DNA from: Opitutaceae bacterium
Lineage (GTDB): Bacteria > Verrucomicrobiota > Verrucomicrobiia > Opitutales > Opitutaceae
DNA length: 64,000 nt
Direction of reading: 5' to 3'
NCBI GenBank assembly: GCA_023269565.1
Contig: JAHFTD010000004.1
Coordinates: 1-64,000 of the forward strand
The notes under the pieces were generated by a model. That model had not been told where the DNA came from and did no database searches. It was given only the letters and a program-made list of their open reading frames with translations. Shown piece after piece: positions 1 to 64,000 of this stretch. A program made the position numbers and the translations under genes. Position 1 is the stretch's first letter; each line of letters opens with the position of its first letter.

Positions 1-405
1 GCGCACGAGAGCAGGGGAGCCTATGGCGCGCAGCCATTCACCGGGCCGGCCAAGGATGCCCCGAAACGGAAGACGACTCCCGCAGAGATGTTCCGGCGGT
101 TCAGCGCGTTCGCGAACGACCGCCGCGTGACACCCGATCTGCGCTTACTGCCCGGCACCTACGCGACCACCCATGCGGACTCCCTGCTGGTTCACACTGG
201 CAAAGAGGCCGTCGCGCGGTATGCTTTGCCCAATCCTGATCCCGCCGTGCATCGATTCTCCATCATCACGTTGGCCGCGACGACGATCCAATGCGGCATC
301 GTCGAGCCGGCGAACGGCCAGCCTGGCGGTGGCGTGGAAGTGCTGTTTGCCGAGGGCACACAGATGGGGTCGGTCTGGCACAAGGACGAGATCCCCCCCG
401 GCTGA
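1..405 (+). CDS. C-terminal part of a protein running in from the left edge; resembles a polymorphic/Rhs-type toxin C-terminal domain
   Basis: Frame +1 is open from base 1 (AHESRGAYGAQPFTGPAKDAPKRKTTPAEMFRRF...) to TGA at 403-405; motifs LLPGTYATT, AVARYALPNP and GQPGGGVEVLF recall Rhs-associated C-terminal modules (from memory). Confidence 0.45.
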   Translation, partial: AHESRGAYGAQPFTGPAKDAPKRKTTPAEMFRRFSAFANDRRVTPDLRLLPGTYATTHADSLLVHTGKEAVARYALPNPDPAVHRFSIITLAATTIQCGIVEPANGQPGGGVEVLFAEGTQMGSVWHKDEIPPG

Positions 406-407
406 CC

Positions 408-617
408 ATGCGCGTGCGATTGGAACAGAAGTGGATCGATCTGCTGACCCGGCTGCCGGAAAGCGGCATGGGTTACCAGAAGGTAGAGATACGGTTTGCC
501 GACAACCGGATCGCACGCGACGTGCTGGTGTTCAATGCCGAGCAAGCCGAGCTGCCTGAGGATCTGGCCCGCGTCCCGATCAGGGGGATTGAGATTCATC
601 ACGACCAGAAGCATTGA
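408..617 (+). CDS. small hypothetical protein, candidate cognate immunity protein
   Basis: 69-aa ORF starting 2 nt after the upstream stop (MRVRLEQKWIDLLTRLPESGMGYQKVEIRFADNR...). Confidence 0.5.
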   Translation: MRVRLEQKWIDLLTRLPESGMGYQKVEIRFADNRIARDVLVFNAEQAELPEDLARVPIRGIEIHHDQKH

Positions 618-620
618 GCC

Positions 621-1091
621 ATGCGCTACTTTCTTCTTTTGCTTCTCACGAGTCTGGGCGTGGCGGCGGCCGAGCCGAAGCCGTGCGTATTCTGCGAGAT
701 CACAGCCGGGCGGCTGCCGGCGGCCGTCGTCTACCGCGACGACCGGGTGATGGTGTTCATGACCCATGCGCCGCGCAACCCGGGCCACATGCTCGTCATC
801 CCCATGGCGCACGCCGAGAATTTCCTGGCCATCCCGGCGGAGACGATGCACGCGATGACCGACGTGGCGCACCGAATGGCGGAGGCGTTGCCACGCTCCG
901 GCGTCAGGTGCGAGGGCTTCAATCTGCTGATGAACACCGGCACGGCGGCGGACCAGACGGTGTTCCACGCCCACCTGCACATCATCCCGCGTTACACCGG
1001 CGAGCCGCCGCCGAAATATCCCGCGGACATTCTGCCGTTGGCGGAGCTCGAGGCGGTGGCCGCGAAGATCCGCGCCCAACTCGCGAAGTGA
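621..1091 (+). CDS. HIT family protein with N-terminal signal-peptide-like segment
   Basis: CVFCEITAG...HAHLHIIPR HIT motif; hydrophobic N-terminus MRYFLLLLLTSLGVAAAE. Confidence 0.85.
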   Translation: MRYFLLLLLTSLGVAAAEPKPCVFCEITAGRLPAAVVYRDDRVMVFMTHAPRNPGHMLVIPMAHAENFLAIPAETMHAMTDVAHRMAEALPRSGVRCEGFNLLMNTGTAADQTVFHAHLHIIPRYTGEPPPKYPADILPLAELEAVAAKIRAQLAK

Positions 1092-1106
1092 GCCGGCGCC
1101 GCCGGA

Positions 1107-1517
1107 CTACTTGCCCGGCTCGTCGGCGGGCTTGACGAGATTCTTCTCGTGGGCGGCGGCGTTGTCCTTGGCCTTCTGCACGGCCTTGCCGTAATTGGTC
1201 GTCGGCGGACGCCGCGCTCCGGTGGTCGTGTCTGCGGGCGGGGCGCTGGGCTTGGCGGCTTCGGCGGGTTTCTCCGCGGGCTTGGGAGCGGCCGCCTCTT
1301 TGGCTTCCACCAGTTTACTGACGGGAATCTTACCGGTGACGTTACGATACTTGATCGTCGCGTAATCGTCGTCGCGCGCGATGACCTCGACGGAGGTGCC
1401 GGCCTTGATGGACACGGCGCTGCGGTCGCCCTTCAGCAGAGTGTTTTCCCGGACGACGGCCATGTCCGCGATGAGAGGGGAGGCCAGCAGCAGGAGGAGG
1501 GGCAGGAGGCGTTTCAT
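1107..1517 (-). CDS. exported SH3-like domain protein
   Basis: signal peptide MKRLLPLLLLLASPLIA followed by an SH3-like repeat (VIARDDDYATIKYRNVTGKIPVSKL) and an Ala/Pro/Lys-rich tail. Confidence 0.55.
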   Translation of the reverse strand: MKRLLPLLLLLASPLIADMAVVRENTLLKGDRSAVSIKAGTSVEVIARDDDYATIKYRNVTGKIPVSKLVEAKEAAAPKPAEKPAEAAKPSAPPADTTTGARRPPTTNYGKAVQKAKDNAAAHEKNLVKPADEPGK

Positions 1518-1626
1518 GCGGTAGACTATAGCGCGCGATTTATTGAAGGAAACAGCAAAGACCCGGGAAAATGCGGCGGGTCAAGGAACGCCGGGCGCAC
1601 AGTGTGCCGCCCTTGGCTCGCGCCGT

Positions 1627-2862
1627 TTACCTTTTCGGTCGGCTGGGATCCTCGACAACCCGGTCCTTGTCGTCCGGCTTCGGGGGCGGCGGGGTCGCCG
1701 GTGCGGCGGGACGGGGTTGCTCTGCATGATGCTCGACTTGGGGCGGCTTGGATTCGGAATACGCTGATGTTTCCGGCCGCGGGCCGGAGGACGGCGCCGT
1801 TGCCGAGGAAGGGGATGACGGCCGGTTGCCAACGTGGTCGCGCTCCCGGCGGTCCTGGTGATTCGGCCGTTCGCCCGCACGTGGCCCGCGGTCGGGATTA
1901 TCGCGGCGACCCGTGGCCGCAGGAGGGGCGGTGGACGGGACCGGGCTGAGGTTAGCCGGGTGATTGGCCGGTGCTTCACTGACGAGCCGAGCCGGGCGGT
2001 TCCCGGGCTCCTCGTGCTGCGGGCGGCGCGGCGTGTCGTTGAAGGGGATCGGGCGGATAACTTCGGGGTGCGGCCGCTGGTGCTGGGTGCGCGGGGGGCG
2101 CGGGTGACCCGGCACGGGCTTCCACACATACTGGTGCGGGTTGCTGATGTAACCGGGACGGCCGGGATAAACGGGACGACGCCAGTCCCGGCGCCCGCGC
2201 CAGTCGTGTTGCCAGTGGTTCCGGTCGACATACCAGATCGTGCGCCGGCCCCAGTCGAGGTCGTAGGCCAGCCAGAATCCGACGGGATAGCCGACCCCGT
2301 AGACCACGTAGGAATCGTAGTAATAGCCGGGCCGCTCGACATAGACGATCTCCGGGTCGTAGCGCGGCACATAGATCACTTCGGGCTGCGCCGGCACGAT
2401 GCAGATGGTCTCGCCTTCCAGCACGACTTGCTGCTGTGGCGTGTCGACCAGCGCACCCGAGGCTCTCGCCCGGGCGCGGAGGCGTTGGACGGCCAGCATG
2501 ACGTCGCTCGACTGCACGAGGAAGACTTCGCCGAGCTGCCGGGTCCACGTGAGGTTTTCATCCATCCATTTCATGATGGCGGGATAATGCGCCAGTGCCT
2601 TGACGCTGTCGGACCAGGACTGCTCGTCGACCGAGGCGTTGTCCCCGTTGGCCGCGAGGTAGCGGGCCGCCAGCACGATGTCGGTCGGCTCGGTGGCCGC
2701 GGGCAGGAGGATGGCGAGAAGCGCGTCGGGATAGAGCGCGACGGGCCCGAGGAGTCGGTCGAGTTGCTCCGGTGTGCTGGGCGGTGGCTCAGCGGGCACC
2801 ACTTCCTGGGCGGGCAGCAAGATCGCCGCAAGGGCGAGACTGAGGCAGAACAGGGTCTTCAT
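1627..2862 (-). CDS. DUF3300 domain-containing protein
   Basis: signal peptide; EQLDRLLGPVALYPDALLAILLPAATEPTDIVLAARYL typical of DUF3300; low-complexity Pro-rich C-terminus. Confidence 0.8.
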   Translation of the reverse strand: MKTLFCLSLALAAILLPAQEVVPAEPPPSTPEQLDRLLGPVALYPDALLAILLPAATEPTDIVLAARYLAANGDNASVDEQSWSDSVKALAHYPAIMKWMDENLTWTRQLGEVFLVQSSDVMLAVQRLRARARASGALVDTPQQQVVLEGETICIVPAQPEVIYVPRYDPEIVYVERPGYYYDSYVVYGVGYPVGFWLAYDLDWGRRTIWYVDRNHWQHDWRGRRDWRRPVYPGRPGYISNPHQYVWKPVPGHPRPPRTQHQRPHPEVIRPIPFNDTPRRPQHEEPGNRPARLVSEAPANHPANLSPVPSTAPPAATGRRDNPDRGPRAGERPNHQDRRERDHVGNRPSSPSSATAPSSGPRPETSAYSESKPPQVEHHAEQPRPAAPATPPPPKPDDKDRVVEDPSRPKR

Positions 2863-3085
2863 GGAGGAGCGTCCGATTGAGGACAGTTGGTTTGACCGCC
2901 GCGGCGGAAGTGAGTGCCAGTATAGTTACATGAATTGAAAGCACAAGCGGCCGGCCCGGGCGGCAATCCGCGCCCAGACATCGTCAAGATATGCCCAGTC
3001 AAATGGCGGGTTCGGGTGCACACTGGCGGCAGACCAACCACGGGCCCGGTCAACCCGAATCCATCAACCCAGTGAAAATCCAACC

Positions 3086-3406
3086 ATGAACATCAAACTG
3101 CATCTGGACCAAGCCGAATACGATCCCATCGAACGGACGGCCGAGGCCTACGGTTGCGAAGTGGAGGACGTGGTTTACACGGCGGTCAACGAATACATGC
3201 TGCGCATCGGCAACTTCAAGGAGCAGTGCGGCGCGGAATGCCGGAAGATCCACACTGATTTCGCCGCCATGCGCACCGAGGTGCTCAACACCAAGCTGGC
3301 CCGCAAGAACAACCTCCCGCTCTGGGCGGACAGCGCCGGCAGCGTCCACAATTACGAAGGGCTCGGCCCCGACCTCGCCGCCAAGAGCAAGAAGTCGGCG
3401 TTCTGA
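3086..3406 (+). CDS. hypothetical protein
   Basis: 106-aa ORF with normal coding composition. Confidence 0.55.
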   Translation: MNIKLHLDQAEYDPIERTAEAYGCEVEDVVYTAVNEYMLRIGNFKEQCGAECRKIHTDFAAMRTEVLNTKLARKNNLPLWADSAGSVHNYEGLGPDLAAKSKKSAF

Positions 3407-3512
3407 GCCGCAATAGTCGGGAGCGACTGCAGGCAGCCCGCTCGCGGGTGCGGCCGACGCACCAGATTGGCGCGGGCAAACTCGCGGCCTATGAACGAAC
3501 GGAGCCGGCCGC

Positions 3513-5603
3513 TTACCAGATGCGGACGCGCTGTTCGGGCGGAAGGTAGAGCTTGTCGCCGGGCTTGACGCCGAAGGCGGAATACCACGCGTCGATGTTG
3601 CGCACGGGGCCGTTGACGCGATACATGCGCGGGGAGTGGGGGTCGCCGACGACGAGGCGGCGCAGGAAGTCGTCGCGCATCTTGCCGCGCCAGGCCTGTG
3701 CCCAGCCGAGGAAGACGCGCTGCTCGCCCGTGAGGCCGTCGAGCACGGGGGCCGGCTGGCCGTGCAGGAAGGTCTGGTAGGCCTCAAGCGCGAGCGTGAG
3801 TCCGCCGAGGTCGGCGATGTTCTCACCCATGGTGAGGGCGCCGTTGACGTGGAGGCCCGGCAGCGGCTCGAAGGCGGAATACTGCTGGCCCAGCATGGCG
3901 GCGCGCGCCTCGAAAATCTTCGCGTCCCCGGGCGCCCACCAGTCGCGCAGGCGGCCCTCGGTGTCGAATTTGCGGCCCTGGTCGTCGAAGCCGTGCGTGA
4001 GCTCGTGGCCGATGACGCCGCCGGCGGCGCCAAAGTTGAAGGCGGGGTCGGCGTTGGCGTCGAACATCGGCGACTGCAGGATGCCAGCGGGGAAGACGAT
4101 GTCGCGCAGCGAGCCGTTGTAGGCGTCGTTGGTCTGCGGAGTCATCAGCCAGTCGCCGCGGTCGACCGGGCCGCCGAGTCGCGCGGTGTAGAATGACCAG
4201 TCGGCCTGCGCGGCGCGAAGGACGTTGCCCACGAGGTCGTCGTCGCGGATGACGACGTGCGAGTGGTCGCGGGGCTTGTCGGGATAACCGACCTTGATGA
4301 CGTAGCCCTCGAGTTTCTTCAGTGCCTCGGCCTTGGTGGCGGGGCTCATCCAGTCGAGCCGTTCGAGGCGCGCGTGATAGGCGGCCTTGAGGTAGGAGAC
4401 GAGGGTCTCGATCTTGGTCTTGGCTTCGGGTGGGAAGTATTGCGCGGTGTAAAGCTCACCGGCGGCCCAGCCGAGGTTGCCGAAACGGTCGAAGCGGTCG
4501 CCCGCTCCGTAGTCGCCGCCGCTGACGGCATGAACGCCGAGCTTCCAGCGCACGCTTTGCTGCTGCTGGCCGGAGAGCGCCTGCTTGCGCAGGGCGAATT
4601 GCGCGGCGGCAAACGGCGTAGAAAGGTAGCCGGAGGCGTTGTCGGCCACGGTGAACGCCAGCCACGCTTGCAGGGTGGCGGCGGGCGTGGCGGCGAAGAT
4701 CGCGGCAACCTTGGGGAAGGCGGACTTCTCGGCCACGACGATACGTTGCAGCGAACCCAGGCCGGCCTCGGTGAGGAACGGATGCCACGCGAAGCCGGGC
4801 GTCAGCACTTCCAGCTCGGCGATGCTCATGGCGTTGTAGGTGGCGTCGGGGTCGCGCTGCTGCGTTTTGGTCCAGCTCACCCCGGCGATGGCGGTTTCGA
4901 AGGCGAGGATGTCCTTGGCGCGTTGCTCCGGCTCGGGCCAGCCGAGGAGGCGGAGCAGGTTGGCCGCGTAGGCCTCGTAGCCGGCCTTTTTGGCGGCAAA
5001 GGACGGTTCGAGATAATAATCGCGGTCGGGGAGGCCGAGGCCCGCCTGCCCGGTGTAGACGGCGTATTGCGTCGGATCCTTGACATCGATGTCGATGCCA
5101 AAGCCGAAGATGGAGCCCTCGAAGTCGGAGTTGTTGCGGCCCATGAGTGCGGCGAGTTTCTCGTGCGTGTCGGCTGCGCGGATGACAGACAGGTGTGCGG
5201 CGAGCGGCGCGGCGCCCAGCTTTCCAATGCGCGCCTCGTCCATGAAAGACCGGTAGAACGCGCCGACTTTGCCCGCGACCGTCGCGGGCTCATGCCCGGC
5301 TGTCGCTGACGCCTGCTCCATGATTTCATGCAGCCGCTGCTCGGTGAGGTCGGTCATCGCGAGGCGCAGGCTATAGGCGGGTTTGTCGGCCGGAATTTCG
5401 GTGCGGTCGATCCAGGCGCCGCCGGCATAGCGGAAAAAATCGTCGCCCGGTTTGGTTTTCAAGTCGACGCCGGCGCTGTCGAAACCCCAAGTGCCATATT
5501 GCGGCTTGGCGTGGGCGGGATTGCTGCCGAAAGCGACGGAGAAGAGAGGGGCACTGAACAGCAAACTGAGCAGAACGGAGCGAAACAGAGCGGAGTTTTT
5601 CAT
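3513..5603 (-). CDS. M13 family (neprilysin/PepO-like) metallopeptidase
   Basis: GVIGHELTHGFDDQGRKFD zinc motif, ENIADLGG and NAYYSxxxN-like C-terminal motifs; signal peptide. Confidence 0.93.
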   Translation of the reverse strand: MKNSALFRSVLLSLLFSAPLFSVAFGSNPAHAKPQYGTWGFDSAGVDLKTKPGDDFFRYAGGAWIDRTEIPADKPAYSLRLAMTDLTEQRLHEIMEQASATAGHEPATVAGKVGAFYRSFMDEARIGKLGAAPLAAHLSVIRAADTHEKLAALMGRNNSDFEGSIFGFGIDIDVKDPTQYAVYTGQAGLGLPDRDYYLEPSFAAKKAGYEAYAANLLRLLGWPEPEQRAKDILAFETAIAGVSWTKTQQRDPDATYNAMSIAELEVLTPGFAWHPFLTEAGLGSLQRIVVAEKSAFPKVAAIFAATPAATLQAWLAFTVADNASGYLSTPFAAAQFALRKQALSGQQQQSVRWKLGVHAVSGGDYGAGDRFDRFGNLGWAAGELYTAQYFPPEAKTKIETLVSYLKAAYHARLERLDWMSPATKAEALKKLEGYVIKVGYPDKPRDHSHVVIRDDDLVGNVLRAAQADWSFYTARLGGPVDRGDWLMTPQTNDAYNGSLRDIVFPAGILQSPMFDANADPAFNFGAAGGVIGHELTHGFDDQGRKFDTEGRLRDWWAPGDAKIFEARAAMLGQQYSAFEPLPGLHVNGALTMGENIADLGGLTLALEAYQTFLHGQPAPVLDGLTGEQRVFLGWAQAWRGKMRDDFLRRLVVGDPHSPRMYRVNGPVRNIDAWYSAFGVKPGDKLYLPPEQRVRIW

Positions 5604-5657
5604 GGAGAAGGCAATCAGCGCGGCACTGGTCGTGGGCAGGCCGGACCGGCCCGGGAG

Positions 5658-6146
5658 TCAGCGGGGAGCGGCGGCGAACGCGGTGCGCAGCGCGCGGGCG
5701 ACGTTGAGCGGGACAAAATTCGAGACGTCGCCCCCGAGCTTGGCGATCTGCTTGACGAGGGACGAACTGGTGTAGCTATAGGCCTCGTTGGGCATGACGA
5801 AGATGGTCTCAACCGTGGACTCGAGGTGGCGGTTCATCAGGGCCATGTTGAACTCAAATTCGAAATCAGAGAGGGCGCGCAGGCCGCGGATGATGGCGTG
5901 GGCGCGCTGCCGGCGGGCGAATTCGACGAGCAGGCCCTCGAAGCTGACGACACGCACGTGGGGCAGACCGCGGAGATTGGCACGGATGAGCCGCACGCGC
6001 TGTTCCGGTGTGAAGAGAGGAGGTTTGGTCGAGTCGACCGCGATGGCGACGGTGACGCGGTCGAAGAGTTTCGCGGCGCGCTGGAGCACGTCGAGGTGGC
6101 CGTTGGTGAAGGGGTCGAAGGTGCCGGGATAGATGCAGTGTTTCAT
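5658..6146 (-). CDS. coaD: phosphopantetheine adenylyltransferase
   Basis: MKHCIYPGTFDPFTNGHLDVLQRAAKLFD; IIRGLRALSDFEFEFNMALMNRHL; start taken at ATG 6146. Confidence 0.95.
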   Translation of the reverse strand: MKHCIYPGTFDPFTNGHLDVLQRAAKLFDRVTVAIAVDSTKPPLFTPEQRVRLIRANLRGLPHVRVVSFEGLLVEFARRQRAHAIIRGLRALSDFEFEFNMALMNRHLESTVETIFVMPNEAYSYTSSSLVKQIAKLGGDVSNFVPLNVARALRTAFAAAPR

Positions 6147-6234
6147 CAGCGGGGCGCGACTGGCGCTACCATTGCCAAGACGGGCCGGATGGCGAGCAGT
6201 TTTGCAAATCCGGGGATTGCCAAAGCCCGGCCTG

Positions 6235-6855
6235 ATGTCTCGACTGCCGCGAATGCGCTTCACTGTGGCCAACTGGATGACGGTCTCCCGCGTGCCGGCC
6301 ATGTTCGCCATCGTCTGGCTGATGAACCGGGATTTCAACTGGGCGGCAACGATCGCCTTCTGGCTCTTCATCGCGGCGGCGCTGACCGACTGGTTCGACG
6401 GGATGGTGGCCCGGGCGCGCGGCGAAGTGTCGTCCTTCGGGCGCTTCATGGACGCGGTGATCGACAAGGTGATGGTCATCGGCCTGATGATTGCGCTGGT
6501 GATGGGGGATTTTTTCATGGGCTATGAGAATTTCGCACTGCTGCTGCTGCTCTGCATCCTCGGACGGGAGTTCGCCGTGTCGGGCATGCGGATGGCGGCG
6601 GCGACGAAGGGTCTGGTGGTCGAGGCCGACATGGGCGGCAAGGTGAAGACCTTCATCCAACTGAACGCCATCGGCTGGCTGATGGGTGCGCGAATGATGG
6701 CGCGGGATTACGGCCATCTTTTCAGCAGCCAGGACCGCTGGATCATCCTGCTTCTGCAATACACCGGGATGGGACTGTATTTCCTGTCCGCAGTGCTGAC
6801 GATCACCTCGGGGATTTCCTATTTCCGGCGGCACGGGCACGTGGTTCTGGAATAG
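6235..6855 (+). CDS. pgsA: CDP-diacylglycerol--glycerol-3-phosphate 3-phosphatidyltransferase
   Basis: CDP-alcohol phosphatidyltransferase motif (AALTDWFDGMVARARGEVSSFGRFMDAVIDK). Confidence 0.9.
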   Translation: MSRLPRMRFTVANWMTVSRVPAMFAIVWLMNRDFNWAATIAFWLFIAAALTDWFDGMVARARGEVSSFGRFMDAVIDKVMVIGLMIALVMGDFFMGYENFALLLLLCILGREFAVSGMRMAAATKGLVVEADMGGKVKTFIQLNAIGWLMGARMMARDYGHLFSSQDRWIILLLQYTGMGLYFLSAVLTITSGISYFRRHGHVVLE

Positions 6856-6858
6856 CGG

Positions 6859-7371
6859 ATGAACCTGCCCGAACCGCTCTGGCCGCGCCGTCTGTCCGAC
6901 AAGGTGGTGCTGAACGTCGCCACCCTGGGACCGCTCGGCCGGCGGCTGCCGGCTCCAGGCACGTGGGGATCGCTGGCGGGCCTCGCCTATGCCTGGCTGA
7001 TCTATCGGGACGATACCTTGCTGGCGGCGGCAGCCGAGATTCTCGTCGGTCTCTACCTGGCGGTAGGCTTTTGCGGCGAGGCGGCGCGCCGGATGGGGCG
7101 CACCGATCCGGGCGAGATCAATCTCGACGAATTCGCCGTGATGCCGCTCTGCTACCTTCTCTGGCATGGACAGAACGGTTGGCCGGACTGGGCGGTGTTG
7201 CTTGCAGGCTTTGCCCTATTCCGTTTTTTCGACATTGTGAAACCGCTCGGCATCCGCCGGCTGCAGCGGCTGCCCGGCGGGTGGGGAATTGTCTTGGACG
7301 ACGTCGCCGCGGCGCTCGCGGCGTGCGCGACATTGCACCTCGCGGCGGCCGGGTGGGCTTGGGTGCGGTGA
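6859..7371 (+). CDS. pgpA: phosphatidylglycerophosphatase A
   Basis: PAPGTWGSLAGL, DPGEINLDEFAVMP, FDIVKPLGIRRLQRLPGGWGIVLDD; adjacent to pgsA. Confidence 0.9.
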   Translation: MNLPEPLWPRRLSDKVVLNVATLGPLGRRLPAPGTWGSLAGLAYAWLIYRDDTLLAAAAEILVGLYLAVGFCGEAARRMGRTDPGEINLDEFAVMPLCYLLWHGQNGWPDWAVLLAGFALFRFFDIVKPLGIRRLQRLPGGWGIVLDDVAAALAACATLHLAAAGWAWVR

Positions 7372-7386
7372 GCGGCGCCGCTCCGT

Positions 7387-8268
7387 TTAGCGACCGAACC
7401 AGCGCCGGATGCTGAATTCGCCACGGATTTTGCCGCCGGAGTCGATGCGGGTGCCGTCGGGCCCAAAGGTGAACTTGGCGCCGAGACCGACCAGCCATCG
7501 GCCGTGCGAGTCGAAGGTCAAGCGGCGGGGCAGATCCCAGGCAAAGCCCGGACGGATGAAGAAGAACTGCTGGTTGTCGCGGCCGACGAGGGAGGTGGTC
7601 TGATAACCGGCCTCGAGCGTATAGTGGTAAGGGTAGCGGTCGTAGACGAGGCCGCCGCCGAGCGTCAGCGAGCTGCTCTGCGGGTCGTTCTTACGGAACG
7701 TGCCGGCGACGGAGGATTTGTCCATGAGGTCCAGGGACGGACTGACAAAGACGGTGAGGCCCGGGTGGCTGGCAACGGCCTTCGCGATCGTGAGGTAGGG
7801 AGTGTAGTGATTGTAGCCGTCGGTGAGGTCGAGTGGCGGACTGCCAACGGGGAGACGGGCGTTGAAGCCGACGCTGGCGTCGTAGTCGGGCTTCAGCCAT
7901 TCGCGGAAGGCGTATTTGGCGCCGAACTGCACCTCGCCGATGCCGTTGCCCGGCGAGCCGCTCCGCAGTCCGTGCTGGAAGTAGGGTTCGACGGTCGCAG
8001 TAAGCTCCACGTGGTCGTTCGCGCCCCAGCGCACGCCGATCGGCACCCGGAGGTAGCTGCGGGAAGTGAGGTCGCCGAGGTGCGGGTGGACGATGAACTT
8101 GACGGAGCCCTTCCGCTCGGTCTTGGGCAGGTCGGTGTCGAAGATGCCCTGGATTTTATGCAGTTCGGTGTCGGCGGCCGGCGGGACCGCGGCTTCCTCG
8201 GCGGCCAGCAGCACCGGAAGCAGCAGCAGGAGGGCCGTGAGCCGAGGCCGGCGGAGGGGGGCATTCAT
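7387..8268 (-). CDS. hypothetical outer-membrane/beta-barrel-like protein
   Basis: signal peptide; alternating hydrophobic/polar strands; start placed at ATG 8268 because the longer ORF start lies in an inverted repeat. Confidence 0.55.
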   Translation of the reverse strand: MNAPLRRPRLTALLLLLPVLLAAEEAAVPPAADTELHKIQGIFDTDLPKTERKGSVKFIVHPHLGDLTSRSYLRVPIGVRWGANDHVELTATVEPYFQHGLRSGSPGNGIGEVQFGAKYAFREWLKPDYDASVGFNARLPVGSPPLDLTDGYNHYTPYLTIAKAVASHPGLTVFVSPSLDLMDKSSVAGTFRKNDPQSSSLTLGGGLVYDRYPYHYTLEAGYQTTSLVGRDNQQFFFIRPGFAWDLPRRLTFDSHGRWLVGLGAKFTFGPDGTRIDSGGKIRGEFSIRRWFGR

Positions 8269-8309
8269 AAAATGTGCGACTGACCGGTCGGTGCCAGTCT
8301 CCCACCTTG

Positions 8310-8381
8310 GACCCATATCTAATACCTGTCCACTAGCAAGGAGGGCGAGACGGTAAAGTTGGCGAGTCATAGATATGGGTC
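8310..8381. repeat. 72-bp segment bounded by a 12-bp perfect inverted repeat (GACCCATATCTA ... TAGATATGGGTC), MITE-like
   Basis: arms at 8310-8321 and 8370-8381, reading directly. Confidence 0.6.
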
Positions 8382-8892
8382 AGGGTGAAATCTTCAGGCT
8401 TTCGAGCGGCAGGCGCACCAGCAGGCCTTGTTGCAGCACGTCTACCGACACGACAATGCCGCGCGGGTTCGCCGGATCATCCACGAATCCCTCCAGCCCG
8501 TGCAGGGGCCCGCCGACTACCTTGACCCGCGTGCCACGGTGCAGCAGCGGGTGCACGGCGGCCTCGAGCCCGGAAGCGCAAATCGTGCGGACGTCCGTGA
8601 GCTGGCGGAGAAACAGCTCTTCGTTCTCCACCATGAGGGCTCGCACGAGCAGGTCCTGCTGATAAATCCTAGTCTTCCGCTCGGGCGGCACCTGCGCGAA
8701 GACATAGCCGGGGAAGAGGGGCTTGGTGAAGGTCTTCGTCTGGGTGCCGTAGCGGCGCACACTGCGGATGAGCGGCAGGTAGTGCGCGAAATTTTCCCGG
8801 GCGAGCAGGGCGGCAAACTTCTTTTCGCCGCGCGGCCGGGTGTGGCAGACAAACCAGCGGGGCTCGGTAAAATCGGGGAGGTGCCGGCCCAT
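8380..8892 (-). CDS. NusG-family transcription antitermination protein (RfaH/UpxY-like paralogue)
   Basis: WFVCHTRPRGEKKFAALLARENFAHYLPL...KPLFPGYVFAQV NGN domain; C-terminal KOW-like RVKVVGGPLHGLEGFV. Confidence 0.85.
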   Translation of the reverse strand: MGRHLPDFTEPRWFVCHTRPRGEKKFAALLARENFAHYLPLIRSVRRYGTQTKTFTKPLFPGYVFAQVPPERKTRIYQQDLLVRALMVENEELFLRQLTDVRTICASGLEAAVHPLLHRGTRVKVVGGPLHGLEGFVDDPANPRGIVVSVDVLQQGLLVRLPLESLKISP

Positions 8893-8893
8893 T

Positions 8894-9322
8894 TTAGTGT
8901 GCGAGCCGCTGCAGTGCCCGTCCGTAGCCAGCGAAACCGAGACCGCAGATCATCGTCTCGCATGCCCCGGCGGTGAGGGAGCGGCGGCGGAATATTTCCC
9001 GCCGCCGGATGTCGGTCAGGTGCACCTCGATGGTGCGGATCCCCGTGCCCGCGAGGGCATCGCGCAGGGCGACACTGGTGTGCGCATAGCCGCCGGGGTT
9101 GATGATGATGCCGTCCACGCGCCGGTCGGCGAGTGCCCCGAGCAGGTCGATGAGTGCGCCCTCATGGTTGGATTGGAAGAAGGTGACGGCGACTCCAAGC
9201 GCCCGGGCTTTGGCGCGCAGGAATTTTTGCAGGTCGCGCAGCGTGGCCGTGCCGTAGATCTCCGGCTGGCGCTGGCCGAGCCGGTCGAGGTTCGGGCCGT
9301 TGAGGATGGCGATTCGCTTCAC
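8894..9322 (-). CDS. aroQ: type II 3-dehydroquinate dehydratase
   Basis: IAILNGPNLDRLGQRQPEIYG; FFQSNHEGALID; IINPGGYAHTSVALRDAL; IEVHLTDIRRRE; GTG start at 9322 overlapping the upstream stop. Confidence 0.93.
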   Translation of the reverse strand: MKRIAILNGPNLDRLGQRQPEIYGTATLRDLQKFLRAKARALGVAVTFFQSNHEGALIDLLGALADRRVDGIIINPGGYAHTSVALRDALAGTGIRTIEVHLTDIRRREIFRRRSLTAGACETMICGLGFAGYGRALQRLAH

Positions 9323-10071
9323 AGCGGGTTGTCCGTCTCGATGAAGGTCCAGGGCAGACGGAATTTCTTCGCCAGCTCGGCGGCGAGGGCCTTCACGGCA
9401 AAGGTCTCGGTCGCGTAGTGACCGCAGCAGTAAAGGTTGAGACGGTGCTCCTGCGCGTAATTGAACCACTCCTCGCGCAACTCGCCGGTGACAAGGGTGT
9501 CGGCGCCGGCGGCGGGGAGTTCCTTCACGGCGCCGTTGCCGCTGCCGCTGGCGAAGGCGATCTCCTTCGGCGCGGCCGAGCCGCACTCGATGGCCGCAAC
9601 GCGGTCGAACTGCTCCTCCAGGCGCGCCCGGATCTGGGCTCGTTTGTATTTGCTGGCCGCAATCCAACCGATGGGTTCGCCGTCGCGGACGAGGAAGCGG
9701 CGGCGCGGGCGGAAGCCGAGCTGGCGGGCGAGCAGCACGTTGTTGCCGATCTCCGGATGGGCATCGAGCGGCAGGTGCGAGGAATACACGGCGCAGTTGC
9801 CGCGGATGAGCGTGGCGTAGCGGTCGTAGACCCGGCCGGTCAGCGCCTGCGGCGCGTCCCAGAAAAGTCCGTGGTGCACGATAAGGAAATCCACGCCGCA
9901 CTCGACGGCCTTATCGAAGGGCCCGAGACCGGAGTCGACCGCCGCGCCGATCTTGGTCACGCGACCGTCGTTGGCGACCTGCAGGCCGTTGACCGAGCCG
10001 GGATAGTCCTTGAATGCCGTGCGGCGCGTGCGCCGGTCGCAATAGTCGGTGAGTTGCCGGAGGGAAACCAT
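9319..10071 (-). CDS. Nif3-like dinuclear metal center hexameric protein
   Basis: YPGSVNGLQV, DFLIVHHGLFW, YSSHLPLDAHPEIGNNVLLA; CCGHYATET. Confidence 0.9.
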   Translation of the reverse strand: MVSLRQLTDYCDRRTRRTAFKDYPGSVNGLQVANDGRVTKIGAAVDSGLGPFDKAVECGVDFLIVHHGLFWDAPQALTGRVYDRYATLIRGNCAVYSSHLPLDAHPEIGNNVLLARQLGFRPRRRFLVRDGEPIGWIAASKYKRAQIRARLEEQFDRVAAIECGSAAPKEIAFASGSGNGAVKELPAAGADTLVTGELREEWFNYAQEHRLNLYCCGHYATETFAVKALAAELAKKFRLPWTFIETDNPL

Positions 10072-10147
10072 GGCCGAAGGTTGAAGGACGGGCCGGAGGG
10101 GCGCAAGCGGTGGTTTACGGATTGCCAGCCACGCAAACGTTCCCACC

Positions 10148-10633
10148 GTGGTCCGCATGGGCAGAGGCAAAAAAGACCCGATCGCGCTGATCACCGCGGC
10201 CACCGAGCAGTTCTCCCACCGGCCATCGTGGGACGAATATTTCATGGCCACGGCGAAGCTCATCGCCTCGCGTTCGAACTGCGAGCGGCTGAAGGTCGGC
10301 TGCGTGATCGTTACCGCCGGCGCGCGCCGGAACCGCATTGTCGCCGCCGGCTACAACGGCTGGCTGCCGGGCACCCCGCACGCCTCGCGCCTCCGCGACG
10401 GCCACGAGCAGGCGACGGTGCATGCCGAGCAGAACGCCATCGCCGACGCCGCCCGCCGCGGCTCCAGCGTGGAGGGTTGCATCGCCTACGTCACTCATTA
10501 CCCGTGCATCAACTGCGCGAAGATTCTCGCCGCCGCGGGCATCGCCGAGATCCGTTACCACGAGGATTACCACAACGACCCGCTCGTCCGCCCCATCCTC
10601 CGGGACGCCGGGGTGAAGGTGACGCGGCTCTGA
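10148..10633 (+). CDS. deoxycytidylate (dCMP) deaminase family protein
   Basis: VGCVIV...VHAEQNAIADAAR...YVTHYPCINCAKIL zinc deaminase motif. Confidence 0.9.
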   Translation: MVRMGRGKKDPIALITAATEQFSHRPSWDEYFMATAKLIASRSNCERLKVGCVIVTAGARRNRIVAAGYNGWLPGTPHASRLRDGHEQATVHAEQNAIADAARRGSSVEGCIAYVTHYPCINCAKILAAAGIAEIRYHEDYHNDPLVRPILRDAGVKVTRL

Positions 10634-10651
10634 GCCGCGTCGCGCGCCGCC

Positions 10652-11209
10652 ATGCGTGCCCGCCGTCCGTCCCGCCAGACCCTCGCCGGCCAGCTGCTGC
10701 TCGCCAGCCCGGCGCTGCGCGAGCCGACTTTCCGGCGGACCGTCATCCTGCTGTCCACGCACACTGCCGACGGCGCGATGGGCGTGGTGCTCAACCATCC
10801 GCTGGGCAAGCAGCTCAGCGAGCTCAACGCCGACTTCGCCCTCGGCCCGCTGGCCGGTGTGCCGCTTTACCGCGGCGGACCGGTGGAAACCGGCCAGCTT
10901 ATCCTTGCGGCCTGGCGCTGGCTTGCCGCCGAGAACGCCTTTCAACTGAACTTCGCCCTCGATCCGGAAAAAGCCATGGAGATGGTGGGCACGCCGGGCC
11001 TGACGCTGCGCGGCTTCCTTGGTTATTCCGGCTGGGGCAAAGGCCAGCTTGAAAAAGAATTGAAGACCGACACTTGGTTTGTCGCGCCGGTTGACTCCTA
11101 CAACCTCGACAGTGCCGACGGGACCGAACTCTGGCGCACCATGCTCGGTTCGCTCGATCCCGAGCTGAAGCTGCTGGCCGACGAGCCCGACGACCCGACC
11201 GTGAACTAG
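10652..11209 (+). CDS. YqgE/AlgH family protein (UPF0301)
   Basis: LAGQLLLASPALREPTFRRTVILLSTHTADGAMGVVLNHPLG. Confidence 0.9.
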   Translation: MRARRPSRQTLAGQLLLASPALREPTFRRTVILLSTHTADGAMGVVLNHPLGKQLSELNADFALGPLAGVPLYRGGPVETGQLILAAWRWLAAENAFQLNFALDPEKAMEMVGTPGLTLRGFLGYSGWGKGQLEKELKTDTWFVAPVDSYNLDSADGTELWRTMLGSLDPELKLLADEPDDPTVN

Positions 11210-12501
11210 CCGAAGGGCTGGTCGAGGGACGGGCTTTGCGGCGTGAAGAACACCGGACCTTTTTCGGTGATGTAGAGGCAGTCCTCCAGTCGGATGCCGA
11301 ACTCGCCGTAGATGGCGATGGTCGGCTCGTCGCTGAAGCACATGCCCGGCTGGATGGGGGTCTTGTTGCCGCGGACGAAGTTGGTCCACTCGTGATAGTC
11401 GAGGCCGATGCCGTGGCCCGTGCGATGCGGCAGCCCGGGCAGGCGGTAGTCGGGGCCGAAGCCGGCGTCGGTGATGACCTTGCGCGCGGCGATATCCACG
11501 GCCTCGCACGGCGCGCCGACTTGGGCCGCGGCGAAACCGGCGTCCTGCGCGCGGCGCTCGAGGTTCCAGATGTCGCGCTGGCGCTGGGTCGGCTGGCCAA
11601 AGACAAAGGTGCGGGTGACATCGGACTGGTAACCATGCAACGTGCAGCCGCCGTCCATCAGGACGACATCACCGGCCGTGAGCGTCTGCGGCTGGATGCT
11701 GCCGTGCGGGAACGCCGTGTAGGCACCGAAGCTGCAGAAGATGCCACCGTCGGCGCCGCCAAGGCGGGCGATGGCGGCGGCGCAGTTGCCGGCGAATTCC
11801 GCCTGCGCCATACCCTCGTGCATCGTCAACCACGTGGCGCGGTAGGCGGTGAGCGCGATCTCGTTGGATTTCTTTAAGAGGGCGATCTCGGCAGGCGACT
11901 TGAACATCCGGCAGCCGGCCGTAACGGGGTCGGCGCTGACATACTCGAAGGCCGGCGCCTCGCGGCGGATGCCGTCGTAGAGGAAAAAACGCACGCGCTC
12001 CTCCATGCCGATGCGGCCGGTGCGCAGTCCCCGGTCGCGGAAGATCTCCGCCACGCGCCGGCTGGGACTCTCGTCCTCCTCCCAAGTGCGCACGTCGGTG
12101 CCGAGCTTGATGAGCTCGCGGGCGCGCTCCTCCTCGAATTTCGGGCAGACGTAGGCCAGCTCGCCCTTGGCCGGAATGACAGCGGCGAACATCCGCTCGC
12201 TGGTGCCCCAGCGCACGCCGGTGAAATAGAAAAAGCTCGAACCCGCTTCGAGATAGATGGCGTCGATCCGGTGCTCGACCATCAGACGCTGGGCCTTGGC
12301 GATCCGCGCGCGCCGTTCGTCGAGGCTGATGGGCGCGACATCAGCGGTCATGCGTTTCAACTGCCGGATGGATTCCGGCAGGGCCGGGCCGGCAACGGGC
12401 TCGGCGATCATATTCTGGGCGCGGAGCGAACTGGCGCCCAGAAAGGCGACGCCGGTAGCCCCGGCGGACAGGCGAAGGAATTCACGGCGATCAAGGCACA
12501 T
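11206..12501 (-). CDS. M24 family Xaa-Pro peptidase with Tat-like signal
   Basis: RREFLRLSAGATGVAFLG leader; VVLMDGGCTLHGYQSDVTRTF, PHRTGHGIGLDYHE M24 motifs. Confidence 0.88.
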   Translation of the reverse strand: MCLDRREFLRLSAGATGVAFLGASSLRAQNMIAEPVAGPALPESIRQLKRMTADVAPISLDERRARIAKAQRLMVEHRIDAIYLEAGSSFFYFTGVRWGTSERMFAAVIPAKGELAYVCPKFEEERARELIKLGTDVRTWEEDESPSRRVAEIFRDRGLRTGRIGMEERVRFFLYDGIRREAPAFEYVSADPVTAGCRMFKSPAEIALLKKSNEIALTAYRATWLTMHEGMAQAEFAGNCAAAIARLGGADGGIFCSFGAYTAFPHGSIQPQTLTAGDVVLMDGGCTLHGYQSDVTRTFVFGQPTQRQRDIWNLERRAQDAGFAAAQVGAPCEAVDIAARKVITDAGFGPDYRLPGLPHRTGHGIGLDYHEWTNFVRGNKTPIQPGMCFSDEPTIAIYGEFGIRLEDCLYITEKGPVFFTPQSPSLDQPFG

Positions 12502-12676
12502 GGGCGGGGTAAGGGTTGGCGTCGAAGCTGCCAAATCGCTTGACGATGACGAGCCCGAAGCAGCGCTAATTAACCATTGCGGAGGTGCGGCTTAGCCCCG
12601 GAGTGCAGTGCCGGGGCGCAACGCAGTATCATTTCCGTTGACAGTGCCGGTCGACGCACTCTTTTTTCGTGCCTTT

Positions 12677-12802
12677 ATGAAAGTCGTATCCTCCATCAAG
12701 TCCGCCAAGATGCGCCACCCGGCCTGCCAGGTGGTCCGCCGTCGCGGCAAGATCTATGTCATCAACAAGGTCGAGCCCCGCTACAAGGCCCGCCAAGGTT
12801 GA
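12677..12802 (+). CDS. rpmJ: 50S ribosomal protein L36 (long, zinc-free-type)
   Basis: [41 protein letters not shown]. Confidence 0.92.
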
Positions 12803-12818
12803 GCCACCCTCCTTTACC

Positions 12819-13073
12819 GTGAAAGAAAAAGTGCATCCCTCTCTGAACAACGTCTGCTTCGTGGACGTTGCCACCGGCAAGAAATTCCTCACCCAGTCCA
12901 CGATGAAGTCCGCCCGCACCGAGAAGATCGACGGCGAGGATTACTTCGTCATCGTGCGCGATGTGACAATGGACTCGCATCCCGCCTACACCGGGGAGAA
13001 GCGCCTGGTCGACACCGCCGGCCGCGTCGAGAAGTTCACCACGAAGTTCAAGCGCGCCACAAAGACAAAGTAA
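12819..13073 (+). CDS. rpmE2: 50S ribosomal protein L31 type B
   Basis: VKEKVHPSLNNVCFVDVATGKKFLTQST...HPAYTGEKRLVDTAGRVEKFTTKF; GTG start. Confidence 0.92.
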   Translation: MKEKVHPSLNNVCFVDVATGKKFLTQSTMKSARTEKIDGEDYFVIVRDVTMDSHPAYTGEKRLVDTAGRVEKFTTKFKRATKTK

Positions 13074-13097
13074 CGCCTCCGCGTTTGCCCCGTTCCC

Positions 13098-13124
13098 AGC
13101 CCTCCCGCGTGGAGGGCTTTTTTG
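13098..13124 (+). terminator. Rho-independent terminator after L31
   Basis: AGCCCTCC-cgcgt-GGAGGGCT followed by TTTTT. Confidence 0.9.
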
Positions 13125-13161
13125 TTGCCCGGCGCCCACGCCCGACATCCTCTGAGTCACC

Positions 13162-13815
13162 GTGGCGGCGCCCAAGCTCATCTTCCTTGACTGCGACTCG
13201 ACGCTCAGCGCCATCGAAGGCATCGACGAGCTGGCGCGCCTGCGCGGACCGGAATTATACGACCAAGTCGTGGGGATGACAAATGCGGCCATGGGAGGCC
13301 GGCTGCCGCTCGGGGAGATATTTGCCCGCCGCCTCGACCTCATCTGGCCGCATCGGGCGGACCTTGAGACCGTCGGCCGGCTCTACGTCCGGCAGATTGA
13401 GCCAACCGCGCGCGAGACGCTGCAGACGTTGCGCGCGGGGGGCTGGACGCCAGTCATCATCAGCGGCGGATTCCGGCAGGCCATCGCCCCGCTGGCGGAA
13501 TACCTGGACGTGACCCGCCTGGAAACGGTGGAGCTGTTTTTCGAGGAGTCGGGCGAATATGCCGGCTACGATGCCAACTCCCCGCTCACGCGAGCGGGCG
13601 GTAAATCCGAGGTGATCGAGCGCCTGAAGCGCGAGCTGCAGCCCGCCTGCACGGTGATGGTCGGCGACGGGGCGAGCGACCTCGAGGCGAAGCCAGCGGT
13701 GGACTTGTTCGTGGGCTATGGCGGCTTTGTGGCGCGGGAGAAAGTGAAGGGCGGCGCGGAAGTGTTCATCCACCGGCTGGCCGAACTCCCGGCGGTGTTG
13801 ACGCGCTTTGGCTGA
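13162..13815 (+). CDS. HAD-IB phosphatase, phosphoserine phosphatase-like
   Basis: FLDCDSTLSAIEGIDELARL; IISGGFRQAI; VMVGDGASDLEA. Confidence 0.85.
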   Translation: MAAPKLIFLDCDSTLSAIEGIDELARLRGPELYDQVVGMTNAAMGGRLPLGEIFARRLDLIWPHRADLETVGRLYVRQIEPTARETLQTLRAGGWTPVIISGGFRQAIAPLAEYLDVTRLETVELFFEESGEYAGYDANSPLTRAGGKSEVIERLKRELQPACTVMVGDGASDLEAKPAVDLFVGYGGFVAREKVKGGAEVFIHRLAELPAVLTRFG

Positions 13816-13834
13816 TGCCCTTGCCTGACGGCGC

Positions 13835-15169
13835 ATGAGTCCACTGTTGCATCTGGCTGTCGCCGGGGCCCTCGACATCCCGCCGGCAATGTTGGCGCCG
13901 TTCGCCCTGCTGCTGCTGCTGATCGCGACCATGCCGCTTACCCCGGCGAAGGTGAAACATCTCTGGGAGCATTACTATCCGCACGTCGCCGTGCTGCTGG
14001 GCGGGCTGGTCGCGGCCTATTACTGGCGGCAGGTGCCGGACGGTGCGGGCACGGTCGGGCACGCGCTGCACGAGTATTTCTCGTTCATCTGTCTCATCGG
14101 CTCGCTGTTCGTGGTCGCGGGCGGTATTCATCTGAAGGTGAAGGGCGAGGGCACCCCGCTGGCCAACGTGGTGTTCCTCGCCGTCGCGGCCGTGCTGACC
14201 AACGTCATCGGCACGACGGGCGCCTCGATGCTTTTCATCCGGCCGTGGATCCGGGTGAACAAATACCGCATCAGCGCGTTCCACATCGTGTTTTTCATCT
14301 TCATCGTGGCAAACTGCGGCGGCGCGCTCACGCCCATCGGGGATCCGCCGTTGTTCCTCGGCTACCTGCGCGGCGTGCCGTTCTTCTGGCTGGTGGAGCA
14401 CGCCCTGCTCCCGTGGGCGCTGTGCGTCGGGCTGCTGCTGGGGCTGTTCTACCTCTATGACCGGAGGAGCTTCGCCCGCGTGGCCGCACCGGTCCGGCAG
14501 CACGCGCTCGCGGAGCACGAGACGTGGCGTTTCGACGGCGCGGTCAATGTGCTCTTCCTTGCCGCCGTGGTCGGCGCCGTCTTTCTGCCCGCCGGCTATT
14601 TCCTGCGGGAAGCCGTGATGCTGGCGGCGGCGGTGGCGTCGTGGAAATTCACGCCGCGCGGCGTGCATGAGGAGAACCATTTCACGTTCGCCCCCATCAA
14701 GGAGGTGAGCTGGCTGTTCCTTGGCATCTTCCTGACAATGATGCCGGCGCTGGACTACCTCGCGCAGCACGGGCGCGAGTTCGGCCTTACCCAACCGCGA
14801 CAATACTACTATGCCGCCGGCGGCCTCTCCGCGGTGCTCGACAATGCGCCGACCTATGTGAATTTCCTGAAACTGGCGGAGGTGACCGCCGCCGCGGAAC
14901 ACCCCACGCACTTCGAGGAGCTGGCGCACGACGAGGTCGCGGCCGTGCGGATGCTGCTTGCGACAAAGCCGGGCCTCGTCATCGCGGTCAGCCTCGGGGC
15001 GGTGTTCTTCGGCGCGCTGACCTACATCGGCAACGGGCCGAACTTCATGGTCAAGAGCATCGCCGAGAGCGCCGGCGTGAAGGTGCCGACCTTCTTCGGT
15101 TATCTCCTCAAATACAGCCTGCCGCTGCTGCTGCCCATCCTGGTGCTGGTGCAACTGTTCTTTGTCTGA
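13835..15169 (+). CDS. sodium:proton antiporter (NhaD/ArsB-CitM superfamily)
   Basis: multi-TM; ANCGGALTPIGDPPLFLGYLRGVPFFW; NAPTYVNFLKL; YIGNGPNFMVKSIAE. Confidence 0.87.
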   Translation: MSPLLHLAVAGALDIPPAMLAPFALLLLLIATMPLTPAKVKHLWEHYYPHVAVLLGGLVAAYYWRQVPDGAGTVGHALHEYFSFICLIGSLFVVAGGIHLKVKGEGTPLANVVFLAVAAVLTNVIGTTGASMLFIRPWIRVNKYRISAFHIVFFIFIVANCGGALTPIGDPPLFLGYLRGVPFFWLVEHALLPWALCVGLLLGLFYLYDRRSFARVAAPVRQHALAEHETWRFDGAVNVLFLAAVVGAVFLPAGYFLREAVMLAAAVASWKFTPRGVHEENHFTFAPIKEVSWLFLGIFLTMMPALDYLAQHGREFGLTQPRQYYYAAGGLSAVLDNAPTYVNFLKLAEVTAAAEHPTHFEELAHDEVAAVRMLLATKPGLVIAVSLGAVFFGALTYIGNGPNFMVKSIAESAGVKVPTFFGYLLKYSLPLLLPILVLVQLFFV

Positions 15170-15264
15170 CTTCGGGGCAGCCGGACTGACGGTGGATGTG
15201 CGGTGGGCGAAGTTGCCCTTGCGAAGGCGGGGGAATCCGCGCACGGTGACAAGACAAACCGGAC

Positions 15265-17001
15265 ATGAATTCATCCGAAGCAGAAATTGCCGAACTGCGG
15301 GCCAGGGTCGCGCGGCTGGAATCCCGGATGGAGCAGTTGAGTCTGGCGGTTGGTTCTTCATCTGCCGCGACACCGGTGCCGCCTCTGCTGAGTTCGCGCC
15401 CGGTGCAAGGGCAGACTGCCGCACCGGCGCCGCAGCCGGACAGGACGGGTGAATCCCGCCCCACCGTCTGGATCGCCGGAGCCGGGGCGGTGATTTTCCT
15501 GATCGGCGTGATCTACGGCCTCACGGTTTCCATCCAGCGCGGATGGATCTCGCCCCCGGTGCGCGTGCTGGCGGGTATCGGCACGGGGGCGGTTCTCGGG
15601 ATCGTCGCCGCGCGGCTTCTGCTGGGCACGAGCAAATCACTCGGCGTGGCGTTGCTCGCCGCGGCGACCGGGACGTGGACGTTCGCCCTCTACTACGGGG
15701 CGCAGGAGGCCCATCTGTTCGCGCTGACCCTCGGTTTCGGCGGCGCGGCCCTGGCAACCCTGCTCGCGGGAGCCTTGGGCGCGAAGGCCCGCAGCGACGG
15801 GGCCCTCGCCGTGGCCCTGGCCACGGGCTTGGCCGCACCGCTGGCGTTTTCGGACGGAAGTGGCCGCCTGCCCGTGCTGCTGGCCTATCTTCTCGTGTTG
15901 GTCGGCACTCATCTCGCGGCCAACTATCTGACCGGCTCGGGCGGACAGTGGCGCTGGTCCCGCGTGATCGGCGTGGCCGGCACGTGCTGGCTGGCGATGA
16001 CCGCAGCGGCATCCGCCGGGGCGCGCGGCGATCCGGAATACAACCTGGTGTTAGCCGGCGCGCTGGGATTGATACTGCTCGTGCTGGCCTGGCTGCCGCG
16101 CCACCCCGAGCGTCCCTGGCTGCCCGGAGCGGCGACAGTGACAATCCAGCTCGCCCTAGGACTCATCTGGTGGAACATCTGGCGGCGCGCCCGGTTCGAC
16201 CGCGAAAGCTTCAGCTTGCTGCTGGCAGGACTGGCGGCGGTGAGCCTGACGCTCGTGCCACCGGCGCGGCGGCGCGTCGGTAGCGGCACGCACGACCTGC
16301 CGTTGTTCCTGCTGACGGCGGGCTTCATTCTGGTGGCAATGGCTATGGCTTTTGAGTGGCGCTGGGTGGTGGTGGCATGGGGCACGTTTGCGGCGCTGAC
16401 GGCCTGGGCCGCGCGCAGCTCCGCCAACGCCGGGCGCGACAATACACTGCCCCTGCAGTTCACAGCGGGGCTGGCCGCCACCGCCGCCTCGGCGGTCTGG
16501 CTGGGCCTCGCCTGGTCGCAGGGCAGGACTGACCTCATTTTCCTGAACCGCGTTTTCCTCGGCGGAGTGCTGGCGGCGGCGGCTTGGGCCCAGTTGGTCG
16601 CATCGCCGGGGTCGCTGCGCCCGGTGTCGTTTGTGGTGCTGCAACTGGTGGCGGTCAACGTGCTCGCACGGGAGTTGGCGCGGGCGGTGCCCTCGGTGCA
16701 GATCGGCGACCTGAACCTGGCGGTCGGCGCGCTGCTGGCGACGCTGGTCTATGCCACGGCGGGGGCGGGACAATGGCTGCGGGGCATCAACCGCCAGACG
16801 GACGGAGAAGGGGAGAAGGCGCTGCGCTTGGCGGGCTACGGCTGGCTGGGGGCGGCGGCGGGCAAGCTGCTCCTGTATGACCTCGGGGGCACCGACCTGC
16901 TTTTTCGGGCGGTGGCGGCGCTGGGCGTCGGGGCGATCTTCATCGGCGCGGCGCTCTGGGCCAATCACCAGCGGGTGAGCCGGCCTGCGGCGGAGCGCTG
17001 A
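15265..17001 (+). CDS. DUF2339-type multi-spanning membrane protein
   Basis: N-terminal coiled coil then many TM helices; TVWIAGAGAVIFLIGVIYGLTVSIQRGWISPPVRVLAGIGTGAVL. Confidence 0.75.
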   Translation: MNSSEAEIAELRARVARLESRMEQLSLAVGSSSAATPVPPLLSSRPVQGQTAAPAPQPDRTGESRPTVWIAGAGAVIFLIGVIYGLTVSIQRGWISPPVRVLAGIGTGAVLGIVAARLLLGTSKSLGVALLAAATGTWTFALYYGAQEAHLFALTLGFGGAALATLLAGALGAKARSDGALAVALATGLAAPLAFSDGSGRLPVLLAYLLVLVGTHLAANYLTGSGGQWRWSRVIGVAGTCWLAMTAAASAGARGDPEYNLVLAGALGLILLVLAWLPRHPERPWLPGAATVTIQLALGLIWWNIWRRARFDRESFSLLLAGLAAVSLTLVPPARRRVGSGTHDLPLFLLTAGFILVAMAMAFEWRWVVVAWGTFAALTAWAARSSANAGRDNTLPLQFTAGLAATAASAVWLGLAWSQGRTDLIFLNRVFLGGVLAAAAWAQLVASPGSLRPVSFVVLQLVAVNVLARELARAVPSVQIGDLNLAVGALLATLVYATAGAGQWLRGINRQTDGEGEKALRLAGYGWLGAAAGKLLLYDLGGTDLLFRAVAALGVGAIFIGAALWANHQRVSRPAAER

Positions 17002-17096
17002 GGGCTGTCAGCAGCGGCTGGCTGGATCATTGCGGCATTTCCCGCCGTCATGACCTGCCTCCCTAAACAGAGGGGACATTAAAGCCTGATATTTTG

Positions 17097-17246
17097 AGGC
17101 AGCTCCCCGTCGAGCACCGGCCCTGGATCGCTTCCTGCGGCAAGCTTTTGGGCTTCCGTCCTCGGCCGCGACCCAAGACCTACCCCTCAGCGCGGCGGGA
17201 CTATTTCAGGCGCCGCGACCGCTTCACTGTCGCACTTCAAATCTGA
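17097..17246 (+). pseudogene. possible coding relic (unknown, perhaps transposase C-terminus)
   Basis: in-frame RQLPVEHRPWIASCGKLLGFRPRPRPKTYPSARRDYFRRRDRFTVALQI* with no start codon; protein-like composition. Confidence 0.25.
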
Positions 17247-17255
17247 AACTATTCC

Positions 17256-17711
17256 TTATTTCCATATACCTGCGGATGCAATTTTGATCTGCCCCTTCTC
17301 CTTCAGGACCGTAAACTCAAAATACTCCTTCTTTCCAGCGGGGGACGTGAAAACCTTCCGGAAGGTCCAACCCACTGTGCCGTCTGGGTCGGAAACATAG
17401 ATAACATCTCCACCGGCAGACATAGCAGGAAACGCCCTCAAAGCCGGAATCTTATCTTTCAGGTAATGCTCCCGAAGGGCGCGACGTCCACCCATCTGGG
17501 AGATCGTGATGTTGCTTGTAAGCGCAACCATGGAATCGGCATCGACCGCAAGGGCGCCGTCCACGAACTTTCGCATGACGGCTTCATACGCGCCGGGGTC
17601 ATCGCGCTGCATTACGCCGACAATCTGCTGCATCTCCTGCTGACCGGAAGTGCAGCCTGGAAGGATAGCAGCAATTCCGAGGGCGAGGACCGGCAAGAGT
17701 TTTTTCTTCAT
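17256..17711 (-). CDS. hypothetical lipoprotein
   Basis: lipobox IAAILPGC; NTF2-like-looking region. Confidence 0.65.
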   Translation of the reverse strand: MKKKLLPVLALGIAAILPGCTSGQQEMQQIVGVMQRDDPGAYEAVMRKFVDGALAVDADSMVALTSNITISQMGGRRALREHYLKDKIPALRAFPAMSAGGDVIYVSDPDGTVGWTFRKVFTSPAGKKEYFEFTVLKEKGQIKIASAGIWK

Positions 17712-17756
17712 GGCTAGACATCATAGCTGCGTGCGAGACGCAGCGATAAATAAGGT

Positions 17757-17859
17757 GTGCTTGTCCCCTGAACGCGGGTTACCCGGTGAGGGGCAGAGCC
17801 GCAGGGCTGTGGCTGGAGTGGGAACAACAACCAAAACAACCAAAAACGGAGACAAGCAC
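17757..17859 (+). ncRNA. structured leader of a truncated IS110 element (possible bridge-RNA remnant)
   Basis: GTGCTTGTC(17757-17765)/GACAAGCAC(17851-17859) enclosing CCCCT..AGGGG and CGGGT..ACCCG helices directly upstream of the IS110 N-terminus. Confidence 0.4.
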
Positions 17860-18057
17860 ATGAAGGAGCTAAATAAATACGTGGGCCTGGATGTCCACAA
17901 AGATACCACGGTGGTGGCCGTGGCGGAGGCCGGCCGCGCCGGGGAGGTGAGAGTCTACGGGACGATCTCGAGCGACCTGGGGGCGCTGGAGAAGGTCCTG
18001 CGCAAGCTCGGCGGCGGGGATGCCGTCCCTCCACCCAGCCGGGCAGGAATTACTTAG
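17860..18057 (+). pseudogene. truncated IS110-family transposase (N-terminus only)
   Basis: MKELNKYVGLDVHKDTTVVAVAEAGRAGEVRVYGTISSDLGALEKVLRKLGGGD = IS110 DEDD N-terminus; then an unrelated sequence and stop. Confidence 0.85.
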
Positions 18058-19322
18058 GGGAACAGGCCGCGCTTGGCCTTGGCCTCGGCGACGCGCGAGA
18101 TGCCGAGCACGAGCGCGGCGGTGCGGCGCGAACACTGGTATTTCGCCTTGGTCTCGTCGACCGAGGCCTTGGCCTTGGCGAGCATCTTGTGCAGCTTGTC
18201 GAAGACCTCCTCCTTGGTCCAGTAATACGCGGACTGGTTCTGCAGCCACTCGAAGTAGGAGACAATCACGCCGCCGGAGTTGCAGAGCACGTCGGGGATC
18301 AGCTCGATGTCGCCGCGCTGGGCGAGGATCCTGTCGGCCTCGTTGGTGGTGGGGCCGTTGGCGCCCTCGGCGAGGAGGCGGCACTTGAGCTTGCCAGCGT
18401 TCTGTTCGGTGATGACGCGCTCAAGAGCGGCGGGGATCAGAACGGTGCAGGGGAGTTCGAGCAGCTGGTCGTTGGTGAGCGACTCGCCGCCAGTGAAGCC
18501 CTGGAGCGACCGGTTCTTGGCGATATAGGCCAGGGCGTCCGGAATGTTAATGCCCTTCGGATTCGTGATGCCGCCCGTGAAATCGGAGATGCCGACGATC
18601 TTCGCCCCGGCGGCGGTGAGCGCGAGGGCGGTTTCGCTGCCGACGTTGCCAATGCCTTGGATGACGACGGTCGAGTCGGAGGTCTTGAGGCCCATGTCGG
18701 CGAGGTAGGCCTTGGTGAACCACGCGACGCCCTCGCCGGTGGCCTCCTTGCGGCCGAGCGAACCGCCGAGGGCGACGGGCTTGCCGGTGATGACGCCGGG
18801 GTCGAAGTGGCCGACGTGGTTGGAATAGGTGTCCATCATCCACGCCATGACCTGCTCGTTGGTGCCGACGTCGGGGGCGGGGATGTCGAGGTGGGGGCCG
18901 ATGAAGGTGGCGATCTCCTGCATGTAGCGCCGGGAGAGGCGCTCGAGTTCGCCGTTGGACATGTCGCGGGCGTTGACGACCACGCCGCCCTTGGCGCCGC
19001 CGAAGGGCAGGCCGACGAGCGAGCATTTCCAGCTCATCCACATGGCGAGCGCGGCAACTTCGCCGAGCGTGACATCGTGGTGGAAGCGGATGCCGCCCTT
19101 GGCCGGGCCGGTGGAGATGTTGTGCTGGACGCGGTAGCCCTCGAAGGTCTCGACCTTGCCGCTGTCCATCCGGACGGGGAGAGTGACGATGAGGGTGCGA
19201 CGGGGATACTTGGCGCGCTCGCGGACGCCGGCATCCATGCCGATGATATCAGCGGCGGCGTCAAACTGATGGCAGGCCTGCAGAAAAACGGGCGAGTCGT
19301 AGATGGAATGAGAGAGGGCCAT
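18054..19322 (-). CDS. gdhA: Glu/Leu/Phe/Val dehydrogenase (glutamate dehydrogenase)
   Basis: GPAKGGIRFHHDVTLGEVAALAMWMSWKCSLVGLPFGGAKGGV; IPAPDVGTNEQVMAWMMDTY; start ATG 19322. Confidence 0.95.
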   Translation of the reverse strand: MALSHSIYDSPVFLQACHQFDAAADIIGMDAGVRERAKYPRRTLIVTLPVRMDSGKVETFEGYRVQHNISTGPAKGGIRFHHDVTLGEVAALAMWMSWKCSLVGLPFGGAKGGVVVNARDMSNGELERLSRRYMQEIATFIGPHLDIPAPDVGTNEQVMAWMMDTYSNHVGHFDPGVITGKPVALGGSLGRKEATGEGVAWFTKAYLADMGLKTSDSTVVIQGIGNVGSETALALTAAGAKIVGISDFTGGITNPKGINIPDALAYIAKNRSLQGFTGGESLTNDQLLELPCTVLIPAALERVITEQNAGKLKCRLLAEGANGPTTNEADRILAQRGDIELIPDVLCNSGGVIVSYFEWLQNQSAYYWTKEEVFDKLHKMLAKAKASVDETKAKYQCSRRTAALVLGISRVAEAKAKRGLFP

Positions 19323-19446
19323 GGGGCGGAGGGGGTTGGATGAAAAGGGAAAGGCGGGCAGGTTGGCGAATTGAGCGGCGATTAGCAATTGGCTTCCGGC
19401 GGACGCCGGCATTCAATGAAGAAGGCTTATCGGAGGCATAGGCCCG

Positions 19447-20076
19447 ATGATTATGGCAAACGGATCCAAGACGCTCTTCTGGCTGGGGCGGAAAGTGTTG
19501 ATTGCCATCCTGCCCGCGGCGGTTGCCCTCGGGGCGGCGGCCGGTTGGCTCCATTGGCAAGATGAGCCACACGCGGAACAGTCAAGGCAAACGGCGATCC
19601 GTGAATTCATTGCTGAAAGCAACCGGCTGACGGCGGAGCTGGCCAACCTCAGGGGGCAAATCGACGACTGGCGAATCCAGCGGCGAGCGCTGCTTGAGCG
19701 AACACGGCAGGCCGCCACTGTGGCCGAGCAGTTGGAGGAAGCGACGAGTGGAATCAATCGGCTGACCTCAGACTCGGCGCAATTGCGCGAAGACCGGGAA
19801 CGCCTGCGGCGGATGCGGGAGAGGGCAACACTTGCAAGCCGGCGGGCGGATGAACTCGAGCAAACGCTGACGCGCCTGCAATGGCGGAAGGACGGCGTGG
19901 AGATCGCGGTCGCGCGGGTCGCGCGGCAACTGCAGGCGGCGCAGTCCCCGGGATCCCGCGCGGCCTACTATCTACTCGCCGCGTGGCAGCGTTATGGGAT
20001 CCACTTCCTGGTTATCATCCTTTTGATTCTGGCGCTGGAGTATCTGCTGTCCAGTCGCCGCAAAGCCGCCGGTTGA
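19447..20076 (+). CDS. hypothetical coiled-coil membrane protein
   Basis: N- and C-terminal TM segments around a long Glu/Arg/Leu coiled coil. Confidence 0.55.
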   Translation: MIMANGSKTLFWLGRKVLIAILPAAVALGAAAGWLHWQDEPHAEQSRQTAIREFIAESNRLTAELANLRGQIDDWRIQRRALLERTRQAATVAEQLEEATSGINRLTSDSAQLREDRERLRRMRERATLASRRADELEQTLTRLQWRKDGVEIAVARVARQLQAAQSPGSRAAYYLLAAWQRYGIHFLVIILLILALEYLLSSRRKAAG

Positions 20077-20140
20077 TGGAGCAAAGCCGGGAAGGATGAA
20101 CGGGAGTTGCCCCGCGGCGCCCCTTGGCTACGGATAAGCC

Positions 20141-22171
20141 ATGTTGTTCAAGCTGCACTCCGATTACCAGCCGACGGGAGACCAGCCGCGCGCGATCGCG
20201 CAGTTGGTGCAATCGCTCCGGGCCGGCCACCGCCACCAGACACTGCTCGGCGTGACCGGCTCGGGCAAGACGTTCACCATGGCCAACGTCATCGCCCAGC
20301 TCGACCGGCCGGTGCTCATCATCTCGCACAACAAGACCCTCGCCGCGCAGCTCTACTCGGAGTTCAAGAATTTCTTCCCCGGGAACGCCGTGGAATATTT
20401 CGTCAGCTACTACGACTACTACCAGCCGGAGGCCTATGTGCCGTCGAGCGACACCTTCATCGAGAAGGATTCGTCGATCAACGAGGAGATCGAGCGGCTG
20501 CGCATCTCGACCACCAGCTCGCTGGTCAGCCGGCGCGATGTCATCGTGGTGGCGAGCGTCTCGTGCATCTACGGGCTGGGTTCGCCCGAGGATTTTGCGG
20601 CGATGCGCATCCAGCTCCGGCGCGGCGGCGGGATGGGGCGCAACAAATTCCTCGAGCGCCTCGTCGACAATCTCTACGAGCGGAACGATTACGAGCTGAA
20701 GCGCGGCGCCTTCCGCGTGCGGGGCGATACCGTCGACGTGATGCCGGCCTACCTCGAGCACGGACTGCGCGTGGAGTTTTTCGGCGATGACATCGAAGCC
20801 CTGACGGAATTCGAACCGGTCAGCGGCGCCGTGTTGCGCAAGATCGACCAGTTTGACCTCTACCCCGCGAACCAATACGTGACAACCAAGGGCCGGCTCG
20901 ACGCGGCGGTCACGGGCATCAAGGCCGAGCTGGAGGAGCGGGTGGCCTTGTTCGAGCGGGAGCAAAAATACCTCGAGGCGCAGCGCATCCGGATGCGCAC
21001 CAGCTACGATCTGGAAATGCTGCAGGAAATGGGATTCTGCAGCGGGATCGAGAACTACTCCCGGCACCTCACCGGCCGGAAGACGGGCGACCGCCCGTTC
21101 TGCCTCATCGATTTTTTCCCGCAGGACTTACTGCTCTTTATCGACGAGAGTCACGCCACGGTGCCGCAGATCGGAGGGATGTATAACGGTGACATCGCGC
21201 GCAAGAAAACCCTGGTTGATTTTGGCTTCCGTCTGCCCTCGGCGCTCGACAACCGCCCGCAGAATTTCTCCGAGTTCGAAAAGATCACCGGCCAGACCGT
21301 CTATGTGTCGGCAACTCCCACGAAATTCGAACTGGAGCGCTCCGCGGTCATCGCGGAGCAGGTGATCCGGCCGACCGGGCTGCTGGATCCGGAAATCTTT
21401 CTGCACCCGCTCAAAGGTCAGGTCGAGCATCTGATGGGTGAAATCCGGACGACCGTGGTGCAGGGCGACCGAGTGCTGGTCACGACCCTCACCAAGCGGC
21501 TGTCGGAGGATCTCACGACCTACTTGCGCGAGGCGAAGATCCGCGTCGAATACCTGCATTCCGACATTGATGCGCTCGAGCGCGTGGAAATTCTCCGCAA
21601 CCTCCGGCAGGGCAATTTCGATGTGCTGGTCGGCATCAATCTGCTGCGCGAGGGACTCGATCTGCCCGAGGTCTCGCTGGTCGCGATCCTGGACGCCGAC
21701 AAGGAGGGGTTTCTCCGCAGCGAGACCAGCCTGATGCAAACGGCCGGCCGGGCCGCGCGCCATGAGAAGGGTCGCGTGATCTTTTATGCCGATGTCGTCA
21801 CGGAGTCCATCCGCCGGACGATGGCGGAGGTGAAACGGCGCCGCGAAAATCAGCTCGCCTACAACCGGGAGCACGGCATCACGCCGCGCGGGGTGAAGCG
21901 GGCGGCCCAGGCCAGCCTGCACGTCTACGACGGCAGCGGGCGGGACCGCGCTGCGGTCGTGGCCGAGGCGAATCCGGACGACGTCGCCGCGGTGATCGCC
22001 GAACTGGAGGACGAGATGCAAGAAGCGGCGAACAAGCTCGAATTCGAGCGGGCGGCATTGTTACGCGACCAAATCAATGTGCTGAAATCAGGCGACACCC
22101 AGCGGGCGGGTGGCAAATCGGTCAGCTATGTTTCCCGCAAAGGTCGCGGTCCGGCCGCACCCCGCCGCTGA
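20141..22171 (+). CDS. uvrB: excinuclease ABC subunit B
   Basis: FKLHSDYQPTGDQPRAIAQLV; GVTGSGKTFTMANVI; FVSYYDYYQPEAYVP; C-terminal UVR motif. Confidence 0.98.
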   Translation: MLFKLHSDYQPTGDQPRAIAQLVQSLRAGHRHQTLLGVTGSGKTFTMANVIAQLDRPVLIISHNKTLAAQLYSEFKNFFPGNAVEYFVSYYDYYQPEAYVPSSDTFIEKDSSINEEIERLRISTTSSLVSRRDVIVVASVSCIYGLGSPEDFAAMRIQLRRGGGMGRNKFLERLVDNLYERNDYELKRGAFRVRGDTVDVMPAYLEHGLRVEFFGDDIEALTEFEPVSGAVLRKIDQFDLYPANQYVTTKGRLDAAVTGIKAELEERVALFEREQKYLEAQRIRMRTSYDLEMLQEMGFCSGIENYSRHLTGRKTGDRPFCLIDFFPQDLLLFIDESHATVPQIGGMYNGDIARKKTLVDFGFRLPSALDNRPQNFSEFEKITGQTVYVSATPTKFELERSAVIAEQVIRPTGLLDPEIFLHPLKGQVEHLMGEIRTTVVQGDRVLVTTLTKRLSEDLTTYLREAKIRVEYLHSDIDALERVEILRNLRQGNFDVLVGINLLREGLDLPEVSLVAILDADKEGFLRSETSLMQTAGRAARHEKGRVIFYADVVTESIRRTMAEVKRRRENQLAYNREHGITPRGVKRAAQASLHVYDGSGRDRAAVVAEANPDDVAAVIAELEDEMQEAANKLEFERAALLRDQINVLKSGDTQRAGGKSVSYVSRKGRGPAAPRR

Positions 22172-22837
22172 CTATTCCTCGCCCTCGGTCGAACGGCACT
22201 CGTTCATTACGCGGAGCCAGATTTCGCGGAGGTCAAAGAGGCGGGGCAGGGCGAATTCCCGGAAGCGAGTCAGGGTGGTAGCGTCGGCTGCGGAGGGCTG
22301 GCTGAGCTGAGCCAGAGTGATATTGAGTTGCTGAAGGGCGCGTTTGAAAAAGCAAAGCGCGAGGGTGTAGTCGCCTAGATCAAGCGCCTGGATCGCCTGC
22401 AGCGCCTGATTGTGCCCGCGGTAGAGCGATGCCTGGACCGCCAGGGCGAGCGGGGCGGGAACGGCCCCGGAGGCCCCCACGGTGCGCTCCCAGGCAGCGA
22501 GCAAGCTGAGGGTGAGAGCCTGCGTTGAGATATAGACGGGATTGCGGTGCAGCGTGTAGGGTTCCCAGTTGCCCTCAAAGGCGTCAGCTTCCGTCGCCTC
22601 CTCCTCGGGGGTGGAAATTTCGCCCGCTTCGGTTTCGCTCAACTCCCAGCCCATGCGCCGGGCGGTCTCGTCGATGCGATCGGTGGTGCCGGTCAATTGC
22701 TCGTAGTGAACCAGATATTGCCGGACAGTCTCGTCCTGCTCGGCGAGGTAGCGCGTCCAGTCGACTTCGGTCCAGGAAAGCTCGCTCCGCTCGTCCCAGT
22801 CGTTGTCAAACAGCCCGTCGGAATCTTGGTTGTTCAT
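22172..22837 (-). CDS. hypothetical protein
   Basis: 222-codon ORF from ATG 22837 (MNNQDSDGLFDNDWDERSELSW...). Confidence 0.6.
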   Translation of the reverse strand: MNNQDSDGLFDNDWDERSELSWTEVDWTRYLAEQDETVRQYLVHYEQLTGTTDRIDETARRMGWELSETEAGEISTPEEEATEADAFEGNWEPYTLHRNPVYISTQALTLSLLAAWERTVGASGAVPAPLALAVQASLYRGHNQALQAIQALDLGDYTLALCFFKRALQQLNITLAQLSQPSAADATTLTRFREFALPRLFDLREIWLRVMNECRSTEGEE

Positions 22838-22968
22838 TTCAGAGGTGGAAGCGGCAAGCGCGTCAGGGGCAGTGTGCGCAGCACTGGGGCGCTGGCAAAT
22901 AAAATTCTGGATTGCACGCGCTGCCGGTTGGTGTTGAGTGCCGCTCACGGGCCGTTTCTCATCCGAAC

Positions 22969-23244
22969 ATGACAGAGGTGCATCACGAGACGGTGTTGTT
23001 CAGCGGCCGCGTGCAGGGCGTCGGCTTCCGCTACCAGGCACTGCAACTGGCGCGGGAATACGAGGTATCCGGCTATGTGCAGAATCTGCCCGACGGCCGC
23101 GTGCGGATCGAGGTGGAGGCCACGGCGGCGGAAACGGCGGCCTTCATTGCCGCGATCACCGAGCGCATGAGGGGATTCATCCGCCAGACGGAGCGCACCT
23201 CTGAACGACGCGTTGCGCAATTTCGCGGGTTTGGCATCCGATGA
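22969..23244 (+). CDS. acylphosphatase
   Basis: HETVLFSGRVQGVGFRYQALQLAREYEVSGYVQNLPDGRVRIEVEA. Confidence 0.93.
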   Translation: MTEVHHETVLFSGRVQGVGFRYQALQLAREYEVSGYVQNLPDGRVRIEVEATAAETAAFIAAITERMRGFIRQTERTSERRVAQFRGFGIR

Positions 23245-23984
23245 GTGGCGTGACGGAAAATATAGCCATCCGGGCGGAGAGCATGGTCAAGGATTACGCC
23301 CGCGACTGGCTCGGACGGCGCTGGCGCGCACTGGATGGTTTGAGCTTCACCGTCACCTGCGGCCAGATCTGCGGGCTGGTCGGACCCAACGGCTCAGGCA
23401 AGAGCACGACGCTGAAGATCCTGGCGGGTCTCGCATCGCTCTCAGGCGGGCGATGCACCATGCTCCCCGACAGGAGCAAAGGAGAAATCTCCCCCGGCCG
23501 GATTGCATATTTGCCGGAGACCCCCTCCTTCCCAACGCATCTGACCGGGACCGAAGTGCTCACCCACTTTGCCCGGTTGTCGGGGCTGGAGCGAAGTGAA
23601 GCGGCAATGGCCGTGAGCGCCGCATTGGGGCGCGTCGATCTGGGAGCAGGTTCCATGCGGCGCACGGATGAATACTCCAAGGGCATGCGGCAGCGGTTGG
23701 GGCTGGCGCAGGCGCTGCTGCGTCGCGCGGATCTGGTGCTGCTCGACGAGCCGGCCGCCGGACTGGACCCGCTGGGCGTGGAAATACTGGGTAACATTAT
23801 CCGTGAGTTGAAATCCTCGGGGGTCACGGTCGTGCTGTCCTCGCATTTTCTGCCGCAGATCGAAGAGTGGTGTGATAGTCTGGTGATGCTGGTGCAGGGC
23901 AGGGCGCTGTTCCGTGGCACACAGTCCGAGGTGCGGACAGCGGGCGGACTGCATCGGATTTACGTGGCGCGGATGAAATCATGA
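23241..23984 (+). CDS. ABC transporter ATP-binding protein
   Basis: GLVGPNGSGKSTTLKILAGL; YSKGMRQRLGLAQAL; LVLLDEPAAGLDPLG. Confidence 0.95.
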   Translation: MSGVTENIAIRAESMVKDYARDWLGRRWRALDGLSFTVTCGQICGLVGPNGSGKSTTLKILAGLASLSGGRCTMLPDRSKGEISPGRIAYLPETPSFPTHLTGTEVLTHFARLSGLERSEAAMAVSAALGRVDLGAGSMRRTDEYSKGMRQRLGLAQALLRRADLVLLDEPAAGLDPLGVEILGNIIRELKSSGVTVVLSSHFLPQIEEWCDSLVMLVQGRALFRGTQSEVRTAGGLHRIYVARMKS

Positions 23985-24775
23985 CCGAAGGGAAGAAAAT
24001 CCTCCAATCCGTGCGGCGTATCCAGCGGCTTAGCCTTGCGGCGGTTCGCGAGTCCATCCGGCAACGGGTGGCCTGGCTGCTGCTGGCTGTCGCACTGCTA
24101 CTCACGTTCGCGGGGATGAGGCTGCGGGAATTCAATTTCGGGATTCACGAGGCGCGGTTCCTAAGCGATTTTGCCACGGGGACACGAACACTCCTTGGCG
24201 GTCTTCTCGCGTTGCTTCTGCCGGTGTTGCTGTTTTTCCCGGCATTGGAGCGGCAGACGCTGCAGCTCGATCTCATGCATGGAGCCAGCCGCGGCGAATG
24301 GCTGTTCAGCCGTCTGTTCGCGGTCTGGGTGCAACTGGCCTGCTTCGTGGCCGTAACAACCGGGGTCCAGGCCATACTGCTTTACTGGCGCGGGCTGCCC
24401 TTCGACCTGGCCGGGCTCACGCTTGATACGGTCATGGCTTTCGTTCGATTAGCCGTGATCGCCGCGGCATCACTGCTGCTCTGCACGCTCTGCGCGAGCT
24501 CGTTGCTGGTGTTGGGACTGGGAGCGCTGTTCGTGATGGCGGGCCAGCTCGCCCCGGTGCTGGGTCATGGATGCAATTATGAAAGCGGTATCGTTTGCTC
24601 AATTGGTGCCCTGCTCAGTGGACTGGTGCCCAATTTGCAAATTCTCGACTCCCCGACAGCTGGGACTGACCTCGCAGGATTGCCGGCAATCACCTGGGTC
24701 ATTCTTTACGGCAGCGGCTACTGCCTGCTTTACGCGAGTCTGGCTGGCTTGGCATTTTTCCGCCGTGAGCTCTAG
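23981..24775 (+). CDS. ABC transporter permease
   Basis: multi-TM protein overlapping the ATPase gene. Confidence 0.75.
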   Translation: MTEGKKILQSVRRIQRLSLAAVRESIRQRVAWLLLAVALLLTFAGMRLREFNFGIHEARFLSDFATGTRTLLGGLLALLLPVLLFFPALERQTLQLDLMHGASRGEWLFSRLFAVWVQLACFVAVTTGVQAILLYWRGLPFDLAGLTLDTVMAFVRLAVIAAASLLLCTLCASSLLVLGLGALFVMAGQLAPVLGHGCNYESGIVCSIGALLSGLVPNLQILDSPTAGTDLAGLPAITWVILYGSGYCLLYASLAGLAFFRREL

Positions 24776-25493
24776 GCGGAATATTTTGGTTCCATATCTG
24801 GCGCTGTTGCTGGTGGGCGCGAGCCTGCTGCCGATGCTCGGATCCCAACTCAGGCCAGTGCTCAGCCGCGATCTTCCCGGAATCCAGCTGATGGGCGGCG
24901 GCAGCTGGTTCGTCGCCGCGGGCGGCTATCGCACCATCCTCGCCGACTGGTTCTGGTTGGAAGCCAACAAGGCCTGGGAACGGCAGGAAGCGGACCGGAC
25001 CACCAATCTGATCCATCTCGCCGCCACCGCTGACCCGCAGTGTTTGTATTTCTGGCTGAATGGCGCGCGCATTCTCTGCTACGACATTCCCGTCTGGCAG
25101 ACAGCCGGCCACAACCCGCCGGCTGGCGTCGTGGTCCGCTGGCGGAAGGAAGCCGCCGGCCGGGCGCTCGCTTTCCTGGACGAGGCTGAGCATTGGCATT
25201 CAAGGGCACCCGAACTGGCGGTGGAGAAAGGAAATATTGCCTGGCGTGCCCTGGGTGACCTCGAGGCGGCGGCGCAGCACTACCGGCGCGCCGCCCAGCT
25301 GCCGGGTGCACCGTTTTACGCCGGCCGGATCCACGCGGAACTGTTGGTGGCGCTCGGCCGAATGCGCGAGGCGCGTGACTGGTTGCGCGAATTACTGCCG
25401 CGGCTGCCAGCGGGAAATCCCGATGCCCGCGTCCCCGTTGTGCGGGAGCGACTGCTTTACTTGGAGCGCCAAGTCGAAAGGCCGGAGAAATAG
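24765..25493 (+). CDS. TPR-like hypothetical protein
   Basis: GTG start VSSRRNILVPYLALLLVGAS; TPR-like helical repeats. Confidence 0.6.
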   Translation: MSSRRNILVPYLALLLVGASLLPMLGSQLRPVLSRDLPGIQLMGGGSWFVAAGGYRTILADWFWLEANKAWERQEADRTTNLIHLAATADPQCLYFWLNGARILCYDIPVWQTAGHNPPAGVVVRWRKEAAGRALAFLDEAEHWHSRAPELAVEKGNIAWRALGDLEAAAQHYRRAAQLPGAPFYAGRIHAELLVALGRMREARDWLRELLPRLPAGNPDARVPVVRERLLYLERQVERPEK

Positions 25494-25504
25494 CCGGCGA
25501 TGCT

Positions 25505-26215
25505 TTGACATCACGCGGCATTCTGATTGGAAAAGCCCTCACCCCAAACTACCTGTCGATGTCACCTCATTTACATATTGCGTGGCCTTATCTGCTCCTT
25601 GCCTCGTTGCTGTTATGTTTGCCGCGCCAATGGCTGAGGGTGGGCCGGGTATTCGCTCCCGCGAGGCGCGCGCCCAAAAACGCCTTGGAGAAATTTTCCT
25701 CCGGTCCCGCGCAGGATCCGAGTGACAGATCCCTGAGCCTGGGGAAGGAATTGCGCAGCAAGCGCAATTACATCGATATTCTGCGCGCCGCCGCCGGGGG
25801 CTACTGCCTGCGGTATTTTACCTTTGTTGCGACAGACGACAGGGCGAAGATGCAGATGCTGTTCATCCAGGGCGTCCTCCTGCTGGTGGCGATACTTATT
25901 CAGAGCATTCGCTTTGAGGGCAGGTTCGGTTTCTTCGCTCCGTGCTTTTATTACATCGGACTGAGCACCGGATATATGAGCTACATCGTCGGCCCTTTTG
26001 CCATGCTGCTGCTTTTTGCGATCAACCCCATTATTCCGAATCCCCGCATGTTTGTCGCCACCTATGGTTTGCTCCTCCTGCCTTTGGGCTGGCTTCTTGC
26101 CGAGAAAATGGAGCAGGTAAATCTCATGACCAGCCTCGTGCTGCTGCCCCCGGTGCTGAGCCTGATGACCCGGCGGCCAATGGTGATTTACGCCAAAAAA
26201 ATCAAACACAACTGA
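25505..26215 (+). CDS. hypothetical membrane protein
   Basis: several hydrophobic segments; translationally coupled to menA (stop/start overlap at 26215). Confidence 0.55.
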   Translation: MTSRGILIGKALTPNYLSMSPHLHIAWPYLLLASLLLCLPRQWLRVGRVFAPARRAPKNALEKFSSGPAQDPSDRSLSLGKELRSKRNYIDILRAAAGGYCLRYFTFVATDDRAKMQMLFIQGVLLLVAILIQSIRFEGRFGFFAPCFYYIGLSTGYMSYIVGPFAMLLLFAINPIIPNPRMFVATYGLLLLPLGWLLAEKMEQVNLMTSLVLLPPVLSLMTRRPMVIYAKKIKHN

Positions 26216-27114
26216 TGTTTCCTCTTCGGCACGGTGTTGCATGGCCCGTCTGGGTCGAGGCCGCCCGGCCCAGCACCTTGCCGGCCGCAGTCATCCCGGT
26301 GCTGCTGGCGACGGTGCTCGCCGCGGTGCATCACTCGGCGGATTTCCCCAAGGCGGCGGTCTGTCTGGGCTTTGCCCTGCTCGTGCAGATCGGCACCAAT
26401 TTTGCCAACGACTACTTCGATTTCATTAAGGGCGCCGATACGTCTCGGCGCGTCGGCCCGCGGCGCGCCGTGGCGGCGGGACTCGTCACCCCGGACCAGA
26501 TGCGACGTGCGATATGGTTGGCTTTTGGCGCGGCATTTCTGCTCGGATTGCTCCTAGTTCGCGATGGTGGCTGGTGGCTGCTGCCGGTCGGCCTGCTGAG
26601 CATCGCGAGTGGCCTGGCCTACACCGGCGGGCCGTGGCCGCTCGGTTACAACGGGCTCGGCGATATTTTTGTCTTCGCCTTCTTCGGCCTCGTGGCCGTG
26701 GGTGCGACTTTTTACGTGCAAGCCGGTTATCTGGCGCCTGCGGCGCTCCCGGTGGGCGCGGCGGTCGGATTGCTCGCGGCGAATATTCTGGTCGTGAACA
26801 ACTACCGCGACGCCGAGACCGACGCCACCGCGGGCAAACGCACACTGGTCGTCCGTTACGGGAAAAAATTCGCCGTCTGGCAGTATGCGTTGTCCGCCCT
26901 CGTCGCGCTGCTGGCCGCGCCCGCGCTGCTTTTGTCCGGCTACCGCGGGCCCGTGCTGCTGCCGCTGCTGCTGACCCCGTGGGCGGTGAATCTTACCCGC
27001 CGACTTGCCGTGTCGAGCGAACCCAAGGAACAAATCGCCCTGCTTGCAGCGACGGCCCGATTTCTCGCCGCTTATGGAGGACTACTCGGAGTTGGACTAC
27101 TCTTGGGGAAATAA
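26215..27114 (+). CDS. menA: 1,4-dihydroxy-2-naphthoate polyprenyltransferase
   Basis: UbiA family: NFANDYFDFIKGADTSRRVGPRRAVAAGLV; NILVVNNYRDAETDATAGKRTLVVRYG. Confidence 0.92.
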   Translation: MFPLRHGVAWPVWVEAARPSTLPAAVIPVLLATVLAAVHHSADFPKAAVCLGFALLVQIGTNFANDYFDFIKGADTSRRVGPRRAVAAGLVTPDQMRRAIWLAFGAAFLLGLLLVRDGGWWLLPVGLLSIASGLAYTGGPWPLGYNGLGDIFVFAFFGLVAVGATFYVQAGYLAPAALPVGAAVGLLAANILVVNNYRDAETDATAGKRTLVVRYGKKFAVWQYALSALVALLAAPALLLSGYRGPVLLPLLLTPWAVNLTRRLAVSSEPKEQIALLAATARFLAAYGGLLGVGLLLGK

Positions 27115-27192
27115 ATAATTGGTGACTGCCGTGCGGAGCCCAGTTTGGGGCCGGGTAGCCATGCAGAACGAAACGCGTCCACCAGCAGGGTC

Positions 27193-27645
27193 TTACTCGC
27201 GGGTTTTCGAATCCAAAATAAGAGTGACCGGGCCGTCGTTGACGAGGGCGACGTCCATGTAGGCGCCGAACTCGCCGGTCTGCACCGCGCGGCCGAGCGC
27301 GGTGGAGAGCTGGGCGATAAACTGTCCGTAGAGCGGCCGGGCGTGTTCAGGACGTGCGGCTTGGTTGAACGACGGGCGCGTGCCTTTCTGGGTGCTGGCG
27401 TGCAGGGTGAACTGGCTGATGAGCAGAATGCCGCCGGCGATGTCAGCGACTGAGAGGTTCATGTGGCCGCTGGCATCGGCAAAGACGCGAAGTCGCACGA
27501 TTTTCCGGGCGAGCCATTCGCCGTCGACGGTAGTGTCGGTTTCCTCTACGCTGGCGAGCACGAGCAGTCCACGCTCAATGCGTCCGACAACGCGCCCGTC
27601 GACGGTGACGCTGGCGGAGGAGACGCGCTGGAGCACGACGCGCAT
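27193..27645 (-). CDS. dtd: D-aminoacyl-tRNA deacylase
   Basis: [56 protein letters not shown]. Confidence 0.95.
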
Positions 27646-27654
27646 GGCGCGCGA

Positions 27655-28839
27655 CTAAAACGTGACGTGCGGCTCGACGTCGGCGTCGTAGTTCACGCCG
27701 GGCAGACCGAAGCCGAATAGTTTGAGGAACTCGGCGCGATAGCCAGTGATGTCGGTGAGCTGCGCGAGATTCTCCGTGGTGACCTGTGGCCAGATCTCAG
27801 AGATGGCGGCCTGCACCTCGGGGCGCATCTCCCAGTCGTCGACCCGGGTGCGGCCTTCGGCGTCGAAGTTGAGTCTGCCGTTGGCGTAGAGTTGGGTCGA
27901 GAAGAGGCGCTGCATCTGCTCAATGCAGCCTTCGTGAGTGCCCTGGGCTTTCATGATCTTGTAGAGAATGGAAATGTAGAGCGGCACGACCGGGATGGCG
28001 GAGCTGGCCTGGGTGACGAGCGCTTTGTTGACGGAGATGAAGGCGCGGCCGCCGCCGTGGGCCTGCAGTTTGGCATCAATGGCGCGGGCGGCGCGCTCGA
28101 GGTCGACCTTGGCGCGGCCGATGGTGCCATCCTTGTAGATGGGCCAGGTGTGGACTGGTCCGAGGTAGGAGAAGGCCATCGAAGTGGCACCGGGCGCGAG
28201 GAGTTTCGCGTCGGCGAGGGCCTGGATCCACATTTCCCAGTCCTCGCCGCCCATGACGGCGACGGTGTCGGCGGCCTCCTGTTCGTTGGCCGGCTCGATG
28301 GTGATCTCGCTCACGATGCCCTTGTCGGGGTCGACGGTCTTGTTGGTGTAGGGCGCGCCGAGGGGCTTGAGGACGGACTTGTGAACCACGCCGGTGCGCG
28401 GGTGGGTGCGGCGGGGCGAGGCGAGCGAGTAGACGACGAGGTCAATAGGCCCCATGTCGCGGGCAATGATCGTGAGTGCCTGCTGTTTGATGTCGGTGGA
28501 GAAGGCGTCGCCGTTGAGGTTTTCCGCGTAGAGTCCGGCGGCGCGGGCGGCGCGGGTAAAAGCGATGGAGTTATACCAGCCGGGAGTGGCTGTGCGGCCG
28601 TCCTCCGACGGGCGCTCGAAAAAGATCCCGAGGGAGCCGGCACCGGAGCCGAAGGCGGCGGTAATGCGCGAGGCAAGGCCGTAGCCAGTCGAGGCACCGA
28701 TCACGAGGATCTTTTTCGGACCGTGGTTGATCGACCCCTTGGACATTACATGGTGGATCTGCTCCTGAATGTGCGCGGCGCAGCCGGTGGGATGGGCAGT
28801 GACGCAAACGAAGCCGCGCACCTTCGGTTTGATAATCAT
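27655..28839 (-). CDS. fabV: enoyl-[acyl-carrier-protein] reductase FabV
   Basis: MIIKPKVRGFVCVTAHPTGC; VIGASTGYGLASRITAAFG; start ATG 28839. Confidence 0.95.
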   Translation of the reverse strand: MIIKPKVRGFVCVTAHPTGCAAHIQEQIHHVMSKGSINHGPKKILVIGASTGYGLASRITAAFGSGAGSLGIFFERPSEDGRTATPGWYNSIAFTRAARAAGLYAENLNGDAFSTDIKQQALTIIARDMGPIDLVVYSLASPRRTHPRTGVVHKSVLKPLGAPYTNKTVDPDKGIVSEITIEPANEQEAADTVAVMGGEDWEMWIQALADAKLLAPGATSMAFSYLGPVHTWPIYKDGTIGRAKVDLERAARAIDAKLQAHGGGRAFISVNKALVTQASSAIPVVPLYISILYKIMKAQGTHEGCIEQMQRLFSTQLYANGRLNFDAEGRTRVDDWEMRPEVQAAISEIWPQVTTENLAQLTDITGYRAEFLKLFGFGLPGVNYDADVEPHVTF

Positions 28840-28940
28840 GGCGGGAAAACTCTGCGGAGTGGCCCGCGAGCGTCGAGCCTGAACTGCCTCAGGGGAATTT
28901 GGCCTTACCCCATACCCAGTCACCAAGCCGAAACGGGCGA

Positions 28941-29504
28941 TTAGCGCCCAAGCAGCAAGTAACTGGCAGGGGGGTGCGGGTCTAAACCATTTTGCTCAAG
29001 GCCCAGTGCGAAGCGCGCATTCGGTGGGATGGGCTTGAGGGTCTGGAAGGAGAGAAGAGAGCCGCCTGCCAAAGCGAGTTGGATCGCACCAGTGTTCCGG
29101 GGTTCAGGATCAAGAATCCATAGCTGATATTCCTGATTGCCGGACGGGGCGGGCAGTTTCTCGGCGACCAACAGCCCCGTCTGCCGGTTGGTGTCCAGAA
29201 TTAGTATGGCTTTCGCTCCGTCAGGGCAGCCCGGCTGTGGCACAAGCGCGATGACTTGCAGGTGGCTCAAGTCCAGCCGGAGAGCGAGCTGGCGGCCGAG
29301 GTCATTGATCAGGCTCTCGGCGAGGAGGGTGCGCTCCCGCAACTGCCCATCGGACATTTTCAGCGCGACCGCAATCAGGTCGTGCTCGGTCTGCCGCGAC
29401 TGGTTTTCCGAGCGCAGGAAAAGGTTCCGCTCGGCCAGCCAAGCGGCGGCGAGCAAGGCGACGGCCGTGAACACCCAAGGAATGATGCTTAAAAGTCGGG
29501 GCAT
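28941..29504 (-). CDS. anti-sigma-K (RskA C-terminal)-like single-TM protein
   Basis: N-terminal TM; SGNQEYQLWILDPEPRNTGAIQLAL. Confidence 0.55.
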   Translation of the reverse strand: MPRLLSIIPWVFTAVALLAAAWLAERNLFLRSENQSRQTEHDLIAVALKMSDGQLRERTLLAESLINDLGRQLALRLDLSHLQVIALVPQPGCPDGAKAILILDTNRQTGLLVAEKLPAPSGNQEYQLWILDPEPRNTGAIQLALAGGSLLSFQTLKPIPPNARFALGLEQNGLDPHPPASYLLLGR

Positions 29505-29509
29505 GACAG

Positions 29510-29602
29510 TCAGAGCACGACGAGCCCGAGGATGCCGAGCGCCAGCAACAGGGCGAGCACGCCAAGGATAAATCGTTCCTGCTTGGTCAGGGAGAAGGGC
29601 AT
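29510..29602 (-). CDS. 30-aa single-TM microprotein
   Basis: MPFSLTKQERFILGVLALLLALGILGLVVL, packed between two operon genes. Confidence 0.5.
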   Translation of the reverse strand: MPFSLTKQERFILGVLALLLALGILGLVVL

Positions 29603-29603
29603 G

Positions 29604-31223
29604 TCAGAGGCCGGCAGTCTGGAGGTTGGCAAAGATTTCGCGCACGATCGGCTCGGGGGCGAGCTTTTCCCACGGCTGGTTGCTGGAAACACGGATGAAA
29701 TACTGCGAGCCTTGGCGGCGGAACCCGTAGCGCAGGGCTATCTCGAGCAAGGCCGGCACGGAGTAGGGGTCGCGGTAGTTGATCACGCGGCCGTCGTAGA
29801 CATGCCAAAACCAGACGTGCTCCCTCACGGAGCCGGCGTTGCGAAACAAACGGTGCTCGGCGACCGGCAGCGGGCGCGTTCCGAGCATCAGCCGTTGCTG
29901 CATCTCCGGCTGGCTGAGGGAGGTCCAGCCGGCACCGGGCCAGCAGGCGTCGGGAGTGTGCGCAGCAACCTGGCTGACCGGCGTCTGTCCGGGTGCCCAG
30001 TAGGCCACATAGACCGTCAACAAGACATTTTCCTCGCCCTCCCGCCGCAGGTAGCTTCGCTCGGCGAGGTGCTTGGTTTTCAGGACGGATGCTGCGCGCG
30101 GCAGATCCGTAGGCGTCTGCACCAGCCAGCCGGGGGCCGCTCGCGGCAGGAATGCGTAGAGATCGGGAGCCTGCCCTGGGCGGACAGCGGCCGGCTGGCC
30201 GTGCCACAGGAAAAACACGCCCAGCGCAACCACCACGACCATGCCCGCCAGAACGAGGCGCGGCTGCCAGCGACTGGTGGCCGTTGCTGGAGACCTGACA
30301 CCGGATGGAGGGGGGAGAGGCGCGACGGAAGAACCGAGCAGCAGCGCCAGCCCGGCCAGCCCGAGCGAAGTGAAGGCCAGAATTGCGTAGCCCGTGGTGT
30401 CGTGCCAAAATCCCTCAATACGCACGCCGGCGTTGACCAGCAGCGTCAGAATGAGCGAGCGGAAGAAGTTCATGCCGACGGCCAGCAACGGTGCGACGAT
30501 GATGAGCACCATGCGCCCGGTAGGCCGCCGCACAAGCCAGGCGGAGAAAAAGAGGCCCGCGTAGACACACGATAGAAGACTGCGGATGCCGCTGCAGGCA
30601 TCCTCGATCCCCACACTGGTTGTGGCCAGTTGAATGATGTTGCCCTGTTGGCGCGCAGGGATGCCGGCAAGGTGCAGCGCATTCAGCACAAAGTGTGTCA
30701 CCATGGTCTGTAACTCCAGCATCAAGCGCGCGTAGGTGCCGGGCGGCAGCGGCGCGGAGAGCAGCCAGAGACCGATGGCGGTGAGACTGACCCAGTTGAA
30801 AGGCAGGGCGCGCACGCGTTCGCCAGCGAGCATCAACAGAGTGGCGAGCAGGAAAAGTCCCAGCGAGCCGGCGAGGACAAATACCACCGCCGAGTGCGAC
30901 CATTCCACGGAGGCGGCCAGCACGCCGGCAAAAGCGAACAGCACCACCGCACCGCCCGAAGCCAGGCCGGTTGCCCACAGCCACGGCCAGCCCGCCGGCA
31001 GCCAGCGCAGCGGACCGATGCGGCCGCTCTCCCAGAGCAGAAGCGCAAAGGTGAGTGGGGCGAAGAATCCGTGTGAGAGGTCGGGATTGTCGCGCCAGTT
31101 GGGCCAGACCAGGACACAATATGATCCGATGAAAAGTGCCGCCATGGTGGCAGCACTCCGATGAAACCAGTCAAGACGGATCCGGTCCGGCGTGGCGGAG
31201 GGAAGCGCGACAGATACACTCAT
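29604..31223 (-). CDS. exosortase fused to an EpsI-type C-terminal domain
   Basis: EDACSGIRSLLSCVYAGLFF, NFFRSLILTLL, GFWHDTTGYAILAF exosortase motifs; HTPDACWPGAGW EpsI-like motif. Confidence 0.88.
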   Translation of the reverse strand: MSVSVALPSATPDRIRLDWFHRSAATMAALFIGSYCVLVWPNWRDNPDLSHGFFAPLTFALLLWESGRIGPLRWLPAGWPWLWATGLASGGAVVLFAFAGVLAASVEWSHSAVVFVLAGSLGLFLLATLLMLAGERVRALPFNWVSLTAIGLWLLSAPLPPGTYARLMLELQTMVTHFVLNALHLAGIPARQQGNIIQLATTSVGIEDACSGIRSLLSCVYAGLFFSAWLVRRPTGRMVLIIVAPLLAVGMNFFRSLILTLLVNAGVRIEGFWHDTTGYAILAFTSLGLAGLALLLGSSVAPLPPPSGVRSPATATSRWQPRLVLAGMVVVVALGVFFLWHGQPAAVRPGQAPDLYAFLPRAAPGWLVQTPTDLPRAASVLKTKHLAERSYLRREGEENVLLTVYVAYWAPGQTPVSQVAAHTPDACWPGAGWTSLSQPEMQQRLMLGTRPLPVAEHRLFRNAGSVREHVWFWHVYDGRVINYRDPYSVPALLEIALRYGFRRQGSQYFIRVSSNQPWEKLAPEPIVREIFANLQTAGL

Positions 31224-31405
31224 CGTGAGGAGAAGAAGGGCGGCACCGGGAAACAGGGGACGACATGACGACGAACCGGGTCAAAACTAGGGCCGGGTCG
31301 TGAAGCGGCAAGGCGCAACTTGCCCGGAAAGCCTCTCGGATTGTTTGGAAATATAAATGAGCACGGGTAAGCAAAACTGGCTGCTGGCGCCGCTTTACTT
31401 GAATT

Positions 31406-32008
31406 ATGAGAACTACCCGCCACCTCCTAGCCACCCTCTTGGCACTCATCTCCTTGTCCGCCACTGCCGCCGTCGAAGTCGGACAGGCTGCACCGAATTT
31501 CACCCTGACTGACCTCAATGGCAAATCCCGTTCGCTTTCTGATTTCAAAGGTAAGACCGTCGTGCTCGAATGGTTCAATCCCGACTGCGCGTTCATTCAG
31601 AAACACTACCTTAGCGGAAACATGCAGAAGCTCCAGCGCGCCGCCACCAGTGACGATGCGGTCTGGCTGCAAATCAATTCCGCTGCTCCGGGCAATGAAG
31701 GTGACTACACGCCGGTCGCCGTCGCGAAATGGCTGAAGGAAAAAGATGCTGCTGCAACCGCCTACCTGCGTGATCAGAACGGCGACGTCGGTCACCTCTA
31801 CGACGCGCGCACGACGCCCCACATGTTCATCATCAATGCCGCTGGCACGCTTGTTTACCAAGGAGCAATCGACAGCATCCGCTCTACGAAGATGTCGGAC
31901 GCTGCCAAGGCGAGGAACTATGTCAGTGCAGCGCTCGCGGACATTAAGGCGGGGCGTCCTGTCGCCACAAACGCCACGCAGCCCTACGGTTGTTCAGTAA
32001 AATACTGA
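31406..32008 (+). CDS. exported redoxin/thioredoxin-fold protein
   Basis: VGQAAPNFTLTDLNGKSRSLSDFKGKTVVLEWFNPDCAF; signal peptide. Confidence 0.85.
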   Translation: MRTTRHLLATLLALISLSATAAVEVGQAAPNFTLTDLNGKSRSLSDFKGKTVVLEWFNPDCAFIQKHYLSGNMQKLQRAATSDDAVWLQINSAAPGNEGDYTPVAVAKWLKEKDAAATAYLRDQNGDVGHLYDARTTPHMFIINAAGTLVYQGAIDSIRSTKMSDAAKARNYVSAALADIKAGRPVATNATQPYGCSVKY

Positions 32009-32094
32009 GCCGGCCGTCGTCGGTCCGCCGATCAGGGGGGCACTTTTCATCGAGCCTCTGCCCAGCGGCCACACGCTCGGTTTTCCGGACCCGA

Positions 32095-32946
32095 TCAATC
32101 CGCGACGTCGAACAGCTCCGCATGCAGCTCGCCCGCGGCGACGCGCGCGACCGGGCCGGTCATCTTGATGGCGTAGTCCGGCCCGATGCCGATGCCCAGC
32201 GCTCCGCCCGGCATATGGACGCTGAGTTGCGTATCCACCAGCCCCAACCGGTGCGCGACCGCGGCGGCGGCGCAGGCGCTGCTGCCGGAGGCGAGGGTGT
32301 AGCCTACCCCGCGCTCCCAAAGCTCGAGGCGGATGTTGGCGCGGTCGATGACTTGGAGGAATTGCACGTTGGCCTTGCGCGGGAAATTCGGGTGCACCTC
32401 GATGCCGGGGCCGTAGCGGCGCGCAAGGGTCTCGGAGATTTCCGGCAGCACGATCACGCAATGTGGATTACCGATGGTCGCGGCGCAGTAGGTGAATTCG
32501 CGGTCCTGGATTTTAATCGGCTCGTTCAGCACTTCGCGCGGCGGGCCAGCGACGGGGACCTCTGTGTTGGCGAAACTGACACGGCCCATCGCCACGGTGA
32601 TGAGCCGGCCAGCGTCGAACACCTGTGATTCCACGACACCGCCTGGGGTGGCGATGGTGAAGGGTGCACTGCCCACCTTGCCCTGGTCGTGCAAAAAGCG
32701 TGAAAAAATGCGCAGGCCGTTGCCGGATACCTCCGATTCCGAGCCGTCGGGGTTGAAGATGCGCAGGCCGAACTGCGCGGCAGCCGACGGCGACGGACCC
32801 CAGAGGATGCCGTCGGAACCGACGCCAAAGTGCCGATGGCAGAGGACACGGACCTGCTCCGGGGTGGGCGCGGAACAGTCCGGGAAATCGGCCGGATCCA
32901 GCACCAGGTAATCGTTGCCCAGGGCGTGGTATTTGGCGAAACGCAT
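32095..32946 (-). CDS. dapF: diaminopimelate epimerase family protein (catalytic Cys positions are Ser)
   Basis: KYHALGNDYLVLDP; NPDGSESEVSGNGLRIFSRF; ERGVGYTLASGSSACAAAAVAHRLGL. Confidence 0.8.
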   Translation of the reverse strand: MRFAKYHALGNDYLVLDPADFPDCSAPTPEQVRVLCHRHFGVGSDGILWGPSPSAAAQFGLRIFNPDGSESEVSGNGLRIFSRFLHDQGKVGSAPFTIATPGGVVESQVFDAGRLITVAMGRVSFANTEVPVAGPPREVLNEPIKIQDREFTYCAATIGNPHCVIVLPEISETLARRYGPGIEVHPNFPRKANVQFLQVIDRANIRLELWERGVGYTLASGSSACAAAAVAHRLGLVDTQLSVHMPGGALGIGIGPDYAIKMTGPVARVAAGELHAELFDVAD

Positions 32947-32951
32947 CGTGG

Positions 32952-33632
32952 CTAAGCGTTGAGGAACGCAAAAGCGGCGCGCAACGACTCTTTTCCCTCT
33001 GTCTCGAGATTGTCGCCGTGCGCGACGAGGATGCGGTCGAAATCCCAAGCGAGGATGTGCTCCAGCGAGGCCCGGAGGGCGGCGCGATCCTGAATCACGG
33101 CCTTGACCATGCGCGAGGGGGTGAAGCGGCAGTAGCAGCCGTTGAGCCGCAACAGCACCCGGCTGAGCAGCGGCATCTCGGGTCCGAGATTGAAGGCCAG
33201 GTCGGCGACGAGAAGCGTGCGGCTGGGCCGATGCAGAAACACGACCTCGTGCAAACGCGGGATGCCCTGGATGACGTGCTGGTCGAGAAGACCGGCCCAA
33301 GCCGGGTGTGGGGATTCGCCCAGCCGGTCGGTGAGAGAGAAGTGAGGGAAAATTTTATGGAAGGCCGGCGGCGCGTGGAAGCGCACACCCGGATAGCGCG
33401 GGAGCCAGTCTTCGAGATAGGTGTCGTGAATGTAATTAGGCGCGAAGATGTGCGCGACCGCGCCCAGCGCGGCGAGTTCGGCGGCAAGAGCGCCGGAATA
33501 GGCAGCCGGCGAGTGCAACCAGAGCGAGCCATCGGCGAGCCGGGCGACGGTCAAGCGGTGGCCGAGCGCTATGCCGAGGACGGTCATCGGGGCGTTGTAT
33601 TCCCACAGGCCGGGACCGATTGGGTTGAGCAT
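32952..33632 (-). CDS. DUF4336-type metallo-hydrolase-like protein
   Basis: LWLHSPAAYSGALAAELAALGAVAHIFAPNYIHDTYLEDWLPRYPG. Confidence 0.65.
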   Translation of the reverse strand: MLNPIGPGLWEYNAPMTVLGIALGHRLTVARLADGSLWLHSPAAYSGALAAELAALGAVAHIFAPNYIHDTYLEDWLPRYPGVRFHAPPAFHKIFPHFSLTDRLGESPHPAWAGLLDQHVIQGIPRLHEVVFLHRPSRTLLVADLAFNLGPEMPLLSRVLLRLNGCYCRFTPSRMVKAVIQDRAALRASLEHILAWDFDRILVAHGDNLETEGKESLRAAFAFLNA

Positions 33633-33633
33633 G

Positions 33634-35118
33634 CTAGCGGGGCGCTGAAGACGGGGCCTGGGCAGTGAAGAGCCGACGTTCCTTGATGAGCGTGGCCACC
33701 GGCGCGGGCACCATCTGCTCCCAGCGGGTGTCGCCACGGCGGATGCGCTCGAGCACGTCGCGGGCAAAGATGCCGAGGTAGGCTTCATTGCAGCCGACGA
33801 GACCGGCGAGGTGGCGGTTTTCCAGCAGGTGCGCGTAGAGGTGCCGGAGGTGCGGCGAGACCAGCAGATTGTCCGCAGTGATCAAATCGCCGCTGACCGG
33901 CAGCACACCGCTTTCGGTTGCGCCGGCGCCCACGGTTTGAAAATAGTAGGCATAGGCGTCGCGCCGCATGGGGTAGATGTAGATTTTGACGGCGTGCCGC
34001 AGCATGCGGCCGAAAAATTCCAGGATGCCGCCGTCGAGCTGCTCGTGCTGCTTTTCGTCGAACAGTTCGGCGAGGTTGGCGACACCCATGGTCACGCCGA
34101 CCATTTCTGTGGTGTAGCGGCGGAAGTAGGCGACGAGCCGGTGCAGCTCGGTGTAGTTTGAAACCAGTGTGGTGAGGCCGAGCATACCAAGGAGGTCGGC
34201 GCGGGCGAGGAAGTCGTCGGCGTCGAACGCGCCGCCCTCGAGGAAGAGATCCATGCCCATCTCGGCGAGGACAACAACGTCCTTCTCGCGCACTAGGGGC
34301 TCCTCGCGGAACTGCGCGGTGGCGGTGCGGAACATATCAACACCGACATGCGTGACCGGGCGGAAGCTGCCGCGGCCCATGAGCACGGCCTTGCCGTTGA
34401 ACGCCTCGAAAGGCAGGAGCATCTCGCCGCCGGGGGCGAAAAGCACGGCGTTGGTCAGGCCGTGGCGGACGAGGTGGAGCGAGAGCAGCCGGTGGTCGAG
34501 GCGCTGGAAGGCCGGGCCCGAAAACTTCAGCATATCGACCTCGATGCGGTCGGTGCCGACATTGTCGACCAGCGAGCGGATGAGCCGACGGGGGTCGTCG
34601 TGGTAGTTGAAAGCGCCATAGATGAGGTTAACGCCGACGATACCGAGCGCCTCCTGCTGCAGGACGTTTTTTTTGTCCCACATGCGGACATGAATGAGGA
34701 TGTCGTTGGGCTCCTCCAGCGGTTCGCGCTGGAAACGGATGCCGAGCCAGCCGTGGCCGTCGCTGGTGCCGCGGGTGCTTTTTGCGGCGACGGTGTCAGC
34801 GAAAACGAAGAAGCGCGTGCGTTCGCCGCGCTGGCCGGCGAGGCGTTCCTTGAGCAGACGGTATTCGTGGTCGAGCATCGTCTGCAGGCGCTCGCGGGAA
34901 ACGTAGCGCGGGGCCTTGCCGTAAATGGAGTCGCTGAAGGTCATGTCGTAGGCCGACATGGTTTTGGCGATGGCGCCGGAGGCGCTGCCGACCTGGAAGA
35001 AAATGCGTGCGACTTCCTGCCCGGCGCCGATCTCGGCGATAGTGCCGTAATGCGTGCCGTCGAGGTTGATCGTCAGAGCCTTGCGGTTGGTGGTAAGGAG
35101 TTCCTGCTTCTCGCTCAT
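33634..35118 (-). CDS. conserved protein of unknown function
   Basis: 495-codon ORF, LDGTHYGTIAEIGAGQEVARIFFQVGSASGAIAKTMSAYDM; no TM or TonB features. Confidence 0.8.
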   Translation of the reverse strand: MSEKQELLTTNRKALTINLDGTHYGTIAEIGAGQEVARIFFQVGSASGAIAKTMSAYDMTFSDSIYGKAPRYVSRERLQTMLDHEYRLLKERLAGQRGERTRFFVFADTVAAKSTRGTSDGHGWLGIRFQREPLEEPNDILIHVRMWDKKNVLQQEALGIVGVNLIYGAFNYHDDPRRLIRSLVDNVGTDRIEVDMLKFSGPAFQRLDHRLLSLHLVRHGLTNAVLFAPGGEMLLPFEAFNGKAVLMGRGSFRPVTHVGVDMFRTATAQFREEPLVREKDVVVLAEMGMDLFLEGGAFDADDFLARADLLGMLGLTTLVSNYTELHRLVAYFRRYTTEMVGVTMGVANLAELFDEKQHEQLDGGILEFFGRMLRHAVKIYIYPMRRDAYAYYFQTVGAGATESGVLPVSGDLITADNLLVSPHLRHLYAHLLENRHLAGLVGCNEAYLGIFARDVLERIRRGDTRWEQMVPAPVATLIKERRLFTAQAPSSAPR

Positions 35119-35301
35119 GGGTCGGCACAATCTAGTCCGTTTTGCCGGCGGTTGGAAAGGACTACTTCGCGGACTAGGCGCCAGCAGGAGAATACCAAGG
35201 GGCAAAGCACCGGCCGCGCGGGCGTAGGTCTGACCATTCCGGCCGGCGGGCGTGGGTGTTTTTCGCTGGTGAGTGCGGATAGCCGGGTCTACCTTGCGGG
35301 C

Positions 35302-37137
35302 ATGAAGAATTTCTTCACCTCCTTTTTTGCCACGCTGACGGCCTTGGCCGTGTTCTGCGCCGGGTGCGTGCTTTGCTTATTCCTCTTCCTCGGGGCGATG
35401 GCCGCTCTGGGAGACAAGACGGTCGTCGTGTCGAAGGATTCCTATCTTGTCCTCAACCTGTCCGCCAACATCCAGGACACACCGGCGCAGATGGAGGGTT
35501 TGGAGGAATTCACGGAGGCCTTTGGCGGGCGTGGCGAGCACATCCTGCAGTTGCGCGAAGTCACGCGCGCGTTGCGCGCGGCAGCGGGCGATCCCGAGAT
35601 CAAGGGTCTGTATCTTACCGGCCAGCTTCGGCCGCAGGGCTACGGGGCGGGCTACGCGGCGCTGAAGGAAGTCCGAGAGGCAGTCGAGGCATTCCGGGCG
35701 GCGGGCAAACCAGTGACGGCCTACCTGAATTTTGCCACGACGCGCGATTTCTATGTCGCTTCGGCCGCCAGCGAGTTGGTGCTCGATCCCTACGGCGCGG
35801 TGCTGATGAACGGCCTGGCGACGCAGCCGATGTTTTACGCGGGGGCGTTTGAAAAATTCGGCATCGGCGTGCAGGTGACACGCGTGGGCAAATACAAAAG
35901 CGCCGTCGAGCCCTATACGCGCCGCGACATGAGCCCCGAAAGCCGGCAGCAGACGCAACAGTTGCTCGATGACATCTGGACCGAGCTGACCGCCACCGTC
36001 GAGCACACCCGCAAGGTCGAGCCCGGCACCATCCAGCGCGCGGTCGACGCCGAGGGATTTCTCCGCCCGGAGGCTGCCAAGAAACTCAAATTGATCGATC
36101 GCATTGCTTACACCGACGAGGTGTTGGCTGGACTCAAAGTCGCCACCGGCCGCACGGGTGTGCGCGAAACTTTCCGGCAGATCGGCATCAAGGATTACGC
36201 CCGGCTGGTTTCGGGCGACGGTCTCACTGCCAGCCGCCGCGGCGCGGCCAGGAGCAAGTCCGGGCGGGGCCGTCTCGCCATCGTCTATGCCGAGGGCACC
36301 ATCGTTGACGGCGACGGCAACGACCGGGGCTTCGTCTGGGGCGACAAGCTCGCGCGCGAACTCCGCCAGCTCCGGCAGGACGATGCCGTCAAGGCCATCG
36401 TGCTCCGCGTCAACAGTCCCGGTGGCAGCGTCACCGCCTCGGAGACCATCCAGCGCGAGGTGCGGCTGGCCGCGAAGGCCAAGCCCGTCGTGGTTTCATT
36501 CGGCTCGGTGGCCGCGTCGGGCGGTTATTGGATCGCGATGCACACCAACCGCATCTTCGCCGAGCCCGCCACCATCACCGGTTCGATCGGCGTCTTCGGT
36601 CTGCTCTTCAACGTGCAGGGTCTGGCCAACGAAAAGCTCGGCCTGACCTTCGATACGGTGAAGACCGCCAAATACGCCGACCTCGGCACGCTCACCCGGC
36701 CCAAGACTGAGGGAGAGCTGGTCATCATCCAACGGACCGTCGACTGGGTTTACGACCAGTTCCTCGACAAGGTGGCCGACTCGCGCAAGCTCGACCGCGC
36801 CGCCGTGCATGAAATCGCGCAGGGCCGCGTGTGGTCGGGCACCGAGGCCCGGCGCCTCGGCTTGGTGGATGAAATCGGTGGACTCGACGCCGCCATTAAA
36901 TACGCGGCTGACAAAGCCCGGCTCGGCGATAATTTCCGGGTGAGCGAGTATCCCCGCCGGAAGCAGTTCGCCGAGGCGATCTCGGAAGCGTTCGAGGGCA
37001 AGCGGCGCGAGATCGCCTTGGCCGGCCCGCTGGAGAATTTCTTCCGCGAAACACTGGGCGAACTGAAGACGCTGACAAAATATAATGATCCACGCGGCCT
37101 GTATGCCCGGTTGCCTTTTGACCTGCGGCTGAATTAA
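35302..37137 (+). CDS. sppA: signal peptide peptidase SppA, 67K type
   Basis: two S49 peptidase domains; VLRVNSPGGSVTASETIQREV, SFGSVAASGGYWIAMHTNRIFA; start ATG 35302 rather than the long ORF start. Confidence 0.93.
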   Translation: MKNFFTSFFATLTALAVFCAGCVLCLFLFLGAMAALGDKTVVVSKDSYLVLNLSANIQDTPAQMEGLEEFTEAFGGRGEHILQLREVTRALRAAAGDPEIKGLYLTGQLRPQGYGAGYAALKEVREAVEAFRAAGKPVTAYLNFATTRDFYVASAASELVLDPYGAVLMNGLATQPMFYAGAFEKFGIGVQVTRVGKYKSAVEPYTRRDMSPESRQQTQQLLDDIWTELTATVEHTRKVEPGTIQRAVDAEGFLRPEAAKKLKLIDRIAYTDEVLAGLKVATGRTGVRETFRQIGIKDYARLVSGDGLTASRRGAARSKSGRGRLAIVYAEGTIVDGDGNDRGFVWGDKLARELRQLRQDDAVKAIVLRVNSPGGSVTASETIQREVRLAAKAKPVVVSFGSVAASGGYWIAMHTNRIFAEPATITGSIGVFGLLFNVQGLANEKLGLTFDTVKTAKYADLGTLTRPKTEGELVIIQRTVDWVYDQFLDKVADSRKLDRAAVHEIAQGRVWSGTEARRLGLVDEIGGLDAAIKYAADKARLGDNFRVSEYPRRKQFAEAISEAFEGKRREIALAGPLENFFRETLGELKTLTKYNDPRGLYARLPFDLRLN

Positions 37138-37142
37138 ACTCC

Positions 37143-37682
37143 ATGGCAATGAGCATTGATCACACTCTGAGCCGGGATTGCCCGGCGACGATCATTCCGC
37201 AGGGTGACAAAATCACCCTAAAGGCCGGCCTCGCGGTTCACGTCATGCAGACTCTGGGCGGCAATGTCACCGTGCGGACCGACCAAGGATTGTTCCGCAT
37301 TGCGCGCGAGGACACTGGGGCGCTGGCAGGCTTTACCATCAAGCCTGAGGAGCAGAAGGCCGCGGGTGAATTCGGCGAGGCCGCCGTGTGGGAGGCGCTG
37401 AAGGGATGCTTCGACCCGGAAATCCCTGTCAATATCGTTGACCTCGGGCTCATCTACGATCTCGCCGTCGAGAAGACTGCGGCGGGCGGGCACCACGTCG
37501 ACGTGAAGATGACGCTCACTGCGCCGGGTTGCGGCATGGGTCCGGTGATCGCCGAGGATGCGCGCCAGAAAATCTCCGCCCTGCCGACGGTTGAGTCCGC
37601 CAAGGTGCACATTGTCTGGGACCCGCAGTGGACTCCGCAGATGATCTCTGACACGGGCCGAAAGATCCTCGGGCTGGAGTGA
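37143..37682 (+). CDS. sufT: MIP18-family / SufT-like Fe-S assembly protein
   Basis: DPEIPVNIVDLGLIYDLAVEK, MTLTAPGCGMGPVIAEDARQKI; SufT-type N-terminal extension. Confidence 0.88.
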   Translation: MAMSIDHTLSRDCPATIIPQGDKITLKAGLAVHVMQTLGGNVTVRTDQGLFRIAREDTGALAGFTIKPEEQKAAGEFGEAAVWEALKGCFDPEIPVNIVDLGLIYDLAVEKTAAGGHHVDVKMTLTAPGCGMGPVIAEDARQKISALPTVESAKVHIVWDPQWTPQMISDTGRKILGLE

Positions 37683-37822
37683 TGACTATTAATCAGAGCG
37701 CACGAGACAGCGCGGAGAGCACGTAGATTTCCGGTAGCAGCATTCCGGGTTTGCTTTCTTGCCTAGCGGGCTTCGCGCTTTCCCGATAGAACCACGGCCC
37801 GCGGGGACGCAGGCCCTCCATT

Positions 37823-39127
37823 TTACACCAACAGCAAAGCGGGTTTCTCGAGGAGGTCGCGGAGGGCGACAAGGAACTGCGCGCCGAGGGCACCGTCCAC
37901 CACGCGGTGGTCGCACGAGAGCGTGAGGCTCATCCGCTGGCCAACGGCGAGCGCGCCGTGGGCGACGACGGGTTTCTCGACAGTCGTGCCGACGGCGAGG
38001 ATGGCAGCGTTGGGCGGATTGATGATGGCGGAGAAGCGGTCGACGCCAAACATGCCAAGGTTGGACACGCAGAACGTGCCGCCCGTGAACTCGTCGGGCT
38101 TGAGTTTCTTCTCCTTCGCGCGCTTGCCGAGGGCTTTGGCCTCGGTGCTGATGGCGAAGACGGACTTGAGGTGGGTGTCGCGGACAACAGGCGTGATGAG
38201 GCCGTCGTCAATCGCGACGGCGAACGACACATGCGCGGCGCCGTGATACTGGATGCCAGAGCCGGTCCACGAGGCATTGACCGCGGGGACAAGGCGGAGC
38301 GCGCCGGCAGCGGCCTTGAGGATGAAGTCGTTAACGGAGAGCTTCACGCCCTGCGCCTCGAGCCCGCTGTTGAGCTGGGCGCGGAGGACGAGCAGCGGCG
38401 CGGCGTCGATCTCAATCTCGACATAGAAGTGCGGAATCTGCGTCTTGGCCTCGAGCAGCCGGCGCGCGATGATAGCGCGGACGTTGGAGGCGGGGACGGC
38501 GCGGTCGACCTGGATGGGGCCGGTGGCGAGCAGGCTCGCGCCCGAGGACAGAGGGCTGGGGACTGAGGACGGATCGGATTTAAGCAGCGCAGGATTGGCG
38601 GCAGCGGCGAGGACATCGGCCTTGACGACGCGGCCATGCGGGCCGGTGCCGGCGAGGCGCGCGGGGTCGAGCTGGTGCTCGGTGGCGAGTTTGCGTGCGA
38701 GCGGCGAGATGGGCGTGCGGTCCTCCTTCGCTGAAGCTTCGGAGGGCGCGTCCTGTGGCCTGGCCATAGGCGCGGTGGGGGCAGTAGCAGCGACTGCTAC
38801 TGGCGCCGGTGCGACGACGATCGGCAAAGGCGGCGGTGGCGGGGCGACCGGCGCGGGCACCGGGGCAGCGGGTGCCAAGACTTTCTCGCCGGGCTGGCCG
38901 ATGGCGCAGAGCGGGGCGCCGATGGCGACCTGCGCACCGGCGGCCGCGAAAATCTTAAGCAGCGTGCCGTCAAAGAACGATTCGAGTTCCATGGTGGCTT
39001 TGTCGGTCTCGACCTCGGCGAGAATGTCGCCGGTCTTGATGGTGTCGCCTTCCTGCTTGAGCCACCTGGTCAGTGTGCCAACCGTCATGGTGTCGCTGAG
39101 CTTAGGCATGTCGATGATTTGGGCCAT
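37823..39127 (-). CDS. pyruvate dehydrogenase complex E2, dihydrolipoamide acetyltransferase
   Basis: lipoyl domain (EVETDKATMELESF), E3-binding domain, C-terminal DHRVVDGALGAQFL. Confidence 0.93.
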   Translation of the reverse strand: MAQIIDMPKLSDTMTVGTLTRWLKQEGDTIKTGDILAEVETDKATMELESFFDGTLLKIFAAAGAQVAIGAPLCAIGQPGEKVLAPAAPVPAPVAPPPPPLPIVVAPAPVAVAATAPTAPMARPQDAPSEASAKEDRTPISPLARKLATEHQLDPARLAGTGPHGRVVKADVLAAAANPALLKSDPSSVPSPLSSGASLLATGPIQVDRAVPASNVRAIIARRLLEAKTQIPHFYVEIEIDAAPLLVLRAQLNSGLEAQGVKLSVNDFILKAAAGALRLVPAVNASWTGSGIQYHGAAHVSFAVAIDDGLITPVVRDTHLKSVFAISTEAKALGKRAKEKKLKPDEFTGGTFCVSNLGMFGVDRFSAIINPPNAAILAVGTTVEKPVVAHGALAVGQRMSLTLSCDHRVVDGALGAQFLVALRDLLEKPALLLV

Positions 39128-39166
39128 GGCGAGTAAGTGGGAAGGTTTTAAAGTGGAAGCTGGCAG

Positions 39167-40144
39167 TTATTTCAGCGTCTCGAGGGCAGCGGCGCGGATG
39201 CGGTCGACGCTGGGGAGCTGGATTTTCTCCAGCGGCGGGGAGTAAATGGCGGGCGAGTCGACTGAGGTGACGCGGCGGATGGGCGCGTCGAGGTGGTCGA
39301 AGGCTTTTTCCTGGATGATGCAGGCGAGCATCGCGCTGACGGAGCAGAACGGTTTGGCCTCCTCGACGAGAAGGACGCGGTTGGTCTTGCGCACGGAGGC
39401 GAGCACGGTCTCCTCGTCCAGCGGGCGGATGGAGCGGAGGTCGACCACCTCCGCCCTGATGTTGTGCTTCTCCTCCAGAATCGCGGCGGCTTTCACGGCC
39501 ATCTGGATGGCGCGGCCGTGGCCGATGATGGAGAGGTGCGTGCCCTCGCGGATAACCCTGGCCAGGCCGAGCGGGACAAGGTGTTCGCCATCGGGCACCT
39601 CGCCCGTTTCGCCGTAGAGGATGGTGTTTTCCATGAACATGACGGGGTCGTTGTCACGGATGGCGGACTTGAGCAGGCCCTTGGCGTCGGCGGGCGTGGA
39701 GGGGACGACGACCTTGATGCCCGGGTGGTAGGCGGCGATGGACTCGGGCGTGTGCGAGTGGGTGGCGCCGACGTTGGTGCCGCCGTTGGCCGGACCGCGG
39801 ATGACGAGAGGACAGTGGACAAGGCCGCCGGACATGTAGCGCATGTTCGCGGCATTGTTGAAAATCTGGTCGAACGCGACCGAGTAGAAGCTGAAGAACA
39901 TCAGCTCGATGACGGGGCGGAGGCCGAGCATCGAGGCGCCGACGCCGAGGCCGATGAACGCCGCCTCGCTGATGGGCGTGTCGACGATGCGTTTCGGGCC
40001 GTATTTGGCGAGCAAGCCCTCGGTGACCTTATAGGCGCCGTGGAACTGGCCGATCTCCTCGCCCATGATGACGACGTTTGGATCGCGGTCGAGTTCTTCT
40101 GCCATGGCGTGGCGCAGGGCTTCGCGGTAGGTGATGACGGGCAT
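39167..40144 (-). CDS. pdhB: pyruvate dehydrogenase E1 component beta subunit
   Basis: TYREALRHAMAEELDRDPNVVIMGEEIGQFHGAYKVTEGL. Confidence 0.93.
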   Translation of the reverse strand: MPVITYREALRHAMAEELDRDPNVVIMGEEIGQFHGAYKVTEGLLAKYGPKRIVDTPISEAAFIGLGVGASMLGLRPVIELMFFSFYSVAFDQIFNNAANMRYMSGGLVHCPLVIRGPANGGTNVGATHSHTPESIAAYHPGIKVVVPSTPADAKGLLKSAIRDNDPVMFMENTILYGETGEVPDGEHLVPLGLARVIREGTHLSIIGHGRAIQMAVKAAAILEEKHNIRAEVVDLRSIRPLDEETVLASVRKTNRVLLVEEAKPFCSVSAMLACIIQEKAFDHLDAPIRRVTSVDSPAIYSPPLEKIQLPSVDRIRAAALETLK

Positions 40145-40180
40145 GGAGAAAATTGAGAGCTAAAGAAGGACTGCACGGGC

Positions 40181-41275
<1,095 letters not shown>

Positions 41276-41396
41276 GTGATTGCTTTGAGTTGGAAGCGAT
41301 AGTTAGTCGCGGATTCCCGTCTTTCCGGGAATCGCGGGCAATAGACAAGCGAAACTTCCGGTCTGTGTGCGGCGCCGAGGATAATTCCGTCCGGTA

Positions 41397-41906
41397 TTAC
41401 GGCCCGGGAGCCGGCGTGATCTGATCGGTGGTGATGGTGATCGGTCGTTTCGAGCAGTCCGCGCGGAGGGAGACAAAGCGGTCGCGATACAGGTCGTAGA
41501 TCGGCCACAGCGCGGCGGCATCGGTCTCGGGGATGGCCAGGCTGCGGATCGCCTCGCGGGAAAAGAAACCAAAGCGGCCTTCCGCGATGTCGGGCGGCAG
41601 GTGGTAGAGGGGTTTTTTGCAACGGAACAGAAACATCAGCCAGTGGGTTTCCCCCTGGTAGGCTTTTTCGGCGATCATGGCGAAGAGGTGCATGTCCTGC
41701 GGCGACACGGCGAGGCCGGCCTCCTCGTGCGTCTCGCGCACGGCGCACTCGAGCGGCGACTCGCCGATGGCGGTCTCAAGCTTGCCGCCAATGGGCGACC
41801 ACACACCGAGGTTGGGTTGCTTAGCGCGTAGCATCAGCAGCAGTTCGCCGGCGCGATTCTCAAGGAAGACGAGGGCGCTGATTTTGTAAGGCAGGGTGGG
41901 GCTCAT
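41397..41906 (-). CDS. NUDIX hydrolase
   Basis: GGKLETAIGESPLECAVRETHEEAGL NUDIX box. Confidence 0.92.
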   Translation of the reverse strand: MSPTLPYKISALVFLENRAGELLLMLRAKQPNLGVWSPIGGKLETAIGESPLECAVRETHEEAGLAVSPQDMHLFAMIAEKAYQGETHWLMFLFRCKKPLYHLPPDIAEGRFGFFSREAIRSLAIPETDAAALWPIYDLYRDRFVSLRADCSKRPITITTDQITPAPGP

Positions 41907-41988
41907 GCGATAATAAGCGTGACCTTTGAAGAAAGTTGGGCAAACAAATCTTCCCGACGGGCCTTTTCACACCACGAAAAAGCCCGTT

Positions 41989-43437
41989 ATGTTTTTCCGA
42001 AAAGCGACAGTGTTGGAATGCGACGAAACCCGGACGGCGGCAGGCATCATCTCGCTGGCACGGAACGGACAGCTCCGGGTAGAGCGGTGCGCAGAGGCCG
42101 AGTTGCCCGGCGGGCTGACGGGCATCGCGGAATGGCTCAAGCATACGGGAGACGCCTTGCGGGAGCTGCGTCGGAAAATCCGGCCGGCCGGCCGCGTGGT
42201 GCTGACGTTGCCGAGCCATCTGGTGCTTACGAAGCACGTGAGAATTCCGCGGATTAGCAAAGAGAAGTGGACGGCGGTGATCCGCAACGAGGCGCAGCAG
42301 GCCATTCCGTATCCGCTATGCGAGGTGGCCTGGGATGGTGTAGTCTCCGGCGAAGTTGAACCGGGGCAGGAAGTGATGCTGGCTGCCGCAAAGCTCAATG
42401 TCGTGGAGACTCTGTGCGTCGCCGCGGAGGCAGCGGGCTTTATGCCAGGCGAAATATTGCCCGTGCCGGTGGCGGAACTTGCCAGTTTCCGGTTGCTTCG
42501 CCCCGGGGCGCCGCTTCCTGCGCTCGTTATCGGTCTCGGCGAACGATCGGCCAACCTGCATTTCCTGGAAACCAAACGTCAGCGGTCGCGGACGGTGCTG
42601 CTTCCACGGAACCTGTCGGCGGAGGAGCGGGCAGCGCGGCTGATCCGCGAGATCACGGTCACCCGGCTGCATTTCGGCGCGACTGCATCCAGACAGATCT
42701 GGCTGTTGGAAGGGAAGGAAAAGAAAGATGGCTTGGCCTCCACCCTTACAGAAAGATTCCAAGTCCCGGTGGAATGCCTCGATTTGCGTCGGGACAGTGA
42801 AATCCTCGCTGCAGCAACCACCGGCTTGGTCGGCGCCGCGGCAGTTCAGCTGCAGCTAGGACACCTGAAACTCAACCTGCTGCCGACGGAGCGGCGTGGG
42901 TTTGTGGAGAAATGCCGCCGCCGTCGCTGGTTGGTGGCGGCGGCATGGCTGCTGGTCGCCGCGATCATTCCCCCGCTGGTTCAACTGCGGATTGAGGCGG
43001 ACGGCTTGCTGGCGGCAGCTTCGGCCGTCGAGAAAGAACTGTCCCCACTGCGGCAAAATTCCTCCCGCATCGCGGAGGACTTGCAAAACCTGGGGAAATC
43101 CCGGCAGCGGCTGGAGCAGTTGGGGGAGTGGCGGGGCAGTTTGCGCCAGTGGACAACCCTGCTGGCGAATTTACAGGAGCAGATGTGGAAGCATGACGCC
43201 GTCTGGCTGGAGAACATGCAGCTGCTGTCCGATGAAGGTGGGACGCCACTTCGGCTGGCCATTACGGCATGTATGCTGGAATCAGCCAGTCCCGGGCCGG
43301 ACGCCGGACGTGTCCAGCACCTGCTCGACGGCTTGGCAGGTTCACCTTGGATCAACCGGATCGAAACCGGCCGGATCGACCGCCGCCAGCCGGGCATCCT
43401 ACGGTTGGATTTTACGTTGGTGGCCAATCAACCGTGA
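41989..43437 (+). CDS. PilM-like protein with PilN-like C-terminal segment (Amuc_1101-type)
   Basis: actin-like PilM architecture followed by a TM helix (WLVAAAWLLVAAIIPPLV) and PilN-like coiled coil. Confidence 0.65.
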   Translation: MFFRKATVLECDETRTAAGIISLARNGQLRVERCAEAELPGGLTGIAEWLKHTGDALRELRRKIRPAGRVVLTLPSHLVLTKHVRIPRISKEKWTAVIRNEAQQAIPYPLCEVAWDGVVSGEVEPGQEVMLAAAKLNVVETLCVAAEAAGFMPGEILPVPVAELASFRLLRPGAPLPALVIGLGERSANLHFLETKRQRSRTVLLPRNLSAEERAARLIREITVTRLHFGATASRQIWLLEGKEKKDGLASTLTERFQVPVECLDLRRDSEILAAATTGLVGAAAVQLQLGHLKLNLLPTERRGFVEKCRRRRWLVAAAWLLVAAIIPPLVQLRIEADGLLAAASAVEKELSPLRQNSSRIAEDLQNLGKSRQRLEQLGEWRGSLRQWTTLLANLQEQMWKHDAVWLENMQLLSDEGGTPLRLAITACMLESASPGPDAGRVQHLLDGLAGSPWINRIETGRIDRRQPGILRLDFTLVANQP

Positions 43438-43448
43438 CGCCTTTGGGC

Positions 43449-44396
43449 ATGAGCCATCGCGACAGACAACGTTACTTATTCAGAGCGCAGCTACTGCTGG
43501 CAGTCTGCACCCTGGCGTTGATCGGCCGGGGGCTGCAGCAAGCCGTGGCGGCACGCGATAGCGCCGGTAAATTTCTGCGGCTGAAACTGGAGGAACACAG
43601 CCGCCTTTCGGGGCAATCACCTGCGCCTACCACCGAAAGTCGCCGAGCCGTCGCGCTCGCCAGGCGGGCTATGGATGAGAAGCTGGCGGATGCGCTGACC
43701 GCAGTGAATACCACCGCCGCCGCATTGCCGGCGGACACACTATCGACCGCCGGCATCTATTTTGACTTTGTCGGCTTCACTCACCGGATGCGTATCCTTG
43801 CACTTCGGGAACAGGTAAAACTCCGGCCGGACGAGCATTTTGGTTTCGCGACCTACGCACAGGTTGAACCCGGGCAGCAGTTGCGAGAAACAGTCGCGCT
43901 GCAAGCGATCCTGACGGAGCGCCTGATGACAACGCTAGTTTCCTCACATCCGGATGCATTGCTGGCCGTGCAGCGAGAGCAGCCGCGTGCCCTCCTGCAG
44001 CGCATCGCACCGGATCTGGCAAAGCTTCCGACGGATACGGCCAGTGTGATCGCCATGCCGGCGCGAGAAGATCCGGCGGACCATTTCGCGACCGGCCGGT
44101 CGTCCGCCAGGACCATACCGGGCTGGCCGGGCAGCAGTCTATTCCGGTTGGAATTTACCGGCCGGACGCAGGAGCTGCGGAATTTCCTGAACGCCCTGGC
44201 GGTTTTCCCGCACCCGGTCGCGGTTCGCCGAGTGGAAGTGGCACCGCTTGGTGGGGCGGACCCTGCGAATGCCGCCGCCGGTCCGACATCCACCGCCCGC
44301 GTGACGTCCGGGCAACCGCCGGGGGAGCTCTCCCGTTTTGCTGTCGTGGTGGAAATTGCCGGACGTTTCGAATCCCAAGCACAAAAAAGTCCATGA
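43449..44396 (+). CDS. Amuc_1100-family-like pilus-associated protein
   Basis: N-terminal TM, FGFATYAQVEPG..., position within PilM-secretin operon; GTG 43434 is an alternative start. Confidence 0.55.
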   Translation: MSHRDRQRYLFRAQLLLAVCTLALIGRGLQQAVAARDSAGKFLRLKLEEHSRLSGQSPAPTTESRRAVALARRAMDEKLADALTAVNTTAAALPADTLSTAGIYFDFVGFTHRMRILALREQVKLRPDEHFGFATYAQVEPGQQLRETVALQAILTERLMTTLVSSHPDALLAVQREQPRALLQRIAPDLAKLPTDTASVIAMPAREDPADHFATGRSSARTIPGWPGSSLFRLEFTGRTQELRNFLNALAVFPHPVAVRRVEVAPLGGADPANAAAGPTSTARVTSGQPPGELSRFAVVVEIAGRFESQAQKSP

Positions 44397-45295
44397 ACTC
44401 ACGCCTGAGCCGAAACATGCCCCGAGACTGCATGGCAATTGCCCTGGGCGTGTTGGCGCTCAGCACGGCCTGGGCCGCGTGGCAGCACGGGCAGGCAGAA
44501 ATTTCCAGAAAGAAAATTACGTCGGCGCGGTTGAACGGAGCGTGCTACGTGCCACGGGAAGCTCCAGTCTTCATCGCTGCGCCGGCAAGCTGGTTGGCGA
44601 CGGCTTCCTCTGGGCCGCCGAACGACTGGACTGGAGATCTGTTCACCCCGCCGGCGTTGACCTACGATGCGGTCGCCCAAGTTTATCGCCCCGTCCGGCC
44701 ACCGGCATTCCCCGGGAGAAGCAAAGTCGGGGGAGGCGAGTTGCTCGCAGTGACTCGCGAGCCCTACCGCGCGCAGCTGGCGGGTTATGTGGGAGCATCC
44801 GGCGACTATCGCGCGGTGCTGGTCGGGACTGAGCGAAGCGAGATTCTGTTAGCACGGGCCGGGGACAGAATACCGCAGCTCGACCTGACGCTGAAGGAAT
44901 TTACCGTGAACAAAGTCCCGGTGTCCCCGGACGAGCGATCGCCGGTTTATGATTTTGCCGCGGTCGCGTCCGTGCGGGATGAGAGAACGGGTCGTGAACT
45001 ACGGCTGGACAGCCGGTCGCGCGAACTCACAGACACACCGTTGGCCCTGTTCCGGTTGAGCAATGCGCCCGGCAGAACAACAGCCCTGCACGCCGGGGAC
45101 AGGTTCAGCGACGGCCGGCAGGATTATCTGATTGAGCGGATTCAACTCTATCCGCCCGAAGTAACCATCGCCCGGCTCGGCTCCACTCAGTCGGGAGAGG
45201 GGAAATTCACCCTGCGCCCTGCCTCCACATCTGTGCAGGAGACTGAAAACCCGGCAAACAAAGTCAGACAATCATCCGATAAACCAAGAAAATGA
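44393..45295 (+). CDS. Amuc_1099-family-like pilus system protein
   Basis: N-terminal TM; position between 1100-like and secretin genes. Confidence 0.5.
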   Translation: MNSRLSRNMPRDCMAIALGVLALSTAWAAWQHGQAEISRKKITSARLNGACYVPREAPVFIAAPASWLATASSGPPNDWTGDLFTPPALTYDAVAQVYRPVRPPAFPGRSKVGGGELLAVTREPYRAQLAGYVGASGDYRAVLVGTERSEILLARAGDRIPQLDLTLKEFTVNKVPVSPDERSPVYDFAAVASVRDERTGRELRLDSRSRELTDTPLALFRLSNAPGRTTALHAGDRFSDGRQDYLIERIQLYPPEVTIARLGSTQSGEGKFTLRPASTSVQETENPANKVRQSSDKPRK

Positions 45296-45302
45296 AAATG
45301 CC

Positions 45303-47783
45303 ATGAATACCCTGCGTCAGGAGTTTTTTCGAATTATTGTGAGCAGCAGCGTAGTTGGTCTCACCACCGTCCTTCTCAGCGCGATGCCGGCCGCGCCCGT
45401 GGCGACGGAAACCAAAATCCGCCTCCTGTCCGAGGCGCTTCACGCCCGGGATGCCGGTGAAATCACGGCGGCCAGGCAATCCTTGGAGGAACTGCTGGCT
45501 CTCGGGCCGACGGACGAAACAGTCAAGCGGCTGCTCGCCGGGTTGGGCGAGAGGCAGGCGAATAAAGTCACGGTTACTGGCGGCCCCACGGTCAGTCGAG
45601 GCACCACATCCCGTTTGGCCGCCTCAGCTGGGAGCGCGGAAAGCGAGGCGGAAAGGCTTGCGCATCAAGAGGAGGAGCGGGTGGGCAAATTGCTGGCCGC
45701 GGCGCGCACCAAGTTGCAGGACGCCCGGGCCCTGGCAAAGCAGACCAATTTCAATGCGGCCTTGGGAAAAATCCAGAACGCCAGCGCGAGTCTGCCTGAG
45801 AACAGTCTGACCCAGGAATTGCTCGCGGAGCTGGAGCTCACTCGCTCGGTGATTCTACAGACCCGCGACCAGCTAGTTCTCAAGTCCGCACAGACCGGGG
45901 CAGTCGCGGTTGCCGCCGGTTCCGATTACCCCGGCACCCAGCTCCGGCCAACCGGGAGTAAGGCGATATCATTTCCCTCGCATCCGCTCGGGGGAAGGGA
46001 GCAGGCCGTTACCGGCGAACGTCGGCAGACCAGCGAACAGATGCTGGAGGAAGTCGACCGCGCCTGGCAGCGCCCGGGAGTTTCCCGAGATAGGGCGCTT
46101 GAATCGGGAGAGATTTCCCACTCGGCCGCACTCGAGCAAAAACTCAACAGCCTATTGCTGCCGGGGGTTAATTTCAACGGGATGGAGCTCAGCCGTGTCG
46201 TCAACGCCCTCAGCATGCTGACTGAGGAGTTGGACGCAGCCGGCTCGGTTCCCCGAGGCGTGAACATTGTCATGGTCGATCCGGCCGGGGCGAACCCGCT
46301 GGTCAGCATCACGCTGCGCAATCTACCGCTCAAGCGCGTGCTCGACCTGATTACGGACTCAGTGGGCTACCAATACGAGGTGCAGGCCGACGCCGTGGTG
46401 GTGCGACCCGGCGGCACGGTGGCGGTGCTGGATACGCATTTCTTCCCGGTCTCGCGTTCCACCGTGTTGCGTCTGACCGGCCGCGGGGGTGCGTCGGCCG
46501 GCGGCTCCACCGCGGCGGGAACCGACCGGCTCGCGGGCGGCGGGCCTCCGGCGACCCACGGGGCGGAGGCGGAGGGAAGGGAGATTCGCAATTTCCTGCA
46601 GCTGGCCGGGGTGAACTTCGACAGCGTGCCCGGCAGCACACTGGCCTTCGACGGCTCGCAGCTCATCATCACCCAGACCCCGCGCAATCTCGGGCGCATC
46701 CGGAACATCCTGAACCGTTACCATGAAGTGCGGCAGGTCGCGATCGAAGCCAAATTCATGGAAGTGCAGGAAGGCGCTCTGGAGGAACTGGGTCTGCAGT
46801 GGAGCGTGAGCCAGAAGGCGACGCCAAACAGCGGGCCGAGGTCGACCTACACCACTGGCGGGGGAATCGACCGCACGCTGGCGGACGCCTTCAAGAACAC
46901 CGCCAGTTCGCAGCAGATCACCATCAGCGGCACGGGCGTTCCATCCGGGGAATTAAGCCTCAGCACCGCTGCGCCGTCGATCCCGGGTGGGGCGCTGCTC
47001 GGGACGGCCGCCGGGCCGCTGGCCAACATCCACGGCATCATCGGCGGATTCGACGTCAACGCGGTTGTGCGCGCACTTTCGCAGAAAAGCGGCACCGAAC
47101 TCTTGAGTGCACCAAAGCTCACCGTGCTATCGGGTAATCCGGCGACCATCACAGTGGCGCAGGAGCTGCGTTATCCGCAATCCTACGGGCAAATTCAAAG
47201 TCAGGTGGGCACAGGCAGCAATTCGGGCGGCGGCTCGGCCGGCGTTTCCATCACCTCTGGCACACCGCAGGAGTTCACCACGCGCAACGTGGGCGTCGAG
47301 CTGCGCGTCACTCCGACCGTCGAGGAAGACAACCGCAGCATCAGCCTCGACTTGAACCCGAAGGTGACGGAATTCGAGGGCTTCGTGGAATACGGCGGCC
47401 CGAGCATCGCCATCTCCGGCGGCACGACCGTCACGGTGCCGCCCGGATTCTATCAGCCAATCTTTTCCGTGCGGGAGGTAACGACAAAGGTGACCCTCTG
47501 GGACGGCGCCACGCTGGTGATGGGCGGCCTCGCACGAGAGGACGTGAAGAAGGTGAAAGACAAGGTGCCCGTGCTTGGCAAGTTGCCGATGGTCGGCCGG
47601 CTTTTCCGCAGTCACGGCGAGAGTGCGCAGAAGCGCAACCTGCTGATTTTTGTCACGGCGAGCCTGGTCAACCCCGGCGGCGGGTTGAAAAACCCGCCGA
47701 TCGGCGTGGTGACGGGCGGCAGCAATTTCGTCAACCCGGTGGCGCCCACTACTGCGGTGCCTAGGCAACCGGAACAGAAATAG
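45303..47783 (+). CDS. type IV pilus/type II secretion secretin (Amuc_1098-like)
   Basis: C-terminal secretin signature TLVMGGLAREDVKKVKDKVPVLGKLPMVGRLFRSHGESAQKRNLLIFVTASLV. Confidence 0.85.
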   Translation: MNTLRQEFFRIIVSSSVVGLTTVLLSAMPAAPVATETKIRLLSEALHARDAGEITAARQSLEELLALGPTDETVKRLLAGLGERQANKVTVTGGPTVSRGTTSRLAASAGSAESEAERLAHQEEERVGKLLAAARTKLQDARALAKQTNFNAALGKIQNASASLPENSLTQELLAELELTRSVILQTRDQLVLKSAQTGAVAVAAGSDYPGTQLRPTGSKAISFPSHPLGGREQAVTGERRQTSEQMLEEVDRAWQRPGVSRDRALESGEISHSAALEQKLNSLLLPGVNFNGMELSRVVNALSMLTEELDAAGSVPRGVNIVMVDPAGANPLVSITLRNLPLKRVLDLITDSVGYQYEVQADAVVVRPGGTVAVLDTHFFPVSRSTVLRLTGRGGASAGGSTAAGTDRLAGGGPPATHGAEAEGREIRNFLQLAGVNFDSVPGSTLAFDGSQLIITQTPRNLGRIRNILNRYHEVRQVAIEAKFMEVQEGALEELGLQWSVSQKATPNSGPRSTYTTGGGIDRTLADAFKNTASSQQITISGTGVPSGELSLSTAAPSIPGGALLGTAAGPLANIHGIIGGFDVNAVVRALSQKSGTELLSAPKLTVLSGNPATITVAQELRYPQSYGQIQSQVGTGSNSGGGSAGVSITSGTPQEFTTRNVGVELRVTPTVEEDNRSISLDLNPKVTEFEGFVEYGGPSIAISGGTTVTVPPGFYQPIFSVREVTTKVTLWDGATLVMGGLAREDVKKVKDKVPVLGKLPMVGRLFRSHGESAQKRNLLIFVTASLVNPGGGLKNPPIGVVTGGSNFVNPVAPTTAVPRQPEQK

Positions 47784-47845
47784 TTTTCCGGAGCAGCGAG
47801 CCCGAATGTGTTTTACCCGGGGAGGACAGCGGATTTGCTCGCCCC

Positions 47846-48730
47846 ATGGCAAAGTGGCTTCTGCTTGACGGCTTCAACTTGGCGTTCCGGGCGTTCTACG
47901 GCATGCCCGAGCTGACACGCGCGGACGGTTTCCCGACGGGTGCGCTCCACGGCTGGGTGAAGACCATCTGGCGGCTGCTCGACGAGGAAAAGCCGGATGC
48001 CACGCTGGTGTTCTTCGACCTCGGCGGCTCGCAGGACCGACTGGCGCTGCACCCGGAATACAAGGCGCACCGCAAGGAGATGCCGGAACCGCTGCAGCAG
48101 CAGGTGCCGATGATCAAGGAGCTCACGCGCGCGATGGGACTGGTGGGAGTGGAGCTGGAGGGCGTGGAGTCCGACGATCTGCTGGCTTCGCAGGCGCGGG
48201 CCCTGGCCAACGCCGGGCACGAGGTGCTGATCGTCAGCGCCGACAAAGATTTCGCGCAGTGTGTCGACGGGAACATCAAGCTGCTGCTGCCGCCGTCGAC
48301 CGCCAACCCCAAGCTCGGCTGGCGCTTGGTCGACGCGGCGGGCGTGGCGGCGAAATTCGGCGTGCCACCGGGGCAGATCGCCGACCTGCTCGCCATCGTG
48401 GGCGACACCTCGGACAACATCCGCGGCCTGCACGGCGTCGGCCCGAAGACGGCGTCCAAGTGGCTGGCGGAGTTTGGGAGCCTCGAAGGCGTGCTGGCGC
48501 ACGCCAGCGAGCTGAAACCGGAGCGGTTCTGCGCGGCAGTGACGGAGCAGAAGGAGGATTTGCGGCGCAATCTGAAGCTCACGACGCTGCGGCGGGAATC
48601 GCCGCTGCTGATGGTGCAGCCTGGGGTGCCGGTTCCCGCGAGGCTGACCGCGCTGCTTGAAACGATGGAGATGAAGACGACGCTAGCCGAGGCGCGGAAA
48701 CGTTATGGTGGCCAGCCGGAGTTGTTCTGA
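47846..48730 (+). CDS. 5'-3' exonuclease (Pol I N-terminal domain-like)
   Basis: LLLDGFNLAFRAFYGMPELTRADGFPTGALHGW; VESDDLLASQARAL; GDTSDNIRGLHGVGPKTASKWL. Confidence 0.9.
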   Translation: MAKWLLLDGFNLAFRAFYGMPELTRADGFPTGALHGWVKTIWRLLDEEKPDATLVFFDLGGSQDRLALHPEYKAHRKEMPEPLQQQVPMIKELTRAMGLVGVELEGVESDDLLASQARALANAGHEVLIVSADKDFAQCVDGNIKLLLPPSTANPKLGWRLVDAAGVAAKFGVPPGQIADLLAIVGDTSDNIRGLHGVGPKTASKWLAEFGSLEGVLAHASELKPERFCAAVTEQKEDLRRNLKLTTLRRESPLLMVQPGVPVPARLTALLETMEMKTTLAEARKRYGGQPELF

Positions 48731-48731
48731 G

Positions 48732-49493
48732 TCACTTCTTCTTTCCAGACTGAGCGACGGGTGCTGCGGGCGGCTCGAAGATATAGCCGATGCCGTGGAC
48801 GGTCTTGAAGCAATCGAGCGCCAGGCCGTTCCGAGCGAAGAGGCCGCGGACCTTGACGATGTATTGGTCGAGCGAGCGGCTGCGGATATCGGCATGGACG
48901 CCCCAGACGGAGTGGATGAGCTCCTTGCGGGTGATGACGACGTTTTGATGGGTGTGAAGATAGGCGAGGATGCCGAGTTCTTTGCGACCAATCTTGTGCT
49001 TGGTGCCGTTGGGGAACTCAGCCTCGAGCCGCTCCGGGTGGATCTTGGCCTCGAGAAGCGCGAAGGGCGTGTCGATGGTGCGGACGTTCTTGGTGACGTT
49101 GAAGTCCGTCTTCACATCGGAGCGGCGCAGCACGGCGTGGATGCGGGCGATAAGTTCGGGGAAGCTGAAGGGTTTGGTGATGTAATCGTCGCAACCCATC
49201 TCAAGTCCCTTGACCTTGTTGGCCTCGACGACGCTGCCGGTGACGAAGATGGTTGGAATATTTTTGTCCAATTCCTTCAGGTCGGTGAGCAGCTGGAAGC
49301 CGGAGGAGTCCGGCAGGTTGAGATCGAGCAGGAGGAGATTGGCGAAATTGCGCTGGAGAAAGCGCAGGGCCGGGGCACAGCGGTCATAGGCTTGGACGTG
49401 CATGCCGACTTTTTCGAGATGCTCGGTGGTGAGTTTAAGCAGCTCCGGTTCGTCCTCAACGACGACAATCAACGGACGGGATTCAGCGCACAT
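48732..49493 (-). CDS. OmpR/PhoB family response regulator
   Basis: receiver VVVEDEPELLKL...LLLDLNLPDSSG...FVTGS; winged-helix C-terminus. Confidence 0.92.
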   Translation of the reverse strand: MCAESRPLIVVVEDEPELLKLTTEHLEKVGMHVQAYDRCAPALRFLQRNFANLLLLDLNLPDSSGFQLLTDLKELDKNIPTIFVTGSVVEANKVKGLEMGCDDYITKPFSFPELIARIHAVLRRSDVKTDFNVTKNVRTIDTPFALLEAKIHPERLEAEFPNGTKHKIGRKELGILAYLHTHQNVVITRKELIHSVWGVHADIRSRSLDQYIVKVRGLFARNGLALDCFKTVHGIGYIFEPPAAPVAQSGKKK

Positions 49494-49587
49494 TAGGCAA
49501 GTTGGGTGACAGCAACAGGAGTCTTTTTACAATTATGGTCAACGATGTCAAAGCCAAGTTGGCTGCTTGACCGGGCCTCCAATCCGG

Positions 49588-50646
49588 CTAAATGCGGCGC
49601 GGTTGCCTGAGACCTTGACTGACGAGAGTCCAGGCAGTGAGCTTGTAGAGCAGGCGCGCGCCGACATTGGCGTCCCATTCGCTGCGGCCCGTGGGATCGG
49701 GGCTTACCTCGTTCAGATCGAAACCGATGATCTCACGGCCGGAGCGGGCCACGGCAGCGATAAGGTGATTGGCCTCGGCGAAATCAAGGCCACCTGGCAC
49801 CGGTGTGCCGGTGTGCGGACAAAGGCGGGAGTCCAGGCCGTCGATGTCGAAAGAAATCCAAACCTTCCGCGGCAACGCCGTCACGATTTCCTTCACCATT
49901 CGAGCCCAAGGGCGACCGGCATGGCGGTGTTGTTGGAGTTCCGCATCCGGAAAAATCCTCGACCGTCGGCCCTGCGCGGCCGCGTAGTCCCATTCCTCTT
50001 CGCAGAAGTCGCGAATGCCGACCTGCACAAGCCGCTGCACCGCGGGGATGCGCTCAAGAACATTGAACATGATCGAGGCGTGCGACCAGGTGAAGCCCTC
50101 GTAGGCCCGGCGCAAATCGGCATGCGCGTCGATTTGCAGGATGCCGAAGCGTGGGTGTCGCTTGGCGACCGCCCGCAATGCTCCGAACGGTGTGGAATGA
50201 TCGCCACCGATGAGCCCGACTATCTTGCCCGCGGTCAGCAGGCGGCCCGTCTCGGTTTCGACAAAATCGTTGAGCCAGGCGCTCGCGGTGTTCACCTCGA
50301 CAAGGGCTCGGCGGAGAGCGAGATAGCGGCCAATCTCGCCGCCGCGCGCGATGATCCGCAGTGCGAGCTTCCGAGCGGCGCGCCCACGACGTCGCACTGC
50401 CGATGACTCAGGGAGCAGGTGCAGGCCGACCTCGTAAGGGCGGAACACTTCGGCGTCGAAGAGATCGACTTGACGGCTGGCGGTGAGAATGGCCGCCGGA
50501 CCTTGGGCCGTGCCGCCGCCGTAGGAAGTCGTAGCCTCCCACGGGACCGGGAGGTAGGCGACGGAGGAATCGGCGAGCGAAAACGGCAGGCCGAATATAC
50601 CAGAATCAGCGGCGGCGGCGGAGTTGGGATCGAAGCGTATGGCCAT
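49588..50646 (-). CDS. agmatinase/arginase (ureohydrolase) family protein
   Basis: GGDHSTPFGALRAV; LQIDAHADLRRAYEGFTWSHASIM; SFDIDGLDSRLCPHTGTPVPGG. Confidence 0.92.
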   Translation of the reverse strand: MAIRFDPNSAAAADSGIFGLPFSLADSSVAYLPVPWEATTSYGGGTAQGPAAILTASRQVDLFDAEVFRPYEVGLHLLPESSAVRRRGRAARKLALRIIARGGEIGRYLALRRALVEVNTASAWLNDFVETETGRLLTAGKIVGLIGGDHSTPFGALRAVAKRHPRFGILQIDAHADLRRAYEGFTWSHASIMFNVLERIPAVQRLVQVGIRDFCEEEWDYAAAQGRRSRIFPDAELQQHRHAGRPWARMVKEIVTALPRKVWISFDIDGLDSRLCPHTGTPVPGGLDFAEANHLIAAVARSGREIIGFDLNEVSPDPTGRSEWDANVGARLLYKLTAWTLVSQGLRQPRRI

Positions 50647-50794
50647 CGGAAGAAGTGAACTTTGCGAAAGGAAGCACGGTTTCCCGCCAAAGACAATTCC
50701 GCGCGTGAGCCGCCTTTGTGAGTGCGGCGGCTGTGGCCGGGAATCCGCTCTTGCTGCTTTGTCATGGATGGATACCTCGTGTCTCAGCAAAACC

Positions 50795-51259
50795 ATGTCC
50801 AAGCTACTTACCTTACTATTGCTATGCGCAATCCTTGCCGGCTGCGAAGCAATGTCCGATCGGATCCAGGCACGCGTTTCCGCAGTGCCGGCCAAGCGGA
50901 AAACCTTCCCCGCGGATATACACACCGTCTATTCCGCGGCCCAGCTTGCGGTCCGGCAGATCGGCTTCACGTTGAGCCGAAGTTCCGAAGCCGATGCCTT
51001 CATCGAGGGCTTCAGCCGCATCCGCCCGGGTGACAGCGTGCATGCCACGCAACAATTCACGATTGAGGTGCGGATGAGCGCATCGGGTGACACCGGCACG
51101 GAAGTCGCGGTGCGGCTGACCGAATTGCGCGAGGGCGCCAGCCCGGCGGATGCGGGCGAGCAGGTATTACGGGAACACGGTCTCTATGCATCTTATTACG
51201 CTGCCTTGGAACAGCTATTGCGGGAAGGCGGAAGCTCCGCTGGGGCGAAGAAAGATTGA
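50795..51259 (+). CDS. hypothetical lipoprotein
   Basis: MSKLLTLLLLCAILAGCEAM lipobox. Confidence 0.7.
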   Translation: MSKLLTLLLLCAILAGCEAMSDRIQARVSAVPAKRKTFPADIHTVYSAAQLAVRQIGFTLSRSSEADAFIEGFSRIRPGDSVHATQQFTIEVRMSASGDTGTEVAVRLTELREGASPADAGEQVLREHGLYASYYAALEQLLREGGSSAGAKKD

Positions 51260-51453
51260 TTATTCTCTTGCCGGAGGCGGAGCGATGCGGGACTTTCGGC
51301 CCCTTTCGCGGCGTTCTTAGGTCAAGCCGGTGCTACCGCGGCGCTCTCTCCGGCTCAAACTGACAGTCCAACCTCAACCAGCGGATCCGCAAGGATCCAA
51401 GCCGGACGGCGCACGTTCAGGAGCGATGCGGGCGACCATCCGACCACCGTATC

Positions 51454-53127
51454 ATGAGTTCCTTAATGCAAGAACTGCTCGCCCAGAGCTCCTTCGACAA
51501 ACTGAAGGAAGGCTCCATCGTCCCGGGCGTCATCACCGAAATTCGCGCCAATGAAGTCGTCGTCGACATCGGCGGCAAAGCCGAGGGCGTCATCCCCGCC
51601 AATGAATTCGCCGACCTCGGCGAACTCCAGATCGGCTCCTCCATCGAAGTCATCCTTGAGCGACTCGAAGACAAGGAGGGCAACCCCATCCTCTCATACG
51701 AGCGCGCCCAGCAGAAGAAGAATTGGGAAAACATTCTCCAGAAATGCCAGGAGGGCGCTGTCGTCTCCGGCCGCGTCAAAGCCAAGGTCAAGGGCGGCCT
51801 GATCGTCTCCATCGGCGTTGACTCGTTCCTGCCGGCCTCGCACATCGACATCCAGCCGCCCAAGAACCTCGATCAATACGTCGGCCAGACTTACGATTTC
51901 AAAGTTCTTAAAATCAACCTCGAACGCGAGAACATTGTCCTCTCCCGCCGCGAGCTCATGGAGGAGCAGCGCATCAACAAGCGCCGGGATCTCCTCGAGA
52001 AACTCCAGCCCGGCCAGATCCGCAAGGGCGTCGTCAAGAACATCACCGATTTCGGCGCGTTCATCGACCTCGACGGCATGGACGGCCTCCTCCACATCAC
52101 CGACATGAGCTGGGGCCGCATCGGCCACCCCTCCGAGATGGTGAAGCAGGGCGAAGAGATTGAGGTGATGATCATCGACATCAACCGCGAAAAGGAGCGG
52201 GTTTCCCTCGGACTCAAGCAGACCAAGAACAACCCGTGGGACAACATCGACCACAAATTTCCCGTCGGCTCGAAGGTCCATGGCAAGGTCGTCAACCTTG
52301 TCCCCTACGGCGCGTTCCTCGAGATCGAGCCCGGCGTCGAGGGTCTCGTGCATATCACCGAGATGTCATGGACCAAGCGCATCACCAAGCCCTCCGAGCT
52401 GCTCAAGATCGGCCAGGAGCTCGATGCGGTCGTCCTCGGCATCCAAAAGGAGGAACAGAAGATTTCTCTCGGCCTCCGCCAGCTTGAGCCCAACCCGTGG
52501 GAGATGGTTCGCCACAACTACCCGGTGGGCGCCCGCGTCCGCGGCAAGGTCCGCAACATGACTACCTACGGCGCCTTCGTCGAACTCGAGGAAGGCATCG
52601 ACGGCATGGTGCACGTCTCCGACATGTCCTGGACCCGCAAGATCAACCATCCTTCCGAGATGCTCAAGAAGGGCGACGAGGTGGACGCCATTGTCCTCGA
52701 CGTCGACCCGCAGCAACAGCGCATCAGTCTCGGCATGAAGCAGCTCTCCACCGACCCGTGGTCGGACATCGACAGCTTCTTCCGCATCGGCGATGTCGTC
52801 TCTGGCACCGTCTCCAAGATCACCAACTTCGGCGCCTTCGTGGAGCTGAAGGATGGAATCGACGGACTGGTGCACATCTCGCAGATTCAGGAAGACCGCG
52901 TCGACAAGGTGAAAGACATTCTAAAGCCCACCCAGCCGGTCACCGCGCGCGTCGTCAAGATCGACCGCGAGGGCCGCCGCATCGGGCTCAGCATCAAGGC
53001 CGCCAACTACTCGGCCGAACAGCTCGCCGCCGAGACGGCCACCTACGAGCAGTTCACCAAGAACACCGGGGTCTCTGACCTGACAAACCTCGGCGACATC
53101 TTCGACGAGGCCTCCAAAAAGGAATAA
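51454..53127 (+). CDS. rpsA: 30S ribosomal protein S1
   Basis: six S1 RNA-binding repeats. Confidence 0.97.
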   Translation: MSSLMQELLAQSSFDKLKEGSIVPGVITEIRANEVVVDIGGKAEGVIPANEFADLGELQIGSSIEVILERLEDKEGNPILSYERAQQKKNWENILQKCQEGAVVSGRVKAKVKGGLIVSIGVDSFLPASHIDIQPPKNLDQYVGQTYDFKVLKINLERENIVLSRRELMEEQRINKRRDLLEKLQPGQIRKGVVKNITDFGAFIDLDGMDGLLHITDMSWGRIGHPSEMVKQGEEIEVMIIDINREKERVSLGLKQTKNNPWDNIDHKFPVGSKVHGKVVNLVPYGAFLEIEPGVEGLVHITEMSWTKRITKPSELLKIGQELDAVVLGIQKEEQKISLGLRQLEPNPWEMVRHNYPVGARVRGKVRNMTTYGAFVELEEGIDGMVHVSDMSWTRKINHPSEMLKKGDEVDAIVLDVDPQQQRISLGMKQLSTDPWSDIDSFFRIGDVVSGTVSKITNFGAFVELKDGIDGLVHISQIQEDRVDKVKDILKPTQPVTARVVKIDREGRRIGLSIKAANYSAEQLAAETATYEQFTKNTGVSDLTNLGDIFDEASKKE

Positions 53128-53151
53128 CCCCGCAGCACTGAACCATTCCAG

Positions 53152-53180
53152 AGGCGCCCGCTCCCACGGGCGCCTTTTTT
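53152..53180 (+). terminator. Rho-independent terminator after rpsA
   Basis: AGGCGCCCG-ctccca-CGGGCGCCT followed by TTTTT. Confidence 0.92.
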
Positions 53181-53196
53181 CTGGAGAGTCCTATCG

Positions 53197-53673
53197 ATGC
53201 CGCCCGCGCACAAGTTACGTCCTTACCAGCCGCAGGATCTCGGGGAGATGCAGCGACTGTATTTCCAGGCTATTCGTCTGGTGTGCGTCCGCAATTACAC
53301 GCCGGAGCAGGTCGAGGCCTGGGCGCCGGAGAAACCCGACCTGGAGCGCTGGCGGCAGAAGCTGGCGGGTGAGGAAGTGGTCATCGCCGAGCTGGCGGGC
53401 GAGATCGTCGGTTTCTGCAGCTGGGCCGCCACCGGTTTCCTTGATTTCCTCTACGTCCACCATGCCCACCAGCGGCAAGGCATCGCCTCGGCCCTCTACC
53501 GGGCGGCGGAATCGGCGCTGCGCGCCAAGGGGCTGAAGCGCCTGCACACCGAAGCCAGCCTGACCGCCCAGCCATTTTTTGCGCGGCAGGGTTTTCGCAT
53601 CGTCAAGCACCAGTTCGTGCAAATCCGCGGCGTGGAGTTGCCGAATGCGGTCATGGAGAAACTTCTCGTCTGA
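53197..53673 (+). CDS. GNAT family N-acetyltransferase
   Basis: FLDFLYVHHAHQRQGIASALYRAAESALRAKG. Confidence 0.9.
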   Translation: MPPAHKLRPYQPQDLGEMQRLYFQAIRLVCVRNYTPEQVEAWAPEKPDLERWRQKLAGEEVVIAELAGEIVGFCSWAATGFLDFLYVHHAHQRQGIASALYRAAESALRAKGLKRLHTEASLTAQPFFARQGFRIVKHQFVQIRGVELPNAVMEKLLV

Positions 53674-53729
53674 CCAAACAATAACGCCCAGGATATCCCC
53701 GGGCGGCGTGCCGGACAATAGTGACTGAC

Positions 53730-54815
53730 TTAGACGGCGGCGGATTGCTGGGCCAGCATCTCCCGGACCTGCCCGGCATGCTGACCGGCAAAGCGCTCCT
53801 GCTCGACTTCGTCAGCGGTCCGCTGCCGGTTGTGTCTTGCCATCTGGCGGCGGATTTTTCCCAGAGCAAGATACTCAAGCTGGCGGATGCGCTCACGGGT
53901 GACCTTGAATTTACGTCCGACTTCTTCGAGCGTCAGCTCGTGGTTGCCCTCGAGGCCGAAGCGAAGCTTGATGATGCTTGCCTCGCGGGGATCGAGGGAA
54001 TCGACCATAGTGCGGAGATCATCGCGGAGGTTTTTCTCTCCAAGGCCGGCGTCGGGCGCGATAGCGTTTTCGTCTCCGACTAGATCGCCGAGCGAAGCGG
54101 AATCATCGTCTTCGCCGACTGGTGCGTCGAGTGACGCGGGGCGGACACTGACGGTCTTGAGCAGCGCGACTTTGGCGATGGGAATCTGCAGCTCGATCGC
54201 GATCTCCTCGTTGTCGGGCTCGCGTCCGAGCTCATCGGTGAGACGGGCGATAGTCCGGCGCATGCGAGCGATCTTGTCGACGAGGTGGACGGGCAGGCGG
54301 ATGGTCTTGGACTGGTTCGCTAGGGCGCGCTTCATCGACTGCTTGATCCACCAGGCGGCGTAGGTGGAGAGCTTGCCGCCCTTGGCGGGATCGAAGCGTT
54401 CGACCGCCTTGATCAAGCCGAGGTTGCCCTCGCTGATGAGATCCATGAGAGGAAGGCCCATCTGGTGGTAGTCGTAGGCGATCTTCACGACAAGACGCAG
54501 GTTCGCCTTGATCATGTGGTCGCGGGCGGCTTTGTCACCGCGCTTGATGCGGGCGGCGAGCCGGATCTCGTCCTCGATGGTGAGCAGTGGCGTGCGGCGG
54601 ATCTCGTTGAGGTAAAGCTGGAGGTTGGAGCGCTCGTCGCGGCGGTCGACGGGTGAGGCCTCGTCGAACTGGGATGGCGATGCGGTGGGTTTGAGCTCGG
54701 ACCGGACAGTCAGGCCTTCCTCGGGCGAGGGGATAGCAACGGTGGCGTTGATCCGGCTGGCGGGAATCGCGTCAACTTCCAGTTGGTGGCGGAGAGTCTT
54801 TTTGCGGTGGGGCAT
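53730..54815 (-). CDS. RpoD/SigA-family RNA polymerase sigma factor
   Basis: LRLVVKIAYDYHQMGLPLMDLISEGNLGLIKAVERFDPAKGGKLSTYAAWWIKQSMKRAL; region 4 LEEVGRKFKVTRERIRQLE. Confidence 0.95.
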   Translation of the reverse strand: MPHRKKTLRHQLEVDAIPASRINATVAIPSPEEGLTVRSELKPTASPSQFDEASPVDRRDERSNLQLYLNEIRRTPLLTIEDEIRLAARIKRGDKAARDHMIKANLRLVVKIAYDYHQMGLPLMDLISEGNLGLIKAVERFDPAKGGKLSTYAAWWIKQSMKRALANQSKTIRLPVHLVDKIARMRRTIARLTDELGREPDNEEIAIELQIPIAKVALLKTVSVRPASLDAPVGEDDDSASLGDLVGDENAIAPDAGLGEKNLRDDLRTMVDSLDPREASIIKLRFGLEGNHELTLEEVGRKFKVTRERIRQLEYLALGKIRRQMARHNRQRTADEVEQERFAGQHAGQVREMLAQQSAAV

Positions 54816-55221
54816 GGCGGGTAGAACGGACGGTTAATTGGAAACGGAGAAAAGACTCCAGTTCCACTGCATTTATGATGCCCGGCAGCGGAAGGAAATT
54901 CCCACCCACACTGACAGTGCTGAAATTAACCTAACTGTGCCGCCTTTCCGTCGAGAAGAATAGACTAGGCAGCGCTGCTGCGAAATCGCTAAGCCATGCT
55001 GTCCATGGAGTTGATTGTCATTGATGCTCGTCATGAAATACCCCGTCTTCCCGCTTCTGGCCAGGAGGGATAGTCGACCTCAACTAGGGTCTTCCCAAAT
55101 CCGTCAGACAATTGCGGCCTTATTGGCGCAGGGTGTCACTCCTCGCTGGGTCAGTTGGGCAGGAGTATCTGTGCCCCATGTAGGCGCTAAGACAAGGAGG
55201 TCGGTCGGGGCCGTTACAAGT

Positions 55222-57072
55222 TCATTCCACGGTGACCGACTTGGCGAGATTGCGCGGCTTGTCGACGTCGCGCTGGAGCTCGACGGCGATGTAGTAGCTA
55301 AGCAGCTGCACGGGCACGGTGGCGACAATGGGCAGCACGGCCTCGTGGCATTCGGGGATACGGATGATCTCGTCGGCCAGCCCGGCGGGCAGCGCGCAGT
55401 CCTCGGTCGCGACCGCAATAATGCGCCCCTTCCGCGCCTTGATTTCCTGCATGCTGGAGACGACTTTGCTGAACATCTCGCCGGAGGGGACGAAAAACAC
55501 CGACGGGCATTGCTCGCTGATCAGCGCAATGGGACCGTGCTTCATCTCGGCGGCCGGGTAACCCTCAGCATGGATGTAGGAGATTTCTTTGAGCTTGAGC
55601 GCGCCTTCGAGCGCGACCGGAAAGAGGGAGAGCCGTCCGAGGAAAAGGAAATCCTGGAATTTGGCGTAGCGCCGGGCGATCTCCTTGATGTGCGGCGCCT
55701 GGGCGAGCACCTGCCGCACGAGATCCGGCACACCCTTGAGGGCCTGGACATATTCCACGCCGTCGCTGAAACTCAGGTCGCGCATGCGGCCGATGTAAAG
55801 GGCCAGCATGGCGCCGATGAGAAGCTGCGAGGTGAATGCCTTCGTCGAGGCGACGCCGATCTCGGGGCCGACGTGCTGGTAAATGCCGCCGTCCGACTCG
55901 CGCGCGATGGTGGAGCCGACGACATTGTTGACCGCAAGCACCTTGTAGCCCTTGCGCTTGGCTTCCCGCAAGGCGGCGAGGGTGTCGATCGTCTCGCCCG
56001 ACTGGCTGAAGGTGAAAAACAGCGCGCTCCTCTCAAGGGGCGAATTGCGGTAGCGAAATTCGGAGGCGTAGTCGACCTCGACCGGCACGCGCGCGAAGCG
56101 CTCGATCAGCTGCTCGGCCACGAGGCAGGCATGCCAGGCGCTGCCGCAGGCAAGGAAATGGAAGCGGTCGACATGCCGGAAATCCACCGCGGAGATGTTG
56201 AGTCCGCCGAAGTTGGCCGTGCTGCCGTCCTCGGAAAAGCGGCCGCGCATGGTGTTCTCAAGCGCGGCGGGCTGCTCAAAGATCTCCTTCTCCATGAAGT
56301 GCGCATGCCCGTTGAGGTCGGCGTCCGCGATGCTCCAGCTCACCCGGTCGAAGACCGGCGAGACATCGGCGGCATCGAGCGTGGTAATGGAAAAGTTTCG
56401 CACCGTGATATGCAGGATCTCGCCGTCCTTCAGGTAGACGACGTTCTGCGTGCGGCTGATGATGGCAGACACGTCACTGGCGAGCATATATTCGCCGTCG
56501 CCGACGCCGAGGATAAGAGGCGAGCCCTTGCGCGCTGCGACGATTTCCGCCGGATAATCCGCGCACATCACTGCAATGCCGTAGGCGCCCTCGATGTGCC
56601 GGAGGGCTTTGCGGACGGATTCGAGGAAGCGGCTGGCGTCCTCAACAGCAGGCTCCTTTTGGTAGTGGTAGGCGATAAGGTTGCAGAGCACCTCGGTGTC
56701 AGTCTCGGACGCGAAGGTGTAGCCCTTGGACAGGAGGAAGCGTTTGATGCTCTCGTAATTCTCGATGATCCCGTTGTGGATGAGCGCGAACTTGCCATCG
56801 CTGCTGAGGTGCGGGTGGGCGTTGGCGTCGGTCACCCCGCCGTGGGTGGCCCAGCGGGTGTGGCCCATGCCGGTGGTGCCGGAGAATTTCTGCGCCGCTG
56901 TGCCCTTGATCAGGCCCTCGACGCGGCCGGCCTTCTTGGCGATGTCGAACCGCCCGTTTTTCTGCACGGCGATGCCGGCCGAGTCATAGCCGCGATATTC
57001 CAGCCGCTTGAGCCCCTCGAGGATGATCGAGGAGGCCTTCTGGGTGCCAATATAGCCGACAATTCCGCACAT
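55222..57072 (-). CDS. glmS: glutamine--fructose-6-phosphate aminotransferase
   Basis: MCGIVGYIGTQKASSIILEGLKRLEYRGYDSAGIAV; two SIS domains; ends KSVTVE. Confidence 0.97.
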   Translation of the reverse strand: MCGIVGYIGTQKASSIILEGLKRLEYRGYDSAGIAVQKNGRFDIAKKAGRVEGLIKGTAAQKFSGTTGMGHTRWATHGGVTDANAHPHLSSDGKFALIHNGIIENYESIKRFLLSKGYTFASETDTEVLCNLIAYHYQKEPAVEDASRFLESVRKALRHIEGAYGIAVMCADYPAEIVAARKGSPLILGVGDGEYMLASDVSAIISRTQNVVYLKDGEILHITVRNFSITTLDAADVSPVFDRVSWSIADADLNGHAHFMEKEIFEQPAALENTMRGRFSEDGSTANFGGLNISAVDFRHVDRFHFLACGSAWHACLVAEQLIERFARVPVEVDYASEFRYRNSPLERSALFFTFSQSGETIDTLAALREAKRKGYKVLAVNNVVGSTIARESDGGIYQHVGPEIGVASTKAFTSQLLIGAMLALYIGRMRDLSFSDGVEYVQALKGVPDLVRQVLAQAPHIKEIARRYAKFQDFLFLGRLSLFPVALEGALKLKEISYIHAEGYPAAEMKHGPIALISEQCPSVFFVPSGEMFSKVVSSMQEIKARKGRIIAVATEDCALPAGLADEIIRIPECHEAVLPIVATVPVQLLSYYIAVELQRDVDKPRNLAKSVTVE

Positions 57073-57139
57073 AGGTTGTTTAAGCTGGTGATTTTTGAGG
57101 GCCTCCGGAGAATACGGCAAGGAATTAGCACACCCGGCA

Positions 57140-58426
57140 ATGAGCGAATCAAAACGAGTCCTCGCAGTCATCATGGGCGGCGGGCGCGGCACGCGCCTGT
57201 TTCCGCTCACCAAGGAGCGGTGCAAGCCCGCTGTGCCGCTCGCGGGCAAATACCGGCTCGTGGACATCCCGATCAGCAACTGCATCAACTCGGGCTACAA
57301 CCGCATCTTCCTGCTGACACAATTCCTCACCGCTTCGCTCCACCGGCACATCCAGAAGAGTTTCCACTTCGATCCGTTCGGCGCCGGGTTCGTCGACATC
57401 CTCTCCGCCGAGCAGACCGACAAAAGCAGCGCCTGGTATGAGGGCACGGCCGATGCCGTCCGCCGCAACCTCGTGCATTTTGACAGCCACGGACACGACC
57501 TCGTGCTCATCCTTTCCGGCGACCAGTTGTATCGGATGGATTTTCGGAAAATCATCGCCCAGCACGTCGCCACGGGGGCCGATGTCACCGTGGCCGCGAC
57601 GCCCGTGCCGGTCTCGCGGATCGAGGGACTCGGTCTGATGCGTGTCTCGGACGACATGGAGATCACGGAGTTCGTCGAGAAGCCCAAGGATGCCGCCGTT
57701 GTCAGTGGACTGGCGATGAGCGACACACTGGAGGCGAAGCTGGAGAAGCCCTCCGCCGAGAAACGCTGTCTCGCCTCGATGGGTATCTACGTGTTCAGCC
57801 GCGATGTCCTGCGCCGCGCCGTCAGCAACACGATGAAGGATTTCGGCAAGGAGGTCATCCCCGGCCTGCTCGGCCAGGCGCGCCTCTACGGCCACATCTT
57901 CGAGGGCTACTGGGAAGACATCGGCACCGTGCGCGCCTTCTTCGAGGCGAACCTCGCGCTTGCCCAGCCGCTGCCGCCGTTCAATTTCTTCGACCGCGGC
58001 GCGCCCATCTACACCCACGCGCGCTACCTGCCCGCCTCCAAGGTCAACAAGTGCGACATCGACCATGTGATCATCGGCGACGGCTGCCTCGTCACCGACT
58101 CGCGGCTGAAGCACTGCATCATCGGCATCCGCTCCATCCTCGGGGAGAATTCCAACCTAGAGGACGTGGTCATGATGGGCGCCGACTACTACCAGACCGA
58201 CCGGGAGGTGCAAACCGACCGGGCGCAGGACAAGCCGCCGCTCGGCATCGGCCGGCACTGCCGCCTCCGCCGCGCCATCATCGACAAGAACGCCCGCATC
58301 GGCGACAACGTCATTCTCTCGCCCGAGGGCAAGGCCGACGGCGACTACGCCCACGACATCGTCGTGCGCGACGGCATCCTCTGCGTCTGCAAGGGCGCCG
58401 TCATCCCCTCGGGTTTCACGCTCTGA
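57140..58426 (+). CDS. glgC: glucose-1-phosphate adenylyltransferase
   Basis: VLAVIMGGGRGTRLFPLTKERCKPAVPLAGKYRLVDIPISNCINSG. Confidence 0.96.
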   Translation: MSESKRVLAVIMGGGRGTRLFPLTKERCKPAVPLAGKYRLVDIPISNCINSGYNRIFLLTQFLTASLHRHIQKSFHFDPFGAGFVDILSAEQTDKSSAWYEGTADAVRRNLVHFDSHGHDLVLILSGDQLYRMDFRKIIAQHVATGADVTVAATPVPVSRIEGLGLMRVSDDMEITEFVEKPKDAAVVSGLAMSDTLEAKLEKPSAEKRCLASMGIYVFSRDVLRRAVSNTMKDFGKEVIPGLLGQARLYGHIFEGYWEDIGTVRAFFEANLALAQPLPPFNFFDRGAPIYTHARYLPASKVNKCDIDHVIIGDGCLVTDSRLKHCIIGIRSILGENSNLEDVVMMGADYYQTDREVQTDRAQDKPPLGIGRHCRLRRAIIDKNARIGDNVILSPEGKADGDYAHDIVVRDGILCVCKGAVIPSGFTL

Positions 58427-58605
58427 GCCGCGGCGGCAAGACCCGGCTGCGGCTTGTTTGCTCACCCGGCCCGGCATCAACGTTCACCGCCCGGCCGGGC
58501 ATTAAACATTAAAACCTGACCTTTTTTGACTGTCCCCAAGCCCAATTTGGCAATCCAGTTTCCCGACCCACGCCTGGGCCCCCGGACCCCGCCGGCAAAG
58601 CAGGC

Positions 58606-58670
58606 ATTGTCACCTAATAGGTGACAATCGGTTTTTCCCGAGGGGACAATGTCACCTATTAAGTGACAAT
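58606..58670. repeat. two near-identical 23-bp palindromes
   Basis: ATTGTCACCTAATAGGTGACAAT (58606-58628) and AATGTCACCTATTAAGTGACAAT (58648-58670). Confidence 0.85.
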
Positions 58671-58810
58671 GGATCGGAGGGAGAACAGACGGCGAGGATC
58701 TCGCCCGAGGCCGAGAGGACGCACACCGTGTGCCGGCGGTCCCCGAGATCGATACCGATGGTTTGTTTATTGGTCGGGCGCAGAAGGCGGAGAGTTTGAC
58801 GCAGCGCACC
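58652..58810 (-). pseudogene. N-terminal relic of a second IS110-family transposase
   Basis: minus-strand open frame GALRQTLRLLRPTNKQTIGIDLGDRRHTVCVLSASGEILAVCSPSDPLSLNR*; IGIDLGDRRHTVCVL is IS110-like; no ATG. Confidence 0.65.
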
Positions 58811-58881
58811 TCAAAGTGCGATGCGCCACTCGACGCCTTCTTGTATGTTCGATTCGATGTTAGTTTTACACGAGGTCAGAG

Positions 58882-60075
<1,194 letters not shown>

Positions 60076-60090
60076 CACCGCTGCTCATTC

Positions 60091-60555
60091 CTACTGGTTG
60101 GGCTCTTTTTGGCGCATGAGAGATATCAAATCGGCATACGAAATCGCCTGTTCATGATCTTCGTCCACTTCTTCCCGCAGATAAACAGCCTCACCCGATC
60201 TTGGATTCTTCTCGTAGTCCGCAAAAAAGACCAATGCATACTTCGGCGCGACGACGTGAGAAAACAGCGGATTGTCTGAACGGTCCCACGTGACAACACG
60301 GCCGCCAACTTCTGGGGTTCGGCCTCGAGAACGAAGAACACAAACCAAAATCAAAGTCTCCCTTTTCTTCGTCCATTCCACTCGCGCCAAGACTACCAAT
60401 TTGGATGCCTGCCAATGGTGCTGCAGATCCTGGATGAAAGCCGCTTGGTCGACATTCTTGGGCAAACAGTAGAAGAGCCGTTCGCCAACATCGGCTGCTC
60501 TGACTACTGCGAAGAGCAGAAAGAAGACTGACAGACACCGCGTCGTTTTGCTCAT
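60091..60555 (-). CDS. hypothetical exported protein; candidate integron cassette gene
   Basis: signal peptide MSKTTRCLSVFFLLFAVVRA; start codon 3 nt from attC R' box; stop lies at the IS110 junction. Confidence 0.6.
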   Translation of the reverse strand: MSKTTRCLSVFFLLFAVVRAADVGERLFYCLPKNVDQAAFIQDLQHHWQASKLVVLARVEWTKKRETLILVCVLRSRGRTPEVGGRVVTWDRSDNPLFSHVVAPKYALVFFADYEKNPRSGEAVYLREEVDEDHEQAISYADLISLMRQKEPNQ

Positions 60556-60558
60556 TTT

Positions 60559-60619
60559 GGCTAACGTTCAAGATGAGCCACGGCCGCTTGGGGCCGTTGG
60601 CTCTGGCGTCTGGTTCGGC
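60559..60619 (-). other. attC-like integron recombination site (61 nt)
   Basis: minus strand: GCCGAAC-CAGACGCCA-GAGCCAACGGCC-CCAAGC-GGCCGTGGCTC-ATCTTGAAC-GTTAGCC; imperfect hairpin with one extrahelical base, AAC/GTT end boxes. Confidence 0.6.
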
Positions 60620-60629
60620 TGTTTTGATT

Positions 60630-60995
60630 TCACCATGGACCACCCCAATTGACCTTCAAAAGACACTTCATCGGATCGCCCACGAATCTCCAAGATTTCT
60701 TCATCCCTTGAATCTCGAAGGTCATTCCATTCGGATGATGGTAGTCTCCTTTCTTTGAGGTATCGACGATCCACGCTACTCCTCCTTCCGGCATAGGATC
60801 CGGGATGAACTCACTTTCTGTGGGGCTGATAGTCGCGACTCGATAGCCGTAGCCATTACCGTAAAACGGCTCACCAATCTGTCGATTGGTCTGAGTGATG
60901 AAATCCTTGTGCTGAGTCTCGACCGAGGCGCAGCCCGATGAAATCGCGAGCCAAACTGCAAAGAAAAACGTTAGAGGTATTGCGCGAATATTCAT
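60630..60995 (-). CDS. hypothetical lipoprotein; candidate integron cassette gene
   Basis: lipobox AISSGC; stop 10 nt from the attC R'' box. Confidence 0.6.
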   Translation of the reverse strand: MNIRAIPLTFFFAVWLAISSGCASVETQHKDFITQTNRQIGEPFYGNGYGYRVATISPTESEFIPDPMPEGGVAWIVDTSKKGDYHHPNGMTFEIQGMKKSWRFVGDPMKCLLKVNWGGPW

Positions 60996-61218
60996 CTTTT
61001 TGCCGAACAGTGTTATTCGGCCAAACCGAAGTCCGGGATTCTGGAGCGGATCATGGCGGGATAATCCCTCCAGGCCTTTTGCGAGGCAAGGTTGGAGATT
61101 TACGGATTTGGGTCTGCACCGTCTGCCAATTCCGTAGCCGGGGGAACCCCCGTTGGTTGCTTCCGTCGCGAAAGCAAGCCCTGGCCCCGGCGGGCAGAAT
61201 TCTCTGGCTCCATCAGCC

Positions 61219-62043
61219 TCATGCGGCCGCCGGCCGCCGCGAGGCGCGGAAAATCAGCGCCGCGCCGGCGGCGACGAGGAAGATCGAATAGAAAGTCCCG
61301 CGGCTGAGGCCGAGAATGAGCCCGGCGTCGGGTTCGCGGAACATTTCCCCGAAAACCCGCACCACCGCGTAGGCAATGAGGAACTCGCCCGCGAGCCGGC
61401 CGGGCCGTGCGGGGGCGACGTCGGTTTTCCAAAAGCGCCACTGTGTGTAGGCGAAGAGCAGCAGGCCCTCGAGCCCGGCCTGGTAGAGTTGCGAAGGATG
61501 GCGCGGCACGATGAGCCGGACCGGATGATTCGGGTCGCTGAGCGGAAAAACCACCGCCCACGGCACGTCGGTCGTCTTGCCCCAGAGTTCGCCGTTGATG
61601 AAATTGGCGATGCGGCCGAAGAACAGTCCGACCGGCGCAGTCGTCACCACCAGATCGGCGAGGTGGAAGAAATTGACGGACGACTTCCGCGCGTAGAGCC
61701 AGAGCGCGATGACCACGCCCACCATGCCGCCGTGGCTGGACATGCCGCCTTCCCACACGCGCAGCAGCACGAGCGGGTCGTGCCGGAAGATTTCCGGCTG
61801 GTAGAGGACGAAATATCCGAACCGTCCGCCAAGGATCACGCCGGCGACGAGCGCGAGCATGAGGTCCATGATGGCGTTGTTGTCGAGCGGCGAGCGGCCC
61901 ACGCGGCGGTAGCGCCGCAGCAGCCAGCCCGCGGCAACGAAGCCGAGGAGATAGGCGAGCCCGTAGTAGCGGATGCCGAAGTTCTCCCCAAAACGGATTA
62001 GGAACGGGCTGAGGTCGTGGACCCAGTAAGCGAGGGGCAGCAT
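61219..62043 (-). CDS. lgt: prolipoprotein diacylglyceryl transferase
   Basis: IRYYGLAYLLGF; VWEGGMSSHGGMVGV; FFGRIANFINGELWGKTTDVPWAVVFP; RHPSQLYQAGLEG. Confidence 0.96.
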   Translation of the reverse strand: MLPLAYWVHDLSPFLIRFGENFGIRYYGLAYLLGFVAAGWLLRRYRRVGRSPLDNNAIMDLMLALVAGVILGGRFGYFVLYQPEIFRHDPLVLLRVWEGGMSSHGGMVGVVIALWLYARKSSVNFFHLADLVVTTAPVGLFFGRIANFINGELWGKTTDVPWAVVFPLSDPNHPVRLIVPRHPSQLYQAGLEGLLLFAYTQWRFWKTDVAPARPGRLAGEFLIAYAVVRVFGEMFREPDAGLILGLSRGTFYSIFLVAAGAALIFRASRRPAAA

Positions 62044-62046
62044 GGG

Positions 62047-63126
62047 TCAGGCCGGCGTTGAAGGCGGCGTGGAAGCGGAGTGGGACTCGCCGTCCTTGCG
62101 CTGGCGGGTGAGCCGCTGGGTCTTGCTGCGGGCGAGTTCGCGCATGTCGACGGCGATGTCGTCCTTCTCGAAGATTTCGCGGCCGAGGATCTGCTCCATC
62201 ACGTCCTCCATGGAGACGACGCCGACCGTCGCGCCGAATTCATCAACCACGACGGCGATCTGCTGGTGGGTTTTCAGGAATTGCTGGAGCGCCTGCGCCA
62301 CCGTGACCGTCTCCGGGATGAACTGCACCTCCTGCATCAGTTTCTCCACGAACTCGGCGTCCTGGTCGTTGGCCTTGGCTTTGAACAGGTCGCGCCGGCG
62401 CACGAGGCCAACGATGTCGTCGAGATTACGCCCGAAGACGGGGATGCGGGCGAAGGGGATGTTGGAGTGCTCGCGGAAAACCTCGCCGACGGTGGCGTGG
62501 CGGGCCAGCGCCGTGACCACGATGCGCGGGGTCATGATTTCCTCGACGCGGATGTTATCGAGCGCAAGCGCGTTGGTGATGATGCTGGACTCGCTGCGCG
62601 AGAGCGTGCCCTCCTGCGCGCCCTTCTCGGCGAGGAGCGTGATCTCGCGGTCGGCGGCGTGGTAAAGCGCCTTCTTGCGGATGACGATGCGGACAACCTG
62701 CCGGCACAGCCAGATGATGGGGTAGAGGACGCGCTGAGCCCACAGCAACGGGTAGACCACGTGCGGCTGCAACTGGCTGCGATAGACCACACCGAGGTTT
62801 TTGGGAATCACTTCGGAGAAAATCAGGATGAACAGCGTCAACCCGCCCGAGATGACGCCGATGGCGGCGTGCCCGAACAGTTCCGCCGCCAGCACGCCGA
62901 TGACCATCGAGCCCAACGTGTGCGCCATGGTGTTGAGCGTGAGGATGGTCGAGATGGTGCCGTCCATGTTGTGCTTGAACTGCTCGAAGAGCAGGCCGCG
63001 GCGGGGATGCGAGCGCTTGAGCGCCTCGATCTCGGACGTGGTCGTGCTGAGCATGATCGCCTCCAGCAGCGAGCAGAGGAAGGACGTCGTGAGGGTGAAC
63101 AGCACCGCGAAGACGAACCAAGTCAT
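62047..63126 (-). CDS. CNNM/CBS-domain transporter (hemolysin C/CorC-like family)
   Basis: DUF21-type TM domain then paired CBS domains (VEEIMTPRIVVTALARHATVGEVF; VVDEFGATVGVVSMEDVMEQILG). Confidence 0.9.
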   Translation of the reverse strand: MTWFVFAVLFTLTTSFLCSLLEAIMLSTTTSEIEALKRSHPRRGLLFEQFKHNMDGTISTILTLNTMAHTLGSMVIGVLAAELFGHAAIGVISGGLTLFILIFSEVIPKNLGVVYRSQLQPHVVYPLLWAQRVLYPIIWLCRQVVRIVIRKKALYHAADREITLLAEKGAQEGTLSRSESSIITNALALDNIRVEEIMTPRIVVTALARHATVGEVFREHSNIPFARIPVFGRNLDDIVGLVRRRDLFKAKANDQDAEFVEKLMQEVQFIPETVTVAQALQQFLKTHQQIAVVVDEFGATVGVVSMEDVMEQILGREIFEKDDIAVDMRELARSKTQRLTRQRKDGESHSASTPPSTPA

Positions 63127-63251
63127 GCCCCATTCAGGCCCGAAGCGGCGGGGGAACACAATTTCTTTTAGCGTGCAGCGGATGGGGCACTTACACCCGG
63201 CCCGGCCAAAGTTTCCTTGCCGGCGCCGCGCGGCCTCCGCTTAGTGGACGC

Positions 63252-64000
63252 ATGAGCGCCCTCCAGATGACTCCCCTCAATGCGTTTCACCGCCGGCACG
63301 GCGGGCGCATGGTCGACTTCGCCGGCTGGGACATGCCGGTGCAATACCAGAGCATCCTCGAGGAGCACAAGGGCGTGCGCAATGCGGCGGGTCTCTTCGA
63401 TGTCAGCCACATGGGCGAGGCCGAGGTCAAGGGCTCCGAGGCGCTCAAGTTCCTCCAGCACCTCGTCACCAACGACTGCAGCAAGCTCTTCCCCGGCCGC
63501 GTCCTCTACACCGTGATGTGCTACCCGCACGGCGGTGTGGTGGATGACCTGCTCGTCTACATGCGCGGCCCCGGCGACTACTTCCTCTGCCTCAACGCCG
63601 GCAACATCGCCAAGGACATCGCGTGGATGCAGGAGCAGGCGCGGGGCTTCGATTGCACCGTCGTCAACCGTTCCGCCGATTACGGCCAGCTCGCCATTCA
63701 GGGACCGCGCGCGACGGCGCTCGTGCAGACGCTGACCCAGACGAACCTCGCCGAGCTGAAATACTACCACTTCACCGAGGGCGAGGTCGCCGGGGTGCCG
63801 TGCCTCATCAGTCGCACTGGCTACACGGGCGAAGATGGCGTCGAACTCTATTGCGCCGCGGGCGACACCGAGCGGCTGGCGGAGACGGTCGTGGCCGCCG
63901 GCGCGCCGTTCGGACTGCAGCTCGCCGCACTGGGCGCACGCGACAGCCTGCGGCTGGAGGCGGGCTTTCCGCTCTACGGCCACGAGATCACCGAGCTCAT
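63252..64000 (+). CDS. gcvT: aminomethyltransferase (glycine cleavage T protein), truncated by window edge
   Basis: MTPLNAFHRRHGGRMVDFAGWDMPVQYQSILEEHKGVRNAAGLFDVSHMGE; open to base 64000. Confidence 0.95.
   Translation, partial: MSALQMTPLNAFHRRHGGRMVDFAGWDMPVQYQSILEEHKGVRNAAGLFDVSHMGEAEVKGSEALKFLQHLVTNDCSKLFPGRVLYTVMCYPHGGVVDDLLVYMRGPGDYFLCLNAGNIAKDIAWMQEQARGFDCTVVNRSADYGQLAIQGPRATALVQTLTQTNLAELKYYHFTEGEVAGVPCLISRTGYTGEDGVELYCAAGDTERLAETVVAAGAPFGLQLAALGARDSLRLEAGFPLYGHEITEL

Follow-up and report, generated by a model that had tools for sequence, protein, structure and literature searches.

Gene cassettes at an attI-type site, one of several scattered copies, in the genome of an Opitutaceae bacterium

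An integrated gene cassette ends at the G of the GTT triplet, and the bases that follow belong to the next cassette. In sedentary chromosomal integrons, the layout is intI, attI and an attC array, with one attI site per genome. In CALINs, cassettes and attC sites lie in one orientation and intI is not nearby, and the usual threshold of IntegronFinder is two attC sites (PMC12444791). For the origin of such integrase-less arrays, the proposed routes are off-target insertion, loss of intI and rearrangement (PMC8618304). Insertion at attG sites, by which cassettes come to lie at scattered genomic places, is established in other integrons as summarised in PMC12901181 and PMC12444791 (citing Loot et al. 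2024), and the former describes attG sites as divergent from classical att sites. The attI sequence can also stand outside the platform position, as in Delta-attI-type cassettes, where it replaces attC at the cassette end (PMC12901181). In class 1 integrons, the short ORF-11 extends across attI1 and ends at the crossover, its stop coming from the inserted cassette, and amino-acid changes in ORF-11 had little effect (PMC8876359).

We have analysed the first 64,000 nucleotides of contig JAHFTD010000004.1 (C72) from an Opitutaceae bacterium (assembly GCA_023269565.1). This whole stretch is called the window here, and its genome comprises 2.5 Mb in 153 contigs and is 84% complete. A first-pass annotation, made from the sequence alone, had described an attC layout of 61 nt on the minus strand of the window, and we found the sequence, spacing and fold as it described them. 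The segment (60619..60559, GCCGAACCAGACGCCAGAGCCAACGGCCCCAAGCGGCCGTGGCTCATCTTGAACGTTAGCC) carries the inverted end boxes R'' GCCGAAC and R' GTTAGCC, an L''/L' stem with one extrahelical A, an unpaired spacer and a 6-nt loop. A 121-aa ORF (60995..60630) stops 10 nt before it, and the ATG of a co-oriented 154-aa ORF (60555..60091) follows 3 nt after its end, which is the cassette spacing that had been claimed. Both of the proposed end boxes are present, but they pair with each other incompletely: two positions are mismatched, since the final six bases of the attC belong to the next cassette. When folded as single-stranded DNA in its context, the site outperformed 197 of 200 shuffles (z -2.5). 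When the bottom strand was combined with the right box from its own cassette, the full attC fold was recovered at -17.9 kcal/mol (z -3.8), compared with -14.0 kcal/mol for the linear form, and none of the 200 shuffles was equally good. Thus, the bottom-strand hairpin that had been suggested does form in the folding calculation.

The site has relatives within the same genome and beyond it. A second copy on contig C98 shows 96% identity over 53 nt, and BLAST with a 101-base query hit 15 of 57 relatives, many of them more than once, indicating that the window segment is not a chance repeat. In an alignment of 18 attC sites, six stem pairs were changed on both sides, compared with 2.4 expected in shuffles, and 89% of the cells were paired, compared with 22-40% when the partner was slid. 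The covariance model built from these 18 sites gave the window attC 85 bits, a score that is not independent since the window was in the training set; it also found arrays on which it was not trained, was positive in 25 of the 57 relatives, and detected long attC runs beside intI in G005, G013, G020 and G034. The copies on contigs C98, C109 and C57 of the same genome and in the relatives sit between ORFs in a single orientation, so that both the covariance hit and the arrangement of copies agree with the first-pass annotation. Judged by its boxes, fold and relatives, the segment is a genuine attC that separates two co-oriented cassettes, and it is a further member of an already known site type.

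The borders of the cassettes can be read from the DNA through a signature of the circular intermediate. Of 124 consecutive pairs, 113 showed 7/7 complementarity between R'' and the start of the cassette to which it belongs, whereas R'' was fully complementary to the neighbouring right box within the linear site in only 52 of 155 sites. In the window, R'' GCCGAAC matches the start GTTCGGC (61008..61002) at 7/7, which fixes cassette 1, beginning at GAATAACACTGTT, at 61007..60565 on the minus strand (443 nt). Cassette 2 (60564..60091, minus strand) starts with GTTAGCC, and its far box GCCCAAC (60103..60097) matches at only 5/7; accordingly, its far end has been altered. Both flanking genes had been taken to encode small exported proteins, and by reading of the N-termini this description appears to hold: the 121-aa product of cassette 1 is a putative lipoprotein with a lipobox ISSGC, and the 154-aa product of cassette 2 is a putative exported protein with VVRAA. 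The cassette 1 ORF belongs to no Pfam, NCBIfam or PHROGs family, and the cassette 2 ORF to no Pfam or NCBIfam family, with one non-significant PHROGs hit. An Rfam scan of the region gave only two matches, both under the gathering score.

Other cassettes were noticed on the way. On contig C57 (L306, 681-741 and 1142-1240), a further cassette has the start GTTAGGC and R'' GCCTAAC, matching at 7/7, and the stretch fetched there is without an attI-type core. In some first cassettes, GAT stands in place of the GTT core (L140 and L143 in G020, L163 and L164 in G027, L170 in G010, and L105 on C21 of the window genome). The R'' is altered to match in two G020 cases (GATCGGC/GCCGATC and GATGGGC/GCCCATC), so the change is compensated there. 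A weak attC-like match of 18 bits on contig C113 (L040, 2639-2737, minus strand) may be due to chance; it lies upstream of a tyrosine recombinase gene without the IntI-specific region.

At the far end, the R''-like box of cassette 2 lies about 10 nt from an IS110-family insertion sequence (about 58840..60086, plus strand; PF01548, NF033542; ends taken from copies in relatives) with its CDS at about 59131 to 60075. The rest of the second attC is not recognisable, and the window holds one intact attC and an R''-like box cut off at this element. Some IS1111-type elements target attC (PMC11187229). The attC-like flank, GCCCAAC.AGTAGGAAT, recurs at an IS110 relative in G024 (C159) that lies near two attC sites; this flank is shared by the G024 copy only, most copies being without it, so that targeting of attC is at most a possibility here. 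Beyond the element, two copies of an inverted repeat around a TTGTCACCTATTAGGTGACAA-like sequence occupy 58605..58672, where Rfam gave a mir-605 match under the gathering score.

Cassette 1 starts within an attI-type core, GAATAACACTGTTCGGC (61018..61002, minus strand), where we place the crossover between G61008 and T61007. The exact 13-mer core gave 17 hits in 57 genomes compared with 1 for the reversed pattern, and AATAACACTGTTNGGC, with up to one mismatch, gave 47 hits compared with 6 for the reversed control. In nine relatives (G004, G005, G010, G019, G020, G023, G026, G033 and G034; up to two mismatches), the core lies about 490-720 bp 5' of an intI match and points away from intI, which is the position of attI. 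The first cassette matches at 7/7 in 18 of the 19 attI-type sites that have an attC within 700 nt; in a named genome collection, 38 sites are followed by an attC and the same holds for 31 of them, and the named genomes with the core are mostly Opitutaceae or other Verrucomicrobiota. On the one hand, the crossover core in the window is the start point of the first cassette. On the other hand, it is not adjacent to intI, and lgt lies upstream instead, with its stop at 61219. Since no intI adjoins it, we name the site attI-type rather than attI. A sigma-70 promoter scan upstream in the platform gave no match.

The upstream part of this platform (61110..61019, minus strand) is also present on contigs C109 and C21. 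The three contigs have about 120 bp in common, ending just past the crossover, with 83-88% identity, and the platforms stand behind unrelated genes. Thus, the genome contains three attI-type platform copies of roughly 100 bp, each followed by cassette-like genes, and one bare core. The core on C21 is degenerate (AATAATACTGATCGGC), with no clear attC match behind it. The bare core, on C98, consists of the 13 nt without upstream homology to the other platforms, which means that not all of the scattered sites are full copies of attI. An unsystematic look at the platform copies revealed no transposase or terminal repeat.

A search of the 84%-complete assembly gave no integron integrase above the cut-off of the family, and the longer hits lack the model region from about 178 to 236. 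The first-pass annotation had seen no integrase in the window; this was confirmed, and the assembly yielded only an intI-like C-terminal fragment of 46 codons on contig C87 (23551-23661, L009), near an assembly gap, with the remaining gene missing. While intI is absent from the assembly examined, an intact gene may lie in the missing part of the genome. None of the three platform copies stands beside intI, suggesting that IntI acted in trans, either from elsewhere or from a gene that has since been lost.

Several relatives likewise have attI-type copies that lie far from intI and are followed by a matched first cassette. In the complete genome of G004, matched sites at 2.31 and 4.21 Mb come in addition to the intI and attI near 0.69 Mb; G005 has its intI-linked attI at 0.47 Mb and 7/7 sites at 0.18 and 7.08 Mb. 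Platform families like those of the window genome were found in G001, G002, G004, G005, G023 and G034, copies within one genome having 40-230 bp upstream in common, and the scattered copies of G005 and of G034 are similar to the intI-linked attI of the respective genome. We infer from these arrangements that the scattered sites are attI copies served in trans.

These features allow the locus to be set beside the described systems. The annotation had allowed for either a CALIN or the distal part of an integron in the chromosome. The cassettes in one orientation without nearby intI support a CALIN-type array, whereas the attI-type site that starts the array means that it is not simply a distal part. 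Unlike a typical CALIN, the array begins with a copy of a repeated platform, and the one intact attC in the window is below the usual IntegronFinder threshold of two (PMC12444791). Relatives of the family share the attI core and the attC type and have the sedentary layout, but the window array has no adjoining intI, and there are several attI-type sites per genome. The scattered positions recall attG sites; in contrast to these, the core and 40-230 bp upstream are shared within a genome. In comparison with Delta-attI-type cassettes, the attI-type sequence here is the receiving site at the array start.

A leader ORF (MIRSRIPDFGLAE, followed by a stop) was read directly at 61054..61013 on the minus strand, and is possibly a counterpart of ORF-11 of attI1. 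The predicted leader has its stop in the platform itself, inside the attI core, while that of ORF-11 comes from the inserted cassette. The leader ORF on C21 differs from it by one synonymous change. At 47 of 57 nonredundant sites, an ORF that begins with ATG and spans 10 codons or more ends within the core or immediately before it, compared with 16.4 +/- 3.2 (maximum 24) in shuffles; since these representatives were hand-picked and may include sites other than attI, the contrast matters rather than the exact number. Changes in the leader ORFs are spread evenly over the codon positions with no third-position excess, which rules out conserved leader proteins. Accordingly, it appears that the open frame, not the peptide, is maintained, which resembles the case of ORF-11.

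A second class of sites comprises 15 loci with up to 300 bp of upstream sequence in common; at those that were read, a divergent gene of 65-73 aa, intact or decayed, takes the place of intI. This gene, X, shows a third-position excess (249 compared with 185 and 130), and searches of Pfam, NCBIfam and PHROGs gave no match for it. It occurs in 5 of 57 genomes, in 4 of these 5 close to an attI-type core, and is lacking from the window platform. Divergent copies of this conserved gene beside intI-less attI-type sites were seen at L157, L201, L207, L237, L242, L247, L252, L263, L273 and L169.

We consider it quite likely, on the sequence evidence, that the cassettes were inserted by IntI in trans at a dispersed attI-type platform and that the far end was broken at the IS110-family element. 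On this view, the 61-nt segment is the attC belonging to a gene cassette that has no promoter; cassettes in circular form, as folded single-stranded DNA, would have been inserted by IntI at 61018..61002, giving the order attI-type site, cassette 1, attC and cassette 2, with the second attC broken off. IntI would have come from elsewhere or from a gene since lost, of which the remnant on C87 may be the survivor. By analogy with ORF-11 in class 1 integrons, ribosomes probably reach the first cassette gene by way of the short ORF that crosses the platform and stops in the core. The sequence itself shows the attC structure, the cassette borders, the identity of the core with intI-linked sites, the repetition of the platform and the lack of intI in the assembly. 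Such translational coupling, like IntI catalysis in trans and present inactivity, is what the arrangement suggests. We also put forward, tentatively and at somewhat less than even chances, a joint proposal: a multi-site system in which one IntI serves in trans scattered attI platforms with leader ORFs, one class having X in place of intI, X occurring almost only next to such sites in the genomes searched.

Instead, each attI-type site might once have had its own intI, since deleted, so that the arrays are relics of several complete integrons. The remnant on C87 would fit, and among the origins proposed for CALINs is the loss of intI (PMC8618304). Nevertheless, we regard this as unlikely: about 110 bp lie between the lgt stop and the end of the window platform downstream of it, leaving no room for or trace of intI, no intI hit was obtained at 14 collection sites whose first cassette matches at 7/7 and which have 1.6 kb or more of upstream sequence, and G004 and G005 retain intI elsewhere yet carry further copies. 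We give still less credence to off-target capture of the attG type, in which IntI would have used genomic sequences resembling the attI core by chance. After such insertion, the sequences to the left of the crossover would be unrelated from one site to another, whereas C72, C109 and C21 have about 120 bp upstream in common and similar upstream families occur in G001, G002, G004, G005, G023 and G034. This homology argues against off-target capture for those three contigs; the C98 array, which matches at the core with unrelated sequence upstream, may be an ordinary off-target insertion. A terminator or other intergenic hairpin within an operon is scarcely credible, since the segment, GC-rich and between co-oriented genes as it is, has conserved unpaired boxes, compensatory changes, no T run after it and relatives in arrays beside intI, and its complementarity to the cassette start, the circle signature, contradicts this reading.

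For the preferred explanation, insertion in trans at scattered attI copies, we found nothing on point in the open-access literature (scattered attI platforms, multiple attI sites, Opitutaceae or O. terrae integrons), which is weak evidence of novelty; within that literature, the arrangement may be a variant without precedent. Scattered copies of the landing site would be a further route to integrase-less arrays, one that predicts array start points and borders readable from sequence alone. It would also mean that several first-position cassettes are expressed at once per genome, compared with one. If the multi-site reading is true, cassettes would be expressed at many chromosomal places at once.
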